Assembly: GCF_000967915.1 (NCBI RefSeq)
Contig: NC_022549.1
Span: forward strand, 434,001-498,000
Direction of reading: 5' to 3'
Length of the DNA stretch: 64,000 nucleotides
Source of the DNA: Paracholeplasma brassicae
GTDB lineage: Bacteria; Bacillota_I; Bacilli_A; Acholeplasmatales; UBA5453
Notes under the pieces: model-generated
Database searches by the model: none
What the model was told of the DNA's origin: nothing
What the model saw: the letters and a program-made list of their open reading frames with translations, nothing else
Translations under genes and position numbers: made by a program
In this document: piece by piece, positions 1-64,000 of the stretch
Numbering within the stretch: position 1 is the stretch's first letter
Layout: each line of letters begins with the position of its first letter

Positions 1-244
1 GTTTTGGTTGATAACATTACCAAACGTATCATCACATATCTTAACCGTGGTCGTTTATGCGCTCGTTGACACATTCCTTACTTCATCTGTCTCAGGTATA
101 ATCTCAGATGAGTTAAGTAGACAACAATGGGGTCTGGCCTCTGCGATGTCATGGGTTTATGTTTTATCCGTCTTGCTGATTTTAATTGTGGTATTCAGTC
201 TGGCAAAATTCTTTAAGATTGGAGGCTCACATTATGAAAACTAA
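1..244 (+). CDS. ABC sugar transporter permease, UgpA/MalF type (C-terminal fragment)
   Basis: Only the last ~80 codons are present; the reading frame is open at the left edge (codons start at base 2), so the gene begins outside the window. The visible part is the end of a CUT1-type permease: a loop followed by a membrane helix near the C-terminus (VYVLSVLLILIVVFSLAKFF) and a short polar tail. It stops 11 bp after the start of the next permease, so the two are translationally coupled. It would form the membrane channel with that second permease for import of a sugar or muropeptide. The family call rests on the fragment and on context. Confidence 0.75.
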   Translation, partial: FWLITLPNVSSHILTVVVYALVDTFLTSSVSGIISDELSRQQWGLASAMSWVYVLSVLLILIVVFSLAKFFKIGGSHYEN

Positions 245-1247
245 CGAACTGGTTTCAAAAGCAAAAGAACGTTATGAAGAACAATTACAACGTGTGGAAT
301 CTTTCTTAAAAGATCCAAAAAAGAACGCGAAAAGAAAAAGAGTTTTTCAAGCATTCAGTTCGTCATTCTTTAGATATGCCTTCTTAATTGGATTAAGCTT
401 TGTCATATTGTTTCCAACCATCCAGCAAATCTTACAAGCCTTAAGAGCACCTCAAGATGTTAATAACCCAGCAGTTATTTGGATTCCTGAGATTTGGTCA
501 ACACTTAATATCAAACTCGCTATTGGTGTTCTAGATTACAAAGACGCAGCGCTCAATACGGCCTTCCTAAGCGTGGTTTCGATGTTATTACAAATATTTG
601 CGACATCGCTTGCGGGTTATTCATTTTCAAGACTCAAAACAAAGTTCTCAAATATTCTATTCATTCTGGTCATTTTGACCATTGTGATTCCGCCACAAGC
701 GTTGTCACTATCTCAATATTTATATTTTAGAAATTTAAATTTAATTGGGACACCTTGGGCAATCGTGTTAATGAATCTATTAGGCATGGGGATTCGTTCT
801 GGGATTTTCATCTTCATCTTTAGACAATTCTTTGCTGGCTTACCTAAAGAATTAGAAGAATCGGCTCAAATTGATGGGGCAGGGGTCTTTAGAACATTCT
901 TTAGTGTCATGTTACCTAACGCACGTGGTGCGATGGTAACGGTGGGTCTATTTAGTTTTGTTTGGGCTTGGAATGACGCTTACTATGTCAAAATATTTGA
1001 AGTTTCAACTGAAAAGTTCCCGATTTTAACGATGCGTTTAATTAACGCAGCAGAAAACATGAAAGCACAACTCTTTTATGAGGGGATGCTTGATTTAGTC
1101 GGACAAGACGTATGGGAAAATCCATTGTTCTTGGCATTAATCTCTAACGTTAGTGCGTTATTGATGATGTTACCACTATTAATTATGTATTTATTCGTTC
1201 AACGCTTGTTCGTTGAATCAATTGAAAGAACCGGTATCGTCGGTTAA
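234..1247 (+). CDS. ABC sugar transporter permease, MalG/UgpE type
   Basis: A 337-residue CUT1 importer permease. An N-terminal charged, probably helical stretch (about residues 1-40) precedes six predicted membrane segments. The EAA loop for docking the ATPase is visible at about residue 205-225 (ELEESAQIDGAGVFRTFF). The start at 234 is chosen because GGAGG lies 9 bp upstream; a start at 186 would add 16 residues and has no ribosome site. It overlaps the preceding permease by 11 bp. It is clearly paralogous to the permease at 32920-33966 (shared IQQI..ALRAP.D.NNP and VLDY motifs), suggesting related substrates. With NamZ, NagZ, MurK and MurQ downstream, the likely cargo is a muropeptide sugar; that is inference. 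Confidence 0.9.
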   Translation: MKTNELVSKAKERYEEQLQRVESFLKDPKKNAKRKRVFQAFSSSFFRYAFLIGLSFVILFPTIQQILQALRAPQDVNNPAVIWIPEIWSTLNIKLAIGVLDYKDAALNTAFLSVVSMLLQIFATSLAGYSFSRLKTKFSNILFILVILTIVIPPQALSLSQYLYFRNLNLIGTPWAIVLMNLLGMGIRSGIFIFIFRQFFAGLPKELEESAQIDGAGVFRTFFSVMLPNARGAMVTVGLFSFVWAWNDAYYVKIFEVSTEKFPILTMRLINAAENMKAQLFYEGMLDLVGQDVWENPLFLALISNVSALLMMLPLLIMYLFVQRLFVESIERTGIVG

Positions 1248-1259
1248 TAGGTGATAATA

Positions 1260-1901
1260 ATGAAGTTTGATAATCCTTTGGTTCAAAAATTAAATCAAAT
1301 AGCGGATTGGATCATTCGAATTGTAGTGATCAACTTTCTTGTGATCTTATTTTCGATTCCACTAGTAACGATGTTTAATTCGTTTAGCAGTGGGTATCGA
1401 TTGTTTCATGATTACATTAATAAGAAGAACACAAAGCTATTTTCAGGCTTCTTTACCTATTTTAAAGAATATTTTAAAACCAGATTGATGTTAGGTTTAT
1501 TAATGACTTTGTTCCTTGTCTTAGGGTATCTTAACGTAACTTATTACGTTGAGACCCTAAATCAAGGGGCTGGGTTATTTTATCACTTAGGGTATTATGT
1601 GACGATATCATTTTTAGTAGGCGCGTACATTGTGTACTTGTATTTGTTTCCGGTATCGATGGTCTATCCAACAATGAAGTTTCGTTTAATGATTAAATTG
1701 GCATTTTTTGTCTCAGGAAAATTTGTGATAAGAACCATGTTATTAATTATTTCTACCCTTGTGCCATTCTTACTTTTATTTTCATCAATCACATCTTTAA
1801 TATTTGTTTTTGCCGGAGTATCACTTTGGCTACTTATTGCAGTAATGATTACCAATGAAGTTACTGATTATCTTGAAAGGCTAGGTAAAAAAAATGATTA
1901 A
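1260..1901 (+). CDS. YesL-family (DUF624) membrane protein
   Basis: A 213-residue protein with about five hydrophobic helices and no catalytic motif, matching the YesL/DUF624 pattern (N-terminal LNQIADWIIRIVVINFLVILF, then a cytosolic stretch HDYINKKNTKLFSGFFTYFKE). Such proteins are commonly encoded beside CUT1 sugar ABC importers, and their exact role is unknown. ATG 1260 is preferred: AGGTGA lies about 5 bp upstream, while the in-frame GTG at 1251 falls inside that ribosome site. It follows the permease by 12 bp and overlaps NamZ by 8 bp. A second, frameshifted relative lies at 21670-22340. Confidence 0.8.
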   Translation: MKFDNPLVQKLNQIADWIIRIVVINFLVILFSIPLVTMFNSFSSGYRLFHDYINKKNTKLFSGFFTYFKEYFKTRLMLGLLMTLFLVLGYLNVTYYVETLNQGAGLFYHLGYYVTISFLVGAYIVYLYLFPVSMVYPTMKFRLMIKLAFFVSGKFVIRTMLLIISTLVPFLLLFSSITSLIFVFAGVSLWLLIAVMITNEVTDYLERLGKKND

Positions 1902-3033
1902 AGTTGGCATCGAACGTATTGATGACTATTTAGAACTATTTAAAAATAAACGCGTGGGATTAATTACAAACCCAACGGGGGTTTGTCAAAATTTTAAAAC
2001 CACGATTGAAGTACTCCAAGAAAAAACAAACTTAGTTAGTTTGTTCTCACCTGAACATGGGGTTAGAGGGGATTTACAAGCAGGGGTGAAACTTGATCCA
2101 TACGTGGATGAGAAGACAGGTTCTATGGTTTATTCTCTTTATGGTGAAACCAGAAAACCGACCAAAGAAATGTTAGCAGACATTGACGTATTAGCCTATG
2201 ACATTCAAGACGTTGGGGCACGTTTTTATACGTTTATCTACACCATGGCTTACAGTATGCAGGCAGCTAAGGATGAAAACAAATTGTTTGTTGTCTTTGA
2301 TCGTCCTAATCCACTTGGTGGTTTAGAAGTTGAAGGTAACATTCTTGATTTAAAATACCGAAGTTTTGTTGGGTATTATCCAATGGTTCAACGTTATGGT
2401 TTAACTGTCGGTGAACTGGCTAAGTATTTTAATGAAGCGTTTGAGATTAACTGTAATCTTAAAGTAATCCCAATGGAAGGCTACAAACGTGGTATGGATT
2501 ATGTGGACACTGGTTTGCCGTTTGTCATGCCATCACCCAACATTCCAACACCTATGAGTATCTATAGCTATATGGCAACTTGTTTAATTGAAGGTACAAA
2601 CCTAAGTGAAGGTAGAGGCACAACAAAACCATTTGAAGTATTAGGAGCGCCTTGGTTAAATGCAAGTAATTTAATCAAGCGACTAGAAGCGTTAAATCTA
2701 CCTGGTGTCAAGTATCGTAAACTTCATTTTACACCGATATTCTCAAAACATAAAGACACACTTTGTGAGGGCATTGAACTCTACATCACGGATAAAAAAG
2801 CATTCAAACCAGTTAAAACCGGGTTTGCGATTGTTTATTTGATTAAAGAGTTACACAAGGAGTTTGACTTTATTAAACCTTGGCGTGAAAACCAATTACC
2901 ATTTTTTAATTTACTGACAGGCGATGACCTTTTTAATGGACATTACAGCCTAGACCAATTATTTGAAAAAATTGATCAAGACTCAAAAACATTTACTAAG
3001 ATAAAGGAAAGGTATCACCTCTATGAAGTATAA
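1894..3033 (+). CDS. namZ: Exo-beta-N-acetylmuramidase NamZ-like (DUF1343)
   Basis: A 379-residue DUF1343 protein. Family motifs are plain: GLITNPTG near residue 28, FSPEHGVRGDLQAG near 57, YDIQDVGARFYTFIYTM near 107, FDRPNPLGG near 143, and EGRGTTKPFEVLGAPW near 245. Characterised members (B. subtilis NamZ/YbbC) remove non-reducing MurNAc from peptidoglycan fragments. No signal peptide is present, unlike the secreted Bacillus enzyme, so this one should act in the cytosol on imported saccharides. It overlaps nagZ by 11 bp. Family assignment is strong; MurNAc specificity is inferred from the family and from NagZ, MurK and MurQ in the same operon. Confidence 0.9.
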   Translation: MIKVGIERIDDYLELFKNKRVGLITNPTGVCQNFKTTIEVLQEKTNLVSLFSPEHGVRGDLQAGVKLDPYVDEKTGSMVYSLYGETRKPTKEMLADIDVLAYDIQDVGARFYTFIYTMAYSMQAAKDENKLFVVFDRPNPLGGLEVEGNILDLKYRSFVGYYPMVQRYGLTVGELAKYFNEAFEINCNLKVIPMEGYKRGMDYVDTGLPFVMPSPNIPTPMSIYSYMATCLIEGTNLSEGRGTTKPFEVLGAPWLNASNLIKRLEALNLPGVKYRKLHFTPIFSKHKDTLCEGIELYITDKKAFKPVKTGFAIVYLIKELHKEFDFIKPWRENQLPFFNLLTGDDLFNGHYSLDQLFEKIDQDSKTFTKIKERYHLYEV

Positions 3034-4594
3034 TTTAGACAAACTAACAATTGAAGAAAAAATCGGACAACTCTTTATGTTTGGAGTTCAATCAGACGTC
3101 GTTGATGAACGGACCATCAAACTAATTAGAGATTACAAAGTCGGTAATGTCATCTTGTTTGCAAGGAATTGCATCAATCCTAACCAATTATTCAAATTAA
3201 ATCAGGACCTTCAAAAAGAAGCCTTAACACATTTAGGCATTCCGATGTTCATTAGTATTGACCAAGAAGGTGGTATGGTAACAAGAATATTTGAAGGCTC
3301 AACTTTCTTTCCGGGTGCGATGACGATTGGTGCAACAAGCAATGTTAACCGCGCATATTTAAATGGTGTTTATATGGGACAAGAGTTAGAAGCACTTGGT
3401 ATCAACATGAACTTAGCACCTGTATTAGACGTCAACAACAACCCAAAAAATCCAGTCATCGGTGTTAGAAGTTATTCAGATAACGCTGAAGTAGTTGCTG
3501 ATTTTGGGACTGCTTATGTCAAAGGCTTACAAGAAACTATTTTAGCAACAGCAAAACACTTTCCAGGCCACGGAGACACAAACGTTGACTCGCATTTGGC
3601 GTTACCTAAAGTAGATTATCCTATTGAACGTTTAGAATCCATTGAACTAGTACCATTCAAACGCGCAATTAAAGAAGGCATTCATGCAATTATGTCTTCA
3701 CATATTGATTTTCCAGCATTCACGGAAAATGGACTACCAACCACGCTATCAGAAAAATGTTTAACCACATTCTTAAGAGAAGATTTAGGATTTGAAGGGT
3801 TAATTGTGACTGACGGTATGGAGATGAAAGCAGTTCAAGATCACTATGGCACCGTTGAGGCATGTCTAATGGCGGTTCAAGCTGGGGCGAACCAAGTTTG
3901 TATCTGTCATACAGAAGCACTCCAATTTAAAGCATTTGAACGCTTTAAAGAAGCGGTTGCTACTGGTGAACTACCAATGGCTGTTTTAGATGAACGTGTG
4001 AGTCGTGTCTTAAAGTATAAAGAACTATTAAATGATAAATATTACGACGTGGCTTATGAAATGATAAAGCCAATTGTTGAAAATGAGACACATCAAGCGT
4101 TTGCATTAGAAACGGTAAGAAAAGCTGCAACACTAGTTAAGGGTAAAGCCTACCAACAAAATGGAACGACATTATTTATTGGTGTTTTACCAAAAGCGAC
4201 TTCTGGGGCAGATGACACAGATGGAACTTACAATATGAATAAGCAAATTAAACATGAGTTACCATCAATTGAAACCATGCATTTACCGATTAACCCAACC
4301 GATGAAGATATTAGTCGTCTAGTTAAGAAAGCAAATTTATATGATCAAGTGGTCATCTCGTCATATAACAGTAACATTTATACCAATCAAATTAAGGCAA
4401 TTGAAGCTTTAAGTCAATTGGATAACGAATTATACGTTGTATCAATGAGAAACCCATACGACCTTCATTACACAGATAAAATTGATAATTATGTATGTCT
4501 TTATGAATACACACCAAACTCAATTAAAGTGTTAATCGAATACTTAAGAGGAGCTCTTTCCTTTGATGGGAGGTTGCCAATCCGTGAAAAATAA
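3023..4594 (+). CDS. nagZ: Beta-N-acetylglucosaminidase NagZ (GH3)
   Basis: A 523-residue GH3 protein. The NagZ-specific acid/base loop KHFPGHGDTNVDSH is at about residues 177-190 (Asp-Ser-His dyad) and the nucleophile is Asp264 in VTDGMEM. An N-terminal TIM barrel of about 340 residues is followed by a C-terminal alpha/beta sandwich, as in the two-domain Firmicute NagZ proteins. It would release GlcNAc from muropeptides or GlcNAc-MurNAc. No signal peptide is seen, so it is cytosolic here, while B. subtilis NagZ is secreted. Start ATG 3023 overlaps namZ by 11 bp, and AAGGAAAGG lies upstream. The next gene starts inside its last codons. Confidence 0.92.
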   Translation: MKYNLDKLTIEEKIGQLFMFGVQSDVVDERTIKLIRDYKVGNVILFARNCINPNQLFKLNQDLQKEALTHLGIPMFISIDQEGGMVTRIFEGSTFFPGAMTIGATSNVNRAYLNGVYMGQELEALGINMNLAPVLDVNNNPKNPVIGVRSYSDNAEVVADFGTAYVKGLQETILATAKHFPGHGDTNVDSHLALPKVDYPIERLESIELVPFKRAIKEGIHAIMSSHIDFPAFTENGLPTTLSEKCLTTFLREDLGFEGLIVTDGMEMKAVQDHYGTVEACLMAVQAGANQVCICHTEALQFKAFERFKEAVATGELPMAVLDERVSRVLKYKELLNDKYYDVAYEMIKPIVENETHQAFALETVRKAATLVKGKAYQQNGTTLFIGVLPKATSGADDTDGTYNMNKQIKHELPSIETMHLPINPTDEDISRLVKKANLYDQVVISSYNSNIYTNQIKAIEALSQLDNELYVVSMRNPYDLHYTDKIDNYVCLYEYTPNSIKVLIEYLRGALSFDGRLPIREK

Positions 4595-5501
4595 ATACAT
4601 CATCGGTATAGATGGTGGAGGCACCAAAACCTTAGGTGTACTCTTTGATTTTGATGGTAATGAACTTCATCGAGTAAAAGAAGGGTTTTCAAACTTTTCG
4701 ATTGATGAGAAAGAAGCGACAGATAATCTTTCTAAAACCATTGAACAGTTACAAAATAAGATTGTCGATACCGACTATGAACTCTACATTCAATTAGGGA
4801 TATCAGGTGCAAGCAAAATTAAAGAAACCACGACCTTAGAACGTGATTTTGAAAAAAAGTTTCACGCTATTGTCAATTTAGAGACTGATCTTATGATAGG
4901 ATTATACTCGGTTAGTCAAAGCTCAGATCAAAGTGTAATCATGGCAATCGGGGGAACCGGAAGTGCTGTTGTTGCAAAAGAGGGTAACCGCATCAAATCT
5001 ATCGGTGGTTACGGCTATTTATTAGGAGACGAAGGTTCTGGATATCATTTAGTGATCGAAGCCTTGAGACGAGTGATAAAAGAATCAGAAGAAGAAAGAC
5101 CGCTTAGTGAATTATCTATTGGATTAATGAAACTGATAGGTATTACTTCGCATCGTCAATTAATATCCTACGTGTATCAAAAAAATAAAACCGAACTTGC
5201 CCAACTCTCTAGATTTATCGCAAAACAATCAATTGAAGGGGATTTGGTTGCAAAAGCGTTGTTGGAAAATGAAGGCAAGTTATTAGCTGAGCAAATCGTG
5301 CTTGCTCACAATAACTTTATAAAAAATAATGAAGTTGTAATTGCACTTCGTGGCACATTTGTGAACGAAGCGCCATATGTAAAAGACGCATTAAAGAAGC
5401 ACTTAGATGAACACATCAAAAATTATAAAATCGAAGAAACGTCAAATGAGCCTGTCGTAGGGGCATATCATTTGGCAAAAGCGATTTTAGTTAAGGGGTA
5501 G
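4584..5501 (+). CDS. murK: N-acetylmuramate/N-acetylglucosamine kinase, BadF/BadG family (MurK-like)
   Basis: A 305-residue ATPase of the BadF/BadG/BcrA kinase fold. The phosphate-1 loop IGIDGGGTKTLGVLF starts at residue 5; AIGGTGSAV near 135 and GDEGSGY near 157 complete the nucleotide site. Family members phosphorylate GlcNAc or MurNAc at O6; clostridial MurK acts on both. GTG 4584 is preferred, with GGGAGG about 10 bp upstream; TTG 4563 and ATG 4566 would lie on or before that ribosome site. It overlaps nagZ by 11 bp and is followed 4 bp later by murQ, which needs MurNAc-6-P, so MurNAc is a likely substrate here. Confidence 0.85.
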   Translation: MKNKYIIGIDGGGTKTLGVLFDFDGNELHRVKEGFSNFSIDEKEATDNLSKTIEQLQNKIVDTDYELYIQLGISGASKIKETTTLERDFEKKFHAIVNLETDLMIGLYSVSQSSDQSVIMAIGGTGSAVVAKEGNRIKSIGGYGYLLGDEGSGYHLVIEALRRVIKESEEERPLSELSIGLMKLIGITSHRQLISYVYQKNKTELAQLSRFIAKQSIEGDLVAKALLENEGKLLAEQIVLAHNNFIKNNEVVIALRGTFVNEAPYVKDALKKHLDEHIKNYKIEETSNEPVVGAYHLAKAILVKG

Positions 5502-5505
5502 TATT

Positions 5506-6405
5506 ATGGTAGATATTGGAAAAATTAGCACAGAAAAAAGAAATGAAAACACTAGAAACATTGATATTGTCTCGACTAAAGAGATTCTAAAAATGATCAA
5601 CGAAGAAGACAAATTAGTACCTGTAGCGGTTGAAAAAGCACTTGATCAAATCACGAAAGTGGTTGATGTAGTGACAACTGCCTTTCAAAATGGCGGTAGA
5701 CTTTTCTACATTGGTGCAGGCACTAGTGGACGTCTTGGTGTACTTGATGCCTCAGAGTGTCCACCGACGTTTGGTGTATCGAAGCACATGGTTAACGGTA
5801 TTATTGCCGGTGGCGACAAAGCGCTTCGTTTTCCAATCGAAAAAGTGGAAGATTCGAAAAAGGCGGCAATGAAGGATTTAAAGAAACACAAACTGACAAA
5901 TAAAGACGTGGTTATCGGGATTGCTGCAAGTGGTAGAACACCTTATGCAGTTGGTGGCATTGAATACGCCAATGAAATCGGTTGCGTAACGGCTTGTATT
6001 ACGACAAGCTCGAATTCACTAATCGCTAGAACCGCTAAGTTCCCTATTGAGGCAATTACAGGGGCTGAACCATTAACAGGATCGACACGTATGAAGTCAG
6101 GTACTGCTCAAAAATTGATTTTAAACATGATTACGACTGCATCAATGGTTAAAATCGGTAAAGTTTATGAGAATCTCATGGTGGATGTTCAAATGTCAAA
6201 CGATAAATTGGTGTCCCGTGCGACCTCAATCGTAATGGATATCACAGGCTGTGACTTAGAAACGGCTGATGCACATTTAAAGAAATACAATTCAGTTAAG
6301 TACGCGATTTTTAGTATCATGTCAAAAATTGAAGAAAAAGACAAAATCCGATCCATTCTGGATGAACATAACGGGAATATTCGTGAATCCTTGAAACAAA
6401 TTTAA
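5506..6405 (+). CDS. murQ: N-acetylmuramic acid 6-phosphate etherase MurQ
   Basis: A 299-residue SIS-domain etherase that cleaves the lactyl ether of MurNAc-6-P to give GlcNAc-6-P and D-lactate. Signature stretches are GAGTSGRLGVLDASECPPTF near residue 70, GIAASGRTPYAVGG near 145 and GSTRMKSGTAQKLILN near 193. Length matches the family (about 300). It is the last gene of the operon and is followed directly by a terminator hairpin. Its product feeds NagA, encoded on the other strand just downstream. Confidence 0.96.
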   Translation: MVDIGKISTEKRNENTRNIDIVSTKEILKMINEEDKLVPVAVEKALDQITKVVDVVTTAFQNGGRLFYIGAGTSGRLGVLDASECPPTFGVSKHMVNGIIAGGDKALRFPIEKVEDSKKAAMKDLKKHKLTNKDVVIGIAASGRTPYAVGGIEYANEIGCVTACITTSSNSLIARTAKFPIEAITGAEPLTGSTRMKSGTAQKLILNMITTASMVKIGKVYENLMVDVQMSNDKLVSRATSIVMDITGCDLETADAHLKKYNSVKYAIFSIMSKIEEKDKIRSILDEHNGNIRESLKQI

Positions 6406-6410
6406 TCAAA

Positions 6411-6440
6411 AACTCAGCCATTTGTGCTGAGTTTTTTTTC
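6411..6440 (+). terminator. Rho-independent terminator of the namZ-nagZ-murK-murQ operon
   Basis: Stem AACTCAGC / GCTGAGTT with a 7-base loop, followed by a run of T, begins 5 bp after the murQ stop codon. Confidence 0.85.
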
Positions 6441-6441
6441 G

Positions 6442-6473
6442 AAAAAAAAGAACACATGAGGGTGTGTTCTTTT
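6442..6473 (-). terminator. Terminator of nagB-nagA copy 1
   Basis: Inverted repeat AAAGAACAC(A) / (T)GTGTTCTTT. Read on the minus strand it ends in a T run (the A run at 6442-6449 on the plus strand). It lies just past the nagB stop, so it terminates the minus-strand operon and works back-to-back with the murQ terminator. Confidence 0.8.
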
Positions 6474-6482
6474 GGCGGGTTA

Positions 6483-7217
6483 TTAAAATAATTTACTAGC
6501 TGCGGACTCATCTAAGTAAATTTCGACGTTGTTGTGTTTTTGTAAAATAGAAGCGGGTAAGTTTTCAGTGACTTTGCCCTTAACCATTTGGTATACCGCT
6601 TCTGATTTATTTTCACCAAAGGCGATTAGTATGATGCGTTTGGCATCCATGATGTTTTTAATGCCCATCGTGATTGCTTTTTTAGGTACGTCATCCATTG
6701 AGTCAAAGAAGCGTGCGTTATCTAGTCTTGTTTGTTCTTGTAGTTCAATGATGTGTACACTAGAATCAAAGGATGTACCAGGTTCATTAAATCCGATGTG
6801 ACCGTTAGCCCCAATCCCTAAGATTTGAATGTCGGGTTGGTTATTTTTTAAGACGTCATTATACGACTGACATGCCATTTCAAGGTCTTTTTCATTACCG
6901 TTTGGCAAGTGGATGTTCTGTGGTTTTACGTTGATGTGGTTAAATAAATTGCGGTGCATAAAGCTATAATAAGATTCAGGATGGTTTTGATCTAGATTGA
7001 CGTATTCATCCAAATTGATGGTTCTGATTTGACTGTAGTCAGTATTGTTTTCTTTGTGATCTTTAACGAGCGCTTCATAGATGCCAATTGGTGTTGAACC
7101 AGTCGCTAAACCTAGGACGCCAGTTTTGTGTTCTCTAACAAATTTAATCAGGTGTTCACTGACGGTTTTGTTGACGAGTTCTTTACTATTAAGTACATGT
7201 ATTTTCATTTGTTTCAT
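6483..7217 (-). CDS. nagB: Glucosamine-6-phosphate deaminase (copy 1)
   Basis: A 244-residue NagB that converts GlcN-6-P to fructose-6-P and ammonia. Family motifs are LGLATGSTPIGIYEAL near residue 36, TINLDEYV near 66 and GIGANGHIGFNEPG near 130. Length equals the short Bacillus-type enzyme, which lacks the allosteric C-terminus of E. coli NagB. It overlaps nagA by 4 bp and is translated after it. The protein is identical over all 244 residues to copy 2 at 10909-11643; the DNA differs at one silent position (7197). Confidence 0.96.
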   Translation of the reverse strand: MKQMKIHVLNSKELVNKTVSEHLIKFVREHKTGVLGLATGSTPIGIYEALVKDHKENNTDYSQIRTINLDEYVNLDQNHPESYYSFMHRNLFNHINVKPQNIHLPNGNEKDLEMACQSYNDVLKNNQPDIQILGIGANGHIGFNEPGTSFDSSVHIIELQEQTRLDNARFFDSMDDVPKKAITMGIKNIMDAKRIILIAFGENKSEAVYQMVKGKVTENLPASILQKHNNVEIYLDESAASKLF

Positions 7218-8359
7218 CCTTTGTATACGATATTTCCATCAATGATGGTTTGTCTGATGTTGAGTGATTGATCAAGTAAAACGAAGTTGGCTTCTTTACC
7301 AAGATCGATTGAGCCCATGTGATCAAAGACATTAAGTTCTTTGGCTGGGTTTACTGAAGCGAGTTTTGAGGCTTCAACGAGGCTTAACCCAAGGTCGTTG
7401 ACTAAATTTTTGTAGCCATCAATCATTTTTAGAATTGAACCTGCGAGAGTCCCATCCTCAAGGCGAGCTTCGTTATTCTTGATGTATACTTTTTGGCCAC
7501 CAAGTTCACTGACGCCTTCTTCTAACCATTTGGCTCTCATAGAGTCTGTAATGAGTACTAAGTGATCAACGCCTTTGGCATTTAAGAGAATTTTTGCGGC
7601 TTCTACACTGACGTGGATTTTATCAAAAATCAATTCAGAAGATAGTTCGTTGTGTAGAAGTGCTGCACCTACCACACCAACGTCACGGTGGTGAAGTGGG
7701 GTCATGGCGTTATAGGTATGGGTTAATGAAGTAGCCCCACAACCGATGGCTTCAACGACGGTTTGATAAAGTGCTTTGGTGTGTGCGATTGATGCGACCA
7801 CACCGGTTTGTTTTAAATGTTTGATTAATTCAAGACCGTTTTTGACCTCTGGTGCGAGTGAGACTTTTTTAATTAAGTTTCCACTGGCTGTTTGATAGGC
7901 ATCGAATTGTTCGATGGTTGGATAAACCACACATTCTTTTGGTTGGGCACCTGCTGCTAGGACGTTGATGAATGGGCCTTCTAAGTGGACGCCTAAGACT
8001 TTTGAGGCGCTCTTATCTTGAGATGCGTGATACGCTTTGATATTGCTTAGCGCTTTGGTGATGTTTTCGACACTTTGAGTCATAGTCGTTGGTAGAAAAG
8101 CAGTGGTACCTTCTTGGACTAACGATTTCGCCATTTCTTTGATTGAGTCTTTGTTGTGGTGATCCATGGCGTCATGGCCATTAGAGCCGTGAATGTGTAG
8201 GTCGATAAACCCAGGCACTAAGTATAAGAATTCGCTTTCGCTTTGTTTTTCTTGATCGCCTTTAATGATGGATTTTATTTTACCCGATTCAATTTCGATG
8301 GAGCCAAAGATGATTTCGTTTTCCTTGACGATGTGGACATTTTTGATACAAGTAATCAT
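7214..8359 (-). CDS. nagA: N-acetylglucosamine-6-phosphate deacetylase (copy 1)
   Basis: A 381-residue amidohydrolase that removes acetate from GlcNAc-6-P. Visible motifs are PGFIDLHIHGSNGHDAMD (metal HxH) near residue 50, HLEGPFI near 125, ASIAHTKA near 190, LTHTYNAM near 212 and the catalytic Asp in LITDSM near 270. The ribosome site is AAGGGGG about 9 bp upstream of ATG. It overlaps nagB by 4 bp. The protein is identical to copy 2. Unlike copy 2, the DNA upstream holds no TTGWCTAKWCAA operator. The neighbouring mur operon makes its substrate. Confidence 0.96.
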   Translation of the reverse strand: MITCIKNVHIVKENEIIFGSIEIESGKIKSIIKGDQEKQSESEFLYLVPGFIDLHIHGSNGHDAMDHHNKDSIKEMAKSLVQEGTTAFLPTTMTQSVENITKALSNIKAYHASQDKSASKVLGVHLEGPFINVLAAGAQPKECVVYPTIEQFDAYQTASGNLIKKVSLAPEVKNGLELIKHLKQTGVVASIAHTKALYQTVVEAIGCGATSLTHTYNAMTPLHHRDVGVVGAALLHNELSSELIFDKIHVSVEAAKILLNAKGVDHLVLITDSMRAKWLEEGVSELGGQKVYIKNNEARLEDGTLAGSILKMIDGYKNLVNDLGLSLVEASKLASVNPAKELNVFDHMGSIDLGKEANFVLLDQSLNIRQTIIDGNIVYKG

Positions 8360-8496
8360 GTGTAATTACCCCCTTGTGAATAATCGTAAAACCATACATC
8401 CATCATACCACTTTTTTAAAGTGACTTGTAGCGGTTAGGGTCAAGATGAAAAAAAATGCCAGTTATTGATAATTTTCTACTACTAAAATAAACAAA

Positions 8497-8515
8497 GGAA
8501 GTCATTAGGACTTCC
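8497..8515 (-). terminator. Possible terminator of the GNAT gene
   Basis: Perfect stem GGAAGTC / GACTTCC with a 5-base loop lies just past the GNAT stop. Read on the minus strand it is followed by a T-rich stretch, though not a pure T run. Confidence 0.55.
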
Positions 8516-8524
8516 ATGAGTTAA

Positions 8525-8986
8525 TTACTTGCTGATCATGCTTAAATAAATTTTAGCACTGTTTTCGATTTTAATTGCCCCACAAGATTTGTTGTAGAAG
8601 GTAAAGACTCGGTCGGATACACCACCGATAATCGCGTAATGATAACCTTCGTATTTCATCCCTTCAAGCGATTTTAATAGAAGTGCTTTGCCGATATTCT
8701 TACCTCTAATGGTTTCATCCACACCGATTGGTCCAAAGAACCCTTTGGCCGTTGCGTCATAACAGGCAAAACCAACCACTTTTTTATCGATTACAGCGAT
8801 AAAACAACTTGAAAATGGTTTATAAAGTGCTGCCTTAGCTTCGGATGCCCATTTTTTTGAGAAATGAGCAGTAATAAATTCAACGACTTCATCCGCATCT
8901 GGTGAAAGTACTCTCTTGATTGCAACCTCCGTCTCTACTTTAAAATCGACTTGATTTAAGTCAACCAATAAATCATAATTTGCCAT
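8525..8986 (-). CDS. GNAT-family N-acetyltransferase
   Basis: A 153-residue acetyltransferase of the GNAT fold. The acetyl-CoA loop is seen as ETIRGKNIGKALLLKSLE near residue 95, after a central strand VVGFACYDATAKGFFGPIGV. The C-terminal FYNKSCGAIKIENS fits strand 6/7. ATG 8986 is preferred because AAGGATGG lies about 8 bp upstream; ATG 8998 falls inside that ribosome site. The substrate cannot be told. It sits between the nagBA repeats with the GH20 gene, so a role with amino sugars is possible but unproven. Two TATAAT-like boxes lie upstream at about 9022-9042. Confidence 0.8.
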   Translation of the reverse strand: MANYDLLVDLNQVDFKVETEVAIKRVLSPDADEVVEFITAHFSKKWASEAKAALYKPFSSCFIAVIDKKVVGFACYDATAKGFFGPIGVDETIRGKNIGKALLLKSLEGMKYEGYHYAIIGGVSDRVFTFYNKSCGAIKIENSAKIYLSMISK

Positions 8987-9146
8987 AACATCTACCATCC
9001 TTTTTAATTGATACCTTTATTATACAAGATTATAATCAAACAACCATTTGATTCGAATGATTTTTACACTTTTGGTTAATTCTTTCATAACTTGATTTTA
9101 TGTTAGGGATTTCTTGTGTTAATTTATTGGTAAGGGAGATGATACG

Positions 9147-10874
9147 ATGGCTAATAACGTATTAATAGCATTGGTTGAATTGGGCTATAAAGTTGATCAA
9201 TTACCATTTAATGATTACATTCAAAAAAATGAAACAAAATTGATTGATGGTGTGCTTTACTATAAAGATATACCAAGTGCATTGTTGTTTATTTCACAGT
9301 ACATCACAAGTGGAATAAAACTAGAAGACCACTCATTTGATGTGTTTGGTACCATGATTGATTTATCAAGAAATGCGGTATTCACGGTCGACTATTTCAA
9401 ACAAGTGATCAAGAATCAAGCGCAACTAGGCTACAATGAAATCTGGCTTTACATGGAAGATGTTTATGAGTTGATAAACTATCCGAAATTGGGATACTTA
9501 AGGGGAAAATACAAAAAAGAAGAACTCGAGGTTCTTGTTGAGTATGCAGAGATATTTGGTGTTCATTTGGTGCCATGTATCCAAACGCTTGGTCATATGG
9601 GACAATATCTAAGATGGTTTTCTAACACGAAGTTAAAGGATCAATCCGATATTTTACTTGCTGAGGACGAAGCGGTCTTTGAATTAATCAAAGAGATGAT
9701 TAAAACAATGAAATCCATTTTTAAAACGGACAAGATTCACATCGGGATGGATGAGACATTTGGTCATGGCTTTGGAAGATATTACAAAATTAACGGGTAT
9801 AAAAACCCGAAACAAATATTCCTTGATCACCTAAAAAAGGTCAATGACATTTGTGTGTCGGCAGGCTATAAGGAAGTATGTGTTTGGTCTGATATGTTTT
9901 TTAGAACTGCCTCAGTCACAGATAGTTATTATGATCCAAACATCACTTTTAGTGACGAACTAATCAATCAGATACCGACGAATGTGAGTTTGGTTTACTG
10001 GGATTACTACAATAGTAATGAAGACTTAGTAAAAAAGATGCTAGAAAACCATTTAAAGATGAACCGTAAAGTTATTATGGCCTCAGGTACTTGGATATGG
10101 ACAAAATTGAACTACGATAAGAAAAAAACAGACGCAACAGCAAAAATTCATTTGAAACTTTCAAAAGAATTAGGCATTAAAGAAGTGATTTTGACCCAGT
10201 GGAATGATGATGGAGCTTATTGTGACTATGACACACAATACCTTGGACTATTTGATTTGATGAATGAACAAAAAAGTAATAAGATCGATCGAAAACTACT
10301 AGAAAAAATAGGGTTAAATTCTTATGAGAATTACGTGGTTGCATCCAAAATAAACGAACTTGGTTTTTCACCTGTACATTTACTTTGGGATGATTTGTTG
10401 TTAGGTATCTACTTAAACCAATTTGCTGGTTATGATTACCTTCAGTTTGATACACCACTAAGAAACCTTGTGAATTATGAAAAAGAGTTAACGGCTGAAC
10501 CTTTGGGACACACCCGTATTTTAGCGGAGTTTCTTAGACTCAAACTTTCGTTTAGAAGGAACTTGCTAAAGGCTTACTTTGAGACCAAAGACTTTAATCA
10601 AGCACTAATCGACTTGGCTCAATTAGAAAACTCGATTAACAGCGTAAACGATAGTTTTACTTACCTTTGGCACAAGCGAAATAAACCATTCGGATTAGAA
10701 GTTTTACAAACCAGAATACACGCTCAAATCTCAAGAGTAAAAGAAGCTAAATATCAAATTGAAAGTTACATAAACAAACAAATTAGTCAAATTGATTTCT
10801 TAGAAGAAGTGATTGTCAAAGAGCCTTATTTACCTGTTAAATATATTGATGTCGCGCTTAGTTCTAAACAATAA
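9147..10874 (+). CDS. GH20 family beta-N-acetylhexosaminidase (paralogue 1)
   Basis: A 575-residue GH20-type glycosidase lacking the usual N-terminal GH20b domain, resembling the cytosolic GH20C group of streptococci. The catalytic Asp-Glu pair is D202-E203 in KIHIGMDETFGHGFGRY. Other barrel motifs are GTMIDLSRNAVF near 69, CIQTLGHMGQYLRW near 147, WSDMFFR near 249 and TQWNDDGAYCDY near 350. No signal peptide is present, so it should release GlcNAc (or GalNAc) from imported oligosaccharides in the cytosol. It is clearly paralogous to the gene at 17520-19223. It lies between the two nagBA copies and ends in its own bidirectional hairpin. Confidence 0.85.
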   Translation: MANNVLIALVELGYKVDQLPFNDYIQKNETKLIDGVLYYKDIPSALLFISQYITSGIKLEDHSFDVFGTMIDLSRNAVFTVDYFKQVIKNQAQLGYNEIWLYMEDVYELINYPKLGYLRGKYKKEELEVLVEYAEIFGVHLVPCIQTLGHMGQYLRWFSNTKLKDQSDILLAEDEAVFELIKEMIKTMKSIFKTDKIHIGMDETFGHGFGRYYKINGYKNPKQIFLDHLKKVNDICVSAGYKEVCVWSDMFFRTASVTDSYYDPNITFSDELINQIPTNVSLVYWDYYNSNEDLVKKMLENHLKMNRKVIMASGTWIWTKLNYDKKKTDATAKIHLKLSKELGIKEVILTQWNDDGAYCDYDTQYLGLFDLMNEQKSNKIDRKLLEKIGLNSYENYVVASKINELGFSPVHLLWDDLLLGIYLNQFAGYDYLQFDTPLRNLVNYEKELTAEPLGHTRILAEFLRLKLSFRRNLLKAYFETKDFNQALIDLAQLENSINSVNDSFTYLWHKRNKPFGLEVLQTRIHAQISRVKEAKYQIESYINKQISQIDFLEEVIVKEPYLPVKYIDVALSSKQ

Positions 10875-10907
10875 AAAAAATGTCACCAAAATCAGGTGAC
10901 ATTTTTT
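10875..10907. terminator. Bidirectional terminator between GH20 and nagB copy 2
   Basis: Perfect inverted repeat AAAAAATGTCACC / GGTGACATTTTTT with a 7-base loop. T runs occur on both strands, so it can serve the GH20 gene (+) and nagB copy 2 (-). Confidence 0.9.
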
Positions 10908-10908
10908 C

Positions 10909-11643
10909 TTAAAATAATTTACTAGCTGCGGACTCATCTAAGTAAATTTCGACGTTGTTGTGTTTTTGTAAAATAGAAGCGGGTAAGTTTTCAGTGACTT
11001 TGCCCTTAACCATTTGGTATACCGCTTCTGATTTATTTTCACCAAAGGCGATTAGTATGATGCGTTTGGCATCCATGATGTTTTTAATGCCCATCGTGAT
11101 TGCTTTTTTAGGTACGTCATCCATTGAGTCAAAGAAGCGTGCGTTATCTAGTCTTGTTTGTTCTTGTAGTTCAATGATGTGTACACTAGAATCAAAGGAT
11201 GTACCAGGTTCATTAAATCCGATGTGACCGTTAGCCCCAATCCCTAAGATTTGAATGTCGGGTTGGTTATTTTTTAAGACGTCATTATACGACTGACATG
11301 CCATTTCAAGGTCTTTTTCATTACCGTTTGGCAAGTGGATGTTCTGTGGTTTTACGTTGATGTGGTTAAATAAATTGCGGTGCATAAAGCTATAATAAGA
11401 TTCAGGATGGTTTTGATCTAGATTGACGTATTCATCCAAATTGATGGTTCTGATTTGACTGTAGTCAGTATTGTTTTCTTTGTGATCTTTAACGAGCGCT
11501 TCATAGATGCCAATTGGTGTTGAACCAGTCGCTAAACCTAGGACGCCAGTTTTGTGTTCTCTAACAAATTTAATCAGGTGTTCACTGACGGTTTTGTTGA
11601 CGAGTTCTTTACTATTAAGTACGTGTATTTTCATTTGTTTCAT
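10909..11643 (-). CDS. nagB: Glucosamine-6-phosphate deaminase (copy 2)
   Basis: A 244-residue NagB identical in protein sequence to copy 1 (same ATGSTP, NLDEYV and GIGANGHIGFNEPG motifs). It overlaps the nagA copy by 4 bp. This pair is the one preceded by a promoter whose -35 lies inside a GntR-type operator, so it should follow the amino-sugar regulon. It supplies fructose-6-P for glycolysis from the GlcNAc and ManNAc released by the surrounding glycan genes. Confidence 0.96.
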   Translation of the reverse strand: MKQMKIHVLNSKELVNKTVSEHLIKFVREHKTGVLGLATGSTPIGIYEALVKDHKENNTDYSQIRTINLDEYVNLDQNHPESYYSFMHRNLFNHINVKPQNIHLPNGNEKDLEMACQSYNDVLKNNQPDIQILGIGANGHIGFNEPGTSFDSSVHIIELQEQTRLDNARFFDSMDDVPKKAITMGIKNIMDAKRIILIAFGENKSEAVYQMVKGKVTENLPASILQKHNNVEIYLDESAASKLF

Positions 11644-12785
11644 CCTTTGTATACGATATTTCCATCAATGATGGTTTGTCTGATGTTGAGTGATTGATCA
11701 AGTAAGACGAAGTTGGCTTCTTTACCAAGATCGATTGAGCCCATGTGATCAAAGACATTAAGTTCTTTGGCTGGGTTTACTGAAGCCAGTTTTGAGGCTT
11801 CAACGAGGCTTAATCCAAGGTCGTTGACTAAATTTTTGTAGCCATCAATCATTTTTAGAATTGAACCTGCGAGAGTCCCATCCTCAAGGCGAGCTTCGTT
11901 ATTTTTGATATAGACTTTTTGACCACCAAGTTCACTGACGCCTTCTTCTAACCATTTGGCTCTCATAGAGTCTGTAATGAGTACTAAGTGATCAACGCCT
12001 TTGGCATTTAAGAGAATTTTTGCGGCTTCTACACTGACGTGGATTTTATCAAAAATCAATTCAGAAGATAGTTCGTTGTGTAGAAGTGCTGCACCTACCA
12101 CACCAACGTCACGGTGGTGAAGTGGGGTCATGGCGTTATAGGTATGGGTTAATGAAGTAGCCCCACAACCGATGGCTTCAACGACGGTTTGATAAAGTGC
12201 TTTGGTGTGTGCGATTGATGCGACCACACCGGTTTGTTTTAAATGTTTGATTAATTCAAGACCGTTTTTGACCTCTGGTGCGAGTGAGACTTTTTTAATT
12301 AAGTTTCCACTGGCTGTTTGATAGGCATCGAATTGTTCGATGGTTGGATAAACCACACATTCTTTTGGTTGGGCACCTGCTGCTAGGACGTTGATGAATG
12401 GGCCTTCTAAGTGGACGCCTAAGACTTTTGAGGCGCTCTTATCTTGAGATGCGTGATACGCTTTGATATTGCTTAGCGCTTTGGTGATGTTTTCGACACT
12501 TTGAGTCATAGTCGTTGGTAGAAAAGCAGTGGTGCCTTCTTGGACTAACGATTTAGCCATTTCTTTGATTGAGTCTTTGTTGTGGTGGTCCATGGCGTCA
12601 TGGCCATTAGAGCCGTGAATGTGTAGGTCGATAAACCCAGGCACTAAGTATAAGAATTCGCTTTCGCTTTGTTTCTCTTGATCGCCTTTAATGATGGATT
12701 TTATCTTGCCGGATTCAATTTCAATGGAGCCAAAGATGATTTCGTTTTCTTTGACGATGTGGACATTTTTGATACAAGTAATCAT
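11640..12785 (-). CDS. nagA: N-acetylglucosamine-6-phosphate deacetylase (copy 2)
   Basis: A 381-residue NagA identical in protein to copy 1 although sixteen DNA bases differ, all silent. The metal and catalytic motifs are the same (HIHG, HLEGPFI, LITDSM). The ribosome site AAGGGGGGG has two more bases than in copy 1. The upstream 60 bp, not shared with copy 1, carry a promoter and operator (12825-12854). Confidence 0.96.
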   Translation of the reverse strand: MITCIKNVHIVKENEIIFGSIEIESGKIKSIIKGDQEKQSESEFLYLVPGFIDLHIHGSNGHDAMDHHNKDSIKEMAKSLVQEGTTAFLPTTMTQSVENITKALSNIKAYHASQDKSASKVLGVHLEGPFINVLAAGAQPKECVVYPTIEQFDAYQTASGNLIKKVSLAPEVKNGLELIKHLKQTGVVASIAHTKALYQTVVEAIGCGATSLTHTYNAMTPLHHRDVGVVGAALLHNELSSELIFDKIHVSVEAAKILLNAKGVDHLVLITDSMRAKWLEEGVSELGGQKVYIKNNEARLEDGTLAGSILKMIDGYKNLVNDLGLSLVEASKLASVNPAKELNVFDHMGSIDLGKEANFVLLDQSLNIRQTIIDGNIVYKG

Positions 12786-12824
12786 GTGTAATTACCCCCC
12801 CTTGTGAATTTAATAGACTATCTA

Positions 12825-12854
12825 TAGTTTACACCGATTGAATTGTCTAGTCAA
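12825..12854 (-). promoter_or_regulatory. Promoter of nagA-nagB copy 2 with GntR-type operator over the -35
   Basis: On the minus strand TTGACT, then 17 bases, then TAAACT. The -35 is the left half of TTGACTAGACAA (plus strand TTGTCTAGTCAA, 12843-12854), a near-perfect palindrome with a GTCTAG/CTAGAC core like DasR/NagR dre sites. Similar sites precede the operons at 14789, 19365 and 22419. Confidence 0.7.
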
Positions 12855-12867
12855 GTTTAATAAGTCA

Positions 12868-12898
12868 AATAAAAAAGGTCAAGAAATCTTCTTTGACC
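12868..12898 (-). terminator. Terminator of the ROK kinase gene
   Basis: On the minus strand the stem is GGTCAAAGAA / TTCTTGACC with a one-base bulge, followed by a T run (plus-strand A run 12871-12876). It lies about 80 bp after the kinase stop. Confidence 0.7.
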
Positions 12899-12937
12899 AT
12901 TTCATTGATATTTTATGAAAAAATAAGGCATCTTAAC

Positions 12938-12966
12938 TTGTAAAGTCAAGTGATAAGTTATATAAT
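12938..12966 (+). promoter_or_regulatory. Possible promoter antisense to the ROK kinase
   Basis: TTGTAA, 17 bases, TATAAT on the plus strand. The -35 lies in an inverted repeat ACTTG-TAAAGT-CAAGT that partly matches the operator found elsewhere in the locus. The only gene downstream is on the opposite strand (kinase, ending at 12980), so any transcript would be antisense to it. Confidence 0.4.
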
Positions 12967-12979
12967 AAATAATGTAAAT

Positions 12980-13855
12980 CTATCTTATGTATTGATTCTT
13001 ATAATGGAAGAATGCACCAATCATACCAGCATCATTCTTGTGTTTTGCAGCAACGAGTGTGGTATACTTCCGAAGATGTGGGGTTAGTTTTGCCATAACG
13101 TGAGATTGTAGTTCATTAATAAAACTATCTCTGCCGGTAATACCGCCACCAATCACGATTACTTCTGGATTAAATGCAAAAGTGAGGTTTGCAATACCAA
13201 CGCTAAGGTTGTCATAAAATTGATTTACCAAATTGATGGCTTGTTCGTCTTTTTGATCATAGAGGTTAAAGACATCAATCCCATTTTTGATAGTATCACC
13301 AAAGACAGCTTGTGCATTTTTTACAAGAATTGAAGTAGCAGCTTGTTGTTCGTAATCTTGGTTATTAAACCGCATGAGTCCAAATTCACCGGCGTTATAA
13401 CCGTTACCTTCAATCAAACGATTGTTTAAGACAATCGCACCACCAATGCCTGTTCCAACAGTTAAGGCAATTGTGAACTTAGAATCTTTTGCAGCACCGA
13501 CGTTTGTTTCACAAAGGGCCATTGCGTTGACATCATTTAATATGGAAACGTCTAGATTAGTTCGATCCTTTAAATATGAAATTACGTTCATGCCGATATA
13601 ATCGACGATGGTATTGGTTGCGCTCAAAACTTCACCTGTAGAGGAATTAATCACACCTGCAGAAGAAATTGCTATGCCTTTTGGCTCATAAGAAGATAAT
13701 AAAGCAACTTTCTCTAAAATGTCTTCTAAAATGTATTTACCGCCTGTTGTACCTCTAGACGGGAACTTGTCTTTAAATATTAAAGTGGCATCCTCTGTGA
13801 TAACCCCATATTTAATTTCAGTACCACCAATATCAAATACTAAATAATGATTCAT
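12980..13855 (-). CDS. ROK-family sugar kinase (GlcNAc/ManNAc kinase candidate)
   Basis: A 291-residue ROK kinase. The ATP site DIGGTEIKYGVI is at residue 8, the catalytic Asp lies in ILNDVNAMALCE near 108, and VGTGIGGAIVLNN is near 133. The family's usual zinc motif CxCGxxGCxE is absent; the matching stretch is NAGEFGLMRFNNQDYEQQAA. ROK proteins without those cysteines occur among Firmicute sugar kinases. There is no N-terminal HTH, so it is a kinase rather than a repressor. With nanE and two nagA copies in the locus, phosphorylation of ManNAc or GlcNAc is the likely job; exact specificity is inference. Confidence 0.85.
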   Translation of the reverse strand: MNHYLVFDIGGTEIKYGVITEDATLIFKDKFPSRGTTGGKYILEDILEKVALLSSYEPKGIAISSAGVINSSTGEVLSATNTIVDYIGMNVISYLKDRTNLDVSILNDVNAMALCETNVGAAKDSKFTIALTVGTGIGGAIVLNNRLIEGNGYNAGEFGLMRFNNQDYEQQAATSILVKNAQAVFGDTIKNGIDVFNLYDQKDEQAINLVNQFYDNLSVGIANLTFAFNPEVIVIGGGITGRDSFINELQSHVMAKLTPHLRKYTTLVAAKHKNDAGMIGAFFHYKNQYIR

Positions 13856-13885
13856 GTAAAAACCGCCTTTCAGAAATCTATACTC

Positions 13886-13914
13886 ATTATAATGGGTAAA
13901 AAACTAAAAAACAA
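13886..13914 (-). promoter_or_regulatory. Promoter of the ROK kinase gene
   Basis: On the minus strand TTGTTT, 17 bases, TATAAT, located 30 bp upstream of the kinase start. Confidence 0.65.
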
Positions 13915-13936
13915 TAGATAAAAACAACCAAATGAG

Positions 13937-13953
13937 GATAAGTATAACTTATC
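13937..13953. promoter_or_regulatory. Palindrome upstream of the GntR regulator (possible autoregulatory operator)
   Basis: GATAAGT-ATA-ACTTATC is a perfect 7-bp inverted repeat with a 3-base centre, 26 bp before the regulator start. Its core AGTATAACT is reminiscent of HutC-subfamily sites (GT-N-TA-N-AC). It differs from the TTGWCTAKWCAA sites, so it may be a weaker autoregulatory site or belong to another regulator. Confidence 0.5.
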
Positions 13954-13978
13954 AAAATATTAAGGAAGAAGGAATAAA

Positions 13979-14689
13979 ATGGCAATTCCAATTTATAAGG
14001 TAATTGAAAATGATTTAAAAAAGGACATTAATGAAGGTGTATTACAAACCGGAGATTTGGTCCCATCCGAAAATGAACTAAAAGAAAAATACAACGTCTC
14101 AAGAATGACGGTTAGACAAGCCTTCAACAATTTAGTAAATGATGGTTACTTGTATCGACACAAAGGCAAGGGGACGTTTATTTCTTCACGAAAGATTGAA
14201 AAGAATATTCACGGTGTCCGTTCATTTACAGAAGAAATGGCTGCGACTAATCGAAAAGTATCCAATCAAATTTTAACGTTTGAGAAAATGGTGGCACCGA
14301 TTGAAATCGCTGAAAAATTGTTTTTATCTAAGAAGGATGAAGTGTATCATATTGAACGCGTTCGTTATGGGAATGATATACCTGTTTTGTTTGAACAACT
14401 CTATATACCAACAAAACTATTTAAGACTATCGAAGAAAAAGATTTAAAGGGTTCTTTTTATGAATACATTGAAAAAGAACTGGGCTATCAAATCTCTCAC
14501 TGTATTCAATCCATTGAAGCGGTTACCACGAGTCAAGTCGTAAGTCACGCACTAAACGTTAAACCAAACGATCCAGCGTTATTGATTGTTAGAAATACGT
14601 TTTTATCAAATGGTAGACCGTTTGAATATGTGAAATCTTACTATCGTGCTGATCAATACAAGTTTGTACAACATGCAGTCAAAGGATAA
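13979..14689 (+). CDS. GntR-family transcriptional regulator, HutC/NagR (YvoA) subfamily
   Basis: A 236-residue regulator. The N-terminal winged helix (residues 1-70) has LVPSENELKEKYNVSRMTVR and GYLYRHKGKGTFIS. The C-terminal UTRA effector domain (about 90-230) shows VYHIERVRYGNDIPVLFEQ and PALLIVRNTFLSNGRPFEYV. The same layout is found in B. subtilis NagR (YvoA), which senses amino-sugar phosphates. It sits between the kinase and the glycan operons whose promoters carry TTGWCTAKWCAA palindromes, which share the GTCTAGAC core of NagR/DasR sites; it is the obvious candidate to bind them. Binding and effector are inferred. Confidence 0.88.
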   Translation: MAIPIYKVIENDLKKDINEGVLQTGDLVPSENELKEKYNVSRMTVRQAFNNLVNDGYLYRHKGKGTFISSRKIEKNIHGVRSFTEEMAATNRKVSNQILTFEKMVAPIEIAEKLFLSKKDEVYHIERVRYGNDIPVLFEQLYIPTKLFKTIEEKDLKGSFYEYIEKELGYQISHCIQSIEAVTTSQVVSHALNVKPNDPALLIVRNTFLSNGRPFEYVKSYYRADQYKFVQHAVKG

Positions 14690-14711
14690 GCGAGCAATCG
14701 CTTTTTCTTTT
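14688..14711 (+). terminator. Terminator after the GntR regulator
   Basis: Short stem AAGCGA / TCGCTT with a GCAA loop, overlapping the stop codon, followed by a T-rich tract. Confidence 0.65.
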
Positions 14712-14723
14712 TATCCATTTATT

Positions 14724-14757
14724 ATGTCTAGACAAGTTGATAATTAGTTGTTATACT
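14724..14757 (+). promoter_or_regulatory. Promoter and operator of the 14789-19223 operon
   Basis: ATGTCTAGACAA (14724-14735) contains the perfect palindrome TGTCTAGACA. A -35 TAGACA inside it and a -10 TATACT (14752-14757) are spaced by 17 bp. The core GTCTAGAC equals that of NagR/DasR dre sites. Confidence 0.7.
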
Positions 14758-14788
14758 TTTATTAGAATAAAACTTAAGGATGGCGAAT

Positions 14789-15706
14789 ATGATAAAAGAA
14801 CTTGACTTTAGCAACATTAAAAAAGAAAAACAACGCTGCTTTGGCGGTGCATGGTACCATAAAGTGATGAGCGTACCGCATGATTTTTTAGGCATAACAG
14901 GGGTTGTGACACTGCCTTTACCATTCATCAAACGATTTGATGATGGATTTAATAACAACAAAATGGTGGACTTTAATCACAAAAACCTAGATGTCTCCTC
15001 CATTTACATGGGTGGACACGCAACCGATGAGTCAGATGTTGGCTTAGCCTTCTCAAGGGCAATCTTAAACAATCAGATTACTGAAGGGGCTTGTGTGTAC
15101 CGGCCATTTTGGCGATACATCACTGACCAATTTAGTGATGAAGGTGGTTATGATTTGGCAAATCAAAGATACTACGCTGCGAGTGTGTTATCAAACCACA
15201 ATGGCATGAAAAATGTTTATGCACAATATCACCCAAGTTTTAGTGAACACTATTACTTACCTGGTGATACCTTGCGGATGACTTTAATTAGTCCCAAACC
15301 TAATTTTTTACAACTTACGATTGAGGTGATTGAAGTATCAACATTACCTTACTCGGTTAATCTTAGAAAGAAATACTTGCTAAAAACACCAGCTGACTTT
15401 GTAAGCCCGTTGTTTCAATCCATGGGGCATGGGACAAAAATGCCAAAAACTTATAAGCGAGTCAATGCAATTGATCAAGCAAGAAATGAAGGAAAAACAG
15501 CGATTCCTACAAAGACATCGGTCTATAACGCTTTATGGCATGAGTGTCATTTGGTTTATAGCGAAGATGGCAAGCAGTATTTAACACCACTCAATGAAGC
15601 GTCATCAGTTTCAATGAGTTGTCCAAACGAACAAGGATTTATTACGACAGCAATTGATTCAAAAACGGGTAGACAAAACATTACAATTGAACCAAAGAGG
15701 ATTTAA
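14789..15706 (+). CDS. Unknown-family protein A (CFxGAWYxKV / YMGG / RPFWRYI family)
   Basis: I do not recognise this family. The 305-residue protein has two relatives in the window (36135-37544 and 42080-43057). Shared marks in order are CFGGAWYHKV at about residue 18, SIYMGGHA, ESDVGL, RPFWRYI, YYLPGD, LQLTIEVIE, MGHG, KRVNAIDQ with NEG, and SCP near the C-terminus. Composition (many Tyr, Trp and beta-prone stretches) suggests a beta-rich fold. There is no signal peptide, so it is probably cytosolic. ATG 14789 is chosen because AAGGA lies 9 bp upstream; ATG 14780 touches the ribosome site. It is first in an operon with a phosphodiester glycosidase and a GH20, under a GntR-type operator, so glycan handling is likely; function unknown. 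Confidence 0.8.
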   Translation: MIKELDFSNIKKEKQRCFGGAWYHKVMSVPHDFLGITGVVTLPLPFIKRFDDGFNNNKMVDFNHKNLDVSSIYMGGHATDESDVGLAFSRAILNNQITEGACVYRPFWRYITDQFSDEGGYDLANQRYYAASVLSNHNGMKNVYAQYHPSFSEHYYLPGDTLRMTLISPKPNFLQLTIEVIEVSTLPYSVNLRKKYLLKTPADFVSPLFQSMGHGTKMPKTYKRVNAIDQARNEGKTAIPTKTSVYNALWHECHLVYSEDGKQYLTPLNEASSVSMSCPNEQGFITTAIDSKTGRQNITIEPKRI

Positions 15707-15708
15707 TT

Positions 15709-17523
15709 ATGAAAAAATTAGTGATTATTTGTTTGTTATTATTTTTAGTACCAATTCAAATTTATGCACAGGGGTTAGGCTATCAAATCACTGACGAAAC
15801 CATTTATCAAAACGATGGACTGATAGCGAAAAACATAAAAGCTATTGTAACGAATGACTCGAACATTGAATCTGTTCAAAACATATCGATTCTGACAAAC
15901 GACGGTCGTTTACAAACGACAACATGGAGTTATCTTGATCCAAGTGGCAACCTTATCAATCAAGACGTACTAACCATTGCCAAAGACTTTGAACTTAAAC
16001 ATCCGGGATATGAAGTGATTGCTGCAATCAACGGTGACTATTTTACAACCAATCAATCCATCAATTCAAACGTCATTTTTGGATCAAGAATTATGAATCC
16101 AGTGAATCATGACAAATATTTTTCGATTGAGTTAAACCCGGCTGGGCGTTTTATCCAAGCCCATAAACAAGTAAATCTAGAAACGTATTATGCATTTTTT
16201 TATGATAAAGACTCAAATGCACTTAGGTATGTCACACCAATTCTGCCTATCAATCAGCGTATATCAGATGTAAATCAAACGGCGGTTTATTATAACTATA
16301 GTTCGATAAATAACACAACGACAAAGCACTATAGTTTTGATTTCTTTTCTAAAAACGTCAGTGGGTCCCATCTGTCATTTTCACTTATTAACGGCGAATA
16401 TAGAAATGATACAATTCAGACGACAACACAAAAAGCGAGTATTTCATCATCGAATGAGGTCGTTAACGAACTGCTTGATTTGGGTGTCAACGTGAAGGTT
16501 CAAAAATCCATTAAAGGGTTTTCTGAGGGCAATGCCATGGTGGGTGTTGACTCGATGATTATTGAAGATGCGATTGTTCGTTCATTTGATGTGATGGGGG
16601 GACAAAGTGTTTCAAATAACACCGCAAGACACCCAAGAACAGGTATCGGGTTTAATGAAAACAACGAACCAATGTTTTTTACAGTTGACGGAAGACAAAC
16701 CGGTTTTTCTCAAGGCGTTAATTTAAGAGAGTTTGCACAAATAATGAAAGAAAATGGGGTAATTAAGGGATTTAATTTGGATGGTGGAGGTTCAACCCAA
16801 GCGGTAATCAAGCGGAATGGGGCGCTTGAAATCTTCAACTCGCCATCTGAAAAATCAGGAACAACTTATAGACGAGTAGCTAACGCTTTGCTTTTTATCA
16901 AACCAATCGAACAAAACGTTATCAATCATTCTTACAACAACGAGATGCTTACGCTTGTACTGCCATCATTAAATTATGATGTTTATGTCAACAACATCAA
17001 ACAAGATCTGACAAGTCATATTAAAAATATCACAATTGATCAAACGATGACGACTGCTGTTAGTGTGGTTAATCAACTTAGTAATCAAGTGGCTTTTCAA
17101 ACCGTATTTTATCAATCGATGGAAAAACAACCAGTTTTACCAACGTTCGAAATAGAAGGGGTAGTTACCGACCCCAAGTTTACAATCAACGTTTCTTTTG
17201 TTGATCCGGACCAATTGATTGACCGGATGTACATCATCAATGAAATGACTGAAGAAAGACAGGTCGCATTAGTTAAATACATGGGGCTAAGAAGTGCAAC
17301 ATTTAATGAGCTTGTTGAAGGTGTAAATACATTTACGATTTATTACGAATTAAAAAATGGAACGAAAGACACCTTAAGTTATACCTACGATAAGAAGGTC
17401 GACATAGAAGTGCCATCAGAGAATCAAGAAAATAGCGACAGTGCATGGTTTATCATTATACCAGCAGTAGGTTTAATAGCGATAACCTTTGGCATTGTTA
17501 CAGTAAAAGGGAGAAAAAAATGA
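15709..17523 (+). CDS. Secreted, membrane-anchored phosphodiester glycosidase (NAGPA domain)
   Basis: A 604-residue exported protein. The signal peptide (KKLVIICLLLFLVPIQIYAQ) spans about residues 2-21. The NAGPA/DUF2233 domain runs from about 40 to 400, with AAINGDYFTT near 105, NTARHPRTGIGF near 305, VDGRQTGFSQGVNLREFA near 325 and NLDGGGSTQAV near 355. A beta-rich linker and a C-terminal helix (FIIIPAVGLIAITFGIV) followed by GRKK anchor it facing outward. Human NAGPA uncovers GlcNAc-1-phosphodiesters; bacterial relatives cut phosphodiester-linked amino sugars. That suggests attack on phospho-linked glycans outside the cell. It lies 2 bp after protein A and overlaps the GH20 gene by ATGA. 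Confidence 0.85.
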   Translation: MKKLVIICLLLFLVPIQIYAQGLGYQITDETIYQNDGLIAKNIKAIVTNDSNIESVQNISILTNDGRLQTTTWSYLDPSGNLINQDVLTIAKDFELKHPGYEVIAAINGDYFTTNQSINSNVIFGSRIMNPVNHDKYFSIELNPAGRFIQAHKQVNLETYYAFFYDKDSNALRYVTPILPINQRISDVNQTAVYYNYSSINNTTTKHYSFDFFSKNVSGSHLSFSLINGEYRNDTIQTTTQKASISSSNEVVNELLDLGVNVKVQKSIKGFSEGNAMVGVDSMIIEDAIVRSFDVMGGQSVSNNTARHPRTGIGFNENNEPMFFTVDGRQTGFSQGVNLREFAQIMKENGVIKGFNLDGGGSTQAVIKRNGALEIFNSPSEKSGTTYRRVANALLFIKPIEQNVINHSYNNEMLTLVLPSLNYDVYVNNIKQDLTSHIKNITIDQTMTTAVSVVNQLSNQVAFQTVFYQSMEKQPVLPTFEIEGVVTDPKFTINVSFVDPDQLIDRMYIINEMTEERQVALVKYMGLRSATFNELVEGVNTFTIYYELKNGTKDTLSYTYDKKVDIEVPSENQENSDSAWFIIIPAVGLIAITFGIVTVKGRKK

Positions 17524-19223
17524 GTCTAAATCAACTACTTAGCGAACTGAATATTAAACACAACATGACAGCGTTTGTTTTAAGTGAAAGAACCTATCAT
17601 GATCAAACAACACTATACTATAAGAATATTCCAAGCGCACTATTATATTTGAATCATTTGTCTATGTTTCAAACGCCTTTACAGGATGACAAGCTAAAAG
17701 TCAAAGGGACAATGATCGACTTATCTAGAAATGCTGTGTTTAGAGTCGATTATTTTAAAGCAGTCATTAAAAAACAGGCACTTTTAGGCTATAATGAAAT
17801 TTGGTTGTACTTAGAGGATATCTATGAACTCAAGAACTACCCAAAGTTCGGGTATCTAAGAGGTAAGTACAGCAAAGAAGAATTAATTGAACTAGTGACT
17901 TACGCAGCACATTTTGGTGTTCGTCTCGTGCCATGCATTCAAACACTTGGTCACATGAGTCAATTCCTAAGATGGCCATCCTCAGAAGCATATAAAGATC
18001 AAAGAGATGTTTTATTAATTTCTGATCAAACATATCAATTAATAGACGAGATGCTTTTATTTTGTAAAGAAGTGTTTCAAACAAACAAAATTCACGTGGG
18101 ACTAGATGAAACATTTGGATTTTCATTTGGTACACATTATAAATTACACGGGTATCAAAGTCCTGAATCACTTTTTTTGAATCATGTTAGTGTGGTTTAT
18201 GAAAAGGCAAAAGCAGTTGGATTTGATGAGATTTGTATGTGGTCTGATATGTTTTTTAGACATCGCTCTAAAACCAATTACTATTACGATTATTCGATTT
18301 CATTCGAAGAGGATTTCATTAATCAATTACCAAAAGAGATGACATTAGTCTACTGGGATTATTACAACAAAAATTATGAAGTCTATGATCAAATGATCAA
18401 AAAACATAAAGAAATGAACAGAAAAGTCATTATGGCCTCAGGTACATGGATTTGGACGAGATTGACCTACGATCAAAAGAAAACCTTAGAAACGGCAAGT
18501 CACGCAATAAGAGCTTGTATAAATAATCAATTAGATGAAATCATTTTGACACAATGGAATGACGATGGAGCATATGCTGTTTATGATAGTAGCTTTCTAG
18601 GCTTAAGTGACATCAATAAATTACTGTCTAACAGTAAGTTTAATGAAACCTATCTTGATAAGAATCACATTCTAAACACGAAAGCACAAACGATGTTATC
18701 ATTGGTTTCGCATCAAGGCTTTGACCCAGTGATGCTCTTATGGGATGATGTGCTTCTAGGTATCTATTTAAATGACCTTGTTGGCTATGATTTCAACAAA
18801 ATTCAGTCACTCATTAGCACATTTCGCGCGTATCAATTAAAAGCAAGTAGTGATATCAACTCGTATTATCAATCACTTTTTCTCGTACTGTTAAAGAAGT
18901 TAGAGTTAAGAGAGGCATTGTTAAGGGGTTATTTTAAGGACCATCATTTCTTTGGCATTGAAACGATAGCGACTGATTTGAAAAGACAATTAATGGCATT
19001 CTTAGAAGGATTTGAACGTATGTGGAAACAAACGTATAAAGTGTTTGGTCTTGAAGTGATTCAATCAAGGCTATATTCTCAGTTAAGAAGGGTCGATGAA
19101 CTTATAACGGTAACAACCCAGTTTAAAAAAGGGGATTCAATACCTTACTTAGATGAGAATCTATCAAAAGAACCATATTTGTCCGTCAAATACGCTGATA
19201 TTGCGTTTTCGAGCAAACCGTAA
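17520..19223 (+). CDS. GH20 family beta-N-acetylhexosaminidase (paralogue 2)
   Basis: A 567-residue GH20-type enzyme paralogous to the one at 9147-10874. The catalytic pair is D196-E197 in KIHVGLDETFGFSFG; other shared motifs are GTMIDLSRNAVFRVDYF, CIQTLGHMSQFLRW, WSDMFFR, ASGTWIWTRLTYDQKK and LTQWNDDGAYA. No signal peptide, so it should be intracellular. ATG 17520 is chosen: it overlaps the previous stop as ATGA and has AAAAGGGAG upstream; a start at 17445 would add 25 residues from inside the previous gene's membrane anchor. It ends the operon. Substrate may differ from paralogue 1, since each sits with different partners. Confidence 0.85.
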   Translation: MSLNQLLSELNIKHNMTAFVLSERTYHDQTTLYYKNIPSALLYLNHLSMFQTPLQDDKLKVKGTMIDLSRNAVFRVDYFKAVIKKQALLGYNEIWLYLEDIYELKNYPKFGYLRGKYSKEELIELVTYAAHFGVRLVPCIQTLGHMSQFLRWPSSEAYKDQRDVLLISDQTYQLIDEMLLFCKEVFQTNKIHVGLDETFGFSFGTHYKLHGYQSPESLFLNHVSVVYEKAKAVGFDEICMWSDMFFRHRSKTNYYYDYSISFEEDFINQLPKEMTLVYWDYYNKNYEVYDQMIKKHKEMNRKVIMASGTWIWTRLTYDQKKTLETASHAIRACINNQLDEIILTQWNDDGAYAVYDSSFLGLSDINKLLSNSKFNETYLDKNHILNTKAQTMLSLVSHQGFDPVMLLWDDVLLGIYLNDLVGYDFNKIQSLISTFRAYQLKASSDINSYYQSLFLVLLKKLELREALLRGYFKDHHFFGIETIATDLKRQLMAFLEGFERMWKQTYKVFGLEVIQSRLYSQLRRVDELITVTTQFKKGDSIPYLDENLSKEPYLSVKYADIAFSSKP

Positions 19224-19236
19224 TTATAGAAAAAAT

Positions 19237-19251
19237 AAAAAACGCTTTCAA
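19237..19251 (-). promoter_or_regulatory. Possible cre-like site
   Basis: The minus strand reads TTGAAAGCGTTTTTT, matching 14 of 15 positions of the Gram-positive CcpA cre consensus WTGNAANCGNWNNCW. It lies 8 bp upstream of the -35 of the lipoprotein promoter. Whether this organism has CcpA is not known from the window. Confidence 0.3.
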
Positions 19252-19258
19252 AAAACAC

Positions 19259-19307
19259 TTGACTATACAATTAAGTCTCGTTATAATGATGGTAGATGTA
19301 TATACAA
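19259..19307 (+). promoter_or_regulatory. Promoter with two GntR-type operators for the surface lipoprotein
   Basis: TTGACT (19259-19264), 17 bp, TATAAT (19282-19287): a near-consensus promoter. TTGACTATACAA (19259-19270) covers the -35, and the same 12-mer recurs at 22385. A second palindromic site, ATGTATATACAA (19296-19307), lies just after the start region, so two dimers could block initiation. Confidence 0.75.
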
Positions 19308-19364
19308 TTAACACAAAGGAAGAAAAAAGAATGAAACGATTAAGCAATTAAAAAAAGTTTCTTA

Positions 19365-21596
19365 ATGGTTGCTTTAGTCGCACTGTTTGCATTTGGCTTA
19401 GCCGCATGTAATGGCAAATCAGACAAAGACAAAGTAAAAGAAGCAATCGAAACACTTGAAGTGGGTTTCCAATCAGGTGATACAAGAGATTCTGTTACTA
19501 AAGACCTAACGTTAGATCAAAAAGTTGGTGACGTAACGGTAACTTGGACCTCAAGTGACCAAGCGATTTCAGCTACTGGTAAGGTCTCAAGACCAAACCA
19601 AAACAAAGAAGTAACGCTAACAGCGACACTTACTTTAGGTAGCGAAACCGATACAAAGACATTTGTTGTCACAGTGATTAAGGCAGAAGACAAAGTTGCA
19701 CCTGCGTTTATGGGCGCAATTGGTGGTATGTTACCAACCTTAACTCACTTACAAACAAGAGAAGTTGATTTACTTGATGGCGTACAAGCTAGAGACAACG
19801 TTGATAACTATGATGTTACAATCACAGTTGATGTAAAAGACTACAATAAAGATGTTGCTGGTACTTACACAATCACTTATCAAGCTGAAGATAAATCAGG
19901 CAATAAAACCTCAATCGATCGTGATGTCGTTGTTGAAGAAGCACTTGATGTGACGCTTGATGCCGCTGTCATTGGTGATGATTGGGTCGAATACGTCTAT
20001 AATGACGATGCCGCATTTGAAAATGCAGGAACATATGGCGCACGCTTTAGACAAGTAGACAAATTATTCGTCATGTCAAAAGAATTCTTTAGTGCACAAG
20101 TACTTGAACATGGTAGTGAATACCCTACAAACGGTAACTTACCATTATTACCATACGGGTCACTTATTGTTACAGACAAAGATCATAACATCGTACACGC
20201 AAGATTCCAAACAGGTGTTTTCCTACAAATGGACGTCGTTGATGGACAAACTGTGACTTCACATACTGATGTTGTTTGGAACACAGGTGGTGGCGGAAGC
20301 TTATTTACTGGTATTGAAGAAGTCATTCCTGAGGGTGGTTATATTATGTTTATTGCCCCAGCGGATCCTCAAAAGGCACGTATTTTCTTAGTATCTAACC
20401 TTTTCTACACGGGTTATACTGGTGGTGCAGTAACTAAGGACGCTCAAGATATTTTTGAGTTAACTGAAATTGAATTACAATTAATCGAAGACTATCGTGT
20501 GTTAATTGCATTACCAGATCCAATTGCAACACCAGAAATCGAATTAAATAGACACACGTTATCATGGCAAGCAGTACCAAATGCAATCAACTATCAATTA
20601 TTTGTTGACGGTGTTTTACACGGTGAACCAATCACAGGCACTTCAGTGGATTTATCATCGTTAGAACTTGAAATTTCTACGAATGATGGTTATTCAATCA
20701 CAGTCGTAGCCAATACAAAAGATCAATTCCAATGGAGTTCATCTCTTGAATCAAATTCAATTGTCTACAAGAAAATTGAAATTCAAACACTTGAAGCACC
20801 AGTGGTAACAATTAGCACTGAGAATGCTAATGTGTTAACTTGGGAAGCAGTCGAAGGGACAGCTACATACGAAGTGTACTTAAAACTAGGTACTTACACT
20901 AAATTAGTAGGAACCACCACAGAAACATCATTTGATGTATCAAGCTTTACCGCCTATAATGGTGTGAATGGTTATGTCGTTAAAGGCATTGGTCAAGCAA
21001 CACATACCGATTCACTAAATTCGAACTTAGTGACTGTTGACCAAACAGTAGTGACCGAAATGATGATTGGTGGTATGAAGACAGACGTGGTTGTTATGAC
21101 GGCAGAAGATTACTTCAACCGTAGAAATCTAACGGACGCTTCAAAACTTGGTGACTATTTATTCTTAGTAACAAATCTAGAAACGGTGACTTCATGGTCA
21201 GGTATATATAACGAAGCGTTTGGTACGGTCGTTGTGTTAAACAGTGACTTACAAGCAACGGTTGTTAGAAATATCTTAGCAAAACAAACGTATACCAAAG
21301 AACAAGGTTGGTTTGATGATGCGGTTTATGCGAATAACGGTGCACAAACGGTCGGTTTTGGTTCATACGTTAAAGCTGGCGACATGCTTCTAATTGGTAA
21401 AAATGCGATAAACGTAACTTATGACAATCAAGGTGTTGTAGGTACCGTTGCAGCAAGAGACTTTGTTGCGTATCATTTTGTTAATGCATGGGATACTTTC
21501 CCAGCGGCAACCTCAGGTGTTCAAGGTTGGAGAGCAGGTATTGCAAACTTTAAAGACGCATCAACAACCGTTGTATCGTTTGTTGAAGTAGAATAA
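19365..21596 (+). CDS. Multi-domain surface lipoprotein; 5' end disrupted by an apparent frameshift
   Basis: A 743-residue lipoprotein: hydrophobic MVALVALFAFGLAAC with the lipid-attached Cys at 15. Then come an atrophied bacterial Ig-like domain (about 20-110), a DUF5011/HYR-like domain (112-190), an unknown domain (195-375), two FN3-like domains (about 380-555), and a second copy of the unknown domain (558-743, with matches such as VVMTAEDYF versus FVMSKEFFS). ATG 19365 has no ribosome site. ATG 19331 has AAAGGAAG upstream but its frame stops after six codons; removing one T at 19348-19349 would join it to give a normal signal peptide (MKRLSNKKSFLMVALVALFA). So there is a frameshift, a sequence error, or a switch. 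It probably binds or displays glycan; function unknown. Confidence 0.75.
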   Translation: MVALVALFAFGLAACNGKSDKDKVKEAIETLEVGFQSGDTRDSVTKDLTLDQKVGDVTVTWTSSDQAISATGKVSRPNQNKEVTLTATLTLGSETDTKTFVVTVIKAEDKVAPAFMGAIGGMLPTLTHLQTREVDLLDGVQARDNVDNYDVTITVDVKDYNKDVAGTYTITYQAEDKSGNKTSIDRDVVVEEALDVTLDAAVIGDDWVEYVYNDDAAFENAGTYGARFRQVDKLFVMSKEFFSAQVLEHGSEYPTNGNLPLLPYGSLIVTDKDHNIVHARFQTGVFLQMDVVDGQTVTSHTDVVWNTGGGGSLFTGIEEVIPEGGYIMFIAPADPQKARIFLVSNLFYTGYTGGAVTKDAQDIFELTEIELQLIEDYRVLIALPDPIATPEIELNRHTLSWQAVPNAINYQLFVDGVLHGEPITGTSVDLSSLELEISTNDGYSITVVANTKDQFQWSSSLESNSIVYKKIEIQTLEAPVVTISTENANVLTWEAVEGTATYEVYLKLGTYTKLVGTTTETSFDVSSFTAYNGVNGYVVKGIGQATHTDSLNSNLVTVDQTVVTEMMIGGMKTDVVVMTAEDYFNRRNLTDASKLGDYLFLVTNLETVTSWSGIYNEAFGTVVVLNSDLQATVVRNILAKQTYTKEQGWFDDAVYANNGAQTVGFGSYVKAGDMLLIGKNAINVTYDNQGVVGTVAARDFVAYHFVNAWDTFPAATSGVQGWRAGIANFKDASTTVVSFVEVE

Positions 21597-21613
21597 TTTA
21601 TTAATTATACGTC

Positions 21614-21655
21614 GAACAAGCAGCTTTTTTGAGTTGCTTGTTCTTACGTTTTTAA
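21614..21655 (+). terminator. Hairpin after the surface lipoprotein gene
   Basis: Perfect 9-bp stem GAACAAGCA / TGCTTGTTC with a 12-base loop, followed by a moderately T-rich stretch. It probably separates the lipoprotein from the YesL remnant; readthrough is likely partial. Confidence 0.6.
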
Positions 21656-21669
21656 CAAAGGGGAATCGT

Positions 21670-22340
21670 ATGTCATTTTTTGATCGCTATATCAACTCAA
21701 AGCTTTATCATTACACAGATATTTTCTTTAAAATGATTTTACTTAATGTGTTAATGATTACAACAACCATACTAGGACTTGTCGTCTTTGGATTACCATT
21801 ATCGCTTCTAGTAGGGTCAATTTCGTTAAGGGTTATTTTAAAGAAAACGTCCGTTAATGTGTTTGAAGTGTACTTTAAAACGTTAAAAAGGGTGGTTAAA
21901 AAACCATTAAACCAGTCGTTGTATTTTCATTTATTTTGATGATACTAGGGTTTAATTCGGTCTATTTTTACTTTGGTTTAGAGCCGTTTGATTGGTTTTA
22001 TTTCATTAGTTTTTCATTGATGGTGTTCTTGTTTGTGTTCTCATTAGTGAGCTACATCCATGGACTATTCGTATCTGTGTTATACGATTTAAATGTCAAG
22101 TCACTTCTAAAACACAGCTATTTATTGACGATTGGGTTTATTGTTCGTAGCTTATTGTTACTTCTTATTGGGTTTGTCTATACCTATACACTGATTTTAA
22201 TTCCGATTCTAGGGATAATCATTGGATTGAGTGGGTTTAGTTTACTTATACTAGTGACTTTAGTAAGCGGTTATAAACGGATTCAACCACTTGATGAAGC
22301 ACTTGATGAAGAGGTAAAAAAAATCTTGGAAAGTGCTTGA
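21670..22340 (+). pseudogene. YesL-family (DUF624) membrane protein, frameshifted
   Basis: Two adjacent reading frames together make one YesL-like protein of about 223 residues. The first part (21670-21939, starting MSFFDRYINSKLYHYTDIFF after an AAAGGGG ribosome site) runs off frame after LKRVVKK; the second continues from about 21900 to 22340 with four hydrophobic helices. Frame changes at a run of six A (21898-21903). Seven A would restore the sequence RVVKKTIKPVVVFSFILMIL. So one base is missing, by mutation, slippage or sequencing error. It is related to the intact gene at 1260-1901 and, like it, sits next to ABC importer genes. Confidence 0.75.
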
Positions 22341-22343
22341 TAA

Positions 22344-22396
22344 ACTTGACTAGTCAAGTGATTTCGTGATATACTATTTTTGAATTGACTATACAA
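22344..22396 (+). promoter_or_regulatory. Promoter of the 17-gene glycan operon with two GntR-type operators
   Basis: The 16-bp perfect palindrome ACTTGACTAGTCAAGT (22344-22359) overlaps the -35 TTGACT (22346-22351). The -10 TATACT (22370-22375) follows after 18 bp. A second site, TTGACTATACAA (22385-22396), lies at the start of the leader, identical to the 12-mer at 19259. Two operators flanking the promoter indicate tight repression by the local GntR regulator. Confidence 0.78.
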
Positions 22397-22418
22397 CTTA
22401 AAATGAATGAGGTGTCTT

Positions 22419-25286
22419 ATGAAAAAAATCATGATCCTGCTGTTACTTGTGGCAATTCCTGCAGGAATATTTATCTTAAATATGGAAGAAGAAAGCGCTA
22501 CAATGCGTAGTTATAATGGTTCGATATACGAACTAGAGACAACTTCTAGTCTGACTTATGAAGCTTATAAAAAGAAATACGATCCGGTCTATCCGAATGA
22601 AGTCATTGAACTTGATTTGGATTTTTATACGTATGAAAACGGCCTAGTGTCAGATGATGCGCCGTATAAAGGATCATTTAAGGATGATTTGGGTGTTGAG
22701 AAAAACGGTCTATACGTTCCTGAATCAGGGGATGTGACATTTACTGTTGACGTAGATAAGGCTGGTTACTATAATTTGGGGCTAGACTATTACTCAATAC
22801 TTGGACGAAGTTCAAGCATTGAACGTCAAATTTTGATTAATGACGAATCACCATTCATCGAAGCTGAAAGTGTGACGCTCTTACGTCAATTCAAAGACGC
22901 GTATAAAGTCTCTGAAGGTCGTAAAGAAGGCATAAGTGACGTCAGACCAAAGCAAGTTGAAGTCCATTTATGGCAGACCGATACCTTTAAAGACCGCATA
23001 GGTTATTATAACGAAGCTTACGCATTTTATTTTAATGCCGGTGTAAATACCGTCACATTAAAATCGAAGAGAGAACCAGTCGTCATTGGTAGTCTTTATC
23101 TTTTCCAAGAAGAAAAACCAGTGAGCTATGATACCTACTATCAAACACATGTATCAAATGGTGCGAAAGTATCTCAGAAAAACCTAACCATTGAAGCGGA
23201 AGAAGCGTATTTAAAGAGTTCACCGTCTCTAAACCCAATTGCTGAGTTTTCAACCTCTAAGTTCACACCATATGAAGCATTTGTTACTAGATACAACGCG
23301 ATTGGTGGATATAACTGGCGCATTGCTGGTGATGAGATTACATGGCAAGCTAACGTCACAGAAGCTGGGTTTTACAAATTATCATTTAAAGTCATGCAAA
23401 ACTTCTCAAGCGGACAATCTTCGACAAGAAGTTTAAAAATTAATGGTGAAACGCCATTTTTAGAGGCTAATCAATTAGAATTCAAATACAATAGTAATTT
23501 AAGATACGTGACTGTTGGTGGCAAAGATGCAATGTATGTCTACCTTGATGAGGGATTAAATACCATCAGTTTATCTGCTAACATCGGTACTTATGGGCCA
23601 ATCGTTCAACGCGTCAACGTCTTGATTCAAGAGTTTAGAAGTTTTTACCGTGAAGTCGTAATGAGAACTGGTCTTAACCCGGATCCGTATCAAGATTATT
23701 TGTTAAAGAGATACGTCACTAACTTTGATGCTCGTTTAGAACACTTTGAAGAAGAGTTACAATCTTTAAGAAGTGACATTATCAAAATTAGTGGTGGTAG
23801 AAGCTCACTGATATCTGCGTTTGATCGAACATCAAATCAGGTTAAGAAGTTTATAACCGACGAGAAGAACGTTCAAAAAGGATTAAGAGAATTCGAACAA
23901 AACATTTCCGCATTGGGTTCTTGGGTTATCACAGTCTCTGAACAACCATTATCGATTGATCAAATCATATTATCAGGTGATAACTATAAATTGCCTAAAA
24001 TAAGCCAAAACATTTTCCAAAAATTTTGGCATGAGTTAACCTTATTCTTTGGTTCATTTAAAGACGATTCGGACTTTGGAACAGGCACAACCGTAGAAGG
24101 ACCTACAATTGAAGTGTGGATTGGGACTGGTAGAGATCAAACGACACTTTTAAGACAGTTAGTTGATGAATCCTTTACGACGCAAGAAGGCATTAACGTG
24201 AATCTCAAAATGGTTAATATGGGTGTCTTGCTACAAGCGACACTCTCAGGTAATGGTCCAGACGTTGCGATTGGCGTGGATCAAAAAATGCCAGTTAACT
24301 GGGGGATTCGTAACGCGATTGTTGACCTGTCTACGTTTGATGACTTTAGTGAAGTTTCTTCTTGGTTTAATCAATCCGCTTTGGAAGCGTTAAGTTTTAA
24401 CGGGCACACCTATGCACTACCTGATACAGAAGATTTCCTTGTGATGTTCTATCGCAAAGACATTTTAGAATCGGTAGGCATTAATCAATTACCAAAAACC
24501 TGGGAAGAGGTTATAGACATCTCCCCAATGTTACAAAAACGTTATTTAGAGTTCTACATTCCAGTCACTCAAGGGTCTATGTCAACGGTTTTATATGCAA
24601 TGATTAGACAAAATGGTGGGGATCTTTACATCGAAGAAGGTAAAGAGTCCGGTATGTTACAAAAACCAAACATAGATGCGTTTATGGATTTTACAAGATT
24701 ATTTACTGATTATGAGTTCGCACTTGAAGCGAACTTCGCTAACCGTTTTAGAAGCGGTGAGATGCCAATTGGGATTGCGAACTATTCGTTATATAATACG
24801 TTAAGCGTATTTGCACCAGAGATTTCAGGCCAATGGGATTATGGACTAATTCCAGGTAAAGTGGTAGACGGGGAGTTAATGCAACAAAGTGTATCAACCG
24901 TCACATCAAGTGTTATTATGGCAAATACCAAAGAAAAAGAAGCGTCTTGGACGTTCTTGAAGTGGTGGTTATCAAAAGACACACAAACCGATTATGCAAG
25001 AGGGATGGAAGCCATTATTGGTTCGGCCGCTAGATACCCTACAGCAAACATCGAAGCATTCGAACAATTGCCTTGGCCGATTAAAGACTACCTCATGTTA
25101 AAACAACAGCGTGAGTTAGCGGTTGGAATTCCAACCGTGCCAGGGGATTATATTGTAGGAAGACACATTGATAATGCCTTTAGGGCAGTATTAAATAGTA
25201 ACGTCTCTCCGCAAGACTCGCTCTATCATTACCATTTAAAGATTAATGAAGAGATCGCAAGAAAGAGAAAAGAGCTAGGCCTATGA
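22419..25286 (+). CDS. Membrane-anchored ABC solute-binding protein fused to N-terminal beta-sandwich-like domains
   Basis: A 955-residue protein. A hydrophobic N-terminal segment (MKKIMILLLLVAIPAGIFIL) without lipobox Cys anchors or exports it. Two related stretches of about 200 residues follow (about 40-260 and 261-410; shared patterns such as AGYYNL.., R.ILINDE.PF.EA and AG.Y.L.F), resembling CBM-type sugar-binding sandwiches. A coiled linker leads to a CUT1 solute-binding domain (about 565-955; GPDVAIGVDQ, YALPDTEDFLVMFYRKDILE, TWEEVIDI). ATG 22419 is used (GAGGTG 6 bp upstream). It overlaps the first permease by 4 bp, so it is its binding partner. Confidence 0.82.
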   Translation: MKKIMILLLLVAIPAGIFILNMEEESATMRSYNGSIYELETTSSLTYEAYKKKYDPVYPNEVIELDLDFYTYENGLVSDDAPYKGSFKDDLGVEKNGLYVPESGDVTFTVDVDKAGYYNLGLDYYSILGRSSSIERQILINDESPFIEAESVTLLRQFKDAYKVSEGRKEGISDVRPKQVEVHLWQTDTFKDRIGYYNEAYAFYFNAGVNTVTLKSKREPVVIGSLYLFQEEKPVSYDTYYQTHVSNGAKVSQKNLTIEAEEAYLKSSPSLNPIAEFSTSKFTPYEAFVTRYNAIGGYNWRIAGDEITWQANVTEAGFYKLSFKVMQNFSSGQSSTRSLKINGETPFLEANQLEFKYNSNLRYVTVGGKDAMYVYLDEGLNTISLSANIGTYGPIVQRVNVLIQEFRSFYREVVMRTGLNPDPYQDYLLKRYVTNFDARLEHFEEELQSLRSDIIKISGGRSSLISAFDRTSNQVKKFITDEKNVQKGLREFEQNISALGSWVITVSEQPLSIDQIILSGDNYKLPKISQNIFQKFWHELTLFFGSFKDDSDFGTGTTVEGPTIEVWIGTGRDQTTLLRQLVDESFTTQEGINVNLKMVNMGVLLQATLSGNGPDVAIGVDQKMPVNWGIRNAIVDLSTFDDFSEVSSWFNQSALEALSFNGHTYALPDTEDFLVMFYRKDILESVGINQLPKTWEEVIDISPMLQKRYLEFYIPVTQGSMSTVLYAMIRQNGGDLYIEEGKESGMLQKPNIDAFMDFTRLFTDYEFALEANFANRFRSGEMPIGIANYSLYNTLSVFAPEISGQWDYGLIPGKVVDGELMQQSVSTVTSSVIMANTKEKEASWTFLKWWLSKDTQTDYARGMEAIIGSAARYPTANIEAFEQLPWPIKDYLMLKQQRELAVGIPTVPGDYIVGRHIDNAFRAVLNSNVSPQDSLYHYHLKINEEIARKRKELGL

Positions 25287-26203
25287 CAATAAACAAGGAA
25301 TTTAAACAATCTTTATTTAAACAAATGAAAGCTAAGAAAGTTTATTATGGCATGATGGCTCCATTTTTGGTAATATTTTTCACATTTACCATATTACCAG
25401 TCATAATGAGTTTGTTCTTAAGCTTTACAACGTTTGATATGTTAAATCCACCTAAGTGGGTTTGGCTTGAAAATTATACGTATTTACTACTTCATGACGA
25501 CGTATTCTTAATTGCACTTAGAAATACATTGATCCTCGCAGTGATTATTGGACCAATCAGTTACGCTGCTTCATTCATTTTCGCTTGGTTAATTAATGAA
25601 TTACCACCGAAAATTCGCTGGATATTGACGGTTGTGTTTTATGCGCCATCGATTAGTGGCTCGGCATTCTTATTGTGGCAGTTAATCTTTAATGGGGATA
25701 TGTATGGGTATTTAAATGCATTTTTAATCAATTTAAACATCATTGATGCACCAATTCAATGGCTAAAAACACCAGCTTACGCACTACCTATCATTATTGT
25801 TGTGCAACTGTGGTTATCGCTGGGGATTAGTTTCTTATCGTTTGTTGCAGGGCTTCAAACTGTGGATAAATCCTTATATGAAGCTGCAGCAATTGATGGT
25901 ATAAGAAACCGTTGGCAAGAGTTGTGGTATGTCACATTACCACAAATGATGCCTCAATTGATGTTTGGTGCCTTAATGCAAATCACGTCATCGTTCGGGA
26001 TTGCCTCTGTTTCAACACAATTGTTAGGGTTTCCTTCAGTAGAGTATTCAGGACATACCATTGTCACTCACTTGATGGACTTTGGGGCTGGCTCACAACG
26101 TATGGAGCTGGGGTATGCATCAGCGATTGCGACTATTTTATTCTTGCTAATGATCGTTGCAAACCTTGGGGTTCAAAAAATCTTAAGAAGGGTAGGTACT
26201 TAA
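25283..26203 (+). CDS. ABC sugar transporter permease, UgpA/MalF type
   Basis: A 306-residue permease with six predicted helices and the CUT1 EAA loop YEAAAIDGIRNRWQELWYVT near residue 199. It overlaps the fused binding protein by ATGA and is 3 bp from its partner permease. The three form one importer lacking its own ATPase. Confidence 0.92.
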   Translation: MTINKEFKQSLFKQMKAKKVYYGMMAPFLVIFFTFTILPVIMSLFLSFTTFDMLNPPKWVWLENYTYLLLHDDVFLIALRNTLILAVIIGPISYAASFIFAWLINELPPKIRWILTVVFYAPSISGSAFLLWQLIFNGDMYGYLNAFLINLNIIDAPIQWLKTPAYALPIIIVVQLWLSLGISFLSFVAGLQTVDKSLYEAAAIDGIRNRWQELWYVTLPQMMPQLMFGALMQITSSFGIASVSTQLLGFPSVEYSGHTIVTHLMDFGAGSQRMELGYASAIATILFLLMIVANLGVQKILRRVGT

Positions 26204-26206
26204 GAG

Positions 26207-27115
26207 ATGAATCAAAATCAAATATCAGATTTAAAATTACAAAGTATCAAGAAAAAAAGAATTAAGAAAAAAGGAAAAAAACGTCTTAGTCGGTCTTGGC
26301 AAGGGGATTTGATGCTTAGTATCCTACTGATTGGATTTGGTCTGTTTAGTGCGTATCCGCTTGTCTTTACGATTGCTAATGCTTTTAAACCACTGGATGA
26401 AATTTTCTTATTTCCACCCAAATTGTTTCCAAGAAACTTTACACTTGGTAACTTTACATCGTTATTTAACTTAATTGGTAACACTCGAATTCCGATTTCT
26501 AGGTATTTTTATAACACGCTTGTCATTACTTTGGTTGGGGTTTCGGGTCACGTATTTTTAGCGGCACTTGCGGCTTATCCACTAGCGAAACAAAAGTTTC
26601 CGGGTAAAGCCTTAATCAATCAATTAATTGTTTACTCACTGATGTTTTCGACATTAGTAACAGCGGTACCTAACTACTTAGTTATTTCATGGTTAGGACT
26701 AATCGATACACATTTAGCTATTATCATTCCTTCGTGGGGATTTACCTTAGGGTTGTTTTTAATGAAACAATTTATGGTAACTATTCCAACCGAGTTGTTA
26801 GAAGCTGCGAAGATGGATGGTGCAGGCGAATATAAAGTCTTCTTTATCGTAGTGATGCCACTTGTGAAACCTGCGTGGTTGACCGTGATTATCTTGTTGT
26901 TCCAACAACTGTGGTCTACCGATGGTGGGGCTTATATTTTCACAGAAAACCTTAAACCACTGTCATTCGCATTACAACAAATTGTTGCCGGTGGGATTGC
27001 ACGAACAGGTGCTTCAGCAGCGGTAGCGTTATTAATGTTAGTTGTACCAATTACGGTATTTATTATTAGCCAATCACGTATCATTGATACGATGGCACAC
27101 TCAGGGATTAAGTAG
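26207..27115 (+). CDS. ABC sugar transporter permease, MalG/UgpE type
   Basis: A 302-residue permease. A very basic N-terminus (KKKRIKKKGKKRLSRSW) precedes six helices; the EAA loop is LLEAAKMDGAGEYKVFFIVV near residue 197. It pairs with the 25283 permease. It ends 8 bp before the NHL protein. The last residues (SQSRIIDTMAHSGIK) match the usual end of the family. Confidence 0.92.
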   Translation: MNQNQISDLKLQSIKKKRIKKKGKKRLSRSWQGDLMLSILLIGFGLFSAYPLVFTIANAFKPLDEIFLFPPKLFPRNFTLGNFTSLFNLIGNTRIPISRYFYNTLVITLVGVSGHVFLAALAAYPLAKQKFPGKALINQLIVYSLMFSTLVTAVPNYLVISWLGLIDTHLAIIIPSWGFTLGLFLMKQFMVTIPTELLEAAKMDGAGEYKVFFIVVMPLVKPAWLTVIILLFQQLWSTDGGAYIFTENLKPLSFALQQIVAGGIARTGASAAVALLMLVVPITVFIISQSRIIDTMAHSGIK

Positions 27116-27123
27116 GTGAATGT

Positions 27124-28560
27124 ATGAAGAAAACGTTAATATTTGTACTGACACTAACAGTAGTACTGGCCTCACAATTAAATTTAAAAGCTGCGTATAA
27201 TTACGCTTACTGGGATCAAATCGCATCAGCAGAATCGATGCATTTACTAAGAAACGTGGATAACTCAAATATTGTTGATACTAACGGTCTTAGAAATCCA
27301 ATTACACTTGGTGATTTAAGAGACGTGTTTGTTTATGAGAATAAGCTATATGTGTCAGATGCGACCTCTAATCAAATTCACATATTCAATAATGCATTTG
27401 AGTACGAGTCTTCACTACCTGAGGCTACAGACGAATTAGGTCAGTTGAATTCACCTCAAGGTATTTATGTATTTAAAGATCAATTATATGTGTCTGACTA
27501 CAACAACAACCGTATTGCTATTTTTTCACTGATAACTAAAAGACTCATTCAAGAAGTGAAAAATCCAAATGACGTGATTTTTGATAACTTAGAGTTTAAA
27601 CCACTTAGAGTAGCAGTTGACCGAACAGGTCGTATGAACGTCATTGCGTATAACGTGTTTGAAGGGGTAATGGAATTTGATCAAGAAGGTAATTTTAATC
27701 GTTACTTCGGAACAAATACCATCAGATTATCGGTTTTAGATGCGTTAATATACCGTTTTTCGACCAAAGAACAAAGAGATAAAATGGCACTTAAATTACA
27801 GTCGTCATTTACTTCGCTCGATATTGATTCTGATGGTTATATTTATACGGCTTCAAAAGCTGAATTTTGGCAACCGGTTAAAAAATTAAATTTCAAAGGT
27901 AGAGACGTCCTAGAAACGAAAGGGTATGTTGGTGTGGTTGGCGATGCCAAAACACAAGATACAGACACAAGAACGACGCAAGGGCCATCTCAAATCATTG
28001 ATGTGACGGTTCATAGTTCTAAAGAACGCTTTAGCATTTTAGATCAAAACCGTGGCCGTATATTTACTTATGATAAAGAGGGTAATTTATTATACATTTC
28101 TGCAAACAAAGGCAGTTTACAAAATGAATTGTCTGGTCCGACATCGATTGCTTATTTTGATGAATTAATTATTGTTACAGATAACATATCAAAAAGCATC
28201 AAAATATTTGAACCAGTGATGTTTGCTTCCTTAGTCAATGAAGCGGTATCAAGTTATCATGACATGGATTATGATAAAGCCAAAGAAACATGGCAAGAGG
28301 TTTTAAAGCTAAATTCAAACTATTTCTTAGCCTATGCAGGTATTGGAAGAGCAGAACTTAGAGAGGGTAACTATAAAGAGGCAATGAAAAACCTTGAACT
28401 CGGTTATGATTACTACAACTACTCTAAAGCGTATGAGCAGCACCGAAACAATAACTTAGCGATCTATTTACCTTATGTTTTAGTGGGTGGATTTGTGTTA
28501 TTCTCAGTTGGAATTGTGCGTTCGGTCAAACAAGCAGTTAAGCGTGAAGGAGATGAATAA
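27124..28560 (+). CDS. Secreted NHL-repeat/TPR membrane protein
   Basis: A 478-residue exported protein. A signal peptide (about 1-24) is followed by NHL-like beta-propeller repeats (about 55-370; repeated forms are KLYVSDATSNQIHIFN, QLYVSDYNNNRIAIFS and FSILDQNRGRIFTYD). A TPR-like segment (about 385-440; AKETWQEVLKLNSNYFLAYAGIG) and a C-terminal helix (YLPYVLVGGFVLFSVGI) follow. It lies in the importer operon before the YIP1 and DUF5696 genes, a grouping I associate with Firmicute sugar ABC clusters. It may organise the importer or bind glycan; this is not established. Confidence 0.75.
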   Translation: MKKTLIFVLTLTVVLASQLNLKAAYNYAYWDQIASAESMHLLRNVDNSNIVDTNGLRNPITLGDLRDVFVYENKLYVSDATSNQIHIFNNAFEYESSLPEATDELGQLNSPQGIYVFKDQLYVSDYNNNRIAIFSLITKRLIQEVKNPNDVIFDNLEFKPLRVAVDRTGRMNVIAYNVFEGVMEFDQEGNFNRYFGTNTIRLSVLDALIYRFSTKEQRDKMALKLQSSFTSLDIDSDGYIYTASKAEFWQPVKKLNFKGRDVLETKGYVGVVGDAKTQDTDTRTTQGPSQIIDVTVHSSKERFSILDQNRGRIFTYDKEGNLLYISANKGSLQNELSGPTSIAYFDELIIVTDNISKSIKIFEPVMFASLVNEAVSSYHDMDYDKAKETWQEVLKLNSNYFLAYAGIGRAELREGNYKEAMKNLELGYDYYNYSKAYEQHRNNNLAIYLPYVLVGGFVLFSVGIVRSVKQAVKREGDE

Positions 28561-28561
28561 A

Positions 28562-29245
28562 ATGTTTAAGCAAATTCAATCTAAATTACGTAACTATGAT
28601 TATGGCCAAGGCTTTAAGAATGTGCTAGAAGACTTCTTTAAGTTTCCACTTTATATACTCACGCATCCTTTTAAGGGATACGAGGACTTTAAGTATGAGA
28701 AAAAAGGAAAATACCACGTTGCGGTTATCTACATTCTCTTACTTGTTATAACAAATGCTTTAAAAGTAACCGGGTCAGGGTTTTTAGTAAGTGAACCGTT
28801 TGTTGGTGATTTCTCAATCGTCAAGACGTTTTTCTTAGTAGCCACACCCATTGTCTTACTCACAATAGGCAACTGGAGTATTACCTCATTATTTGATGGT
28901 AAAGGCAACATGGGAGAAATTTTCAAAGTGCTCTCATATGCCATTATTCCATTGGTATGGTTAGGGATTCCAATGACCATTGTCTCAAATTTCCTGATTC
29001 AAGAAGAACTTGCGATTTATATAGCAATTGGGGGATTATCGGTATTTCTTACTGGTTATCTTGGATTATTTGGTTTGTTAGTCGTTCACGAATACGGTTT
29101 ATTAAAAACACTAGTTACGATACTTGTTTCGTTAATTGCAGTTGCCGTAATTATCTTTATCGGTTTACTCATTTTAACGTTATTTCAACAATTGTCAGGA
29201 TTCATCAGTCAAGTTTACGATGAATTCATAATAAGAAATTCTTAG
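28562..29245 (+). CDS. YIP1-family membrane protein
   Basis: A 227-residue protein with five predicted membrane helices after a cytosolic N-terminus (FKFPLYILTHPFKGYEDFKY), matching the Yip1 domain pattern. ATG 28562 is chosen: AAGGAG lies 9 bp upstream, while ATG 28553 abuts it and a start at 28487 would be inside the previous gene. The previous gene's stop precedes it by one base. Function unknown; found with DUF5696 proteins next to sugar importers. Confidence 0.78.
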   Translation: MFKQIQSKLRNYDYGQGFKNVLEDFFKFPLYILTHPFKGYEDFKYEKKGKYHVAVIYILLLVITNALKVTGSGFLVSEPFVGDFSIVKTFFLVATPIVLLTIGNWSITSLFDGKGNMGEIFKVLSYAIIPLVWLGIPMTIVSNFLIQEELAIYIAIGGLSVFLTGYLGLFGLLVVHEYGLLKTLVTILVSLIAVAVIIFIGLLILTLFQQLSGFISQVYDEFIIRNS

Positions 29246-29253
29246 GAGGGTTT

Positions 29254-31758
29254 ATGAAAGCTAAAATAATTAAATACGGTGTAGCCCTTCTAATAATTCT
29301 TGGTTTGTCGTTGTTTGTATTAACCCAAGTGTTAGGACAAAAAACGGTTTATAAACCAAGACCTGCTTACGACAAGACAGGGTTTATAGAAAATGAGAAT
29401 TATTCAGAGGATGAAATCACTCTAGAAAACACAAGATTTAAATTGACACTACAAACAGAAGATACAAATTTTGAACTGCTTGATAAAGTGACAAATCAGA
29501 TTTGGTATTCGACACCCAAACACGATACACTAATCATTCCAGCAGACGCAAGAGAACTTTTCGTCTTATATTATGAAAGAAAAATAGAAGCATCCAAAAT
29601 GGTAAGTATCAATGATGAATCAATCAAATACAAAAACTATCAGTTTCGAGTTAAAGATAACCAACTTGAAGTGCTCTATGAAGTCGGTGGAAAGCATAAC
29701 TTAATGATGAGTGATTTACCTAGACAAATAGGTAAAGAAACATTTGAGCGTTTGATTTTAGAACCACTTGAAGAAAAAGGTCAAACAGATTCAACCATCA
29801 GACGTCAACTAGGCTTTTTAAAAGCACAGTTTAATTACGTCGAAAATGATAAGCGTTATTATTTAAAAGAATTAACGAGTCAGGATTCAATTGATATCGT
29901 TTATAATTTAATATTTAATGAATCGCTTTATACGTATGATCAATACATTGAGGATTCTATTACTTATGGGTTTGAAACATCTAAACAATTGCCATACTTT
30001 GAATTTTCAGTCACGTATCAATTGACTTCAAAAGGCTTAGAGGTACGCTTGAACAATGATTCAATCGTTGAAAGTGAAGATTTCCCGATTGCATACATTG
30101 ACCTACTCCCATTTTTTGGTTCTGGTAACTTAAACGATGAGGGATTTACAGTGCTTCCGGATGGCTCTGGTGTTTATATCGATCACAATAATCAAAAATA
30201 CAACACCGTCGGTTATGAAAAACGAATTTACGGCTCAGATATGAGTGTGGGCACCGCACATCAAATCAAACCCTCTAGTGGCGAACGTTTATCGTTTGCG
30301 ATGTATGGGTATGCAAAAAATGATTATGGTTTTATCAACGTCATTAAAGAAGGCGATCATATGACCACATTAAAGGCTGGCTTTCTAACCGAGTCATCTA
30401 GTGGCGTCTATGTGCATAAAATACCTTACGCAAACTATCGCTATTTTATTAGAGAAAGAGATGCGTTTATTTTCCAATCATCAACGTCGTCGCAAAGAGT
30501 CACTTCATGGAGTATCGACTACAATAAAGACGATTTTGTCTTTGAATATCAGTTCATCGAAGAAAGCAATCTAACGTATTACGACATGGTCAATGCTTAC
30601 CAAACGCATTTAGTTGACTTATATCAATTAGAAGAAATCACCAAACAAAAACAACTTCATGTGACCTTGCTTGGCGGTTACCTAGAGAAAAAATATTTCT
30701 TAGGGTTTCCTTATACGAGTGTTGAGGCATTAACCTCAACAAAAGGTGTTAGACAAATTAAAGATGATCTAATCGATTTAGGCATCGACCAATTTGATAT
30801 GACTTACCAGGGTTTTTCTAACAATGGGGTCAAACCAAGTGCGTACTTAGAAACTGATTACAATAAGAACATCACATCAAGAAAAGCACTAGAAAAATTG
30901 GTTAAAGATTTAAACAAAGAAGAGATTGATCTATTCTTAGAATTTTCAACCACATTTGCTTATACGGATCAGCATATAAATGTGAAAAAGGACGTCACGG
31001 AAAATATTTTCCATAAACCCGTGTATCGTTATCCATACGATGAAGCAACGCTACTTGCGGATAAATCAAAAACCATCAGTTATGTGTTAAACACAAGTGC
31101 TCAAAACAGGGTATTTTCTAACGTCATTAAAACGTCAAATCGTCTTGGTGCTACCCACATTTCATTAACGGACTTTGGTCAATCATTCGCATCGAATTTA
31201 AATAAAAAAGAAACGATGTTCCGTAATGAAATTGCGGCAAACCAAATGAGCATGATGAATCGTCTAGAAGATAAGAGTGTACAGCTTAGAAATCCAAACC
31301 AATATTTAATTGGACAAGCAAGTCAAATTCTTGATTTATCATTGAAGGGGACAATGCACCCAATCGTTGATTTTGATATTCCATTCATACCACTGGTTTT
31401 AAATGGCTATATGGATTTTGCAGGTAATTCAGTCAATATGGATGATTCAAAGAGTATTCATTGGCATTTATTAAAAGCGATTGAAACTGGCGCAAGCCTT
31501 CAATTTAGCTTTACAGCAGAAGAAACAACGAAGTTAGTCAAGACTGAATATAATTATTTGATTTCGACATACTATAAGTATTGGTTAGAAGATTTAAACA
31601 CAATGATGACTACCCTAGATGACTTAAATATTTTAAATCAAAAAGTCATCAATCACCAAGTATTAAACCCTCAAGGTTCAATCGTTGAGGTGACTTATCG
31701 AGATGGTAAAACCATTCGTATTAATTATGAAACAGAAAGTTATGTGGTGATGCCATGA
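29254..31758 (+). CDS. DUF5696 domain protein, membrane-anchored
   Basis: An 834-residue protein with an N-terminal membrane helix (GVALLIILGLSLFVLTQVLG) and a large outside part. The first half is beta-rich, with motifs such as VLPDGSGVYIDHNNQ and KPSSGERLSFAMYGYA; the second half looks like an alpha/beta barrel (LLGGYLEKKYFLGFPYTS, LGIDQFDMTYQGFSNNG, LGATHISLTDFGQSF), fitting DUF5696. The layout hints at a glycoside hydrolase-like protein, but no catalytic residues can be assigned. AGGAGG lies 5 bp upstream. It overlaps the next permease by ATGA. Confidence 0.75.
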   Translation: MKAKIIKYGVALLIILGLSLFVLTQVLGQKTVYKPRPAYDKTGFIENENYSEDEITLENTRFKLTLQTEDTNFELLDKVTNQIWYSTPKHDTLIIPADARELFVLYYERKIEASKMVSINDESIKYKNYQFRVKDNQLEVLYEVGGKHNLMMSDLPRQIGKETFERLILEPLEEKGQTDSTIRRQLGFLKAQFNYVENDKRYYLKELTSQDSIDIVYNLIFNESLYTYDQYIEDSITYGFETSKQLPYFEFSVTYQLTSKGLEVRLNNDSIVESEDFPIAYIDLLPFFGSGNLNDEGFTVLPDGSGVYIDHNNQKYNTVGYEKRIYGSDMSVGTAHQIKPSSGERLSFAMYGYAKNDYGFINVIKEGDHMTTLKAGFLTESSSGVYVHKIPYANYRYFIRERDAFIFQSSTSSQRVTSWSIDYNKDDFVFEYQFIEESNLTYYDMVNAYQTHLVDLYQLEEITKQKQLHVTLLGGYLEKKYFLGFPYTSVEALTSTKGVRQIKDDLIDLGIDQFDMTYQGFSNNGVKPSAYLETDYNKNITSRKALEKLVKDLNKEEIDLFLEFSTTFAYTDQHINVKKDVTENIFHKPVYRYPYDEATLLADKSKTISYVLNTSAQNRVFSNVIKTSNRLGATHISLTDFGQSFASNLNKKETMFRNEIAANQMSMMNRLEDKSVQLRNPNQYLIGQASQILDLSLKGTMHPIVDFDIPFIPLVLNGYMDFAGNSVNMDDSKSIHWHLLKAIETGASLQFSFTAEETTKLVKTEYNYLISTYYKYWLEDLNTMMTTLDDLNILNQKVINHQVLNPQGSIVEVTYRDGKTIRINYETESYVVMP

Positions 31759-32936
31759 AAAATAAAATAATTTCTTATGTCGATCCAAGCAAACTTGAAG
31801 TCCACAGAATAAAAACGGAAAATGCAATTGAACGTCTACAAGAAAAACAAACAAAGAATCAACAAAAGATTGATGATTTAATGTCTGAAAACAAAAATAA
31901 AAACATCAAAAAAATTGTTAAGCTTGCAGATAAAAATCAAAAGATCAAAGTACAACTAACAAGAATGGATGAACGTTTAGTCCAAATTAATGAAGGTAAA
32001 CTTGAAAAAGTTGGTCTTTATCGTCAGTTTAAAGAATGGTTTTCAAGAATTCCATACCAAAATCAAAAGGTCATTTGGGGCGTTTTATTTACAACCCCTT
32101 GGCTGATTGGGATGATACTATTTTTCTTGCCATCGTTTTTTAAATCGATTTGGTGGAGCTTTAATAATGTGATGCCTTCAAACGACGGTTTAGTCATATC
32201 GTTTGTTGGATTGGATAACTACATTGAGTTGTTTTCTAGATACGTTGTTGATGGAAATACGGTGTTCAACGTTGAGTTGTACATGTTTGTTCAAAATCTA
32301 GCGATTGATTTACCAATCATCTTGATATTCTCGATTTTGATTGCCGTTTTCTTAAATAAACCATTTAAGGGACAAACCATCATCAAAGCAATTTTCTTTA
32401 TACCAGTCATTTATAATTTTACGTTAATTTCAGACACATTATCTAAAGGCTTTGGTCAATACATTGATTCCTCAACAGGGGCAGATCAAATGTTTGTTGA
32501 GCAGTTGTCCATGTTCTTCTTAGAAATTGGACTTGGAAAGAGTTTTATGGAAATCGTCTTACAAGCGGTTGATCGAATTTTTATGATTGTGAACTTATCA
32601 GGCATACAAATTTTAATCTTTATCGCAGCGATTCAAGCAATTCCAAATCAACTCTATGAAGCAGCTAAAATGGAAGGCGCCTCAAAATACGTAATGTTTT
32701 GGAAGATTACAATTGCGATGATAACACCACTGATATTAACTGCAGCAATTTATACAGTTGTTGATTCATTTACAAGAGCACCGATTTACCGGTTCTTAGA
32801 TTTTGCGATGACACAAAACCGTTATGGGTTAGCTGCGGGTATCTCGGTCAGTTACTTCATCATCAACATCGGGATTATCGCATTTGTATTTATGCTAATG
32901 AAAGGAAGGGTGTTCTATTATGATGACAGAAAATAA
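31755..32936 (+). CDS. ABC sugar transporter permease, UgpA/MalF type, with N-terminal coiled-coil extension
   Basis: A 393-residue permease, about 90 longer than usual. Residues 1-95 are a Lys/Glu/Gln-rich, probably coiled-coil cytosolic extension (EKQTKNQQKIDDLMSENKNK). The normal six-helix permease follows (VIWGVLFTTPWLIGMILFFL onward), with the EAA loop YEAAKMEGASKYVMFWKITI near residue 301. It is the first permease of the operon's second importer; its partners are the following permease and the binding lipoprotein at 33993. What the extension binds is unknown. Confidence 0.9.
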   Translation: MKNKIISYVDPSKLEVHRIKTENAIERLQEKQTKNQQKIDDLMSENKNKNIKKIVKLADKNQKIKVQLTRMDERLVQINEGKLEKVGLYRQFKEWFSRIPYQNQKVIWGVLFTTPWLIGMILFFLPSFFKSIWWSFNNVMPSNDGLVISFVGLDNYIELFSRYVVDGNTVFNVELYMFVQNLAIDLPIILIFSILIAVFLNKPFKGQTIIKAIFFIPVIYNFTLISDTLSKGFGQYIDSSTGADQMFVEQLSMFFLEIGLGKSFMEIVLQAVDRIFMIVNLSGIQILIFIAAIQAIPNQLYEAAKMEGASKYVMFWKITIAMITPLILTAAIYTVVDSFTRAPIYRFLDFAMTQNRYGLAAGISVSYFIINIGIIAFVFMLMKGRVFYYDDRK

Positions 32937-33966
32937 AACCCACTTTCTAAATCGTCAATTTGATAAGTTAAAGAACGAATCAAAAAAAGTATACGATAAA
33001 CGATTAAAAACTGCTTATAAAAGAAAGATGACGTTTGAGTTACTGCTTGAAAAGGCGGCAATCCTGTTAAAGTATTTTCTACTATATGGTTTAGCATTTA
33101 TCATTATTTACCCGTTAATTCAACAAATATCGATTGCACTTAGAGCGCCAGAGGATATCAATAACCCACTGGTCTTGTGGATTCCTGAAACGTTCTCACT
33201 CATGAACTTTAAGATATCGGTAATAGTTCTAGATTACTTTACCGCCCTTAAGAATTCATTGATGCTTAGTGGTATTGTAACAATACTTCAGGTATTAACG
33301 ACCGCACTTGCTGGCTATGCGTTTGCAAGATTGAAGTTCAAAGGACAAAATGTGCTGTTTGTGATTGTTCTTGCAACCATCATTGTGGCACCATCAACCA
33401 TTGAATTACCACTAAAATTAACCTTAATGGATTTTCTAGGTACCGGTAAATCGTTACTTGGAACGCCTTTGGTCTTGTATTTATTTGCAGCCACCGGCAT
33501 GGGGATTAAGTCAGGTATTTTCATTTACCTATTCAGACAATTCTTTAGAGGGATTCCTGAAGAGCTAGAAGAAGCGGCACACGTCGATGGGGCAAACCCA
33601 ATCCAAGTGTTCTTCAAAGTCATGTTACCAAACGCCAGAGGTGCGATGGTACTTGCCGGTATTTTAACCTTTGTGTGGCAGTGGAACGATTCTTATTTCA
33701 CGGCGAACTTTGTTTCAAAGGTCAATAGTGATTTCTCGACCTTAACAACCAAAATGATGTCGATTAGAAATGCAATTCAAGGCGCAATTCAACAAGCCGG
33801 TGTGTGGCAATTATTTGACCAAGACGTGACTCAAAACCCACTGTTTACTTCAATGGTGTTAAATACGTCTGCGATGTTAGCAATGATTCCATTACTCATA
33901 TTTTATCTTGCAGTTCAAAAGATTCTATTTACAGAAGGTATTGAAAGAAGTGGCCTTGTAGGCTAA
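32920..33966 (+). CDS. ABC sugar transporter permease, MalG/UgpE type
   Basis: A 348-residue permease with a charged helical N-terminus (about 50 residues) and six helices. The EAA loop is LEEAAHVDGANPIQVFFKVM near residue 210. It starts 17 bp inside the previous gene after AAAGGAAGGG. It is a close paralogue of 234-1247, also sharing the C-terminal FxEGIERSGLVG-type ending, so the mur-linked and glycan-linked importers had a common origin. Confidence 0.92.
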   Translation: MMTENKTHFLNRQFDKLKNESKKVYDKRLKTAYKRKMTFELLLEKAAILLKYFLLYGLAFIIIYPLIQQISIALRAPEDINNPLVLWIPETFSLMNFKISVIVLDYFTALKNSLMLSGIVTILQVLTTALAGYAFARLKFKGQNVLFVIVLATIIVAPSTIELPLKLTLMDFLGTGKSLLGTPLVLYLFAATGMGIKSGIFIYLFRQFFRGIPEELEEAAHVDGANPIQVFFKVMLPNARGAMVLAGILTFVWQWNDSYFTANFVSKVNSDFSTLTTKMMSIRNAIQGAIQQAGVWQLFDQDVTQNPLFTSMVLNTSAMLAMIPLLIFYLAVQKILFTEGIERSGLVG

Positions 33967-33992
33967 TAAAAATAAAAGGGAGAATAAAAAAA

Positions 33993-35477
33993 ATGAAAAA
34001 AGTATTTAGTGTTGTAACACTCGTTTTACTTTTGGTTCTCATGGTTGGCTGTGGTGGTGGAAATTCACCTAAACCAAATCCAAACCCAGACCCAAATCCA
34101 AACCCAGATCCAGTTGAAAAAGAATACGATTTGGGTGGGATTGATTTTGTCATCATGTGTGATAATGCACAAAAATGTGATCCAAGATCATCTACTTACG
34201 AACGTCTTTTCAAACAAGAAAAGGTCAATAAAATTACAGACGTTGAAGCTAAATACAACGTCAAAGTCGTCTTTAAGAACTACCCAACCAACGCTTCATG
34301 GGGTGGCGCTAGAGAACGTTACATCATTGAGGAGTCAACGTTAAAGACTCAATCGGTGCACGTGTATGAAATCATTTCAACTTCGATCGGTAATCTAGCT
34401 GAACAAGGTGCGATTGTTTCACTTGATGACTACATGGATGCTTTTGGTAGTGAATTGTTTTTCCCTGAGAAAAAAGCATTCGGCTTAGTCAAAGGAAAAC
34501 ATTATGGGTATGATGATCAATACCCAATTGCAGACAAAGGTCTTTATTTCAACGTTGATTTATTAGGCAGAGTCTTAGGTGAAACACGTAAAAACGAGCC
34601 AATCGACTTATGGAATAAAGGCGAATGGACTTGGGAAAAGTTTGAAGCGTTAGCAGAAGAACTTAATGGTAAATTAGATCACACAAGAACCGATGAAAAC
34701 GGTGGTGCTCAATACGTGTTTGGTGGCAGAACTTATAACTGGGCATACGGGTTTATCGGGGCAAATGGTGGTAGACTTGTTGATGAAGATTTTAATACTT
34801 ATTTAACAAGCAAACCAGTCCTAGATACACTTGAGTTTTTAAATGGCATGTACCAACAACCAGGTATGTGGATTGACGATGCGGATTTATCGAACACATC
34901 ACAACCACAATTTACCGCTGGTAACGTGGCATTCCAAGATGGCGAATCATGGCACATCAGTGCATCAAACAAATGGGGCAGTGCAAACTTTGATATTAAC
35001 TATGTACCATTCCCAGTTGGACCAGAAATCTTAGAAGATATGTCAAATTATCGCTTGCTTACGGTCGGTGGTAAATCAACTCATGTCATTTCATCGTCAT
35101 TTTCAAAAGCGAATATTCCTGCTGGATATGAGGACTTAATGATCCATGATGAAATTATCTTTAAAATCTGGGCAGATATGCAATATTTCCCTGAAACAAT
35201 TGAAGCAATTCAAGATGATTTTTATAACACAAGATTACTTGCTAACTATGCAAGTGAAGATTCACGCCTTGTGCATTTGGATTTAATCAATACGACGTTT
35301 CCGGATAACTTTTATAGTGTGATGGAATCACAAAATCAAAATGATACGTCTTATATGATTATGATTCAACAATCGGTTCGTGATGGCGACATTAGAAACG
35401 TCATGACGTCGACGGAATCTAGCTTACGAGCAACCCTAATTGAAAAATTCAATTTAGGTGAAAATTACTACAACTAA
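33993..35477 (+). CDS. ABC transporter solute-binding lipoprotein
   Basis: A 494-residue lipoprotein: signal peptide with lipobox LMVGC (Cys 20), then a Pro/Asn/Asp repeat linker (PNPNPDPNPNPDP, about 27-40) that spaces it from the membrane. A periplasmic-binding fold of the sugar type follows (IADKGLYFNVDLL, WTWEKFEALAEELNG, TAGNVAFQDGESWH). It serves the permeases at 31755 and 32920. A strong hairpin after its stop may protect its message. It shows little likeness to the fused binding protein at 22419, so substrates may differ. Confidence 0.88.
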   Translation: MKKVFSVVTLVLLLVLMVGCGGGNSPKPNPNPDPNPNPDPVEKEYDLGGIDFVIMCDNAQKCDPRSSTYERLFKQEKVNKITDVEAKYNVKVVFKNYPTNASWGGARERYIIEESTLKTQSVHVYEIISTSIGNLAEQGAIVSLDDYMDAFGSELFFPEKKAFGLVKGKHYGYDDQYPIADKGLYFNVDLLGRVLGETRKNEPIDLWNKGEWTWEKFEALAEELNGKLDHTRTDENGGAQYVFGGRTYNWAYGFIGANGGRLVDEDFNTYLTSKPVLDTLEFLNGMYQQPGMWIDDADLSNTSQPQFTAGNVAFQDGESWHISASNKWGSANFDINYVPFPVGPEILEDMSNYRLLTVGGKSTHVISSSFSKANIPAGYEDLMIHDEIIFKIWADMQYFPETIEAIQDDFYNTRLLANYASEDSRLVHLDLINTTFPDNFYSVMESQNQNDTSYMIMIQQSVRDGDIRNVMTSTESSLRATLIEKFNLGENYYN

Positions 35478-35485
35478 CAACAAAG

Positions 35486-35518
35486 GAAGGTGCGTCACAT
35501 TTGTGACGCCTACCTCCG
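35486..35518 (+). other. Intercistronic hairpin after the binding-protein gene
   Basis: Strong stem GGAAGGT-GCGTCAC / GTGACGC-CT-ACCTCC with a 4-base loop and no T run. It resembles mRNA-stabilising or attenuating hairpins found after binding-protein genes. Downstream genes run on in the same direction after 22 bp. Confidence 0.6.
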
Positions 35519-35539
35519 TGTTTAAATAAAGAGGTCAAT

Positions 35540-36103
35540 ATGAAAAAAATAGTTTTTATGGGTGATTCAATCACGGCTGGTTTTAAACAATTAAATCAAT
35601 ACCCAAACGTGATCAATATCGGGGTTGGCGGTTATAAAACAACCGAACTCATCCCACTCGTTAAAGAGTTAAGATTACATCAACCTGAGGTTGTCTTTCT
35701 AATGATAGGCATCAATGATTTCCTTTGTAACTTGCGTTATTTTCCTCACGGGTATACAATCCCATTTCACAAGACGTATGACGCCTTAGTTGAAATGATT
35801 AGTGTTAACTTACCAAGAACAAAAGTGTATTTGACATCGATTTTACCGATGAATGGAAGACCAGAGGGCCTTTTAGTCAAAGAAAATGTCAAAACGTATA
35901 ATAAAGAAATTGAAATCATTAACAAGTTCATCAAAGACAAATCGAAAACCTACAAAGCCACCTATCTTGATTTATATAACGTCGTTCTTAAGGATGGTTT
36001 GTTAAATGAAGATTACACCATTGACGGTATTCATTTGAGTGAACAGGGTTATGAGGTTTACTTAAACTTTTTAAAAGAATCGACTGAAGGCTTATTTATT
36101 TAA
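35540..36103 (+). CDS. SGNH/GDSL-family hydrolase (esterase/deacetylase candidate)
   Basis: A 187-residue SGNH hydrolase with all blocks: FMGDSITAG (Ser10 nucleophile), the block II Gly in NIGVGGYKT, GINDF (Asn) near residue 60, and DGIHLSEQG near 165 (Asp and His). No signal peptide, so cytosolic. Relatives remove acetyl or acyl groups from carbohydrates; here it may deacylate imported sugar. It lies 62 bp after the binding-protein gene, beyond the hairpin, with AAAGAGG upstream. Confidence 0.85.
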   Translation: MKKIVFMGDSITAGFKQLNQYPNVINIGVGGYKTTELIPLVKELRLHQPEVVFLMIGINDFLCNLRYFPHGYTIPFHKTYDALVEMISVNLPRTKVYLTSILPMNGRPEGLLVKENVKTYNKEIEIINKFIKDKSKTYKATYLDLYNVVLKDGLLNEDYTIDGIHLSEQGYEVYLNFLKESTEGLFI

Positions 36104-36134
36104 AGACGAAGGTATAACAAAGGAGAGAAAAAAT

Positions 36135-37544
36135 ATGAAAAAAATAATGACATTGGGCATCATTGTGTTCTTGTTGATGGCAATTGTAGGCTGCCAAAGC
36201 GATGGTCCTCAAGTTGACCCTAAGCCACAACCAGACCCGGATGAAGAAAAGTATTTAAACGATCAGATTTCACCCTTGTTGTCTTTTGCTGATGCCTCAA
36301 AACAAAGTGTATCAATCAAGCAAAACAGCGAGTATGACATTTATCAAGGCCTCAAAGCACTTGATAATTTAGAAGGCGATATTACAAGTAAAATTGAAGC
36401 CGATTTAGGGGACTTTGATTTATCAGTCCCAGGGACGTACGAACTTGTATTTTATGTGTTAGACCGTGCTGGTAATGTTTCTAATCAGTTAATTAAATAC
36501 ATCACAGTCTTAGAAACGTATGACGTTTTAGCGTCTTACCCAATCTATCAAAACACCATTTCTAATGAAGCACAACTACCAACGGCACCTAATTGTTTTC
36601 AAGGTGCTTACTACCATAAAGTATTTTCATCAAAGGATTATTGGTTAGGTTTAGAAGCAGAAGTCACGCTACCAATGCCAGACATTAACCGCTATGAAAT
36701 GACTTATAACGATTCATTAAATATTGATCCAAACGCAAGAAATTTAGATAACCCATCACTTTACATGGGTGGGAATGCTTACGCCGAAAGTGACGTGGGC
36801 TTATCACTAAAGAATGCACTCGTTAAAAACAGTGCGGGTTCTACGGGGATTTCGGTTGGCTCTTACGCATTTAGACCATTTTGGCGTTACATTACCTCAT
36901 ACGATTACGACGCTGGTAGCTACGACAGAGCCAATGGCCGTTATTACGCCGTCAGCTGTAATGGGTCAGGTACGTCAAAAAACTGTAGTGGTAACTGGGA
37001 TTTTAATGATACTCAATATTATTACTTACCAGGCGATCAACTAAGAATGATTGTTTACTCACCAAAACCAGGGTACTTACAACTTCAAATTGAAGTAATT
37101 GCCGCATCGACGCTACCTTATTCGGTGGGCGTTCGCACATTCAATGACTGGAAAGCACCAGAAGATTTTATCTCACCAGTATTTCCTAGTTCAGGGCATG
37201 GCTCAATGAAAGCTGAATTCAAACGCGTGAATGCGATTGACCAAGTAGCAAATGAAGGTAAACCAGTCAAAGAAACCACAACGACCGTAGGTGAAGCGAT
37301 TTGGCATAACACTTATCTACACCGAAACATCGATGGTATCTTATACCGTGTGCCTTTTAATGATACACGTACTGCGGTGATGAGCTGTCCGGTAGCTTCA
37401 TACTTTACAACGACTGGGATTGATGATGTTACTGGTGGAGAGACCGTGGCGATTCACCCATTTAAAACATCACTTGCGATGACAATTGATCAATTATCAA
37501 CAATGAATTCACGTGCGTTAAACACGCATAAGAAAGAAGAATAG
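36135..37544 (+). CDS. Lipoprotein with Ig-like DUF5011 domain and unknown-family domain (protein B)
   Basis: A 469-residue lipoprotein: lipobox AIVGC (Cys 20), a short Pro/Asp linker, an Ig-like DUF5011 segment (about 37-130; ALDNLEGDITSKI, PGTYELVFYVLDRAGNVSNQ), then the unknown domain also found alone at 14789 and 42080 (about 150-450: CFQGAYYHKV, LYMGGNA, ESDVGL, RPFWRYIT, YYLPGDQLRM, LQLQIEVI, KRVNAIDQ, SCP). Here the domain is outside the cell, whereas its two relatives have no export signal. AAAGGAGAG precedes the ATG. Confidence 0.82.
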   Translation: MKKIMTLGIIVFLLMAIVGCQSDGPQVDPKPQPDPDEEKYLNDQISPLLSFADASKQSVSIKQNSEYDIYQGLKALDNLEGDITSKIEADLGDFDLSVPGTYELVFYVLDRAGNVSNQLIKYITVLETYDVLASYPIYQNTISNEAQLPTAPNCFQGAYYHKVFSSKDYWLGLEAEVTLPMPDINRYEMTYNDSLNIDPNARNLDNPSLYMGGNAYAESDVGLSLKNALVKNSAGSTGISVGSYAFRPFWRYITSYDYDAGSYDRANGRYYAVSCNGSGTSKNCSGNWDFNDTQYYYLPGDQLRMIVYSPKPGYLQLQIEVIAASTLPYSVGVRTFNDWKAPEDFISPVFPSSGHGSMKAEFKRVNAIDQVANEGKPVKETTTTVGEAIWHNTYLHRNIDGILYRVPFNDTRTAVMSCPVASYFTTTGIDDVTGGETVAIHPFKTSLAMTIDQLSTMNSRALNTHKKEE

Positions 37545-37553
37545 AGGAATATT

Positions 37554-39065
37554 ATGAAAAAAATAGCGGTACTACCTCTGGATGAGAGACCTTGTAATTA
37601 CACGTTTAATCAATTACTCGTTAAAGGAATGCCCTATCAAATCTTTGTACCTGAGTTAACCATTTTAGGGGATAAGAAAAAAAAGGGAAATCTACCTGAA
37701 ATATCAAAATGGTTATATGAGATATCTAAGGATGTCGATGGCATGGTAATTGCCGTTGATACCTTGGTTTATGGTGGTATCGTACCATCTAGATTACACC
37801 ATGACGAAACTGCTGTATTACTAGATCGTCTAAATGTATTAAGAAAAATCAAAGAGTCAAACCCTTCTTTAAAACTATATGCTTATAGCTTAATCATGAG
37901 AAATCCGAAGTACTCTTCAAGTGAAGAAGAACCAGATTACTATGAAACGTGTGGTAGAGAAATACACTTGTATGGTGTCTACGATCATAAGAGTGAATTG
38001 GGTATTCTAACCGAAGAAGAAAAAATGCATTTTGAAGAAATTAAAAAGACCATCGATCAAGCTTCACTGACAGATTACCTAGAAAGACGAGAAAAGAATA
38101 TTGTCGTTAATTTAGCTTTTCTAGACCTAGTCAAAGAAGGTATCATTGAGTTTGGTATTGTCCCACAAGACGATTCAAGCCCATATGGTTTAACCGCGAC
38201 GGATCAAATCAAAGTTAGAAAGAAAATCAAAGACAATAACATTGAACTTGATTGCTATATGTACCCAGGGGCAGATGAAGTGACCAACACGCTTTTAGCA
38301 CGTATGATTAATCAATACGAAGGTAAGAAGCCTTTAATCTACTTAGCCTACGCATCAATCACAGGTGGTATGCAAATTCCACTTTACGAAGATCGTCTAT
38401 TAAATGAAACCATTAAGTATCAAGTGCTTGCAGCTGGTGGGATGATTGTCAGTAGTTTAAAAGACAGTGATTTGGTCTTGTTAGTCAATGTGCCAGCCTC
38501 TCATATGAGAGAAACCAATCACCAACACGTTGCTTCGCTTGAATACGACGCATTTAGAAATCTAATTGAGTACGTGGAACAAGCAAATTATGCGATCGAA
38601 CTTGGAAAAAAAGTGATTATCGCTGACGTTGCTTACGCCAATGGTGGGGATTTAAACTTATTAAAATTATTAAGACAAAAAGATTTATTGATGAAAATAT
38701 CGGCTTATGCTGGGTGGAATACTTCTTCGAATACGCTAGGTACCTGCATACCACAAGGTATGTTTGACTACCTTTACCCAAACCGTAAAGAGAACCTTGA
38801 TTTCTTAGGTCTAAGATACGTTGAAGACTTTGGGTATTGTAGTGTGGTTCGTTCAAAAGTAAGTCAAACGTTAAGTTTACCTAACCACTACTTTTTACTT
38901 GATGGTAAAAAAGGAAATGTGGTAAATCAAATTAAAGAAGAACTACAAACGTTTATCAATGACCAATTAAATGGCCGTTATACCATTACAATTAATGACA
39001 TATACTCCCCTTGGAATCGTATGTTTGAAACCGGATTGGATGTTACAGTCAATGAAAATAAGTGA
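37554..39065 (+). CDS. DUF4127 family protein
   Basis: A 503-residue cytosolic protein matching DUF4127: KIAVLPLDERPCNYTF at the N-terminus, VIAVDTLVYGGIVPSRLH near residue 65, LYAYSLIMRNPKYSSSEEEP near 105, YPGADEVTNTLLARM near 240 and AYAGWNTSSNTLGT near 385. The reaction is unknown. The conserved acidic, Arg and Asn-rich blocks suggest an enzyme acting on sugars. It lies between the B lipoprotein and two hydrolases in the same operon. Confidence 0.85.
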   Translation: MKKIAVLPLDERPCNYTFNQLLVKGMPYQIFVPELTILGDKKKKGNLPEISKWLYEISKDVDGMVIAVDTLVYGGIVPSRLHHDETAVLLDRLNVLRKIKESNPSLKLYAYSLIMRNPKYSSSEEEPDYYETCGREIHLYGVYDHKSELGILTEEEKMHFEEIKKTIDQASLTDYLERREKNIVVNLAFLDLVKEGIIEFGIVPQDDSSPYGLTATDQIKVRKKIKDNNIELDCYMYPGADEVTNTLLARMINQYEGKKPLIYLAYASITGGMQIPLYEDRLLNETIKYQVLAAGGMIVSSLKDSDLVLLVNVPASHMRETNHQHVASLEYDAFRNLIEYVEQANYAIELGKKVIIADVAYANGGDLNLLKLLRQKDLLMKISAYAGWNTSSNTLGTCIPQGMFDYLYPNRKENLDFLGLRYVEDFGYCSVVRSKVSQTLSLPNHYFLLDGKKGNVVNQIKEELQTFINDQLNGRYTITINDIYSPWNRMFETGLDVTVNENK

Positions 39066-39786
39066 AGAGATTCTTGATGGTGTTCCACTAACTACTTACG
39101 AGGTAGAAGATGGTAAAGTTAAACCATTAATCTACTTCTTTCATGGGTTTAGTGGTAATAAAGATCAAAACATCATGGGCAGAGGTGAAATTCTTGCAAA
39201 CCTTGGTTTCTATGTGGTTGCGATCGATTCCTACATGCATGGGTTACGCATGCCTGAATTAGAAAAAAACCGTTCGAACATCAGCCGCTATGAAGACATC
39301 ATCGAAATTGTGATGCATACAGCTAAAGATGCAAAACGTCTATTTGCGAAGTATTTTCAGAATAGACCACAAGTACATAAAGACAATTATCATTTGTATG
39401 GCGTGTCGATGGGCAGCCTAACAGCGTTTTATCTTTCAACCATCGATGAAAAAGTAAAAACCATTGTTGGTTTAGTACCAACCCCATCGTTTGTTGAGTA
39501 TTACAAAGATAAAGCGACATTATATGGCTTTAATCAAGGCTTTTTCTACGATAGAAAAATTGCTTATTATCAGGCGCACGACCCACTAACAAATTATCAA
39601 TTACTCAAAGATAAAAATATCTTTATGGGGTGTGGGACAAAAGATGAGATTGTTAAACCAATCTTTGCAGAACGTTTAAAGGAAGTACTACCTGAGTTCA
39701 CATTAAAGTATTACGATACAGGTCACGTTTCAACGAAAGAGATGTTAGAAGACAGTTACGAATTTCTAAAAAACGAGGTATTCTAG
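39052..39786 (+). CDS. Alpha/beta hydrolase (paralogue 1)
   Basis: A 244-residue alpha/beta hydrolase: oxyanion loop FFHGFSGNK near residue 24, nucleophile elbow YGVSMGSLT near 117, and the C-terminal His in DTGHVST near 223. ATG 39052, 14 bp inside the DUF4127 gene, is used; a start at 38971 would be a shadow of that gene. It is followed directly by a paralogue. No signal peptide. Probably an esterase/deacylase for imported sugars. Confidence 0.82.
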   Translation: MKISEEILDGVPLTTYEVEDGKVKPLIYFFHGFSGNKDQNIMGRGEILANLGFYVVAIDSYMHGLRMPELEKNRSNISRYEDIIEIVMHTAKDAKRLFAKYFQNRPQVHKDNYHLYGVSMGSLTAFYLSTIDEKVKTIVGLVPTPSFVEYYKDKATLYGFNQGFFYDRKIAYYQAHDPLTNYQLLKDKNIFMGCGTKDEIVKPIFAERLKEVLPEFTLKYYDTGHVSTKEMLEDSYEFLKNEVF

Positions 39787-40515
39787 ATGGCGATATTGGT
39801 AAGAAAATTTCAGATTGATGGTATTCCACTATCGATCTATGAAACTGAAGATTTAAACGATAAACCAGTTATTTTTTCATTTCATGGATTTACAGGCTAT
39901 AAAGATGGGGATTATTTTAAACGTGAAGATTATTTAGCAAGATTAGGTTTTATTGTTGTTGGGATTGATACAATCCTCCATGGCGAAAGACGTATTGATG
40001 TTTATGAGAAAAAACCAGCGTCTGAAAAAATGAAAGATATCAATCAAATGATCATTCAAAGTGCAGAAGATGCGGTGCAACTCTACGAAAAATACATTAA
40101 GTACATGCCACGAGTCATTGAAAATGAAGTTTATGCCATTGGTGTTTCGATGGGTGGAGCAATTAGTACGTACTTATCGACCATTTACCCATTGAAAAAG
40201 GCAGTCTCATTTGTCGGTTCACCATCGATGGTCGAGTTTTATAAATTTAAGAAAGAAAAGTATCAATGGATTGAAGACGAGTACTACTTGGCAAATTTAG
40301 CGTATTTAAGCGATTTTTGCCCAGTAGAGCATCAAGACAAAATCCAATGCCCTCTTTTCTTAACTGGTGGTCTTCAAGATGAAACCATACCTTATCGGTT
40401 TCCATTAATGCTAAAAGATCACCCATTAGCAACCGTTAAATTATATGATACACCACACATGCCCAATCAACAACAGTTTGATGATGCGTATGAATTTCTA
40501 CTAAAAAAGGACTGA
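39787..40515 (+). CDS. Alpha/beta hydrolase (paralogue 2)
   Basis: A 242-residue alpha/beta hydrolase next to, and related to, the 39052 gene (FSFHGFTGYKDGD near residue 30; GVSMGGAIST with the Ser nucleophile near 120; CPLFLTGGLQDETIPY with the Asp; DTPHMP with the His). Its start touches the previous stop. The tandem pair probably arose by duplication and may remove different ester groups. Confidence 0.85.
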   Translation: MAILVRKFQIDGIPLSIYETEDLNDKPVIFSFHGFTGYKDGDYFKREDYLARLGFIVVGIDTILHGERRIDVYEKKPASEKMKDINQMIIQSAEDAVQLYEKYIKYMPRVIENEVYAIGVSMGGAISTYLSTIYPLKKAVSFVGSPSMVEFYKFKKEKYQWIEDEYYLANLAYLSDFCPVEHQDKIQCPLFLTGGLQDETIPYRFPLMLKDHPLATVKLYDTPHMPNQQQFDDAYEFLLKKD

Positions 40516-40519
40516 TGAC

Positions 40520-42079
40520 ATGAAAAAAAGATATCAAGCGGTAGTCGTGGGTGGCTCGCTCGGTGGTATTATGGCCGCTTACGCGCTTTCCAATCAAGGC
40601 ATAAAAACAGCCTTAGTTGAACAATACGCATGGATTGGTGGACAATTAACCAGTCAAGGCGTACCAAGTGATGAACATGATTTTATCGAATTCACTGGTG
40701 CAACTAAAACGTATCGTGCGTTTAGAGAACAAATAAGAAGTTATTACCGAAAACACCCAGACATCATCGACGAATTAAAGACCAAAGAAGTCTTTAATCC
40801 TGGCAATGGATGGGTATCAAAGAACTCAAGTGATCCACGTATTTCATTAAAATATTTAAACGAATTACTAGATCCGTTTGTTCAAAGTGGCATTCTAGAT
40901 ATTTATTTGAATACCACACTTGTTGGATCGGATTATCAAGACGAACAAATTTACAACGTATTTTTACGAAATAGTAAAGGTGAACATATTTTTGAAGCTA
41001 ATTATTTCTTAGATGCAACCGATACTGGGGAATTATTACCGCTATCGGGGACAAATTACGTTACAGGCGCTGAATCTTTTGAAGAGACTCAGGAACCACA
41101 CGCACCAATGCAAAAAGACCCATATGACATGCAACCAATTACTTGGATTGCAGCCATCGGCTTTGATCCTAATAATAAAGAAATCATTGAAAAACCAGTG
41201 CTATATGATGAGTTTAAAGCTTATCAAATGCCTTTTAAAGAATCGGTGTTATCTTGGTATGCAGCTGGGCTTGAACAAGGCTCAAAACGTGAATTTTCAA
41301 TGTTTGCAAAAGCACCATACGAACACACACCAGCAATGTTTACTTACAGACAAGTGATTGAAAAGAATCATTTTAAACAAGGGGTAGATTGTTCGGTAAC
41401 GTTAATCAACTGGCCGCAAAATGACTATTTCTTTGGTAATATTTTTGAAGACGTTAACGCAGAATATCACCAATTTAAAGCCAAACAACTGACGTTATCT
41501 TTGATCTACTGGCTACAAACAGAGGCTAGAAGAGACGATGGAAAAGGTGTTGGTTATAAAGAAATCAAGCTAATGCCTGAGGTTCTAGGCACAAAAGATG
41601 GTTTAGCAATGGCGCCATACATCAGAGAATCTAGACGTATCAAAGCGTTATACACCATCCGTGAACAAGACATCAACAAACGTTTTGCTAAAAAAGCACC
41701 AGATTTTAGAGATACCATTGGGATTGGTCATTACCACATTGACTTACACATGACCACCAAAACAAAGACGTATTTCTTTGATGAAACCTACCCGTTTCAA
41801 ATTCCACTTGGGGCATTAATTCCAAACAACAAAGATAACTTAATCGCTTGTTGTAAGAATATTGGCACCACGCATGTGACCAATGGTTGTTATCGACTTC
41901 ACCCAGTTGAATGGAATATTGGGGAAAGTGCAGGTTACTTAGTAGCTTATTGCATTAATAAAAAAGTAACACCAAAACAAGTACATGAAAACGATCAATT
42001 ATTAAAAGAGTATCAAGCAATCTTAACTTCTAAAGGGGTAGAACTAAGATGGCCAGATTCCGTATTGGAGGGGATTTAA
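40520..42079 (+). CDS. FAD-dependent oxidoreductase (FAD_oxidored type)
   Basis: A 519-residue flavoprotein. The dinucleotide-binding fold is at the start: VVVGGSLGGIMAAYALSNQG, with an acidic strand end in ALVEQY and GGQLTSQGVPSDEHDF. The C-terminal FAD block is IACCKNIGTTHVTNGCYRLH near residue 450. It resembles FAD oxidoreductases found in bacterial polysaccharide loci. No signal peptide. The substrate is unknown; a sugar oxidation or rearrangement is possible. It ends directly at the next gene's GTG start. Confidence 0.8.
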   Translation: MKKRYQAVVVGGSLGGIMAAYALSNQGIKTALVEQYAWIGGQLTSQGVPSDEHDFIEFTGATKTYRAFREQIRSYYRKHPDIIDELKTKEVFNPGNGWVSKNSSDPRISLKYLNELLDPFVQSGILDIYLNTTLVGSDYQDEQIYNVFLRNSKGEHIFEANYFLDATDTGELLPLSGTNYVTGAESFEETQEPHAPMQKDPYDMQPITWIAAIGFDPNNKEIIEKPVLYDEFKAYQMPFKESVLSWYAAGLEQGSKREFSMFAKAPYEHTPAMFTYRQVIEKNHFKQGVDCSVTLINWPQNDYFFGNIFEDVNAEYHQFKAKQLTLSLIYWLQTEARRDDGKGVGYKEIKLMPEVLGTKDGLAMAPYIRESRRIKALYTIREQDINKRFAKKAPDFRDTIGIGHYHIDLHMTTKTKTYFFDETYPFQIPLGALIPNNKDNLIACCKNIGTTHVTNGCYRLHPVEWNIGESAGYLVAYCINKKVTPKQVHENDQLLKEYQAILTSKGVELRWPDSVLEGI

Positions 42080-43057
42080 GTGAAAAAAGATTTAAATAAA
42101 GTAGTCATACCAACCTTAGATAGTCATTATGTCCCATTAGATGAATTTAATGACGTAGCTGTTTATCAAGGTCAATTTGAAGAAGAAAAAACACCAGCAG
42201 CACCAAAGTGTTTTCTAGGTGCGTGGTATCGAAAAGTATTTTCTTCTAAGGACTATTGGCTAGGAATCGAAGGTGTCATCCGTCTTGGCGAATTTATCCC
42301 AGACGACGAACGCTTTGGCAGTGATAACCGTACGTTTTGGAAGAGATATCTGGATTCACCATCTATTTATATGGGTGGTCATGCCTTGTCTGAATCCGAT
42401 GCTGGACTAGGTTATATGAGTGGTTATGAAACCAATGATATGAGTGAATCATTAAACTATGGTTCTAAGAAAATCTGTTACCGGCCTTTTTATCGTTACA
42501 TCTACAGCGATTGTATCGACAATGAAGGTAACGTTATAAGAAATAATGTAAACTCTTGGAACATTAGTGATCCAAAACGTCCTGAATATTATTATTTTCC
42601 TGGTGACTTGATTAAAATGAGTGTATATAGTCCAGTAGAAAATTACCTTCAACTAAAAATTGAGGTAATCGAACCAACGTCCATTGAACAATATAAGAAA
42701 CAACGAGCAGTTTATGGTTTAAAAGACAACAAACCAAGTACGTATTATAGCCCTCTGTTTTATAGTGAAGGACATAATAAGGAAAAAGCGGAATTTAAAC
42801 GAGTAAACTCAATTGATCAATACGGTAATGAAGGATCGAATGTTAAACCAACCAAAGCGAAAGTGACAGAAGCCGTTTGGCATGAAGTTTACTTGTACCG
42901 CCGAATTAATGGTGTTGTTATGAAAGTGCCATTTAATCAAGAAAGACAAGCCACAATGGCATGTCCAAATCCGGAATCATTTAGCATTACAATGACCAAA
43001 GAACAAGAAGCTTTAGGTGGTGAATCAATCACGATTCATCCAAAGCCAATCCTTTAG
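42080..43057 (+). CDS. Unknown-family protein C (relative of proteins A and B)
   Basis: A 325-residue cytosolic protein (GTG start immediately after the previous stop) of the same unrecognised family as 14789-15706 and the C-terminal part of 36135-37544. It has CFLGAWYRKVFSSKDYWLG near residue 45, SIYMGGHA, ESDAGL, RPFYRYIYSD, YYYFPGD, LQLKIEVIE, SEGHNKEKAEFKRVNSIDQ, NEG and ACP near the end. It is closer to protein B than to A in the first block (KVFSSKDYWLG is shared). An N-terminal extension of about 44 residues differs. Function unknown. Confidence 0.8.
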   Translation: MKKDLNKVVIPTLDSHYVPLDEFNDVAVYQGQFEEEKTPAAPKCFLGAWYRKVFSSKDYWLGIEGVIRLGEFIPDDERFGSDNRTFWKRYLDSPSIYMGGHALSESDAGLGYMSGYETNDMSESLNYGSKKICYRPFYRYIYSDCIDNEGNVIRNNVNSWNISDPKRPEYYYFPGDLIKMSVYSPVENYLQLKIEVIEPTSIEQYKKQRAVYGLKDNKPSTYYSPLFYSEGHNKEKAEFKRVNSIDQYGNEGSNVKPTKAKVTEAVWHEVYLYRRINGVVMKVPFNQERQATMACPNPESFSITMTKEQEALGGESITIHPKPIL

Positions 43058-43072
43058 AAAGAAGTTGACGAT

Positions 43073-43747
43073 ATGAATATATTAGAGATAATTAAAGGCA
43101 AACTTATCGTAAGTTGTCAAGCACTAGCAGACGAACCACTTCATGGTGCGCACATCATGAGAAAAATGGCAAAAGCCGCAAAAGAAGGTGGTGCTGTTGC
43201 GATTCGTGCTAATGGTGTTGATGACATTATTGCGATTAAAGAAGAAACGAATCTACCGGTCATTGGTCTTGTAAAAAGAGATTATAAAGAGTGTGAGGTT
43301 TACATCACACCGACAACCAAAGAAATTAAAGAACTGATTTCATCTGGTTGTGAGGTTATTGCGATGGATGCGACAAACCGCTGTCATCCAGATAATGTTT
43401 CTTTAAAAGAGAAACTAGATTTAATCCATGAAGCAAATCTTTTGGCAATGGCAGATATTTCGACCTATGAAGAAGCACTTTTTGCACAAAGCTTAGGTTT
43501 TGATATGGTATCAACGACGTTATCCGGATATACGCCATATTCAAGACAAGCAGAAGGTCCGGATGTCGAACTTGTGGCTAAACTAGTCAAAGAGTTAAAG
43601 ATTCCTGTCATTGCAGAAGGCAAGATTAACTGCATTGAAGACATCAAAAAGATTAAAGAACAAAACCCATTTTCAATTGTTGTTGGTAGTGCTATTACTA
43701 GACCACAATTAATTACAAAAAGATACGTCGATGCGTATTTAAAGTAA
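43073..43747 (+). CDS. nanE: N-acetylmannosamine-6-phosphate 2-epimerase
   Basis: A 224-residue TIM-barrel epimerase converting ManNAc-6-P to GlcNAc-6-P. Family motifs are LIVSCQALADEPLHGAHIM near residue 11, AIRANGVDDI near 43, VIGLVKRDY near 62, IAMDATNRCHPDN near 96 and IPVIAEGKI near 177. It is the last gene of the long operon. No sialate lyase (nanA) is present, so ManNAc probably arrives as such from the glycan and is phosphorylated by the ROK kinase at 12980. Confidence 0.95.
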   Translation: MNILEIIKGKLIVSCQALADEPLHGAHIMRKMAKAAKEGGAVAIRANGVDDIIAIKEETNLPVIGLVKRDYKECEVYITPTTKEIKELISSGCEVIAMDATNRCHPDNVSLKEKLDLIHEANLLAMADISTYEEALFAQSLGFDMVSTTLSGYTPYSRQAEGPDVELVAKLVKELKIPVIAEGKINCIEDIKKIKEQNPFSIVVGSAITRPQLITKRYVDAYLK

Positions 43748-43756
43748 GCAAATGAG

Positions 43757-43785
43757 TTGATTAAACCTGTCTTTTTATTTATAAT
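43757..43785 (+). promoter_or_regulatory. Promoter of the 43814 gene
   Basis: TTGATT, 17 bp, TATAAT, about 28 bp before the ATG. No GntR-type operator is present, so this marks the end of the glycan regulon. Confidence 0.7.
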
Positions 43786-43813
43786 TGTAATAGATAAAGA
43801 AAGAGGGATAATT

Positions 43814-44113
43814 ATGGCAAATTTAAATGTAATGATTTTAGACTATGGTAAAAACCAACGCAAGGTAAACTACATCATCAAAGATGGTAAATACTATGCA
43901 ATTACCTCAGGTCAATCCAATAAAGTAGCATCGATTAAGGAATACAACGAAGTAACGTTGTTGGTTGATAATAACCCTATTGCTGCAAAAGCACAGGTAA
44001 TTACTGATCAAAACGAAGTTAAAGCGTTGTTTGAAGCATTCAATGAAGTCAACAACAATCACTTCAATGAATTTAAAGACATCTTTGTTGCAGTAGAGTT
44101 TAGTGTGCAATAA
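43814..44113 (+). CDS. Small conserved protein, possibly PNPOx-like split barrel
   Basis: A 99-residue protein of alternating strands and one helix (YYAITSGQSNKVASIKEY, VTLLVDNNPIAAKAQVIT). This pattern resembles a minimal pyridoxamine-phosphate-oxidase-like FMN barrel, but the match is weak. ATG 43814 follows AGAGGG; the longer frame from 43757 overlaps the promoter. It has its own promoter and terminator, so it is a single-gene unit. Function unknown. Confidence 0.6.
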   Translation: MANLNVMILDYGKNQRKVNYIIKDGKYYAITSGQSNKVASIKEYNEVTLLVDNNPIAAKAQVITDQNEVKALFEAFNEVNNNHFNEFKDIFVAVEFSVQ

Positions 44114-44120
44114 ATAATAA

Positions 44121-44152
44121 TGGCAAACCCGCTTGGGTTTGCCATATTTTTT
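44121..44152. terminator. Bidirectional terminator between the small protein and the histidine kinase
   Basis: Perfect stem TGGCAAACCC / GGGTTTGCCA with a GCTT loop and a following T run. The convergent kinase gene ends at 44153. Confidence 0.85.
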
Positions 44153-45184
44153 TTAAAATTTGATAAGGAAAGTCGTTCCCTCGTTTAAGACACTTTTAAC
44201 AGTGATTTCGCCGTTAATCAAATTGACAATACGTTTAACGATAGATAGACCAAGCCCGTTGCCTTGAGTTACATGTGACAAATCGCCTTGATAGAACTTA
44301 TCAAAGATTCGCTTTGATGTTTGTTCATCCATGCCAATACCATTATCAGTTATTATAAAGAGATAGCCATCAGCCACTTTTTTTAGCGAAATGGCGATAT
44401 CCCCGTTTTGTTTAGAAAATTTAATCGAGTTGCTAATCAAGTTAATAAATAACTGCTGCATTAACTCAGGACTTCCTAAATACGTTAAGTCGTCAAGGTC
44501 TAAGTTAAGATTTAAAGATTTTTCTTCCCATTCGTTTTGTAAAATTAAAACGCACTGTCTGATTTGTTCGTCTACAGGGTAGTTGAACTTTTCAAAAACG
44601 ATGTTTTGTGTTTCTAGTTTCGTTAGATTTAGTGTGTTTTCAGATAACATCACAAGCCTTGTTGATTCTTGATAAATAATATCAAGGTATTCGGTTTGTT
44701 CTTCCTTGGTTAAGTCGCCATTCAAAAGGATTTTTGCAAAACCTTTAATGGATACAATGGGTGTTTTAAATTCATGTGAGAAGTTTGAAACAAAGTCGTT
44801 TCGAAGTGTTTCGATACTTGAAAGTTCACTAACCATGTCATTAAAATTTTGATAAATTACTTCCATCTGAGGTGATTTAGGTACACCTAAACGAATACTG
44901 AAATCACCTTTTGAAACTTGGTTAATCGCATTAAGAAAATCATTTAGCTCTTTCATTTGGTTCTTAGATGAGAGTGTTGTGATGATTGTCGCAAGCAAGC
45001 TCGAGGCAAAAAGCGTCATCCCTAGTAAGTAAAGTGGATTTCTAAGAAACTTTAATTCAACCTTTAATACATAGATTAAGCTTAAAGTGATGAGTAAGGT
45101 AATTAAACCAGAAAGAATCATGGTCAAAAAGATAAATATAGTCAGTCGTTTGACCGAATGATAGTGATGGTATTTTTGATTCAT
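44153..45184 (-). CDS. Sensor histidine kinase
   Basis: A 343-residue membrane kinase: two helices (about 13-38 and 50-72) with a very short outside loop, a HAMP-like linker (80-125), a HisKA domain with phospho-acceptor His137 in NFSHEFKTPIVSIKG, and an ATPase domain with N box LISNSIKFS, G1 DNGIGMD and G2 GNGLGLSIV. The short sensor loop (about 12 residues) suggests intramembrane sensing or sensing through a partner. It overlaps its regulator gene by 4 bp. The divergent ABC exporter at 45981 may be its target or partner. Confidence 0.92.
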   Translation of the reverse strand: MNQKYHHYHSVKRLTIFIFLTMILSGLITLLITLSLIYVLKVELKFLRNPLYLLGMTLFASSLLATIITTLSSKNQMKELNDFLNAINQVSKGDFSIRLGVPKSPQMEVIYQNFNDMVSELSSIETLRNDFVSNFSHEFKTPIVSIKGFAKILLNGDLTKEEQTEYLDIIYQESTRLVMLSENTLNLTKLETQNIVFEKFNYPVDEQIRQCVLILQNEWEEKSLNLNLDLDDLTYLGSPELMQQLFINLISNSIKFSKQNGDIAISLKKVADGYLFIITDNGIGMDEQTSKRIFDKFYQGDLSHVTQGNGLGLSIVKRIVNLINGEITVKSVLNEGTTFLIKF

Positions 45185-45852
45185 TGTTTAGTCACCGCCT
45201 TAAAACCTAGACCTCTGATGGTTCGTAGTTCAAAATCATCGTATGCGGCAAATCGGTTTCTTAACCGATTAATGTGGACATTGATGGTGTGATCATCAGA
45301 GTCATTTGACATCCCCCATATTTCATCCATTAATTGATATTTTGTGAATATGACGTTGGGGTAACTCAAGAGTTTAAAGAGAAGATCAAATTCCTTTTTT
45401 GGTAAAAGCATGGTCTCCTTTGGAGTGGTGACTTCAAGTGAGCGTTTATTAAGTGTGATGGTGTTTATCGTTAAGATGTGTTTGTTTGACACTTGTGCGC
45501 GTCTTAATAACGCATCAACTCTAAGCTGTAGTTCAATAGGGTCAAATGGTTTGGTTAAATAGTCATCAATCCCCAGTGAATAGCCTTTTTGCTTATCCAT
45601 GATGGCGTGTTTTGAGGTAAGCATCAAGATTGGGTTATTGTTATTGGTTTCTCTTAAGAGTTTGGTTAATTCATAGCCATCCATTTGTGGCATCATGACA
45701 TCGATAATCAATAAATCAACAACGTTTTGTTCAAACAGTTTAACGGCCTCAATACCGTTTGTTGCTAATAAAATATCGTTGTTTTTGTTAAGAGAGACAG
45801 AAATCAGTCTTCTCGTATTTTTATCATCATCAACCACTAGTATTCTTGCCAT
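45181..45852 (-). CDS. OmpR-family response regulator
   Basis: A 223-residue regulator: receiver domain with acidic pocket VVDDDK, phospho-acceptor Asp51 in LLIIDVMMPQ and Lys in YLTKPFDPIEL; then a C-terminal winged helix (about 125-223; FDLLFKLLSYPNVIFTKYQL and TINVHINRLRNRF). ATG 45852 follows GAGGTG; a start at 45906 would lie in the promoter. It is coupled to the sensor kinase downstream. Confidence 0.94.
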   Translation of the reverse strand: MARILVVDDDKNTRRLISVSLNKNNDILLATNGIEAVKLFEQNVVDLLIIDVMMPQMDGYELTKLLRETNNNNPILMLTSKHAIMDKQKGYSLGIDDYLTKPFDPIELQLRVDALLRRAQVSNKHILTINTITLNKRSLEVTTPKETMLLPKKEFDLLFKLLSYPNVIFTKYQLMDEIWGMSNDSDDHTINVHINRLRNRFAAYDDFELRTIRGLGFKAVTKQ

Positions 45853-45877
45853 AAAAGACACCTCATTTGCTAACTCA

Positions 45878-45906
45878 AGTATATCATAATAAATGTGTAC
45901 AAACAA
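45878..45906 (-). promoter_or_regulatory. Promoter of the two-component operon
   Basis: On the minus strand TTGTTT, 17 bp, TATACT, 26 bp upstream of the regulator ATG. Confidence 0.65.
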
Positions 45907-45980
45907 TTTTTGATTTGTTTATGTTCAGTTTATCTTGATAAGGTAGAATGGTCGTGATAATTCAAGAAGGAGGTCTATCT

Positions 45981-48344
45981 ATGTTACAACTTAGAGACAT
46001 AAAAAAGAATTATATTATTGGACAATTAAAAATAAAAGCACTAAAAGGCGTATCACTCGATTTTCGAAAAAATGAGTTTGTTGCGATCTTAGGACAAAGT
46101 GGTTCAGGTAAAACCACATTGATGAATTTGATTGGTGGTCTTGATCAGTACACCAGTGGTGATTTATTAATCAATGGCAAATCAACCAAGGACTTTTTAG
46201 ATAAAGACTGGGATAATTACCGTAACAAGCGTATTGGCTTTATCTTTCAAAGCTACAACTTAATTCCACACCAAACGGTCATCGCAAACGTCGAATTAGC
46301 GATGACGTTATCAGGGATATCATCTGAAGAACGTAAAAAACGAGCAATCGAAGTATTAACGGAGGTTGGACTAGATGATCAGTTGTATAAAAAACCCAAC
46401 CAGTTATCTGGTGGTCAAATGCAACGTGTCGCTATCGCAAGAGCTTTAGTTAATAACCCAGAGGTCTTACTCGCGGATGAGCCGACGGGTGCGCTTGATA
46501 CAAAAACCTCAGAACAGATCATGAATTTAATTAAAAAAGTGGCAAGTGATCGTCTAGTTATCATGGTGACACATAACCCGGATTTAGCTGCGTCATACGC
46601 CAATCGTGTCATTAAAATGTCGGATGGTTTGATTACCGATGACTCTAATCCATACGACGCGTCTAAGGATGTGGTGTTTAAAAACCAAGTCGAATCCATT
46701 AAGCAAATCGAAAAACAAACAAAGAAAAAAACTAGGGATAAAACCTCAATGAGTTTTACGACGGCTTTATCACTTTCGCTTAAAAACTTATTTACCAAAA
46801 AAGGACGCACGATTTTAACCGCCATTGCGGGTTCAATCGGAATTATCGGGGTTGCTTTAATCCTTAGTTTATCAACGGGTATGAACAACTACATTGATAA
46901 AATTCAAAGAGATACCCTCTCAAGTAACCCACTAACGATTAGTGAAACGGCGTTTGACTTAAATGCAGCGATGAGTGCCCTTGAAGACATCAAAGTGTTT
47001 GAGAAGTTCCCAACTCAAAAGAAAGTATTTGTTGAACAGGTGATTTCGGCTGAGGACGTGATGAAACGTAATGACATTACGGAAAGCTACATTACCTTCC
47101 TAGAAGAAAACTTAAAAGAAGAATGGGTGCTTGACGTGACTTATCAAACGGGGCTAACATTAGATATCTATGATGTAAAAGATGTCAACGAAACTAAAGT
47201 CTACAGTAAACTTCAAACCGAGGCACAATCTGGTGGACCATTTGGCGGTGGGGCAAGTCCTTGGACGATGCTCGTCAATGACGATTTTATTAATGACCAA
47301 TATGATGTCATTGAAGGCCGTCTTCCAAAAGATAAAAGTGAACTAGTCTTGATCGTTGATCAATACAACAAAGTCTCTGAAACGGTCTTAGAACGTTTAG
47401 GTTTAAAAGAAGCAGGCGATGATTTAGAAGAAGTTGATTTTAGTACCATCTTTGATAAAGAATACGAGTTAACTTTAAATGATCAAATCTATGTGAATGT
47501 GGATGGGGTGTTTCGCTTAAAAGCGCCACAAACCATCAATTTTGATGAAACGTTAACCTTAAAAGTGGTTGGAATCATTAGACAAAATGAGCAAACCGAT
47601 CAATCGGTTCACTCGACTGGTTTTGGTTATATGAAAGAACTTTATAACTACGTTCAAACTGAAAGCATGAATTCAGAAATCGTTTCATTCATGAAGGATA
47701 ACCCTAATCTAAATCCGCTTACAGGTACAGCCATCAATGAGGCAACTTATAAGACGGTATTGCGTATGTTTGGTGGTAATGACATACCAAACACCATTAA
47801 TATTTACCCATCAAGCTTTGAAGCAAAAGAAAATATTAAAGAGACATTAATCAATTACAATAAGGAAAATAAGGACAGTGCGATTTATTACACAGACTTG
47901 GCGGAATTACTTGGTAATTTCTTCCAACAAATGGTCAATACCGTCTCTTATGTCTTAATTGCCTTTACATCGATTTCACTTGTGGTTTCATCCATCATGA
48001 TTGGGATTATCACCTACGTATCCGTGCTTGAACGTACCAAAGAAATTGGTATCCTAAGAGCGATTGGGGCTAGAAAAAAAGATATCACACGCGTGTTTAA
48101 CGCAGAAACCTTCTTAATCGGTGGGTTGGCTGGATTTATTGGGGTATTTATCTCTTATCTCTTATCCTTCCCAATCAATTCGATTGTCTATAATTTAACG
48201 GAGGTTAAGAACATCTCAACCTTATCATTACCAAGTGCGATCGTACTGATTGTTATTTCAATCGGATTAACGGTCTTGGCTGGTTTAATTCCTGCTAGAG
48301 GGGCCTCTAAGAAAGACCCAGTGCTTGCGCTTAGAACTGAATAA
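45981..48344 (+). CDS. ABC exporter, ATPase fused to FtsX-type permease (MacB-like)
   Basis: A 787-residue fusion. ATPase (1-225): Walker A LGQSGSGKTT near residue 37, signature LSGGQMQRVAIARAL near 138 and Walker B VLLADEPTGALD near 162. Permease (about 280-787): one helix (TILTAIAGSIGIIGVALIL), a large outside domain of about 340 residues, then three helices (MVNTVSYVLIAFTSISLVVS onward) with VLERTKEIGILRAIGARKKDI. ATG 45981 follows AAGGAGG. Relatives export peptides or protect against antimicrobials. It is divergent from a two-component pair, a common arrangement for peptide-response systems; substrate unknown. Confidence 0.88.
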   Translation: MLQLRDIKKNYIIGQLKIKALKGVSLDFRKNEFVAILGQSGSGKTTLMNLIGGLDQYTSGDLLINGKSTKDFLDKDWDNYRNKRIGFIFQSYNLIPHQTVIANVELAMTLSGISSEERKKRAIEVLTEVGLDDQLYKKPNQLSGGQMQRVAIARALVNNPEVLLADEPTGALDTKTSEQIMNLIKKVASDRLVIMVTHNPDLAASYANRVIKMSDGLITDDSNPYDASKDVVFKNQVESIKQIEKQTKKKTRDKTSMSFTTALSLSLKNLFTKKGRTILTAIAGSIGIIGVALILSLSTGMNNYIDKIQRDTLSSNPLTISETAFDLNAAMSALEDIKVFEKFPTQKKVFVEQVISAEDVMKRNDITESYITFLEENLKEEWVLDVTYQTGLTLDIYDVKDVNETKVYSKLQTEAQSGGPFGGGASPWTMLVNDDFINDQYDVIEGRLPKDKSELVLIVDQYNKVSETVLERLGLKEAGDDLEEVDFSTIFDKEYELTLNDQIYVNVDGVFRLKAPQTINFDETLTLKVVGIIRQNEQTDQSVHSTGFGYMKELYNYVQTESMNSEIVSFMKDNPNLNPLTGTAINEATYKTVLRMFGGNDIPNTINIYPSSFEAKENIKETLINYNKENKDSAIYYTDLAELLGNFFQQMVNTVSYVLIAFTSISLVVSSIMIGIITYVSVLERTKEIGILRAIGARKKDITRVFNAETFLIGGLAGFIGVFISYLLSFPINSIVYNLTEVKNISTLSLPSAIVLIVISIGLTVLAGLIPARGASKKDPVLALRTE

Positions 48345-48374
48345 GATGACACATTTGAATAATCATAAGCAAAG

Positions 48375-48404
48375 AAAACCGCTCTTTATTGAGCGGTTTT
48401 CAAC
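48375..48404. terminator. Bidirectional terminator between the ABC exporter and the GDPD gene
   Basis: Perfect stem AAAACCGCTC / GAGCGGTTTT with a 6-base loop, between two convergent genes. Confidence 0.8.
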
Positions 48405-50234
48405 TTATTTTCGATTGAATATGTCTAGTATTTCATCTAAGAAAGAAGGTAAGTTTTTCTTACTTGCGATTTCCATTGCAAGTAATGGTTTATCGGTGAT
48501 GATGCCATCAACGTCACTGTTCACGACTTTTCTTATGCTTGATTCTGAGTTGACGGTCCAAGCGTAAATGGATTTACCTAATTGGTGTGCTTTTTCGATG
48601 TATTCTGGATAGGTTAGGATCATTTGATAAGAAAATCCATAATAATCGATGTATCGATAAGATAAGATTGGATCGATGTTGCCATAAAAAATAGGGACTA
48701 GCAACATGGTTTTTACCATTGGGTAGTTATCTTTAATCCGGTTAAGTTGACGATAATCAAACGACATGATGACTGCTTCATCAAGCATGTCATAGATAGA
48801 AAGAAGTTCCATTGTCAATTCTTCAAGTGAAGTAGAGGAAACTTTTAGTTCAACAAACACCCTCGCACTACCTTTGATGACAGACAATGACTCCGCCAAT
48901 GTCGGTATTTTTTCACCTCGGTAATCAAGTGAAAAGAAACTACCCGCGTCTAATTGACTTAAATAATCATAAGTGACACGAGAGACTAGATTAGAAGTTA
49001 TGTCGTTTGTTGTTCGTCTTGTCGTGGCATCATGAATCACAACCGGTATGTGATCTTCGGTTCCTCTAACATCAAATTCAATGCCATCAACGCCTTGCTC
49101 AATGGCGAGATTAAAAGCCGCTAAGGTGTTTTCAGGGGCTTCAAAAGAAGACCCTCTGTGTGCAATAATCTCTGGGTAGTTAAAATATTCGGCATAACTT
49201 CTGTCTTGATTTCCTAAGGAGATGAAGTTCGTTAAGTTGAAGAGGAAAACGGCAATAAATGTCAAAATCAATCCTTTTTTGATTAAAGGGTAGTTGAGTT
49301 TGATTTCTTCTTTGACGGCATATGTTTCAACTTCATCGGTTAGATTCGTTTTAGAAGAAAAAGCGTACCATACACGTAAAAGTGCGAAGTTCATCGGAAT
49401 TAAGAATACCGAGGAAACCAGTGTTAATATTAAATATAAGGCATAAATAGCAGATAAGATAATACCAAGGATATAAGGTTGTTGTGTGATGAGGCTAACT
49501 GAAAAACCAACCACATACACCAATAACAAATACAGTAGATAAAAAAGACCGTTTAAGACCAAATTCAACACAATAAATTCCGTCACCATGCGCAGTCGTT
49601 TCTTACTAAGCATTTGGCGAGATACTTTATAAGCCTTCTTAAAAGTCATCTGCTCTTGTTGGTAAAGACTGACGGTATGGACAGTTTCGATAAAGCTTAA
49701 AAAAAGAAGAAGAAAAATGAAATAGAGAAGTGGGGTAAAATAAGGAATCTCTCGAATTTGATTGACCAAGACATCAGGAATTTTAAATAGATTGGTACCT
49801 AATGAAAAATAAATCGATTCGACGATAATGAAGAATAGGAACGTAGGCACTAAGACAAATATGTGCTTTTTTAGAATTTTAGATTTTAGTCGAAGTGCGC
49901 TGTAATACACGAGCAATTGGATGGAGAGTTTGAATTTTCTTTGACTTGCGTCAAACAAAACGGAAAGAAATATAAACTCAACGAGTAAGTAAAAAGCGAT
50001 AATGATAAATAAGAATAGAAGAACTAAAATGGTTTGGTAACTGGATAAAAAATTCAATATATTCTTGTTTGTTAAATAGACAATGCCATTGAGTCTTAAG
50101 GCAAACTGAAACATAAATGAGATAAATGGAAAGAGTAAAAAAATACCTAGTAAGCGGTAGATCGACTCAAATATGGCAAGTGTCTTAAAATTATACATTA
50201 AATAAGAAAACAAAGTCAGAAAGGTGTTTTTCAT
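48405..50234 (-). CDS. Membrane glycerophosphodiester phosphodiesterase
   Basis: A 609-residue protein. The first 340 residues carry about eight hydrophobic segments (GDPD membrane-domain type). The C-terminal 260 residues are a GDPD domain: IAHRGSSFEAPENTLAAF near residue 357 (catalytic His and Arg), GIEFDVRGTEDHIPVVIHD near 387 and VFVELKVSS near 460. It would split glycerophosphodiesters, such as lipid head groups, at the outer face. A second, soluble GDPD lies at 55819-56550. Confidence 0.9.
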   Translation of the reverse strand: MKNTFLTLFSYLMYNFKTLAIFESIYRLLGIFLLFPFISFMFQFALRLNGIVYLTNKNILNFLSSYQTILVLLFLFIIIAFYLLVEFIFLSVLFDASQRKFKLSIQLLVYYSALRLKSKILKKHIFVLVPTFLFFIIVESIYFSLGTNLFKIPDVLVNQIREIPYFTPLLYFIFLLLFLSFIETVHTVSLYQQEQMTFKKAYKVSRQMLSKKRLRMVTEFIVLNLVLNGLFYLLYLLLVYVVGFSVSLITQQPYILGIILSAIYALYLILTLVSSVFLIPMNFALLRVWYAFSSKTNLTDEVETYAVKEEIKLNYPLIKKGLILTFIAVFLFNLTNFISLGNQDRSYAEYFNYPEIIAHRGSSFEAPENTLAAFNLAIEQGVDGIEFDVRGTEDHIPVVIHDATTRRTTNDITSNLVSRVTYDYLSQLDAGSFFSLDYRGEKIPTLAESLSVIKGSARVFVELKVSSTSLEELTMELLSIYDMLDEAVIMSFDYRQLNRIKDNYPMVKTMLLVPIFYGNIDPILSYRYIDYYGFSYQMILTYPEYIEKAHQLGKSIYAWTVNSESSIRKVVNSDVDGIITDKPLLAMEIASKKNLPSFLDEILDIFNRK

Positions 50235-50290
50235 AAAATCACATCCTTACTTTTATTATAGCACTAAAAAAAAGATAGATGCAAACGCAC

Positions 50291-51475
50291 CTATCGTTTC
50301 GGTAAAACCCTTAAGACAACCAGTTTCAAGTAAAGTGTTTCTTCACTGCCGAGTCTGGCTGGATGGTCCTTTGATTGAATTCGAAACTCAACCATTTGTA
50401 CCATTTTATTTGAATCAACGGCAGCTTCCTGAAGCATACTTAAGAACAAGTCAGGCGTCATAAATGAAGAACAAGAAGCGGTGACTAAGTAACCGCCGTC
50501 ATTGATTAACTTCAGCGCTTGAAGATTAATCTCTTTGTAGCCCTGATACGCATTATCAAGTTTTTCTTTCGATTTGGTAAACGCTGGTGGGTCTAAGACG
50601 ATAACGTCAAATTTAACGTTATCTTTGACGTAGTCTCTTAATTGATCAAAGACGTTGACTGTTTTTGTCGATACTTGAGATAAGCCATTGATTTTGGCAT
50701 TTTCCATGATATCGTTGGTTGCTCGTTCTGAAATATCCAGACAAATGACCTCTTTTGCGCCATGGTAGGCGGCATGTAAACCAAACCCACCGATGTTTGA
50801 AAAGCAATCGAGTACTTTTTTATTTTTAACGTATGGTTTAATCGCGTTGTGGTTGTCTTGTTGATCCAAAAAGAAACCTGTCTTTTGACCATTAATTAAA
50901 TCAACACGCATGTCGAGTTCATTTTCTTTAATGGCAATCTTTTCAGGGACATCGCCATAAACCACCCCTTTAAAAAGAGGTAAACCTTCTTTTTTTCTTA
51001 CCGCGACGTCTGAACGTTCGTAAATACCAAGCGGGTTAAATTCTTCGACAAGTAATTGGATAAATAGCTCTTTACGCTCATCAATCGGTAATGATAAGAT
51101 TTGAATGGATAAATACTCGCCATACTTATCAACAATCAAACCTGGAATTCCATCGGACTCTCCGAAAAAGGCACGATAGGAATTGCGATAACCTAAGTCG
51201 ATACGACTTTGATTGGCTTTATGGATTAAGTCTTTAAAAAAAGCGTCATCGATTGGTTGGTTCTCAATTCGCGACAACAAACGAACAAATATTTTTGAAT
51301 TGGTGTTTAGATAACCTTTACCAACAAACACGTTTTTAGATGAGTAGACGTAGGCAAGATCGCCTGTCTTGATGTGACCAACAATGTTTTTAATTTCATT
51401 TGAATAAACCCAAGGGTGACCTTCGTTTAAACGCACTTCCTCACCAGGTTTTAAATATATTTTACAGTTTTCCAT
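50291..51475 (-). CDS. Class I rRNA methyltransferase, RlmI/YwbD-like
   Basis: A 394-residue protein with an N-terminal PUA domain (about 1-80; LKPGEEVRLNEGHPWVYSNE), an EEHEE-like middle, and a Rossmann methyltransferase. The SAM site is VLDCFSNIGGFGLHAAYHGA near residue 222; the catalytic-side motif is VIVLDPPAFTKSK near 295. RlmI methylates C5 of a 23S rRNA cytosine; exact position here is inferred from the family. No cysteine occurs in the DPPAF motif, as is normal for the family. Confidence 0.9.
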   Translation of the reverse strand: MENCKIYLKPGEEVRLNEGHPWVYSNEIKNIVGHIKTGDLAYVYSSKNVFVGKGYLNTNSKIFVRLLSRIENQPIDDAFFKDLIHKANQSRIDLGYRNSYRAFFGESDGIPGLIVDKYGEYLSIQILSLPIDERKELFIQLLVEEFNPLGIYERSDVAVRKKEGLPLFKGVVYGDVPEKIAIKENELDMRVDLINGQKTGFFLDQQDNHNAIKPYVKNKKVLDCFSNIGGFGLHAAYHGAKEVICLDISERATNDIMENAKINGLSQVSTKTVNVFDQLRDYVKDNVKFDVIVLDPPAFTKSKEKLDNAYQGYKEINLQALKLINDGGYLVTASCSSFMTPDLFLSMLQEAAVDSNKMVQMVEFRIQSKDHPARLGSEETLYLKLVVLRVLPKR

Positions 51476-51583
51476 AGTATCTCCTTACAACTTACGCATA
51501 AATTATAACATAACAACCGAAACCAATGGATGAAACATCAAAAAAATGTTACAATTAAATCAAAAACAAAGGAAAAAGGAACA

Positions 51584-53122
51584 ATGAAACTAAATTACAA
51601 GAAAACGATTTACGTTGGACTCGCTTTTTTACTCATTAGTATGTTTTGGCAAGCGTACGATGCCATTATTCCAAAAATCTTAATTGACAAGTTTGGATTA
51701 AATCAAACAGCCAGTGGTGCGGTGATGGCACTTGATAACGTGCTTGCGTTATTCTTATTACCATTTTTCGGGTATTTATCGGATAAGACCAATCATAAGA
51801 AGGGCAGACGAACCCCATATGTTATTATTGGGACGATTTTAGCGGCTTTCTTGTTTGTTGGCATGTCATTTGTCGATAACTACCAAACAAAGAAAATTGA
51901 AACCGAAACAAACATCATTGAAAAATATGAGCTTGTTAAGAATATTGATGAGGATGCGACTAAAGCCGAGTGGGGTATTATTGTCTTAACGATGGATGAG
52001 TCATCCTATAAAACCAGTATGGCAAATCTACTTGAGGATTACTCGCTATTTGATAAGCTTTCAAAAGATGATTACAACACGATTAAAGACCATTATTATA
52101 ATTACCTAGCTAGTCATGCTTGGGAAGAGACAAAAGCATCACCTGCGGTCTTTATCATCTTTATCGTGATGTTGTTTTTCACTTTAGTTATGATGTCAAC
52201 ATTTAGGTCACCAGCGGTTGCGTTAATGCCGGATGTGACGATTAAACCATTAAGAAGTAAAGCAAATGCAGTCATCAATCTAATGGGTGCAGTTGGGGCA
52301 ATTACCTCCATTATTTTACTGATGATTTTAGGGGTCGATAAATATTCTTATGTTAATTATTTATGGGCGTTTGTGATTGTTGGATTTATTATGCTTATGA
52401 TGCTTGCGATTTTCTTATACAAAGTAGATGAAAAGAAACTAGTTGAAGAAAAAATCAAGCTTGAAGCAGAACTTAAAATTGTGGATGAAGAAGAAAATCA
52501 AGCCCATGATCAAATGTCAAAAGCGAAATTTGTTTCACTTCTTTTAATTCTATTTTCGGTATTCTTTTGGTTCATGGGGTATAATGCGGTAACAACAAAA
52601 CTCTCAGATTACGCACCTAAGGTATTAAACATGGGCTATGCAACGCCGTTGTTGATTGCACAAGCAACCGCAATTGTTGGATTCATTCCAATTGGTATTA
52701 TTTCAAGTAAAATTGGTCGTAAGAAGATGATTTTATTCGGTGTGGTATTACTTGCCGTATGTTTCTTTAGCGCATCCATATTAACGGCAAAAACAGGTAT
52801 CCTGTTATACGTTGTTTTAGGTCTAACCGGGATTGCTTGGGCAAGTATAAATGTCAATTCCTATCCAATGGTCGTTGAACTATCTAGAGGTACTGACGTC
52901 GGTAAATACACAGGGTATTATTACACATTCTCTATGGCAGCACAAATTGTTACACCACTGTTATCCGGGTTGTTTATGGACAATTTTGGACGTACGATTT
53001 TATTCCCATACGCGACGGTGTTTGTCATTGTATCGTTTGTGACAATGTTCTTTGTCAAACATGGTGATGTGAAGCCTGAGGTAAAATCCATTATCGAAAG
53101 TTTCGATGTGGATATGGATTAA
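51584..53122 (+). CDS. MFS transporter (GPH/SLC45-like sugar carrier)
   Basis: A 512-residue transporter with about 12 helices. FGYLSDKTNHKKGRRTPYVI (loop 2-3 motif) near residue 64 and a second KIGRKKMILFG motif near 380 mark the MFS fold. An insert of about 75 mainly charged residues (about 105-180, KKIETETNIIEKYELVKN) lies between helices 3 and 4. ATG 51584 follows AAAAAGGA; the 18-residue longer start has no ribosome site. Relatives carry disaccharides or glycosides with cations. It stands alone with its own terminator, so the substrate is unknown. Confidence 0.82.
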   Translation: MKLNYKKTIYVGLAFLLISMFWQAYDAIIPKILIDKFGLNQTASGAVMALDNVLALFLLPFFGYLSDKTNHKKGRRTPYVIIGTILAAFLFVGMSFVDNYQTKKIETETNIIEKYELVKNIDEDATKAEWGIIVLTMDESSYKTSMANLLEDYSLFDKLSKDDYNTIKDHYYNYLASHAWEETKASPAVFIIFIVMLFFTLVMMSTFRSPAVALMPDVTIKPLRSKANAVINLMGAVGAITSIILLMILGVDKYSYVNYLWAFVIVGFIMLMMLAIFLYKVDEKKLVEEKIKLEAELKIVDEEENQAHDQMSKAKFVSLLLILFSVFFWFMGYNAVTTKLSDYAPKVLNMGYATPLLIAQATAIVGFIPIGIISSKIGRKKMILFGVVLLAVCFFSASILTAKTGILLYVVLGLTGIAWASINVNSYPMVVELSRGTDVGKYTGYYYTFSMAAQIVTPLLSGLFMDNFGRTILFPYATVFVIVSFVTMFFVKHGDVKPEVKSIIESFDVDMD

Positions 53123-53130
53123 TAAGTAAG

Positions 53131-53177
53131 GAAGTTCGATTGTCTATCATGAGATAATCGGACTTCTTTTTTTATTT
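53131..53177 (+). terminator. Terminator of the MFS transporter gene
   Basis: Long imperfect stem GAAGTTCGATTGTCT / AGATAATCGGACTTC followed by seven T. Confidence 0.85.
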
Positions 53178-53197
53178 TAAAATTGATAGAAAAGTTC

Positions 53198-53228
53198 ACT
53201 ATATTTTAGATAAAAATAGTGATATAAT
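53198..53228 (+). promoter_or_regulatory. Promoter region of the U32 gene with imperfect palindrome
   Basis: A TATAAT box (53223-53228) lies 27 bp before the ATG. An imperfect inverted repeat CACTATATTTTA / TAAAAATAGTG ends just before it. No good -35 is visible, so the palindrome might be an operator, or the promoter may rely on an activator. Confidence 0.4.
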
Positions 53229-53254
53229 ACAAACGTTATAGATAAGGTGATCAA

Positions 53255-55588
53255 ATGAAAAGACCAGAAATATTAGCACCTGTAGGCACCAAAGAAGCAT
53301 TTATTGCGGCAATCAACGCTGGCGCTAATGCGGTGTTTCTTGCAGGACAAAAGTTTGGAGCAAGGGCATACTTAGCGAATTTTAGTATCGAAGAAATTAA
53401 AGAGATGGTCTTATACGCACATTTAAGAGATGTGCTTTTATTTGTTACAATCAATACACTGACGTTTGACAATGAGATTGAGTCCTTACTGACTTTTACA
53501 GATGAACTCGTGCGTTGTAATGTCGATGCGCTAATTGTTCAAGATTTGGGGTTAATTGGATTACTTACAAAACGCTATCCAAATACGGAAATTCACGCAT
53601 CAACTCAAGTAAATGCTCATAACATCCATCACGTGAAGTTTTTAAAAGAACTTGGTGTTAAACGAGTGATTCTTGCAAGAGAAACGAGCATCGAAACCAT
53701 TAAAAAGATCAAAGAAGAAGTTGACATAGATATAGAAGTGTTTATACACGGTGCATTGTGTGTGAGTTTCTCAGGCAATTGCTTGTTCTCATCAATGATT
53801 AATAAACGAAGTGGTAACAGAGGCGAGTGTGCCCAAAGTTGTCGCTTAAACTATCAATTGATTAAGGATAAAACACCAATCAGTGATGAGGCATATTTAT
53901 TATCAACCAAAGATTTAATGACACTTGATTATCTCAATGAACTAATAGATGCTGGGGTTGATTCTCTAAAAATTGAAGGCAGAATGAGAAAATATACCTA
54001 CGTTACTCAAGTGGTATTATCTTATAAACATGCAATTGAGGCACACATGAATCATAAACAGTTGGCATTTGAACAGGAAGTAGATCGTTTAAAACGAGTG
54101 TTCAATCGTGAGTTCACAAAAGGTTATATGTTTCATGAAATACCAAAAGATATTAATAATGATTTTAGACCAAACCACATGGGTGTTCTAATTGGTAAGG
54201 TTATAGATTATAAAGAAAAACGTGTCTACGTTCGGTTAACGGAGTCATTTCAAGTTGGGGATGGTTATCGTTTGATTGGAGACAAGGATTATGGCAATGT
54301 TTTGTTCAATCTAAAAATAGGTCAAACGAGCATTGAAAAAGCGAAACCCAACGATGTTGTGAATTTTGAAGTTAAAGAAGAGATTGCAGTTGGTAGTGAC
54401 TGCTATAAAACAACGGATTCGAACCTAGAAAATGAACTCGATGTTTATTTGGATGAGAACTACAGTCTAATCCCTTTATCGATTGAGGTCAGTGCGTTTG
54501 TTGGTATGCCTTTGATCATTAAGGTAAAAGATAACAGGCATAATGAGGTTTATAAAATCGGTACTCAAGTGCTTGAGGAAGCTAAAAAGAATGTAATGAC
54601 GGCCGAAGAGGTTAAAAATGAAGTCAATCGTTTTGGTAGAAGTCCTTTTTTCATTGATTCATTCGAATTTATTACAGACAATCAAACGTTTGTCCCAATC
54701 AAGGTTTTAAATGATCTTAGAAGAGATGCAATCATCGAATTAACAGAGTTAAGACTAAACCAACCAGGAAAAGAAATTGTTTCTGACGAAATGAGTTCTG
54801 GATTTAAAGACGTGGACCAAGCTCATTTGGTCGTAAAAGTACACACATTAGATCAATTAGAAGCCGCATACGCATTAGGTATTACTGAAATTTATTACGA
54901 TGACGTATTAGAGGTTAATGAAAACAACTACCCAAAGGCAACCTTGTTCAAAGTGCTTAAACGCATCATTGAAGATAACCAAGACTACAAGGACGACCCT
55001 AAAGTCGTACTTAATGAAATTGGTAGCCTAGGAAATAAACAAACAACCAAAGAAATGATTGGTGATGAGTTCTTAAACGTCACAAACATACACACAGCAA
55101 ATCTCGTTTCAACCTATGGAATCAAACGCGTGACACTATCAAGTGAACTATCATACGAACGATTAAAACACTTTACAACAAGCTATGAGCGTGTTTACAA
55201 ACGTGAACCTAACTTAGAATTAATCGTGTATGGCTATAAAGACTTAATGATTTCAAAGTATTGCCCGGTCGCAAAAAACTTTGGGTACAAGCCAAATTGT
55301 AAGCTTTGTTTTAAGAACCAATACTACTTACAAGATAGACAACACGGTAAGTTTGCGATGATCAATGATGGCAATTGTAATATGAGAATTATGGATTCAA
55401 AACCACTGGTACTACTTTCATATTTACCTGATATTCTGGCTTGCGGTATAAATACCCTTAGGTTAGATTTCACACTAGAATCTAAGAAAGAAACACAAGA
55501 TATTATTAAGGCTTATCAATTGAAATTTCAAGGAATAGAGAGTGTGCTTACTATTAACAAGATAAGTACAGGACGTTTTCTTGGATAA
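53255..55588 (+). CDS. Peptidase U32 family protein (RlhA/TrhP-like, with DUF3656)
   Basis: A 777-residue U32 protein. The N-terminal catalytic-type domain has EILAPVGTKEAFIAAINAGA, the U32 signature ELGVKRVILARETS and EVFIHGALCVSFSGNCLFSS near residue 165, with a Cys cluster GECAQSCRLNY near 188. The extended C-terminal half fits DUF3656, and another Cys group is near 675 (KYCPVAKNFGYKPNCKLC). Members once called peptidases are now known to hydroxylate rRNA (RlhA) or tRNA (TrhP) with an iron-sulfur centre; that role is more likely than proteolysis. Confidence 0.88.
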   Translation: MKRPEILAPVGTKEAFIAAINAGANAVFLAGQKFGARAYLANFSIEEIKEMVLYAHLRDVLLFVTINTLTFDNEIESLLTFTDELVRCNVDALIVQDLGLIGLLTKRYPNTEIHASTQVNAHNIHHVKFLKELGVKRVILARETSIETIKKIKEEVDIDIEVFIHGALCVSFSGNCLFSSMINKRSGNRGECAQSCRLNYQLIKDKTPISDEAYLLSTKDLMTLDYLNELIDAGVDSLKIEGRMRKYTYVTQVVLSYKHAIEAHMNHKQLAFEQEVDRLKRVFNREFTKGYMFHEIPKDINNDFRPNHMGVLIGKVIDYKEKRVYVRLTESFQVGDGYRLIGDKDYGNVLFNLKIGQTSIEKAKPNDVVNFEVKEEIAVGSDCYKTTDSNLENELDVYLDENYSLIPLSIEVSAFVGMPLIIKVKDNRHNEVYKIGTQVLEEAKKNVMTAEEVKNEVNRFGRSPFFIDSFEFITDNQTFVPIKVLNDLRRDAIIELTELRLNQPGKEIVSDEMSSGFKDVDQAHLVVKVHTLDQLEAAYALGITEIYYDDVLEVNENNYPKATLFKVLKRIIEDNQDYKDDPKVVLNEIGSLGNKQTTKEMIGDEFLNVTNIHTANLVSTYGIKRVTLSSELSYERLKHFTTSYERVYKREPNLELIVYGYKDLMISKYCPVAKNFGYKPNCKLCFKNQYYLQDRQHGKFAMINDGNCNMRIMDSKPLVLLSYLPDILACGINTLRLDFTLESKKETQDIIKAYQLKFQGIESVLTINKISTGRFLG

Positions 55589-55590
55589 TT

Positions 55591-55618
55591 AAAAAAGATA
55601 GATTTCTATCTTTTTTTT
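55591..55618 (+). terminator. Terminator of the U32 gene
   Basis: Stem AAAGATAGA / TCTATCTTT followed by a T run just after the stop codon. The remaining DNA to 55800 is very AT-rich and I see no gene in it. Confidence 0.85.
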
Positions 55619-55802
55619 ACTTTTATAATGTTAAATCAATGGAAATATATAATGTTTTATCAATAATCTTGATTTAAAGCGATAATATCAGGTTATTTCA
55701 AGATAATTACATATTTATATGATGATAATATTGATTACAGCTCATATATTAATATCTAAAGTAAGTTAATCTGAGACTATTATACAAAATGGGTGAAAAC
55801 AT

Positions 55803-55830
55803 AAAAAAAACCCCGAAATTAATTCGGAGT
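55803..55830 (-). terminator. Terminator overlapping the end of the soluble GDPD gene
   Basis: On the minus strand the stem CCGAA(T) / (A)TTTCGG and a GGGG step are followed by eight T. The stem includes the last codons of the gene. Confidence 0.75.
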
Positions 55831-56550
55831 AAAAGATTCGAACACAGCATTATCGTAATGGCTTTTTACAAAATCTAATTGCGCTTGTGTTTTGGCAACG
55901 TAGCTTAAAATAACTAGGTTTTTCTTTTTTGCTTTATTGACGTATTTATTTGGTAGGTCATCAATGCCGTAAGTAATAAAATCAGGCTTTGATAAAAAAT
56001 TGAAGGTCATTCGTTTCATTAATTGTTTTGCGATAGGATTTAGCGAGTCATTTTTAAAATACTCGGTAATCTGTCCTCTAATAATCCAAGGTGCTAACTT
56101 TTTAAATTGATAGACAATGTAGGGATTAAACGAATGAATTGCGTAGACGTGAGGGTACTTGCTTAGTAGACGTATCACTTCTTTAACGTGTCGTTTTTTA
56201 TCCCCGAATGGTTTAAGTTCAATTAGTAAGGGGACTCGACCATTGATATAGTTTAAGACATACTCTAATGTGTGTATGGTTTCGTTTGTACCTTTGATTA
56301 CGACGTCTTTTAGTTCTTCGTAAGTGATGTCTTTTAATATATCTTCTCTACCAACAAGCCGTTTTAAGTTCCTGTCGTGAAATACAACCACTGTGCCACA
56401 AGAAAGTATATTAGTGTCTAGTTCAATGGCGTAATTTTTTTCGAGGGCTTTATCAAATGAGGTCAACGTGTTTTCTATAATGTTATTATTCTCATCATGT
56501 AACCCACGATGACAAATATGGTAGTTCTTCAAGAACGATAAATCTTTCAT
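55819..56550 (-). CDS. Glycerophosphodiester phosphodiesterase, soluble
   Basis: A 243-residue GDPD domain: ICHRGLHDENNNIIENTLTS near residue 12 (catalytic His and Arg), AIELDTNILSCGTVVVFHD near 36 (metal Glu/Asp and second His), and PLLIELKPFGDKK near 110. No signal peptide or membrane segment, so cytosolic; it would give glycerol-3-phosphate and an alcohol. It complements the membrane-bound enzyme at 48405. Confidence 0.9.
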   Translation of the reverse strand: MKDLSFLKNYHICHRGLHDENNNIIENTLTSFDKALEKNYAIELDTNILSCGTVVVFHDRNLKRLVGREDILKDITYEELKDVVIKGTNETIHTLEYVLNYINGRVPLLIELKPFGDKKRHVKEVIRLLSKYPHVYAIHSFNPYIVYQFKKLAPWIIRGQITEYFKNDSLNPIAKQLMKRMTFNFLSKPDFITYGIDDLPNKYVNKAKKKNLVILSYVAKTQAQLDFVKSHYDNAVFESFTPN

Positions 56551-56688
56551 AATTTCACCAACTTCAATGTATATCTTACAAAATTACAGACCTTTTTTCA
56601 ATTCTTATTAAGTAATTTTGGGTAAATTAACATTTATAAGGGATTTATTTGGTTTGTCTTGTTATAATTAAGTATAGGGTGTGATGGC

Positions 56689-59028
56689 ATGTATGACGAT
56701 AAAATCAACTCAATTCTAGAGGTGTTGACACTAGAAGAAAAAGTATCGCTGTTGATCGGGGAAGATCACTGGCGAATCAAAGCGATTCCAAAAACCGATT
56801 TAAAAGCGGTTGTTTTTAGTGATGGACCTAACGGATTAAGAAAAGAAGTCTCAACCAAAAAACAAACTTTTATGGCTCAAAGCGAAAAAGCCGTTTGTTA
56901 CCCGAGTTTGGCACTTCTTGGTAGTAGTTTTAATCGTGATTTGATTTATCAAGTGGGGAAAATGATTGCCAAAGAAGCGAGAGATCAAAGCGTAGATGTG
57001 CTACTTGCCCCAGGCGCAAATTTGAAGAGAAACCCACTTTGTGGCAGAAACTTTGAATATTTTTCTGAAGATCCCTACTTGTCATCCGAGTGTGCGATTA
57101 ACTACATTAATGGGGTTCAATCAGAAGACGTTATGGCGTGTTTGAAACATTTTATTTTAAACAATAATGAAAATAACCGGATGGTTTCAAACTCAATTAT
57201 TGATGATCGCAGTTTACATGAGGTCTATTTAAACCAGTTCAAACGAACGATAACAAAGGCAAAGCCTGCCGCTTTAATGACTTCATATAATAAAGTAAAC
57301 GGTTCATACGTTTGTGAGACCGATTTATTAAAAAAAGAAATTAGAGAAAAACTAAACTACAAAGGTTTAGTGATGACCGATTGGCAAGCCATGAATGACC
57401 GGGTTGCTTCCTACAAGCACGGTCTAGATTTAGAAATGCCTGGTGGGTTTAAACCGACACAAATCATCAAAGCAGTGAAAAACAAAACGCTGGATGAAAA
57501 GGTAATTGATGAAGCGGTGTGCCGGATCATTCATACGGCGATTCAAGCCGATAAAAACCGTAAACCAAGTGAATTTAGTGTCTTAGAGGCTAGGAAATTG
57601 GCAAAAATCGCTGCCATTGAATCGTTTGTTTTATTAAAGAATAATGGGGTTTTACCATTTAAGACTGACAAACAAATCGCTTTGATTGGAAAACTAGCAA
57701 AAAAACCACGTTATCAAGGCGCTGGAAGTTCAAGAGTAAACCCAAGAGAAGTCGTTTCTCTTTACGATGAATTCATTCGAAATGGCAAGCGCTTTGAATA
57801 CGCCTATGGGTATGAAGAAACGACCGAGGCAGTCGACGAAGCACTCATTGAAGAAGCCGTCACTAAATCAAGAAATAAATCGCTTGTTGTTGTGGTCCTT
57901 GGGCTCTATGAAAAAGAAGAGTCGGAGGGCTTTGATCGAACACACTTAAATTTACCAATCAATCAATTAAAGCTAATGGAACGGTTAATTGTTGAATGTA
58001 AAAACATCGTTTGTGTGATTGAAACTGGCTCAAGTGTCCTATTGCCTTTTGAGGCAGGGGTAGATGCGATTATGTTGTCTTATTTTTCTGGTGAAATGGG
58101 CGATGCTGGGCTTTATGACGTCCTGACTGGTAAGTTTAGTCCATCCGGACGGCTTCAAGAAACTTTTTTATACGATTTAAATGACTTGGAATCAACCAAG
58201 TACTTTAATCAGGGCATAAACAGCTATTATAAAGAGGGGATTTACGTGGGGTATAAAGACCTTTTAAGTTTAGGTAAGAAATCACACTACCCTTTTGGCT
58301 TTGGATGCTCATACGCTAAATTTGGTTATCAATACGTGGGTGTTGATAAAGATATAGAGAAACTAACCTTTCGTGTATTAGTGACGAACACTTCGAACAT
58401 AGATTCTAAGGAAGTGATTCAAATTTATATGGGGAAAAAAGATAGTAAAATCTACCGTGAAACCTACCGATTGGTTGGTTTTAATAAACAAATGGTTCGT
58501 CAAAAAACAACGGTGGAATTTCAAATTGATGTTTTATTAGACGATTTGATGTGTTATATGACTACCACAAAACAAATGTGTCTTGAAGAAGGTAGCTATG
58601 AATTTTATATTGGTACATCATCGAGTAATCACTTTAAAGAGGTATCAATCAATTTGGCTGGGCACTCATTTGATCAAAATCCGAATACTTATCCGATACA
58701 AATGACGACTAAAGAGTATTTAACTTATTTTTCTCAACCCATTGTAGAGAATAATATCACCAGTAAGTATCATGCAAACACAACGTTTGAAGATATCAGT
58801 GATCGATTGCTTGGTAAAGTGCTCTTATCTGTGGCAATCAAAAAAATCAAAAAAATGAGCAAGGATGACTTAACGGTCCACATGATGACCAAAGCCATGA
58901 AGGCGATGCCATTAAGAAGTCTTGAATCATCGACCAATGGTTTTTTTAATCAAAATAGAGTTTCCGGTCTTGTTTTGATGTTAAACCGTAAACGAATACT
59001 TGGTCTTATTAAAATAATTAAGGGGTGA
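56689..59028 (+). CDS. Beta-glucosidase-type GH3 glycoside hydrolase
   Basis: A 779-residue three-domain GH3: N-terminal barrel (VFSDGPNGLRKE, PLCGRNFEYFSEDP, CLKHFILNNNENNR) with nucleophile Asp231 in VMTDWQAMNDR; C-terminal sandwich (IALIGKLAKKPRYQGAGSS near residue 325, VVVVLGLYEKEESEGFDRT near 404); and an FnIII-like end. No signal peptide. Unlike NagZ it lacks the KHFPGHG loop, so it is a beta-glucosidase/xylosidase type rather than hexosaminidase. A TATAAT box lies at 56663-56668. It runs into a small HMA protein 1 bp downstream. Confidence 0.88.
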   Translation: MYDDKINSILEVLTLEEKVSLLIGEDHWRIKAIPKTDLKAVVFSDGPNGLRKEVSTKKQTFMAQSEKAVCYPSLALLGSSFNRDLIYQVGKMIAKEARDQSVDVLLAPGANLKRNPLCGRNFEYFSEDPYLSSECAINYINGVQSEDVMACLKHFILNNNENNRMVSNSIIDDRSLHEVYLNQFKRTITKAKPAALMTSYNKVNGSYVCETDLLKKEIREKLNYKGLVMTDWQAMNDRVASYKHGLDLEMPGGFKPTQIIKAVKNKTLDEKVIDEAVCRIIHTAIQADKNRKPSEFSVLEARKLAKIAAIESFVLLKNNGVLPFKTDKQIALIGKLAKKPRYQGAGSSRVNPREVVSLYDEFIRNGKRFEYAYGYEETTEAVDEALIEEAVTKSRNKSLVVVVLGLYEKEESEGFDRTHLNLPINQLKLMERLIVECKNIVCVIETGSSVLLPFEAGVDAIMLSYFSGEMGDAGLYDVLTGKFSPSGRLQETFLYDLNDLESTKYFNQGINSYYKEGIYVGYKDLLSLGKKSHYPFGFGCSYAKFGYQYVGVDKDIEKLTFRVLVTNTSNIDSKEVIQIYMGKKDSKIYRETYRLVGFNKQMVRQKTTVEFQIDVLLDDLMCYMTTTKQMCLEEGSYEFYIGTSSSNHFKEVSINLAGHSFDQNPNTYPIQMTTKEYLTYFSQPIVENNITSKYHANTTFEDISDRLLGKVLLSVAIKKIKKMSKDDLTVHMMTKAMKAMPLRSLESSTNGFFNQNRVSGLVLMLNRKRILGLIKIIKG

Positions 59029-59029
59029 A

Positions 59030-59266
59030 ATGATGTTTCTATCTATTTATCGCATTAAAGGCATTCATTGTGGGTCCTGTATCTCAAGAATCGAAAAAAA
59101 GGCGTTATCTCTTGGGGCTTATAAGGCAAGCTTTGATATCAAAGAAATGATTTTAAAGGTCTACTATGAAGAAGTAATCGATAATCAATTGTTTGTAGAA
59201 GAAGTCAAAAGCATGAACTATCAAATTGACTTTTTGGCTTCATATGACGAAGATGAGATTACTTAG
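59030..59266 (+). CDS. Small heavy-metal-associated (HMA) domain protein
   Basis: A 78-residue ferredoxin-like HMA domain with the metal pair Cys-Gly-Ser-Cys in GIHCGSCISRIEKKA. It would bind Cu(I) or a similar ion as a chaperone. ATG 59030 or 59033 follows AGGGGTG. It is coupled to the GH3 gene, an unexpected pairing; no copper ATPase is nearby. Confidence 0.75.
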   Translation: MMFLSIYRIKGIHCGSCISRIEKKALSLGAYKASFDIKEMILKVYYEEVIDNQLFVEEVKSMNYQIDFLASYDEDEIT

Positions 59267-59284
59267 AACTTCAAACTGTTAGGC

Positions 59285-59313
59285 TTGACAAATGAGCTCT
59301 AATGAATTACAAT
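59285..59313 (+). promoter_or_regulatory. Promoter of acpP
   Basis: TTGACA, 17 bp, TACAAT: near-consensus promoter, 35 bp before the acpP ATG. Confidence 0.8.
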
Positions 59314-59348
59314 AGCAATTGATTTCAATAATAAAGGAGGATCATTAC

Positions 59349-59579
59349 ATGGTTTTCGAACGCGTAAAACAAATGATTTTAAGTGAACTAAAAGTAGAGG
59401 AATCTAAAATCAACCTTGAAGCTAGACTTCAAGAAGATTTAGGTGCAGATTCACTCGACGCCGTTGAATTAATTATGAACATTGAAGATGAATTCGATAT
59501 TTCAATTTCTGATGAGGCAGCTCAAGAAATCAAAACCGTTGGTCATTTAGTTTCATACATTGAACAAGCTAAAAAGTAA
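59349..59579 (+). CDS. acpP: Acyl carrier protein
   Basis: A 76-residue acidic four-helix carrier. Ser35 in [13 protein letters not shown] takes the phosphopantetheine arm, and [20 protein letters not shown] is the usual helix II-III region. ATG 59349 follows AAAGGAGG at normal spacing; the longer frame from 59319 crosses that ribosome site. It has its own promoter and terminator. It serves fatty acid or phospholipid synthesis, which Acholeplasmas keep. Confidence 0.96.
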
Positions 59580-59601
59580 GGGGAAATCCCTTCTTTTTTT
59601 T
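59578..59601 (+). terminator. Terminator of acpP
   Basis: Short stem AAGGG / CCCTT with a 5-base loop, then a T run. Confidence 0.75.
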
Positions 59602-59660
59602 CGCTTTTTCTTGAATAAATATTTAATTGTTTTATAATGTTTATATGGAGTAGTGATGAT

Positions 59661-62072
59661 ATGGAATATAATTTTTTAGAAATCGAAAAGAAATGGCAAA
59701 AGTATTGGTTAGATCACAAAATTTTTAAGACTGAAAACGATCAAATCAAGCCAAGATATTATGTGTTAAATATGTTTCCTTACCCGTCGGCACAAGGCTT
59801 ACACGTGGGGCATATTGAATCTTATACAGCGACGGACATTATGAGCCGTTTTAAGCGAATGCAAGGCTATAACGTCTTACACCCAATGGGGTGGGATGCG
59901 TTTGGATTACCAGCAGAACAATACGCACTTCAAACCGGAAATGACCCAAGAGAGTTTACCTACCAAAACATTGGAAACTTCAAGCGTCAAGTCATTGAGG
60001 CAGGTATTGGTATTGATTGGGACAGAGAGTTTGCGACCGCTGATCCAGAGTATTTCAAATGGACACAGTTCATTTTTACCAAGCTATATGAACATGGCTT
60101 AGCTGAACGCAAAGACGTTGAGGTCAACTGGTGTGAAGCACTAGGGACTGTGTTAGCCAACGATGAAATCGAGATTAAAGATGGTATGATGGTCTCAGAG
60201 CGTGGGAAATACCCGGTTGCTAAAAAAGCAATGAAACAATGGGTGTTAAAAATCACGAACTACGCGGAACGTCTACTAAACGATTTGGATTTACTTGATT
60301 GGCCAGAACACATCAAAGAAATGCAAAGAAACTGGATTGGTAAATCGGTTGGTGCGAAAGTCAACTTCAAAGTAGCCAATAGCGATCATTCGTTTGATGT
60401 TTTTACAACAAGACCTGACACACTGTTTGGGGTTAGTTATTGCGTACTCGCACCGGAACACCCACTTGTCTTAGAAATTACGTCGATGGACGAATACGAA
60501 ACCGTTAAGAACTATATTGAACAAACCAAACAAAAAACCGATTTGGATCGTGGTGATTTAAACAAGGACAAATCCGGTGTGTTTACGGGTGCGTTTGCGA
60601 TTAACCCAGTCAATAATAAAAAAGTCCCTATTTGGATTGCAGACTACGTGCTAGCAAGCTATGGGACAGGTGCGGTGATGGCTGTGCCACAACACGACAC
60701 CAGAGATTTTGAGTTTGCCAATAAATATGGCCTTGATTTTATTCGAGTGATTGACTCTGAAGATGATGGTTGTTTTACCGGTGATGGTATTCACATCAAC
60801 AGTGATTTCATCAATGGAATGAACAACGAAGAATCCATTGAAACGGTCATTAATTACTTAGAAGACAACGGGTTTGGTAAAAAAGAGATTAATTACCGCC
60901 TAAGAGACTGGGTATTCTCAAGACAACGTTACTGGGGTGAACCATTCCCTGTTGCGTTTGACGAAGAAGGAAACACCATCACATTAGACTTAGAAGAGCT
61001 ACCATTAGAGTTACCAAAAATGTTTAACATTAAACCAAGTGGCACGGGTGAATCACCGCTTGCCAATGCTTATGAATGGGTGAACTTTAAAAAAGATGGT
61101 AAGCATTATCGCCGTGAAACCAACACCATGCCACAATTGGCAGGGTCAAGTTGGTATCACATGGGCTATGTTTTAAAAACATTGATTGGGTTTATTCCTT
61201 TAAATACCGAAGAAGCGAAAAAAGAATTAGACAAATGGTTACCAGTAGACCTTTACATTGGCGGAGCTGAACACGCGGTAGGTCACCTACTTTATTCAAG
61301 ATTCTGGCATAAGTTCTTATACGATTTAGGCATGGTCTCATCGGTAGAACCATTTACAAAACTAATCAACCAAGGGATGATTCTTGGTGACGATAATACC
61401 AAGATGAGTAAATCAAGAGGTAATGTCGTTAACCCAGATGACGTCATTAGTAAATATGGCGCAGACACGCTACGCTTATATGAAATGTTTATGGGACCAC
61501 TTGAACAAGATAAGCCTTGGAGTACTGAGGCGATTGATGGGGCAAAACGCTTTTTAGACCGTGTATGGCGTATGTATTTCTTACCGATTACTGATGAGGT
61601 TGAAGCACTTGAGTTTACCTACCACCAAACGGTTAAGAAAGTCACTGAAGACTATCAAAAACAAGCATTTAATACGGCGATTGCTCAAATGATGATCTTT
61701 GTTAATGACGTCTATCGTAAGAAGACCTTCTCTCGTGCACAAGCCATTGGGTTCTTAAAATTATTAAACCCAATCGCACCACACATCACTGAAGAACTCT
61801 ATCAAACCGTATTTAATAAAAAAGACCCACTGACGTATCAAGAATGGCCATCGTTTGATGAAACCAAATTGATTTTAGATGAGGTTGAGGTCGTTGTACA
61901 GGTTAATGGTAAATTAAGAGACCGTATGAAAGCTTCACTTGATTTAAGTAACGACGAAGTTAAAAAAATGGCGCTAGGTCTAGAAAATGTGGTAAAACAT
62001 CTCGAAGACAAAGAGATTGTGAAAATCATAATCATTCCAAACAAACTCGTTAATATCGTAATTAAGGGTTAA
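59661..62072 (+). CDS. leuS: Leucyl-tRNA synthetase
   Basis: An 803-residue class I synthetase of bacterial LeuRS length. HIGH-type motif HVGH at residues 48-51 in [16 protein letters not shown]; the editing domain has [20 protein letters not shown] near 255 and [16 protein letters not shown] near 342; KMSKSRGN starts at 581. The C-terminal domain ends in [13 protein letters not shown] and [15 protein letters not shown] 59661 has GGAG 10 bp upstream; a start at 59637 adds eight unusual residues without a site. Confidence 0.97.
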
Positions 62073-62078
62073 TCGATT

Positions 62079-62107
62079 TGCATTATTTGACATTCTTGGC
62101 TATAATG
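62079..62107 (+). promoter_or_regulatory. Promoter of the candidate ncRNA
   Basis: TTGCAT, 17 bp, TATAAT (62102-62107). A transcript starting about 7 bp later would begin exactly at the left arm of the 15-bp inverted repeat. Confidence 0.65.
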
Positions 62108-62113
62108 TAAGTG

Positions 62114-62313
62114 TATTCCCCATATATAGATTTAGTTTTCAAAAATTAAGTATTTATTTAGTACGGGATTTACAAGATTTAGGATTTAAATATTTATATG
62201 AAGTAACAAGCAATTTACGAATTAACGACTCACTTACTTATTGATTTTCCTGTTTTAATGAAATGTAGTTTAGATTTAGTGACTTTCTTGTATGTAGATA
62301 TATGGGGAATACA
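62114..62313 (+). ncRNA. Candidate structured small RNA (~200 nt) closed by a perfect 15-bp stem
   Basis: The two ends, GTATTCCCCATATAT (62114-62128) and ATATATGGGGAATAC (62299-62313), are exact reverse complements 170 bp apart. A promoter sits at the correct distance before the first arm and there is no open reading frame between. The inside is AT-rich and holds AGATTTAG three times (about 62129, 62177, 62271). The overall layout, about 200 nt with paired ends and an open middle, recalls 6S RNA, but I cannot match conserved 6S or SRP RNA bases. A MITE-like element is an alternative; no target duplication is seen. Confidence 0.5.
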
Positions 62314-62358
62314 TTTATTAAAAAGATTCATAATTAAGTATCGTTTCAACAATAATCA

Positions 62359-62390
62359 AAACGCAGACTTCATAGGTTCTGCGTTTTTTA
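62359..62390 (+). terminator. Terminator after leuS / candidate ncRNA
   Basis: Perfect stem AAAACGCAGA / TCTGCGTTTT with a 10-base loop and T run. Confidence 0.85.
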
Positions 62391-62456
62391 TGTGAAAAAT
62401 TTGGCCGTTGTGAGCGGACTTTACCATTATTTTACAACAAAAAGTTGAGGGTTATC

Positions 62457-62520
62457 TTTACAGCGAAAAGGTTGTGTGTTAGAATATAGATAGATTTCTA
62501 TATAGATAGTTATCGATATA
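62457..62520 (+). promoter_or_regulatory. arsR promoter with palindromic operator
   Basis: TTTACA, 17 bp, TAGAAT (62480-62485). Overlapping and following it are ATAGATAG repeats forming inverted repeats (TATAGATAGAT..TCTATATAG and CTATATAGATAG..CGATATAG), typical of ArsR-type operators. Confidence 0.65.
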
Positions 62521-62534
62521 GTAGAAGAGGTGTC

Positions 62535-62825
62535 ATGATGAACGATTTAACCAATTTATTTAAGTTATTTACAGATGAGAATCGGATTGAGATTATCAAA
62601 CGATTGATTGATGGCGAAACGTGTGGGTGCACGCTCATCGATCAAATGCCAATTACTCAACCAACGCTATCTTATCATTTAAAGATGATATCAAGCGCAG
62701 GGCTTTCCAATACCGTAAAAGAAGGTAATTGGGTGAAGCACCACATCGATTTAAAGAAAATTGATGAAATGATTGAGTTTTTAGAAGAACTTAAAAATAG
62801 AGAAGTGATCTCATGCAAGTCGTAA
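62535..62825 (+). CDS. arsR: ArsR-family transcriptional regulator
   Basis: A 96-residue winged-helix repressor. LTNLFKLFTDENRIEIIKRL is the N-terminal helix pair, the Cys pair in GETCGCTLIDQM (about 28-32) is the ArsR-type metalloid site, and PITQPTLSYHLKMISSAGL is the recognition helix. ATG 62535 or 62538 follows AGAGGTG. It overlaps the permease gene by 13 bp, so it controls a metal(loid) operon including itself. Confidence 0.92.
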   Translation: MMNDLTNLFKLFTDENRIEIIKRLIDGETCGCTLIDQMPITQPTLSYHLKMISSAGLSNTVKEGNWVKHHIDLKKIDEMIEFLEELKNREVISCKS

Positions 62826-63829
62826 AAGATATTTTTTCATTTTTAAATGACGCACTACTTAAGATGACGTGGTTACAAACACTTGTGGATAACGCATTAG
62901 TTTATGTGTTTCAACTGAATAGAGACAGCTATTTATTTGATGCCGTGTCATTTTTCATTTATGATGTGATTAAGATTTTCATTTTACTCGGGACGTTAAT
63001 CTATCTGTCTTCCTACATTCAAGCCAAATTTACACCAGAGCGTACCAGACAAATACTCTCTAAATTTAAAGGCGTTTCTGGTAATGTGTTTGGGGCACTA
63101 TTAGGTACAGTGACACCATTTTGTTCGTGTTCCTCAATTCCAATCTTTATCGGGTTTACTAAAGCTGGACTACCAATCGGGGTAACATTTTCATTTTTGA
63201 TTTCTTCTCCACTGGTTGATTTGGCCTCGGTGATTTTATTAGCAAGCATCTTTAATTGGACGATTGCGATTGCATACGTCGTTGTCGGTTTGCTTATTTC
63301 GGTTATTGGCGGGACGATGATCGATAAACTAAAGATGGAAAAATACGTAGAATCGTTTGTTTATGAAGGGGCACTTTTTGAGGAAGAACAATCAATACCT
63401 ACTAAAAAAGAACGTCACGAATACGCGGTTGTTCAAGTTAAGGACATCTATAAAAAAGTATGGCTCTTTGTTTTAATCGGTGTCGGTATTGGTGCGTTAA
63501 TCCACGGGTATATTCCTGAGGCTTGGATAAATACAGTGTTAGGGAATGATAACCCGTTGTCGGTGATTATTGCGGCACTTGTGGGTATTCCAATGTATGC
63601 GGATATTTTTGGGACGTTACCGATTGCAGAAGCGCTTGTCTTAAAAGGCGTTGGTATCGGTACGGTATTAGCCTTTATGATGGGGGTAACGGCATTGTCG
63701 TTTCCATCGCTAGTTTTACTAAGTAAGGTGGTAAAAAAGAAATTGTTGTTTACATTCTTTGGAATTGTTACGCTAGGTATCATTGTTACGGGGTATTTAT
63801 TTAATCTTTTAGGCAGTTATTTCATATAA
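62813..63829 (+). CDS. Permease of the ArsP/YraQ (DUF318) family
   Basis: A 338-residue permease with about eight helices in two halves. The family motif with cysteines is GTVTPFCSCSSIPIFIGFTK near residue 97, and SFLISSPLVDLASVILL follows. The second half repeats the fold (VGIPMYADIFGTLPIAEALV). ArsP members export trivalent organoarsenicals; its place after arsR and before a small thioredoxin fits this or a thiol/metal role. Confidence 0.88.
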   Translation: MQVVKDIFSFLNDALLKMTWLQTLVDNALVYVFQLNRDSYLFDAVSFFIYDVIKIFILLGTLIYLSSYIQAKFTPERTRQILSKFKGVSGNVFGALLGTVTPFCSCSSIPIFIGFTKAGLPIGVTFSFLISSPLVDLASVILLASIFNWTIAIAYVVVGLLISVIGGTMIDKLKMEKYVESFVYEGALFEEEQSIPTKKERHEYAVVQVKDIYKKVWLFVLIGVGIGALIHGYIPEAWINTVLGNDNPLSVIIAALVGIPMYADIFGTLPIAEALVLKGVGIGTVLAFMMGVTALSFPSLVLLSKVVKKKLLFTFFGIVTLGIIVTGYLFNLLGSYFI

Positions 63830-63846
63830 AATAGGAGGATACAAAC

Positions 63847-64000
63847 ATGGAAATTAAAGTGTTAGGGACCGGATGTGCAAGTTGTAAACGTCTTGAGGCA
63901 CAAGTGATTGAGGCATTAAAGCAGTTAAACAAGAGTGAAGAAGTCATTAAAGTGACAGAAATCAAAGACATTATGAGTTATGGTGTGATGAGCACACCGG
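63847..64000 (+). CDS. Small thioredoxin-like redox protein (partial)
   Basis: The first 51 codons are present; the frame is open at the window end. It begins MEIKVLGTGCASCKRLEAQV: the CxxC pair Cys-Ala-Ser-Cys directly after the first strand is the mark of the small redox-active disulfide protein family (TM0996/MTH895 type). AGGAGG lies upstream, 17 bp after the permease. This family commonly follows DUF318 permeases and ArsR regulators. Confidence 0.9.
   Translation, partial: MEIKVLGTGCASCKRLEAQVIEALKQLNKSEEVIKVTEIKDIMSYGVMSTP

Follow-up and report, generated by a model that had tools for sequence, protein, structure and literature searches.

The interval downstream of leuS in Paracholeplasma brassicae almost certainly holds a real RNA gene, stand-alone and present as a single copy, as judged by comparing its sequence with those of relatives. 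Read directly from these sequences, the RNA represents a new non-coding family with its own putative sigma-A promoter, in which a near-invariant duplex of the two ends holds a variable, AU-rich loop with short motifs. Its placement as a new non-coding RNA family follows from a conserved layout, from changes that preserve pairing, from the absence of a companion reading frame, neighboring gene, virus or plasmid, and from the lack of a match in Rfam 15. An earlier sequence-only reading of this DNA had proposed a regulatory RNA, either of 6S type or of a new class. The RNA gene has strong support from its conservation in relatives and from changes that preserve pairing, and the new class from the missing Rfam match. 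The finding adds an uncatalogued small-RNA family to wall-less bacteria, a group where our searches mostly failed to detect canonical 6S RNA.

Architecture of the RNA gene in P. brassicae

The window analyzed here is a stretch of 64,000 nucleotides, positions 434001-498000 of the one-contig 1.88 Mb genome of P. brassicae (NC_022549.1), a member of the order containing Acholeplasmataceae; positions below are those of the window. On its upstream side the RNA gene is bordered by the leuS stop codon (62072), on its downstream side by a rho-independent terminator (Table 1). In relatives that lack the RNA at this place a similar terminator directly follows the leuS stop codon, and the terminator in P. 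brassicae probably also ends leuS.

Table 1. Features of the RNA gene in the P. brassicae window
Feature	Position	Strand	Remarks
Sigma-A-type promoter	62078-62106	+	-35-like TTGCAT 62078-62083, 17 nt spacer, -10 TATAAT 62101-62106
Predicted transcript	62110-62389	+	predicted from promoter and terminator
5' arm of closing stem, TGTATTCCCCATATAT	62112-62127	+	near-invariant in 29 aligned sequences
Inner motif 1 around GGGATTTACAA (family: GUAUUGGGAUUUAC)	62163-62173	+	enriched words, alignments
Inner motif 2 around AAGCAATTTAC (family: AAGCAAU.AUUUAC)	62209-62219	+	AAGCAA enriched, alignment
Tract TTTCTTGTAT just inside 3' arm	62284-62293	+	alignments; UGU invariant in 29 sequences
3' arm of closing stem, ATATATGGGGAATACA	62298-62313	+	exact match to TATATGGGGAATA confined to arms
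Rho-independent terminator	62358-62389	+	10-bp stem, 10-nt loop, T run

The closing stem, which the sequence-only reading had given as a perfect helix of 15 bp, is indeed perfect and consists of 16 Watson-Crick pairs; the arms are 170 nt apart and a clean terminator follows the right arm, both as that reading had stated. The TATAAT box that it placed at 62102, 6 bp before the left arm, exists, but the figures are slightly different: the box stops 5 nt short of the arm, and TTTGCA/TTGCAT is found 17-18 nt 5' of it. From this arrangement the candidate RNA start would be A62110 or G62111, that is, the A or G preceding GUGUAUUCCCC, and the RNA would end at the terminator; the stem-closed part of this predicted transcript is 62111-62314. 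The terminator, AAAACGCAGA-cttcataggt-TCTGCGTTTTTT, is a GC-containing hairpin that was identified by eye, its 10-nt loop being beyond the range of the terminator scan. Inner motif 1 is probably a hairpin loop or unpaired.

The element contains no open reading frame of at least 60 aa and no short reading frame is conserved across the family, which agrees with the earlier description of the middle as non-coding. An octamer, AGATTTAG, does occur three times in the RNA as had been noticed, but it is not shared by relatives and is peculiar to the P. brassicae copy. Rfam 15, at curated and loose thresholds, gave nothing over the RNA in the window and 15 relatives; a general Rfam/tRNA search gave no tRNA or tRNA-like match over it, and the 64-kb window as a whole contained no tRNA or Rfam family at cut-off. 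Sub-threshold matches to STnc370 and STnc50 at 62350-62468 (minus strand) were discarded as the terminator hairpin read backwards plus AT-rich sequence. The whole element folds with z = -2.9, mostly due to the closing stem; covariation is treated below.

Distribution among wall-less bacteria

In a DNA search of 61 genomes, the promoter and left arm turned up in several genera. We then have, from an order-wide search with a 22-mer at up to 3 mismatches, 32 matched genomes among 160 Acholeplasmatales, and true RNA loci in 29 of the 160, each with the right arm TATGGGGAAT 130-245 nt downstream. Carriage differs by genus, with the RNA in 5/5 genomes of g13, 18/20 of g14 and 3/7 of the window's own genus, in which G001 and G004, both 99% complete, do not have it. 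A class-wide search combined with covariance model R1 added four genomes from two other families (E-values of 1.7e-13 for G318, 6.8e-9 for G388, 2.6e-7 for G452 and 4e-5 for G417), bringing the family to 34 distinct sequences of 130-245 nt from ~30 species, a count from which divergent Acholeplasmatales members may be missing. Several candidates lacked the right arm or the context and were set aside as chance: the remaining three genomes matched by the 22-mer (L009, L036, L037), a weak model match in G005 (L055), and pattern matches L041-L044, L047, L048, L050 and L051.

A pattern scan of 84,980 species genomes returned 23 contigs whose titles name Acholeplasmataceae, Acholeplasmatales, Izemoplasmatales, Tenericutes, Bacillota or an unclassified bacterium, among them the isolate Peloplasma aerotolerans M4Ah. 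RNA-bearing hosts are cell-wall-less, mostly environmental bacteria. The family is accessible in a cultivable type strain, that of P. aerotolerans, and probably also in Mariniplasma. Since the P. aerotolerans paper reports three ncRNA genes only (PMC11122141), the RNA is probably unannotated there.

The neighbors of the RNA are ordinary chromosomal genes that differ between lineages, and its location varies even between species within one genus. No neighboring gene recurs beyond close relatives, and no integrase was found. A tRNA-Val(GAC) gene lies a few hundred bases 5' of the RNA at L002 (G002) and L003 (G003) of the window's genus and at the distant L049 (G452), and is absent at the other loci scanned. 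In the window, the RNA is followed at 62535-64000 by genes for an arsR-type regulator (PF01022), an ArsP-type permease (PF03773) and a small CxxC protein that is similar at its start to redox proteins of the thioredoxin-like kind; these genes likely form one operon, and the set showed no association with the RNA in other species. On the other side, at 59030-59266, a small HMA-domain (PF00403) metal-binding protein is encoded, flanked by genes for a GH3 family glycosidase and an acyl carrier protein.

Conservation and pairing across the family

Detailed anatomy was compared in 33 distinct sequences, plus the distant L123 (G388). All 33 have a -10 hexamer at a fixed distance 5' of the stem, with A in second and T in last position throughout and T in first position in 32. 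From the presumed first transcribed bases, every member can form a closing stem of 14-21 pairs, and a GC hairpin with a U run follows ~10-50 nt past the right arm in all 33. In the alignment of 29 sequences, 433 of 435 stem cells (99.5%) are in standard pairs, and shifting the partner column by 1-3 columns lowers pairing to 26-75%. The few changes leave G-C in place of U-A, altered on both sides, in five sequences, U-G in place of U-A in five, and U-G in place of C-G in a single sequence; L123 has an additional G-U pair, and in the distant L049 a 17-bp stem with a small internal bulge is retained. Support from covariation is confined to few columns because most pairs of the stem are invariant.

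The interior is AU-rich and variable in length. It carries the enriched motifs GUAUUGGGAUUUAC and AAGCAAU as well as UUUCUUGUAU adjoining the right arm; the most enriched inner words are GGGATT, TTGGGA and GATTTAC. The loop folds about as well as shuffled sequence (mean z -0.5; -0.95 for the first 65 nt). By inspection, many members have a putative first hairpin downstream of the left arm. An internal UUUACA/UUGUAU pairing that was present by eye in some members failed in others and was dropped. Between sister species the RNA is 92-99% identical in 9 of 11 pairs, with flanks mostly at 56-78% and up to 91% on one side; in the window's genus the loop evolves faster (49% identity between L002 and L003). 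By these sequence comparisons, the RNA is under purifying selection and its flanks much less so.

RNA stems normally drift by compensatory change, and a helix that is kept near letter-for-letter across several families of a class is unusual. The invariance points to a duplex that is read directly by a protein or used as a template.

Relation to 6S RNA

The RNA has in common with 6S RNA a closing stem formed from its 5' and 3' ends. As a statement of family membership, however, the 6S type put forward by the sequence-only reading was not upheld. With E allowed up to 5-10, RF00013 gave no score on the new RNA either in the window or in 15 relatives, and no conserved apical helix or rod was found, in line with the weak inner folding. 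The 6S motifs GAAUCCUAA and CCACCU occur in 0/33 family members versus 20/22 real 6S RNAs, and the similarity of the arms and inner motif to 6S or to the 6S template region is no better than to shuffled 6S. The RNA is therefore not filed as 6S, and descent from 6S, considered as homology by sequence, was rejected on the same grounds.

At its curated cut-off, RF00013 matched 0/160 genomes of the order, with working positive controls, and 16/40 genomes sampled from the class. No 6S match came from the 32 RNA-bearing genomes tested; the new RNA and canonical 6S did not co-occur in the genomes tested, and many genomes have neither. Two sub-threshold matches are recognizable. L039 (G013:C77:68661-68760, minus strand; 27.7 bits), from family f2 of the same order, is a plausible 6S RNA with GAAUCCUAA, and L144 (G300:C181:20138-20316, minus strand; 29.9 bits, under the Rfam cut-off), from family f24, is a rod-shaped 6S-like RNA that also carries GAAUCCUAA. 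Both genomes are without the new RNA. Canonical 6S looks ancestral and seems to have been lost, or to have become unrecognizable, in most of these lineages.

Possible functions

Our leading proposal, which we put forward tentatively and would not call probable, is that the RNA, like 6S, serves sigma-A RNA polymerase as a decoy. Entry of the polymerase would take place where the stem is AU-rich and easily melted, at its inner end, next to the conserved UUGUAU of the 3' side. With the 5' arm as template the enzyme would then make a short product RNA (AUAUGGGGAAUAC...), and this product would open the stem and set the polymerase free. Use of the 5' arm as a template would explain the invariance of both strands, whereas drift would be expected of a stem with a structural role alone. 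At its inner end the closing stem is entirely A-U, and UUGUAU stands at the place expected for the -10-like strand of the 3' bubble (PMC8876501); a truncated B. subtilis 6S-1 RNA with short arms still cycles in vitro (PMC8876501). Product RNAs of lactic acid bacteria and B. subtilis have as hallmarks GG at 4/5 or 5/6 and AA at 9/10 (PMC8414754), and the complement of the new RNA's 5' arm, AUAUGGGGAAUAC, has GG at 5/6 and AA at 9/10. This pattern is short and was noticed post hoc (estimated to arise by chance about 1 time in 10-20), so we hold the mechanism at no more than that tentative level. A 6S-like role is favored by the restriction of the RNA to genomes without detectable 6S, and by its size range and sigma-A promoter; the missing apical rod, 6S motifs and RF00013 score speak against it. 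G001, G004 and the many other genomes with neither RNA indicate that 6S-type control is not compulsory here. A broader evolutionary version, that free-living mollicutes replaced an ancestral 6S with an unrelated polymerase-regulating RNA whose paired ends serve as binding duplex and product-RNA template, we regard as an unlikely though conceivable extension.

The invariant duplex may instead be the site for an RNA-binding protein, and the loop may act as a sponge or, like that of bacterial Y RNAs, as a tether or scaffold, a reading that we consider possible but rather unlikely. It would account for sequence conservation on both strands of the stem next to a loop that varies in length and sequence and folds weakly inside. 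It also fits the uniqueness of the arms: in RNA-bearing genomes TATATGGGGAATA occurs exactly only at the two arms, bar one chance in-gene site in G071, while RNA-free genomes checked have no exact match and one-mismatch matches equal the reversed-pattern control. Yet Ro60/Rsr (TROVE), the known partner of such RNAs, was found in 0/27 genomes, RNA-bearing ones included, with a positive control, and no recurring neighbor gene offers itself as a candidate partner.

An Hfq-independent antisense RNA acting in trans, its ends protected by the stem and GGGAUUUAC, AAGCAAU and UUUCUUGUAU pairing with messengers, is in our judgment doubtful. The inner motifs are strongly enriched and conserved, the inner part is 91-99% identical in most comparisons of sister species, and a terminal stem would stabilize an sRNA; but this leaves unexplained the stronger conservation of the paired stem relative to the presumed seeds. 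The confinement of TATATGGGGAATA to the arms excludes full-arm antisense targets, and equally an operator regulon.

That restriction weighs on any reading of the locus as a DNA element, whether paired operators, paired recombination sites or a small transposable element with inverted repeats, since a regulon would require arms repeated elsewhere. The length of the inverted repeat and the change of place between species of one genus would suit such an element. Against it, the gene is single copy and unrepeated, its changes keep RNA pairing, G-U included, and promoter and terminator have fixed placement. Viral contigs, phage and plasmid records gave no match. The sequence-only reading had named a mobile element, with copies elsewhere and target duplications, as the alternative; we found one copy per genome rather than the multiple copies with target-site duplications of a miniature inverted-repeat transposable element. 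The sole exception is G071, where two 7 kb stretches (G071:C1, ~1672500 and ~1771400), 100% identical, each contain the RNA gene, reflecting either a recent duplication or an assembly artefact. The DNA-element reading is very improbable and nearly excluded by now.

An inverted repeat arisen by chance between genes, for which the AT-rich region (24-27% GC) would speak, has practically no probability left, being refuted by the conservation in ~30 species. Dinucleotide shuffles of the whole window (n = 40) also speak against it: they gave a mean of 0.025 15-bp repeats and not a single one of 16 bp. With arms at most 300 nt apart, the arm pair of the RNA is the sole inverted repeat of at least 14 bp in the window. 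The second-longest distant one, at 21722-21734 and 21835-21847, has 13 perfect bp with ~100 nt between.

Comparison with known RNAs

We place the new RNA in neither the 6S nor the Y RNA family. It resembles 6S RNA in length range, sigma-A promoter, paired ends and single stand-alone gene, and may resemble it in the GG at 5/6 and AA at 9/10 of an RNA that would be copied from its 5' arm. It differs in a stem that is perfect and sequence-invariant, whereas that of 6S is interrupted and variable, and in having no GAAUCCUAA, CCACCU, conserved apical arm or model match. In bacterial Y RNA (YrlA) a variable loop domain sits on a long stem built from the 5' and 3' ends (PMC8394870), an end-to-end layout that it shares with the new RNA. 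Unlike Y RNAs, however, the new RNA has no Rfam match and no Ro60/TROVE gene was found in the 27 genomes, and because no Ro60 protein was found it is not placed among them. The uORFC-13-1 motif, a structured RNA candidate in the genus Acholeplasma (PMC8632094), is an upstream leader of aroF that includes a short reading frame, in contrast to the stand-alone RNA described here with its varying contexts. Ms1 RNA of Actinobacteria, a separate RNA polymerase-binding RNA in a group lacking 6S (PMC9130861), sets a precedent for polymerase binding in a 6S-less group; it differs in its ~300 nt, its host group and its binding to the RNA polymerase core, its sequence having been compared through Rfam only. 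If the new RNA does take the place of 6S, it would join 6S and Ms1 as another independent RNA that regulates RNA polymerase.
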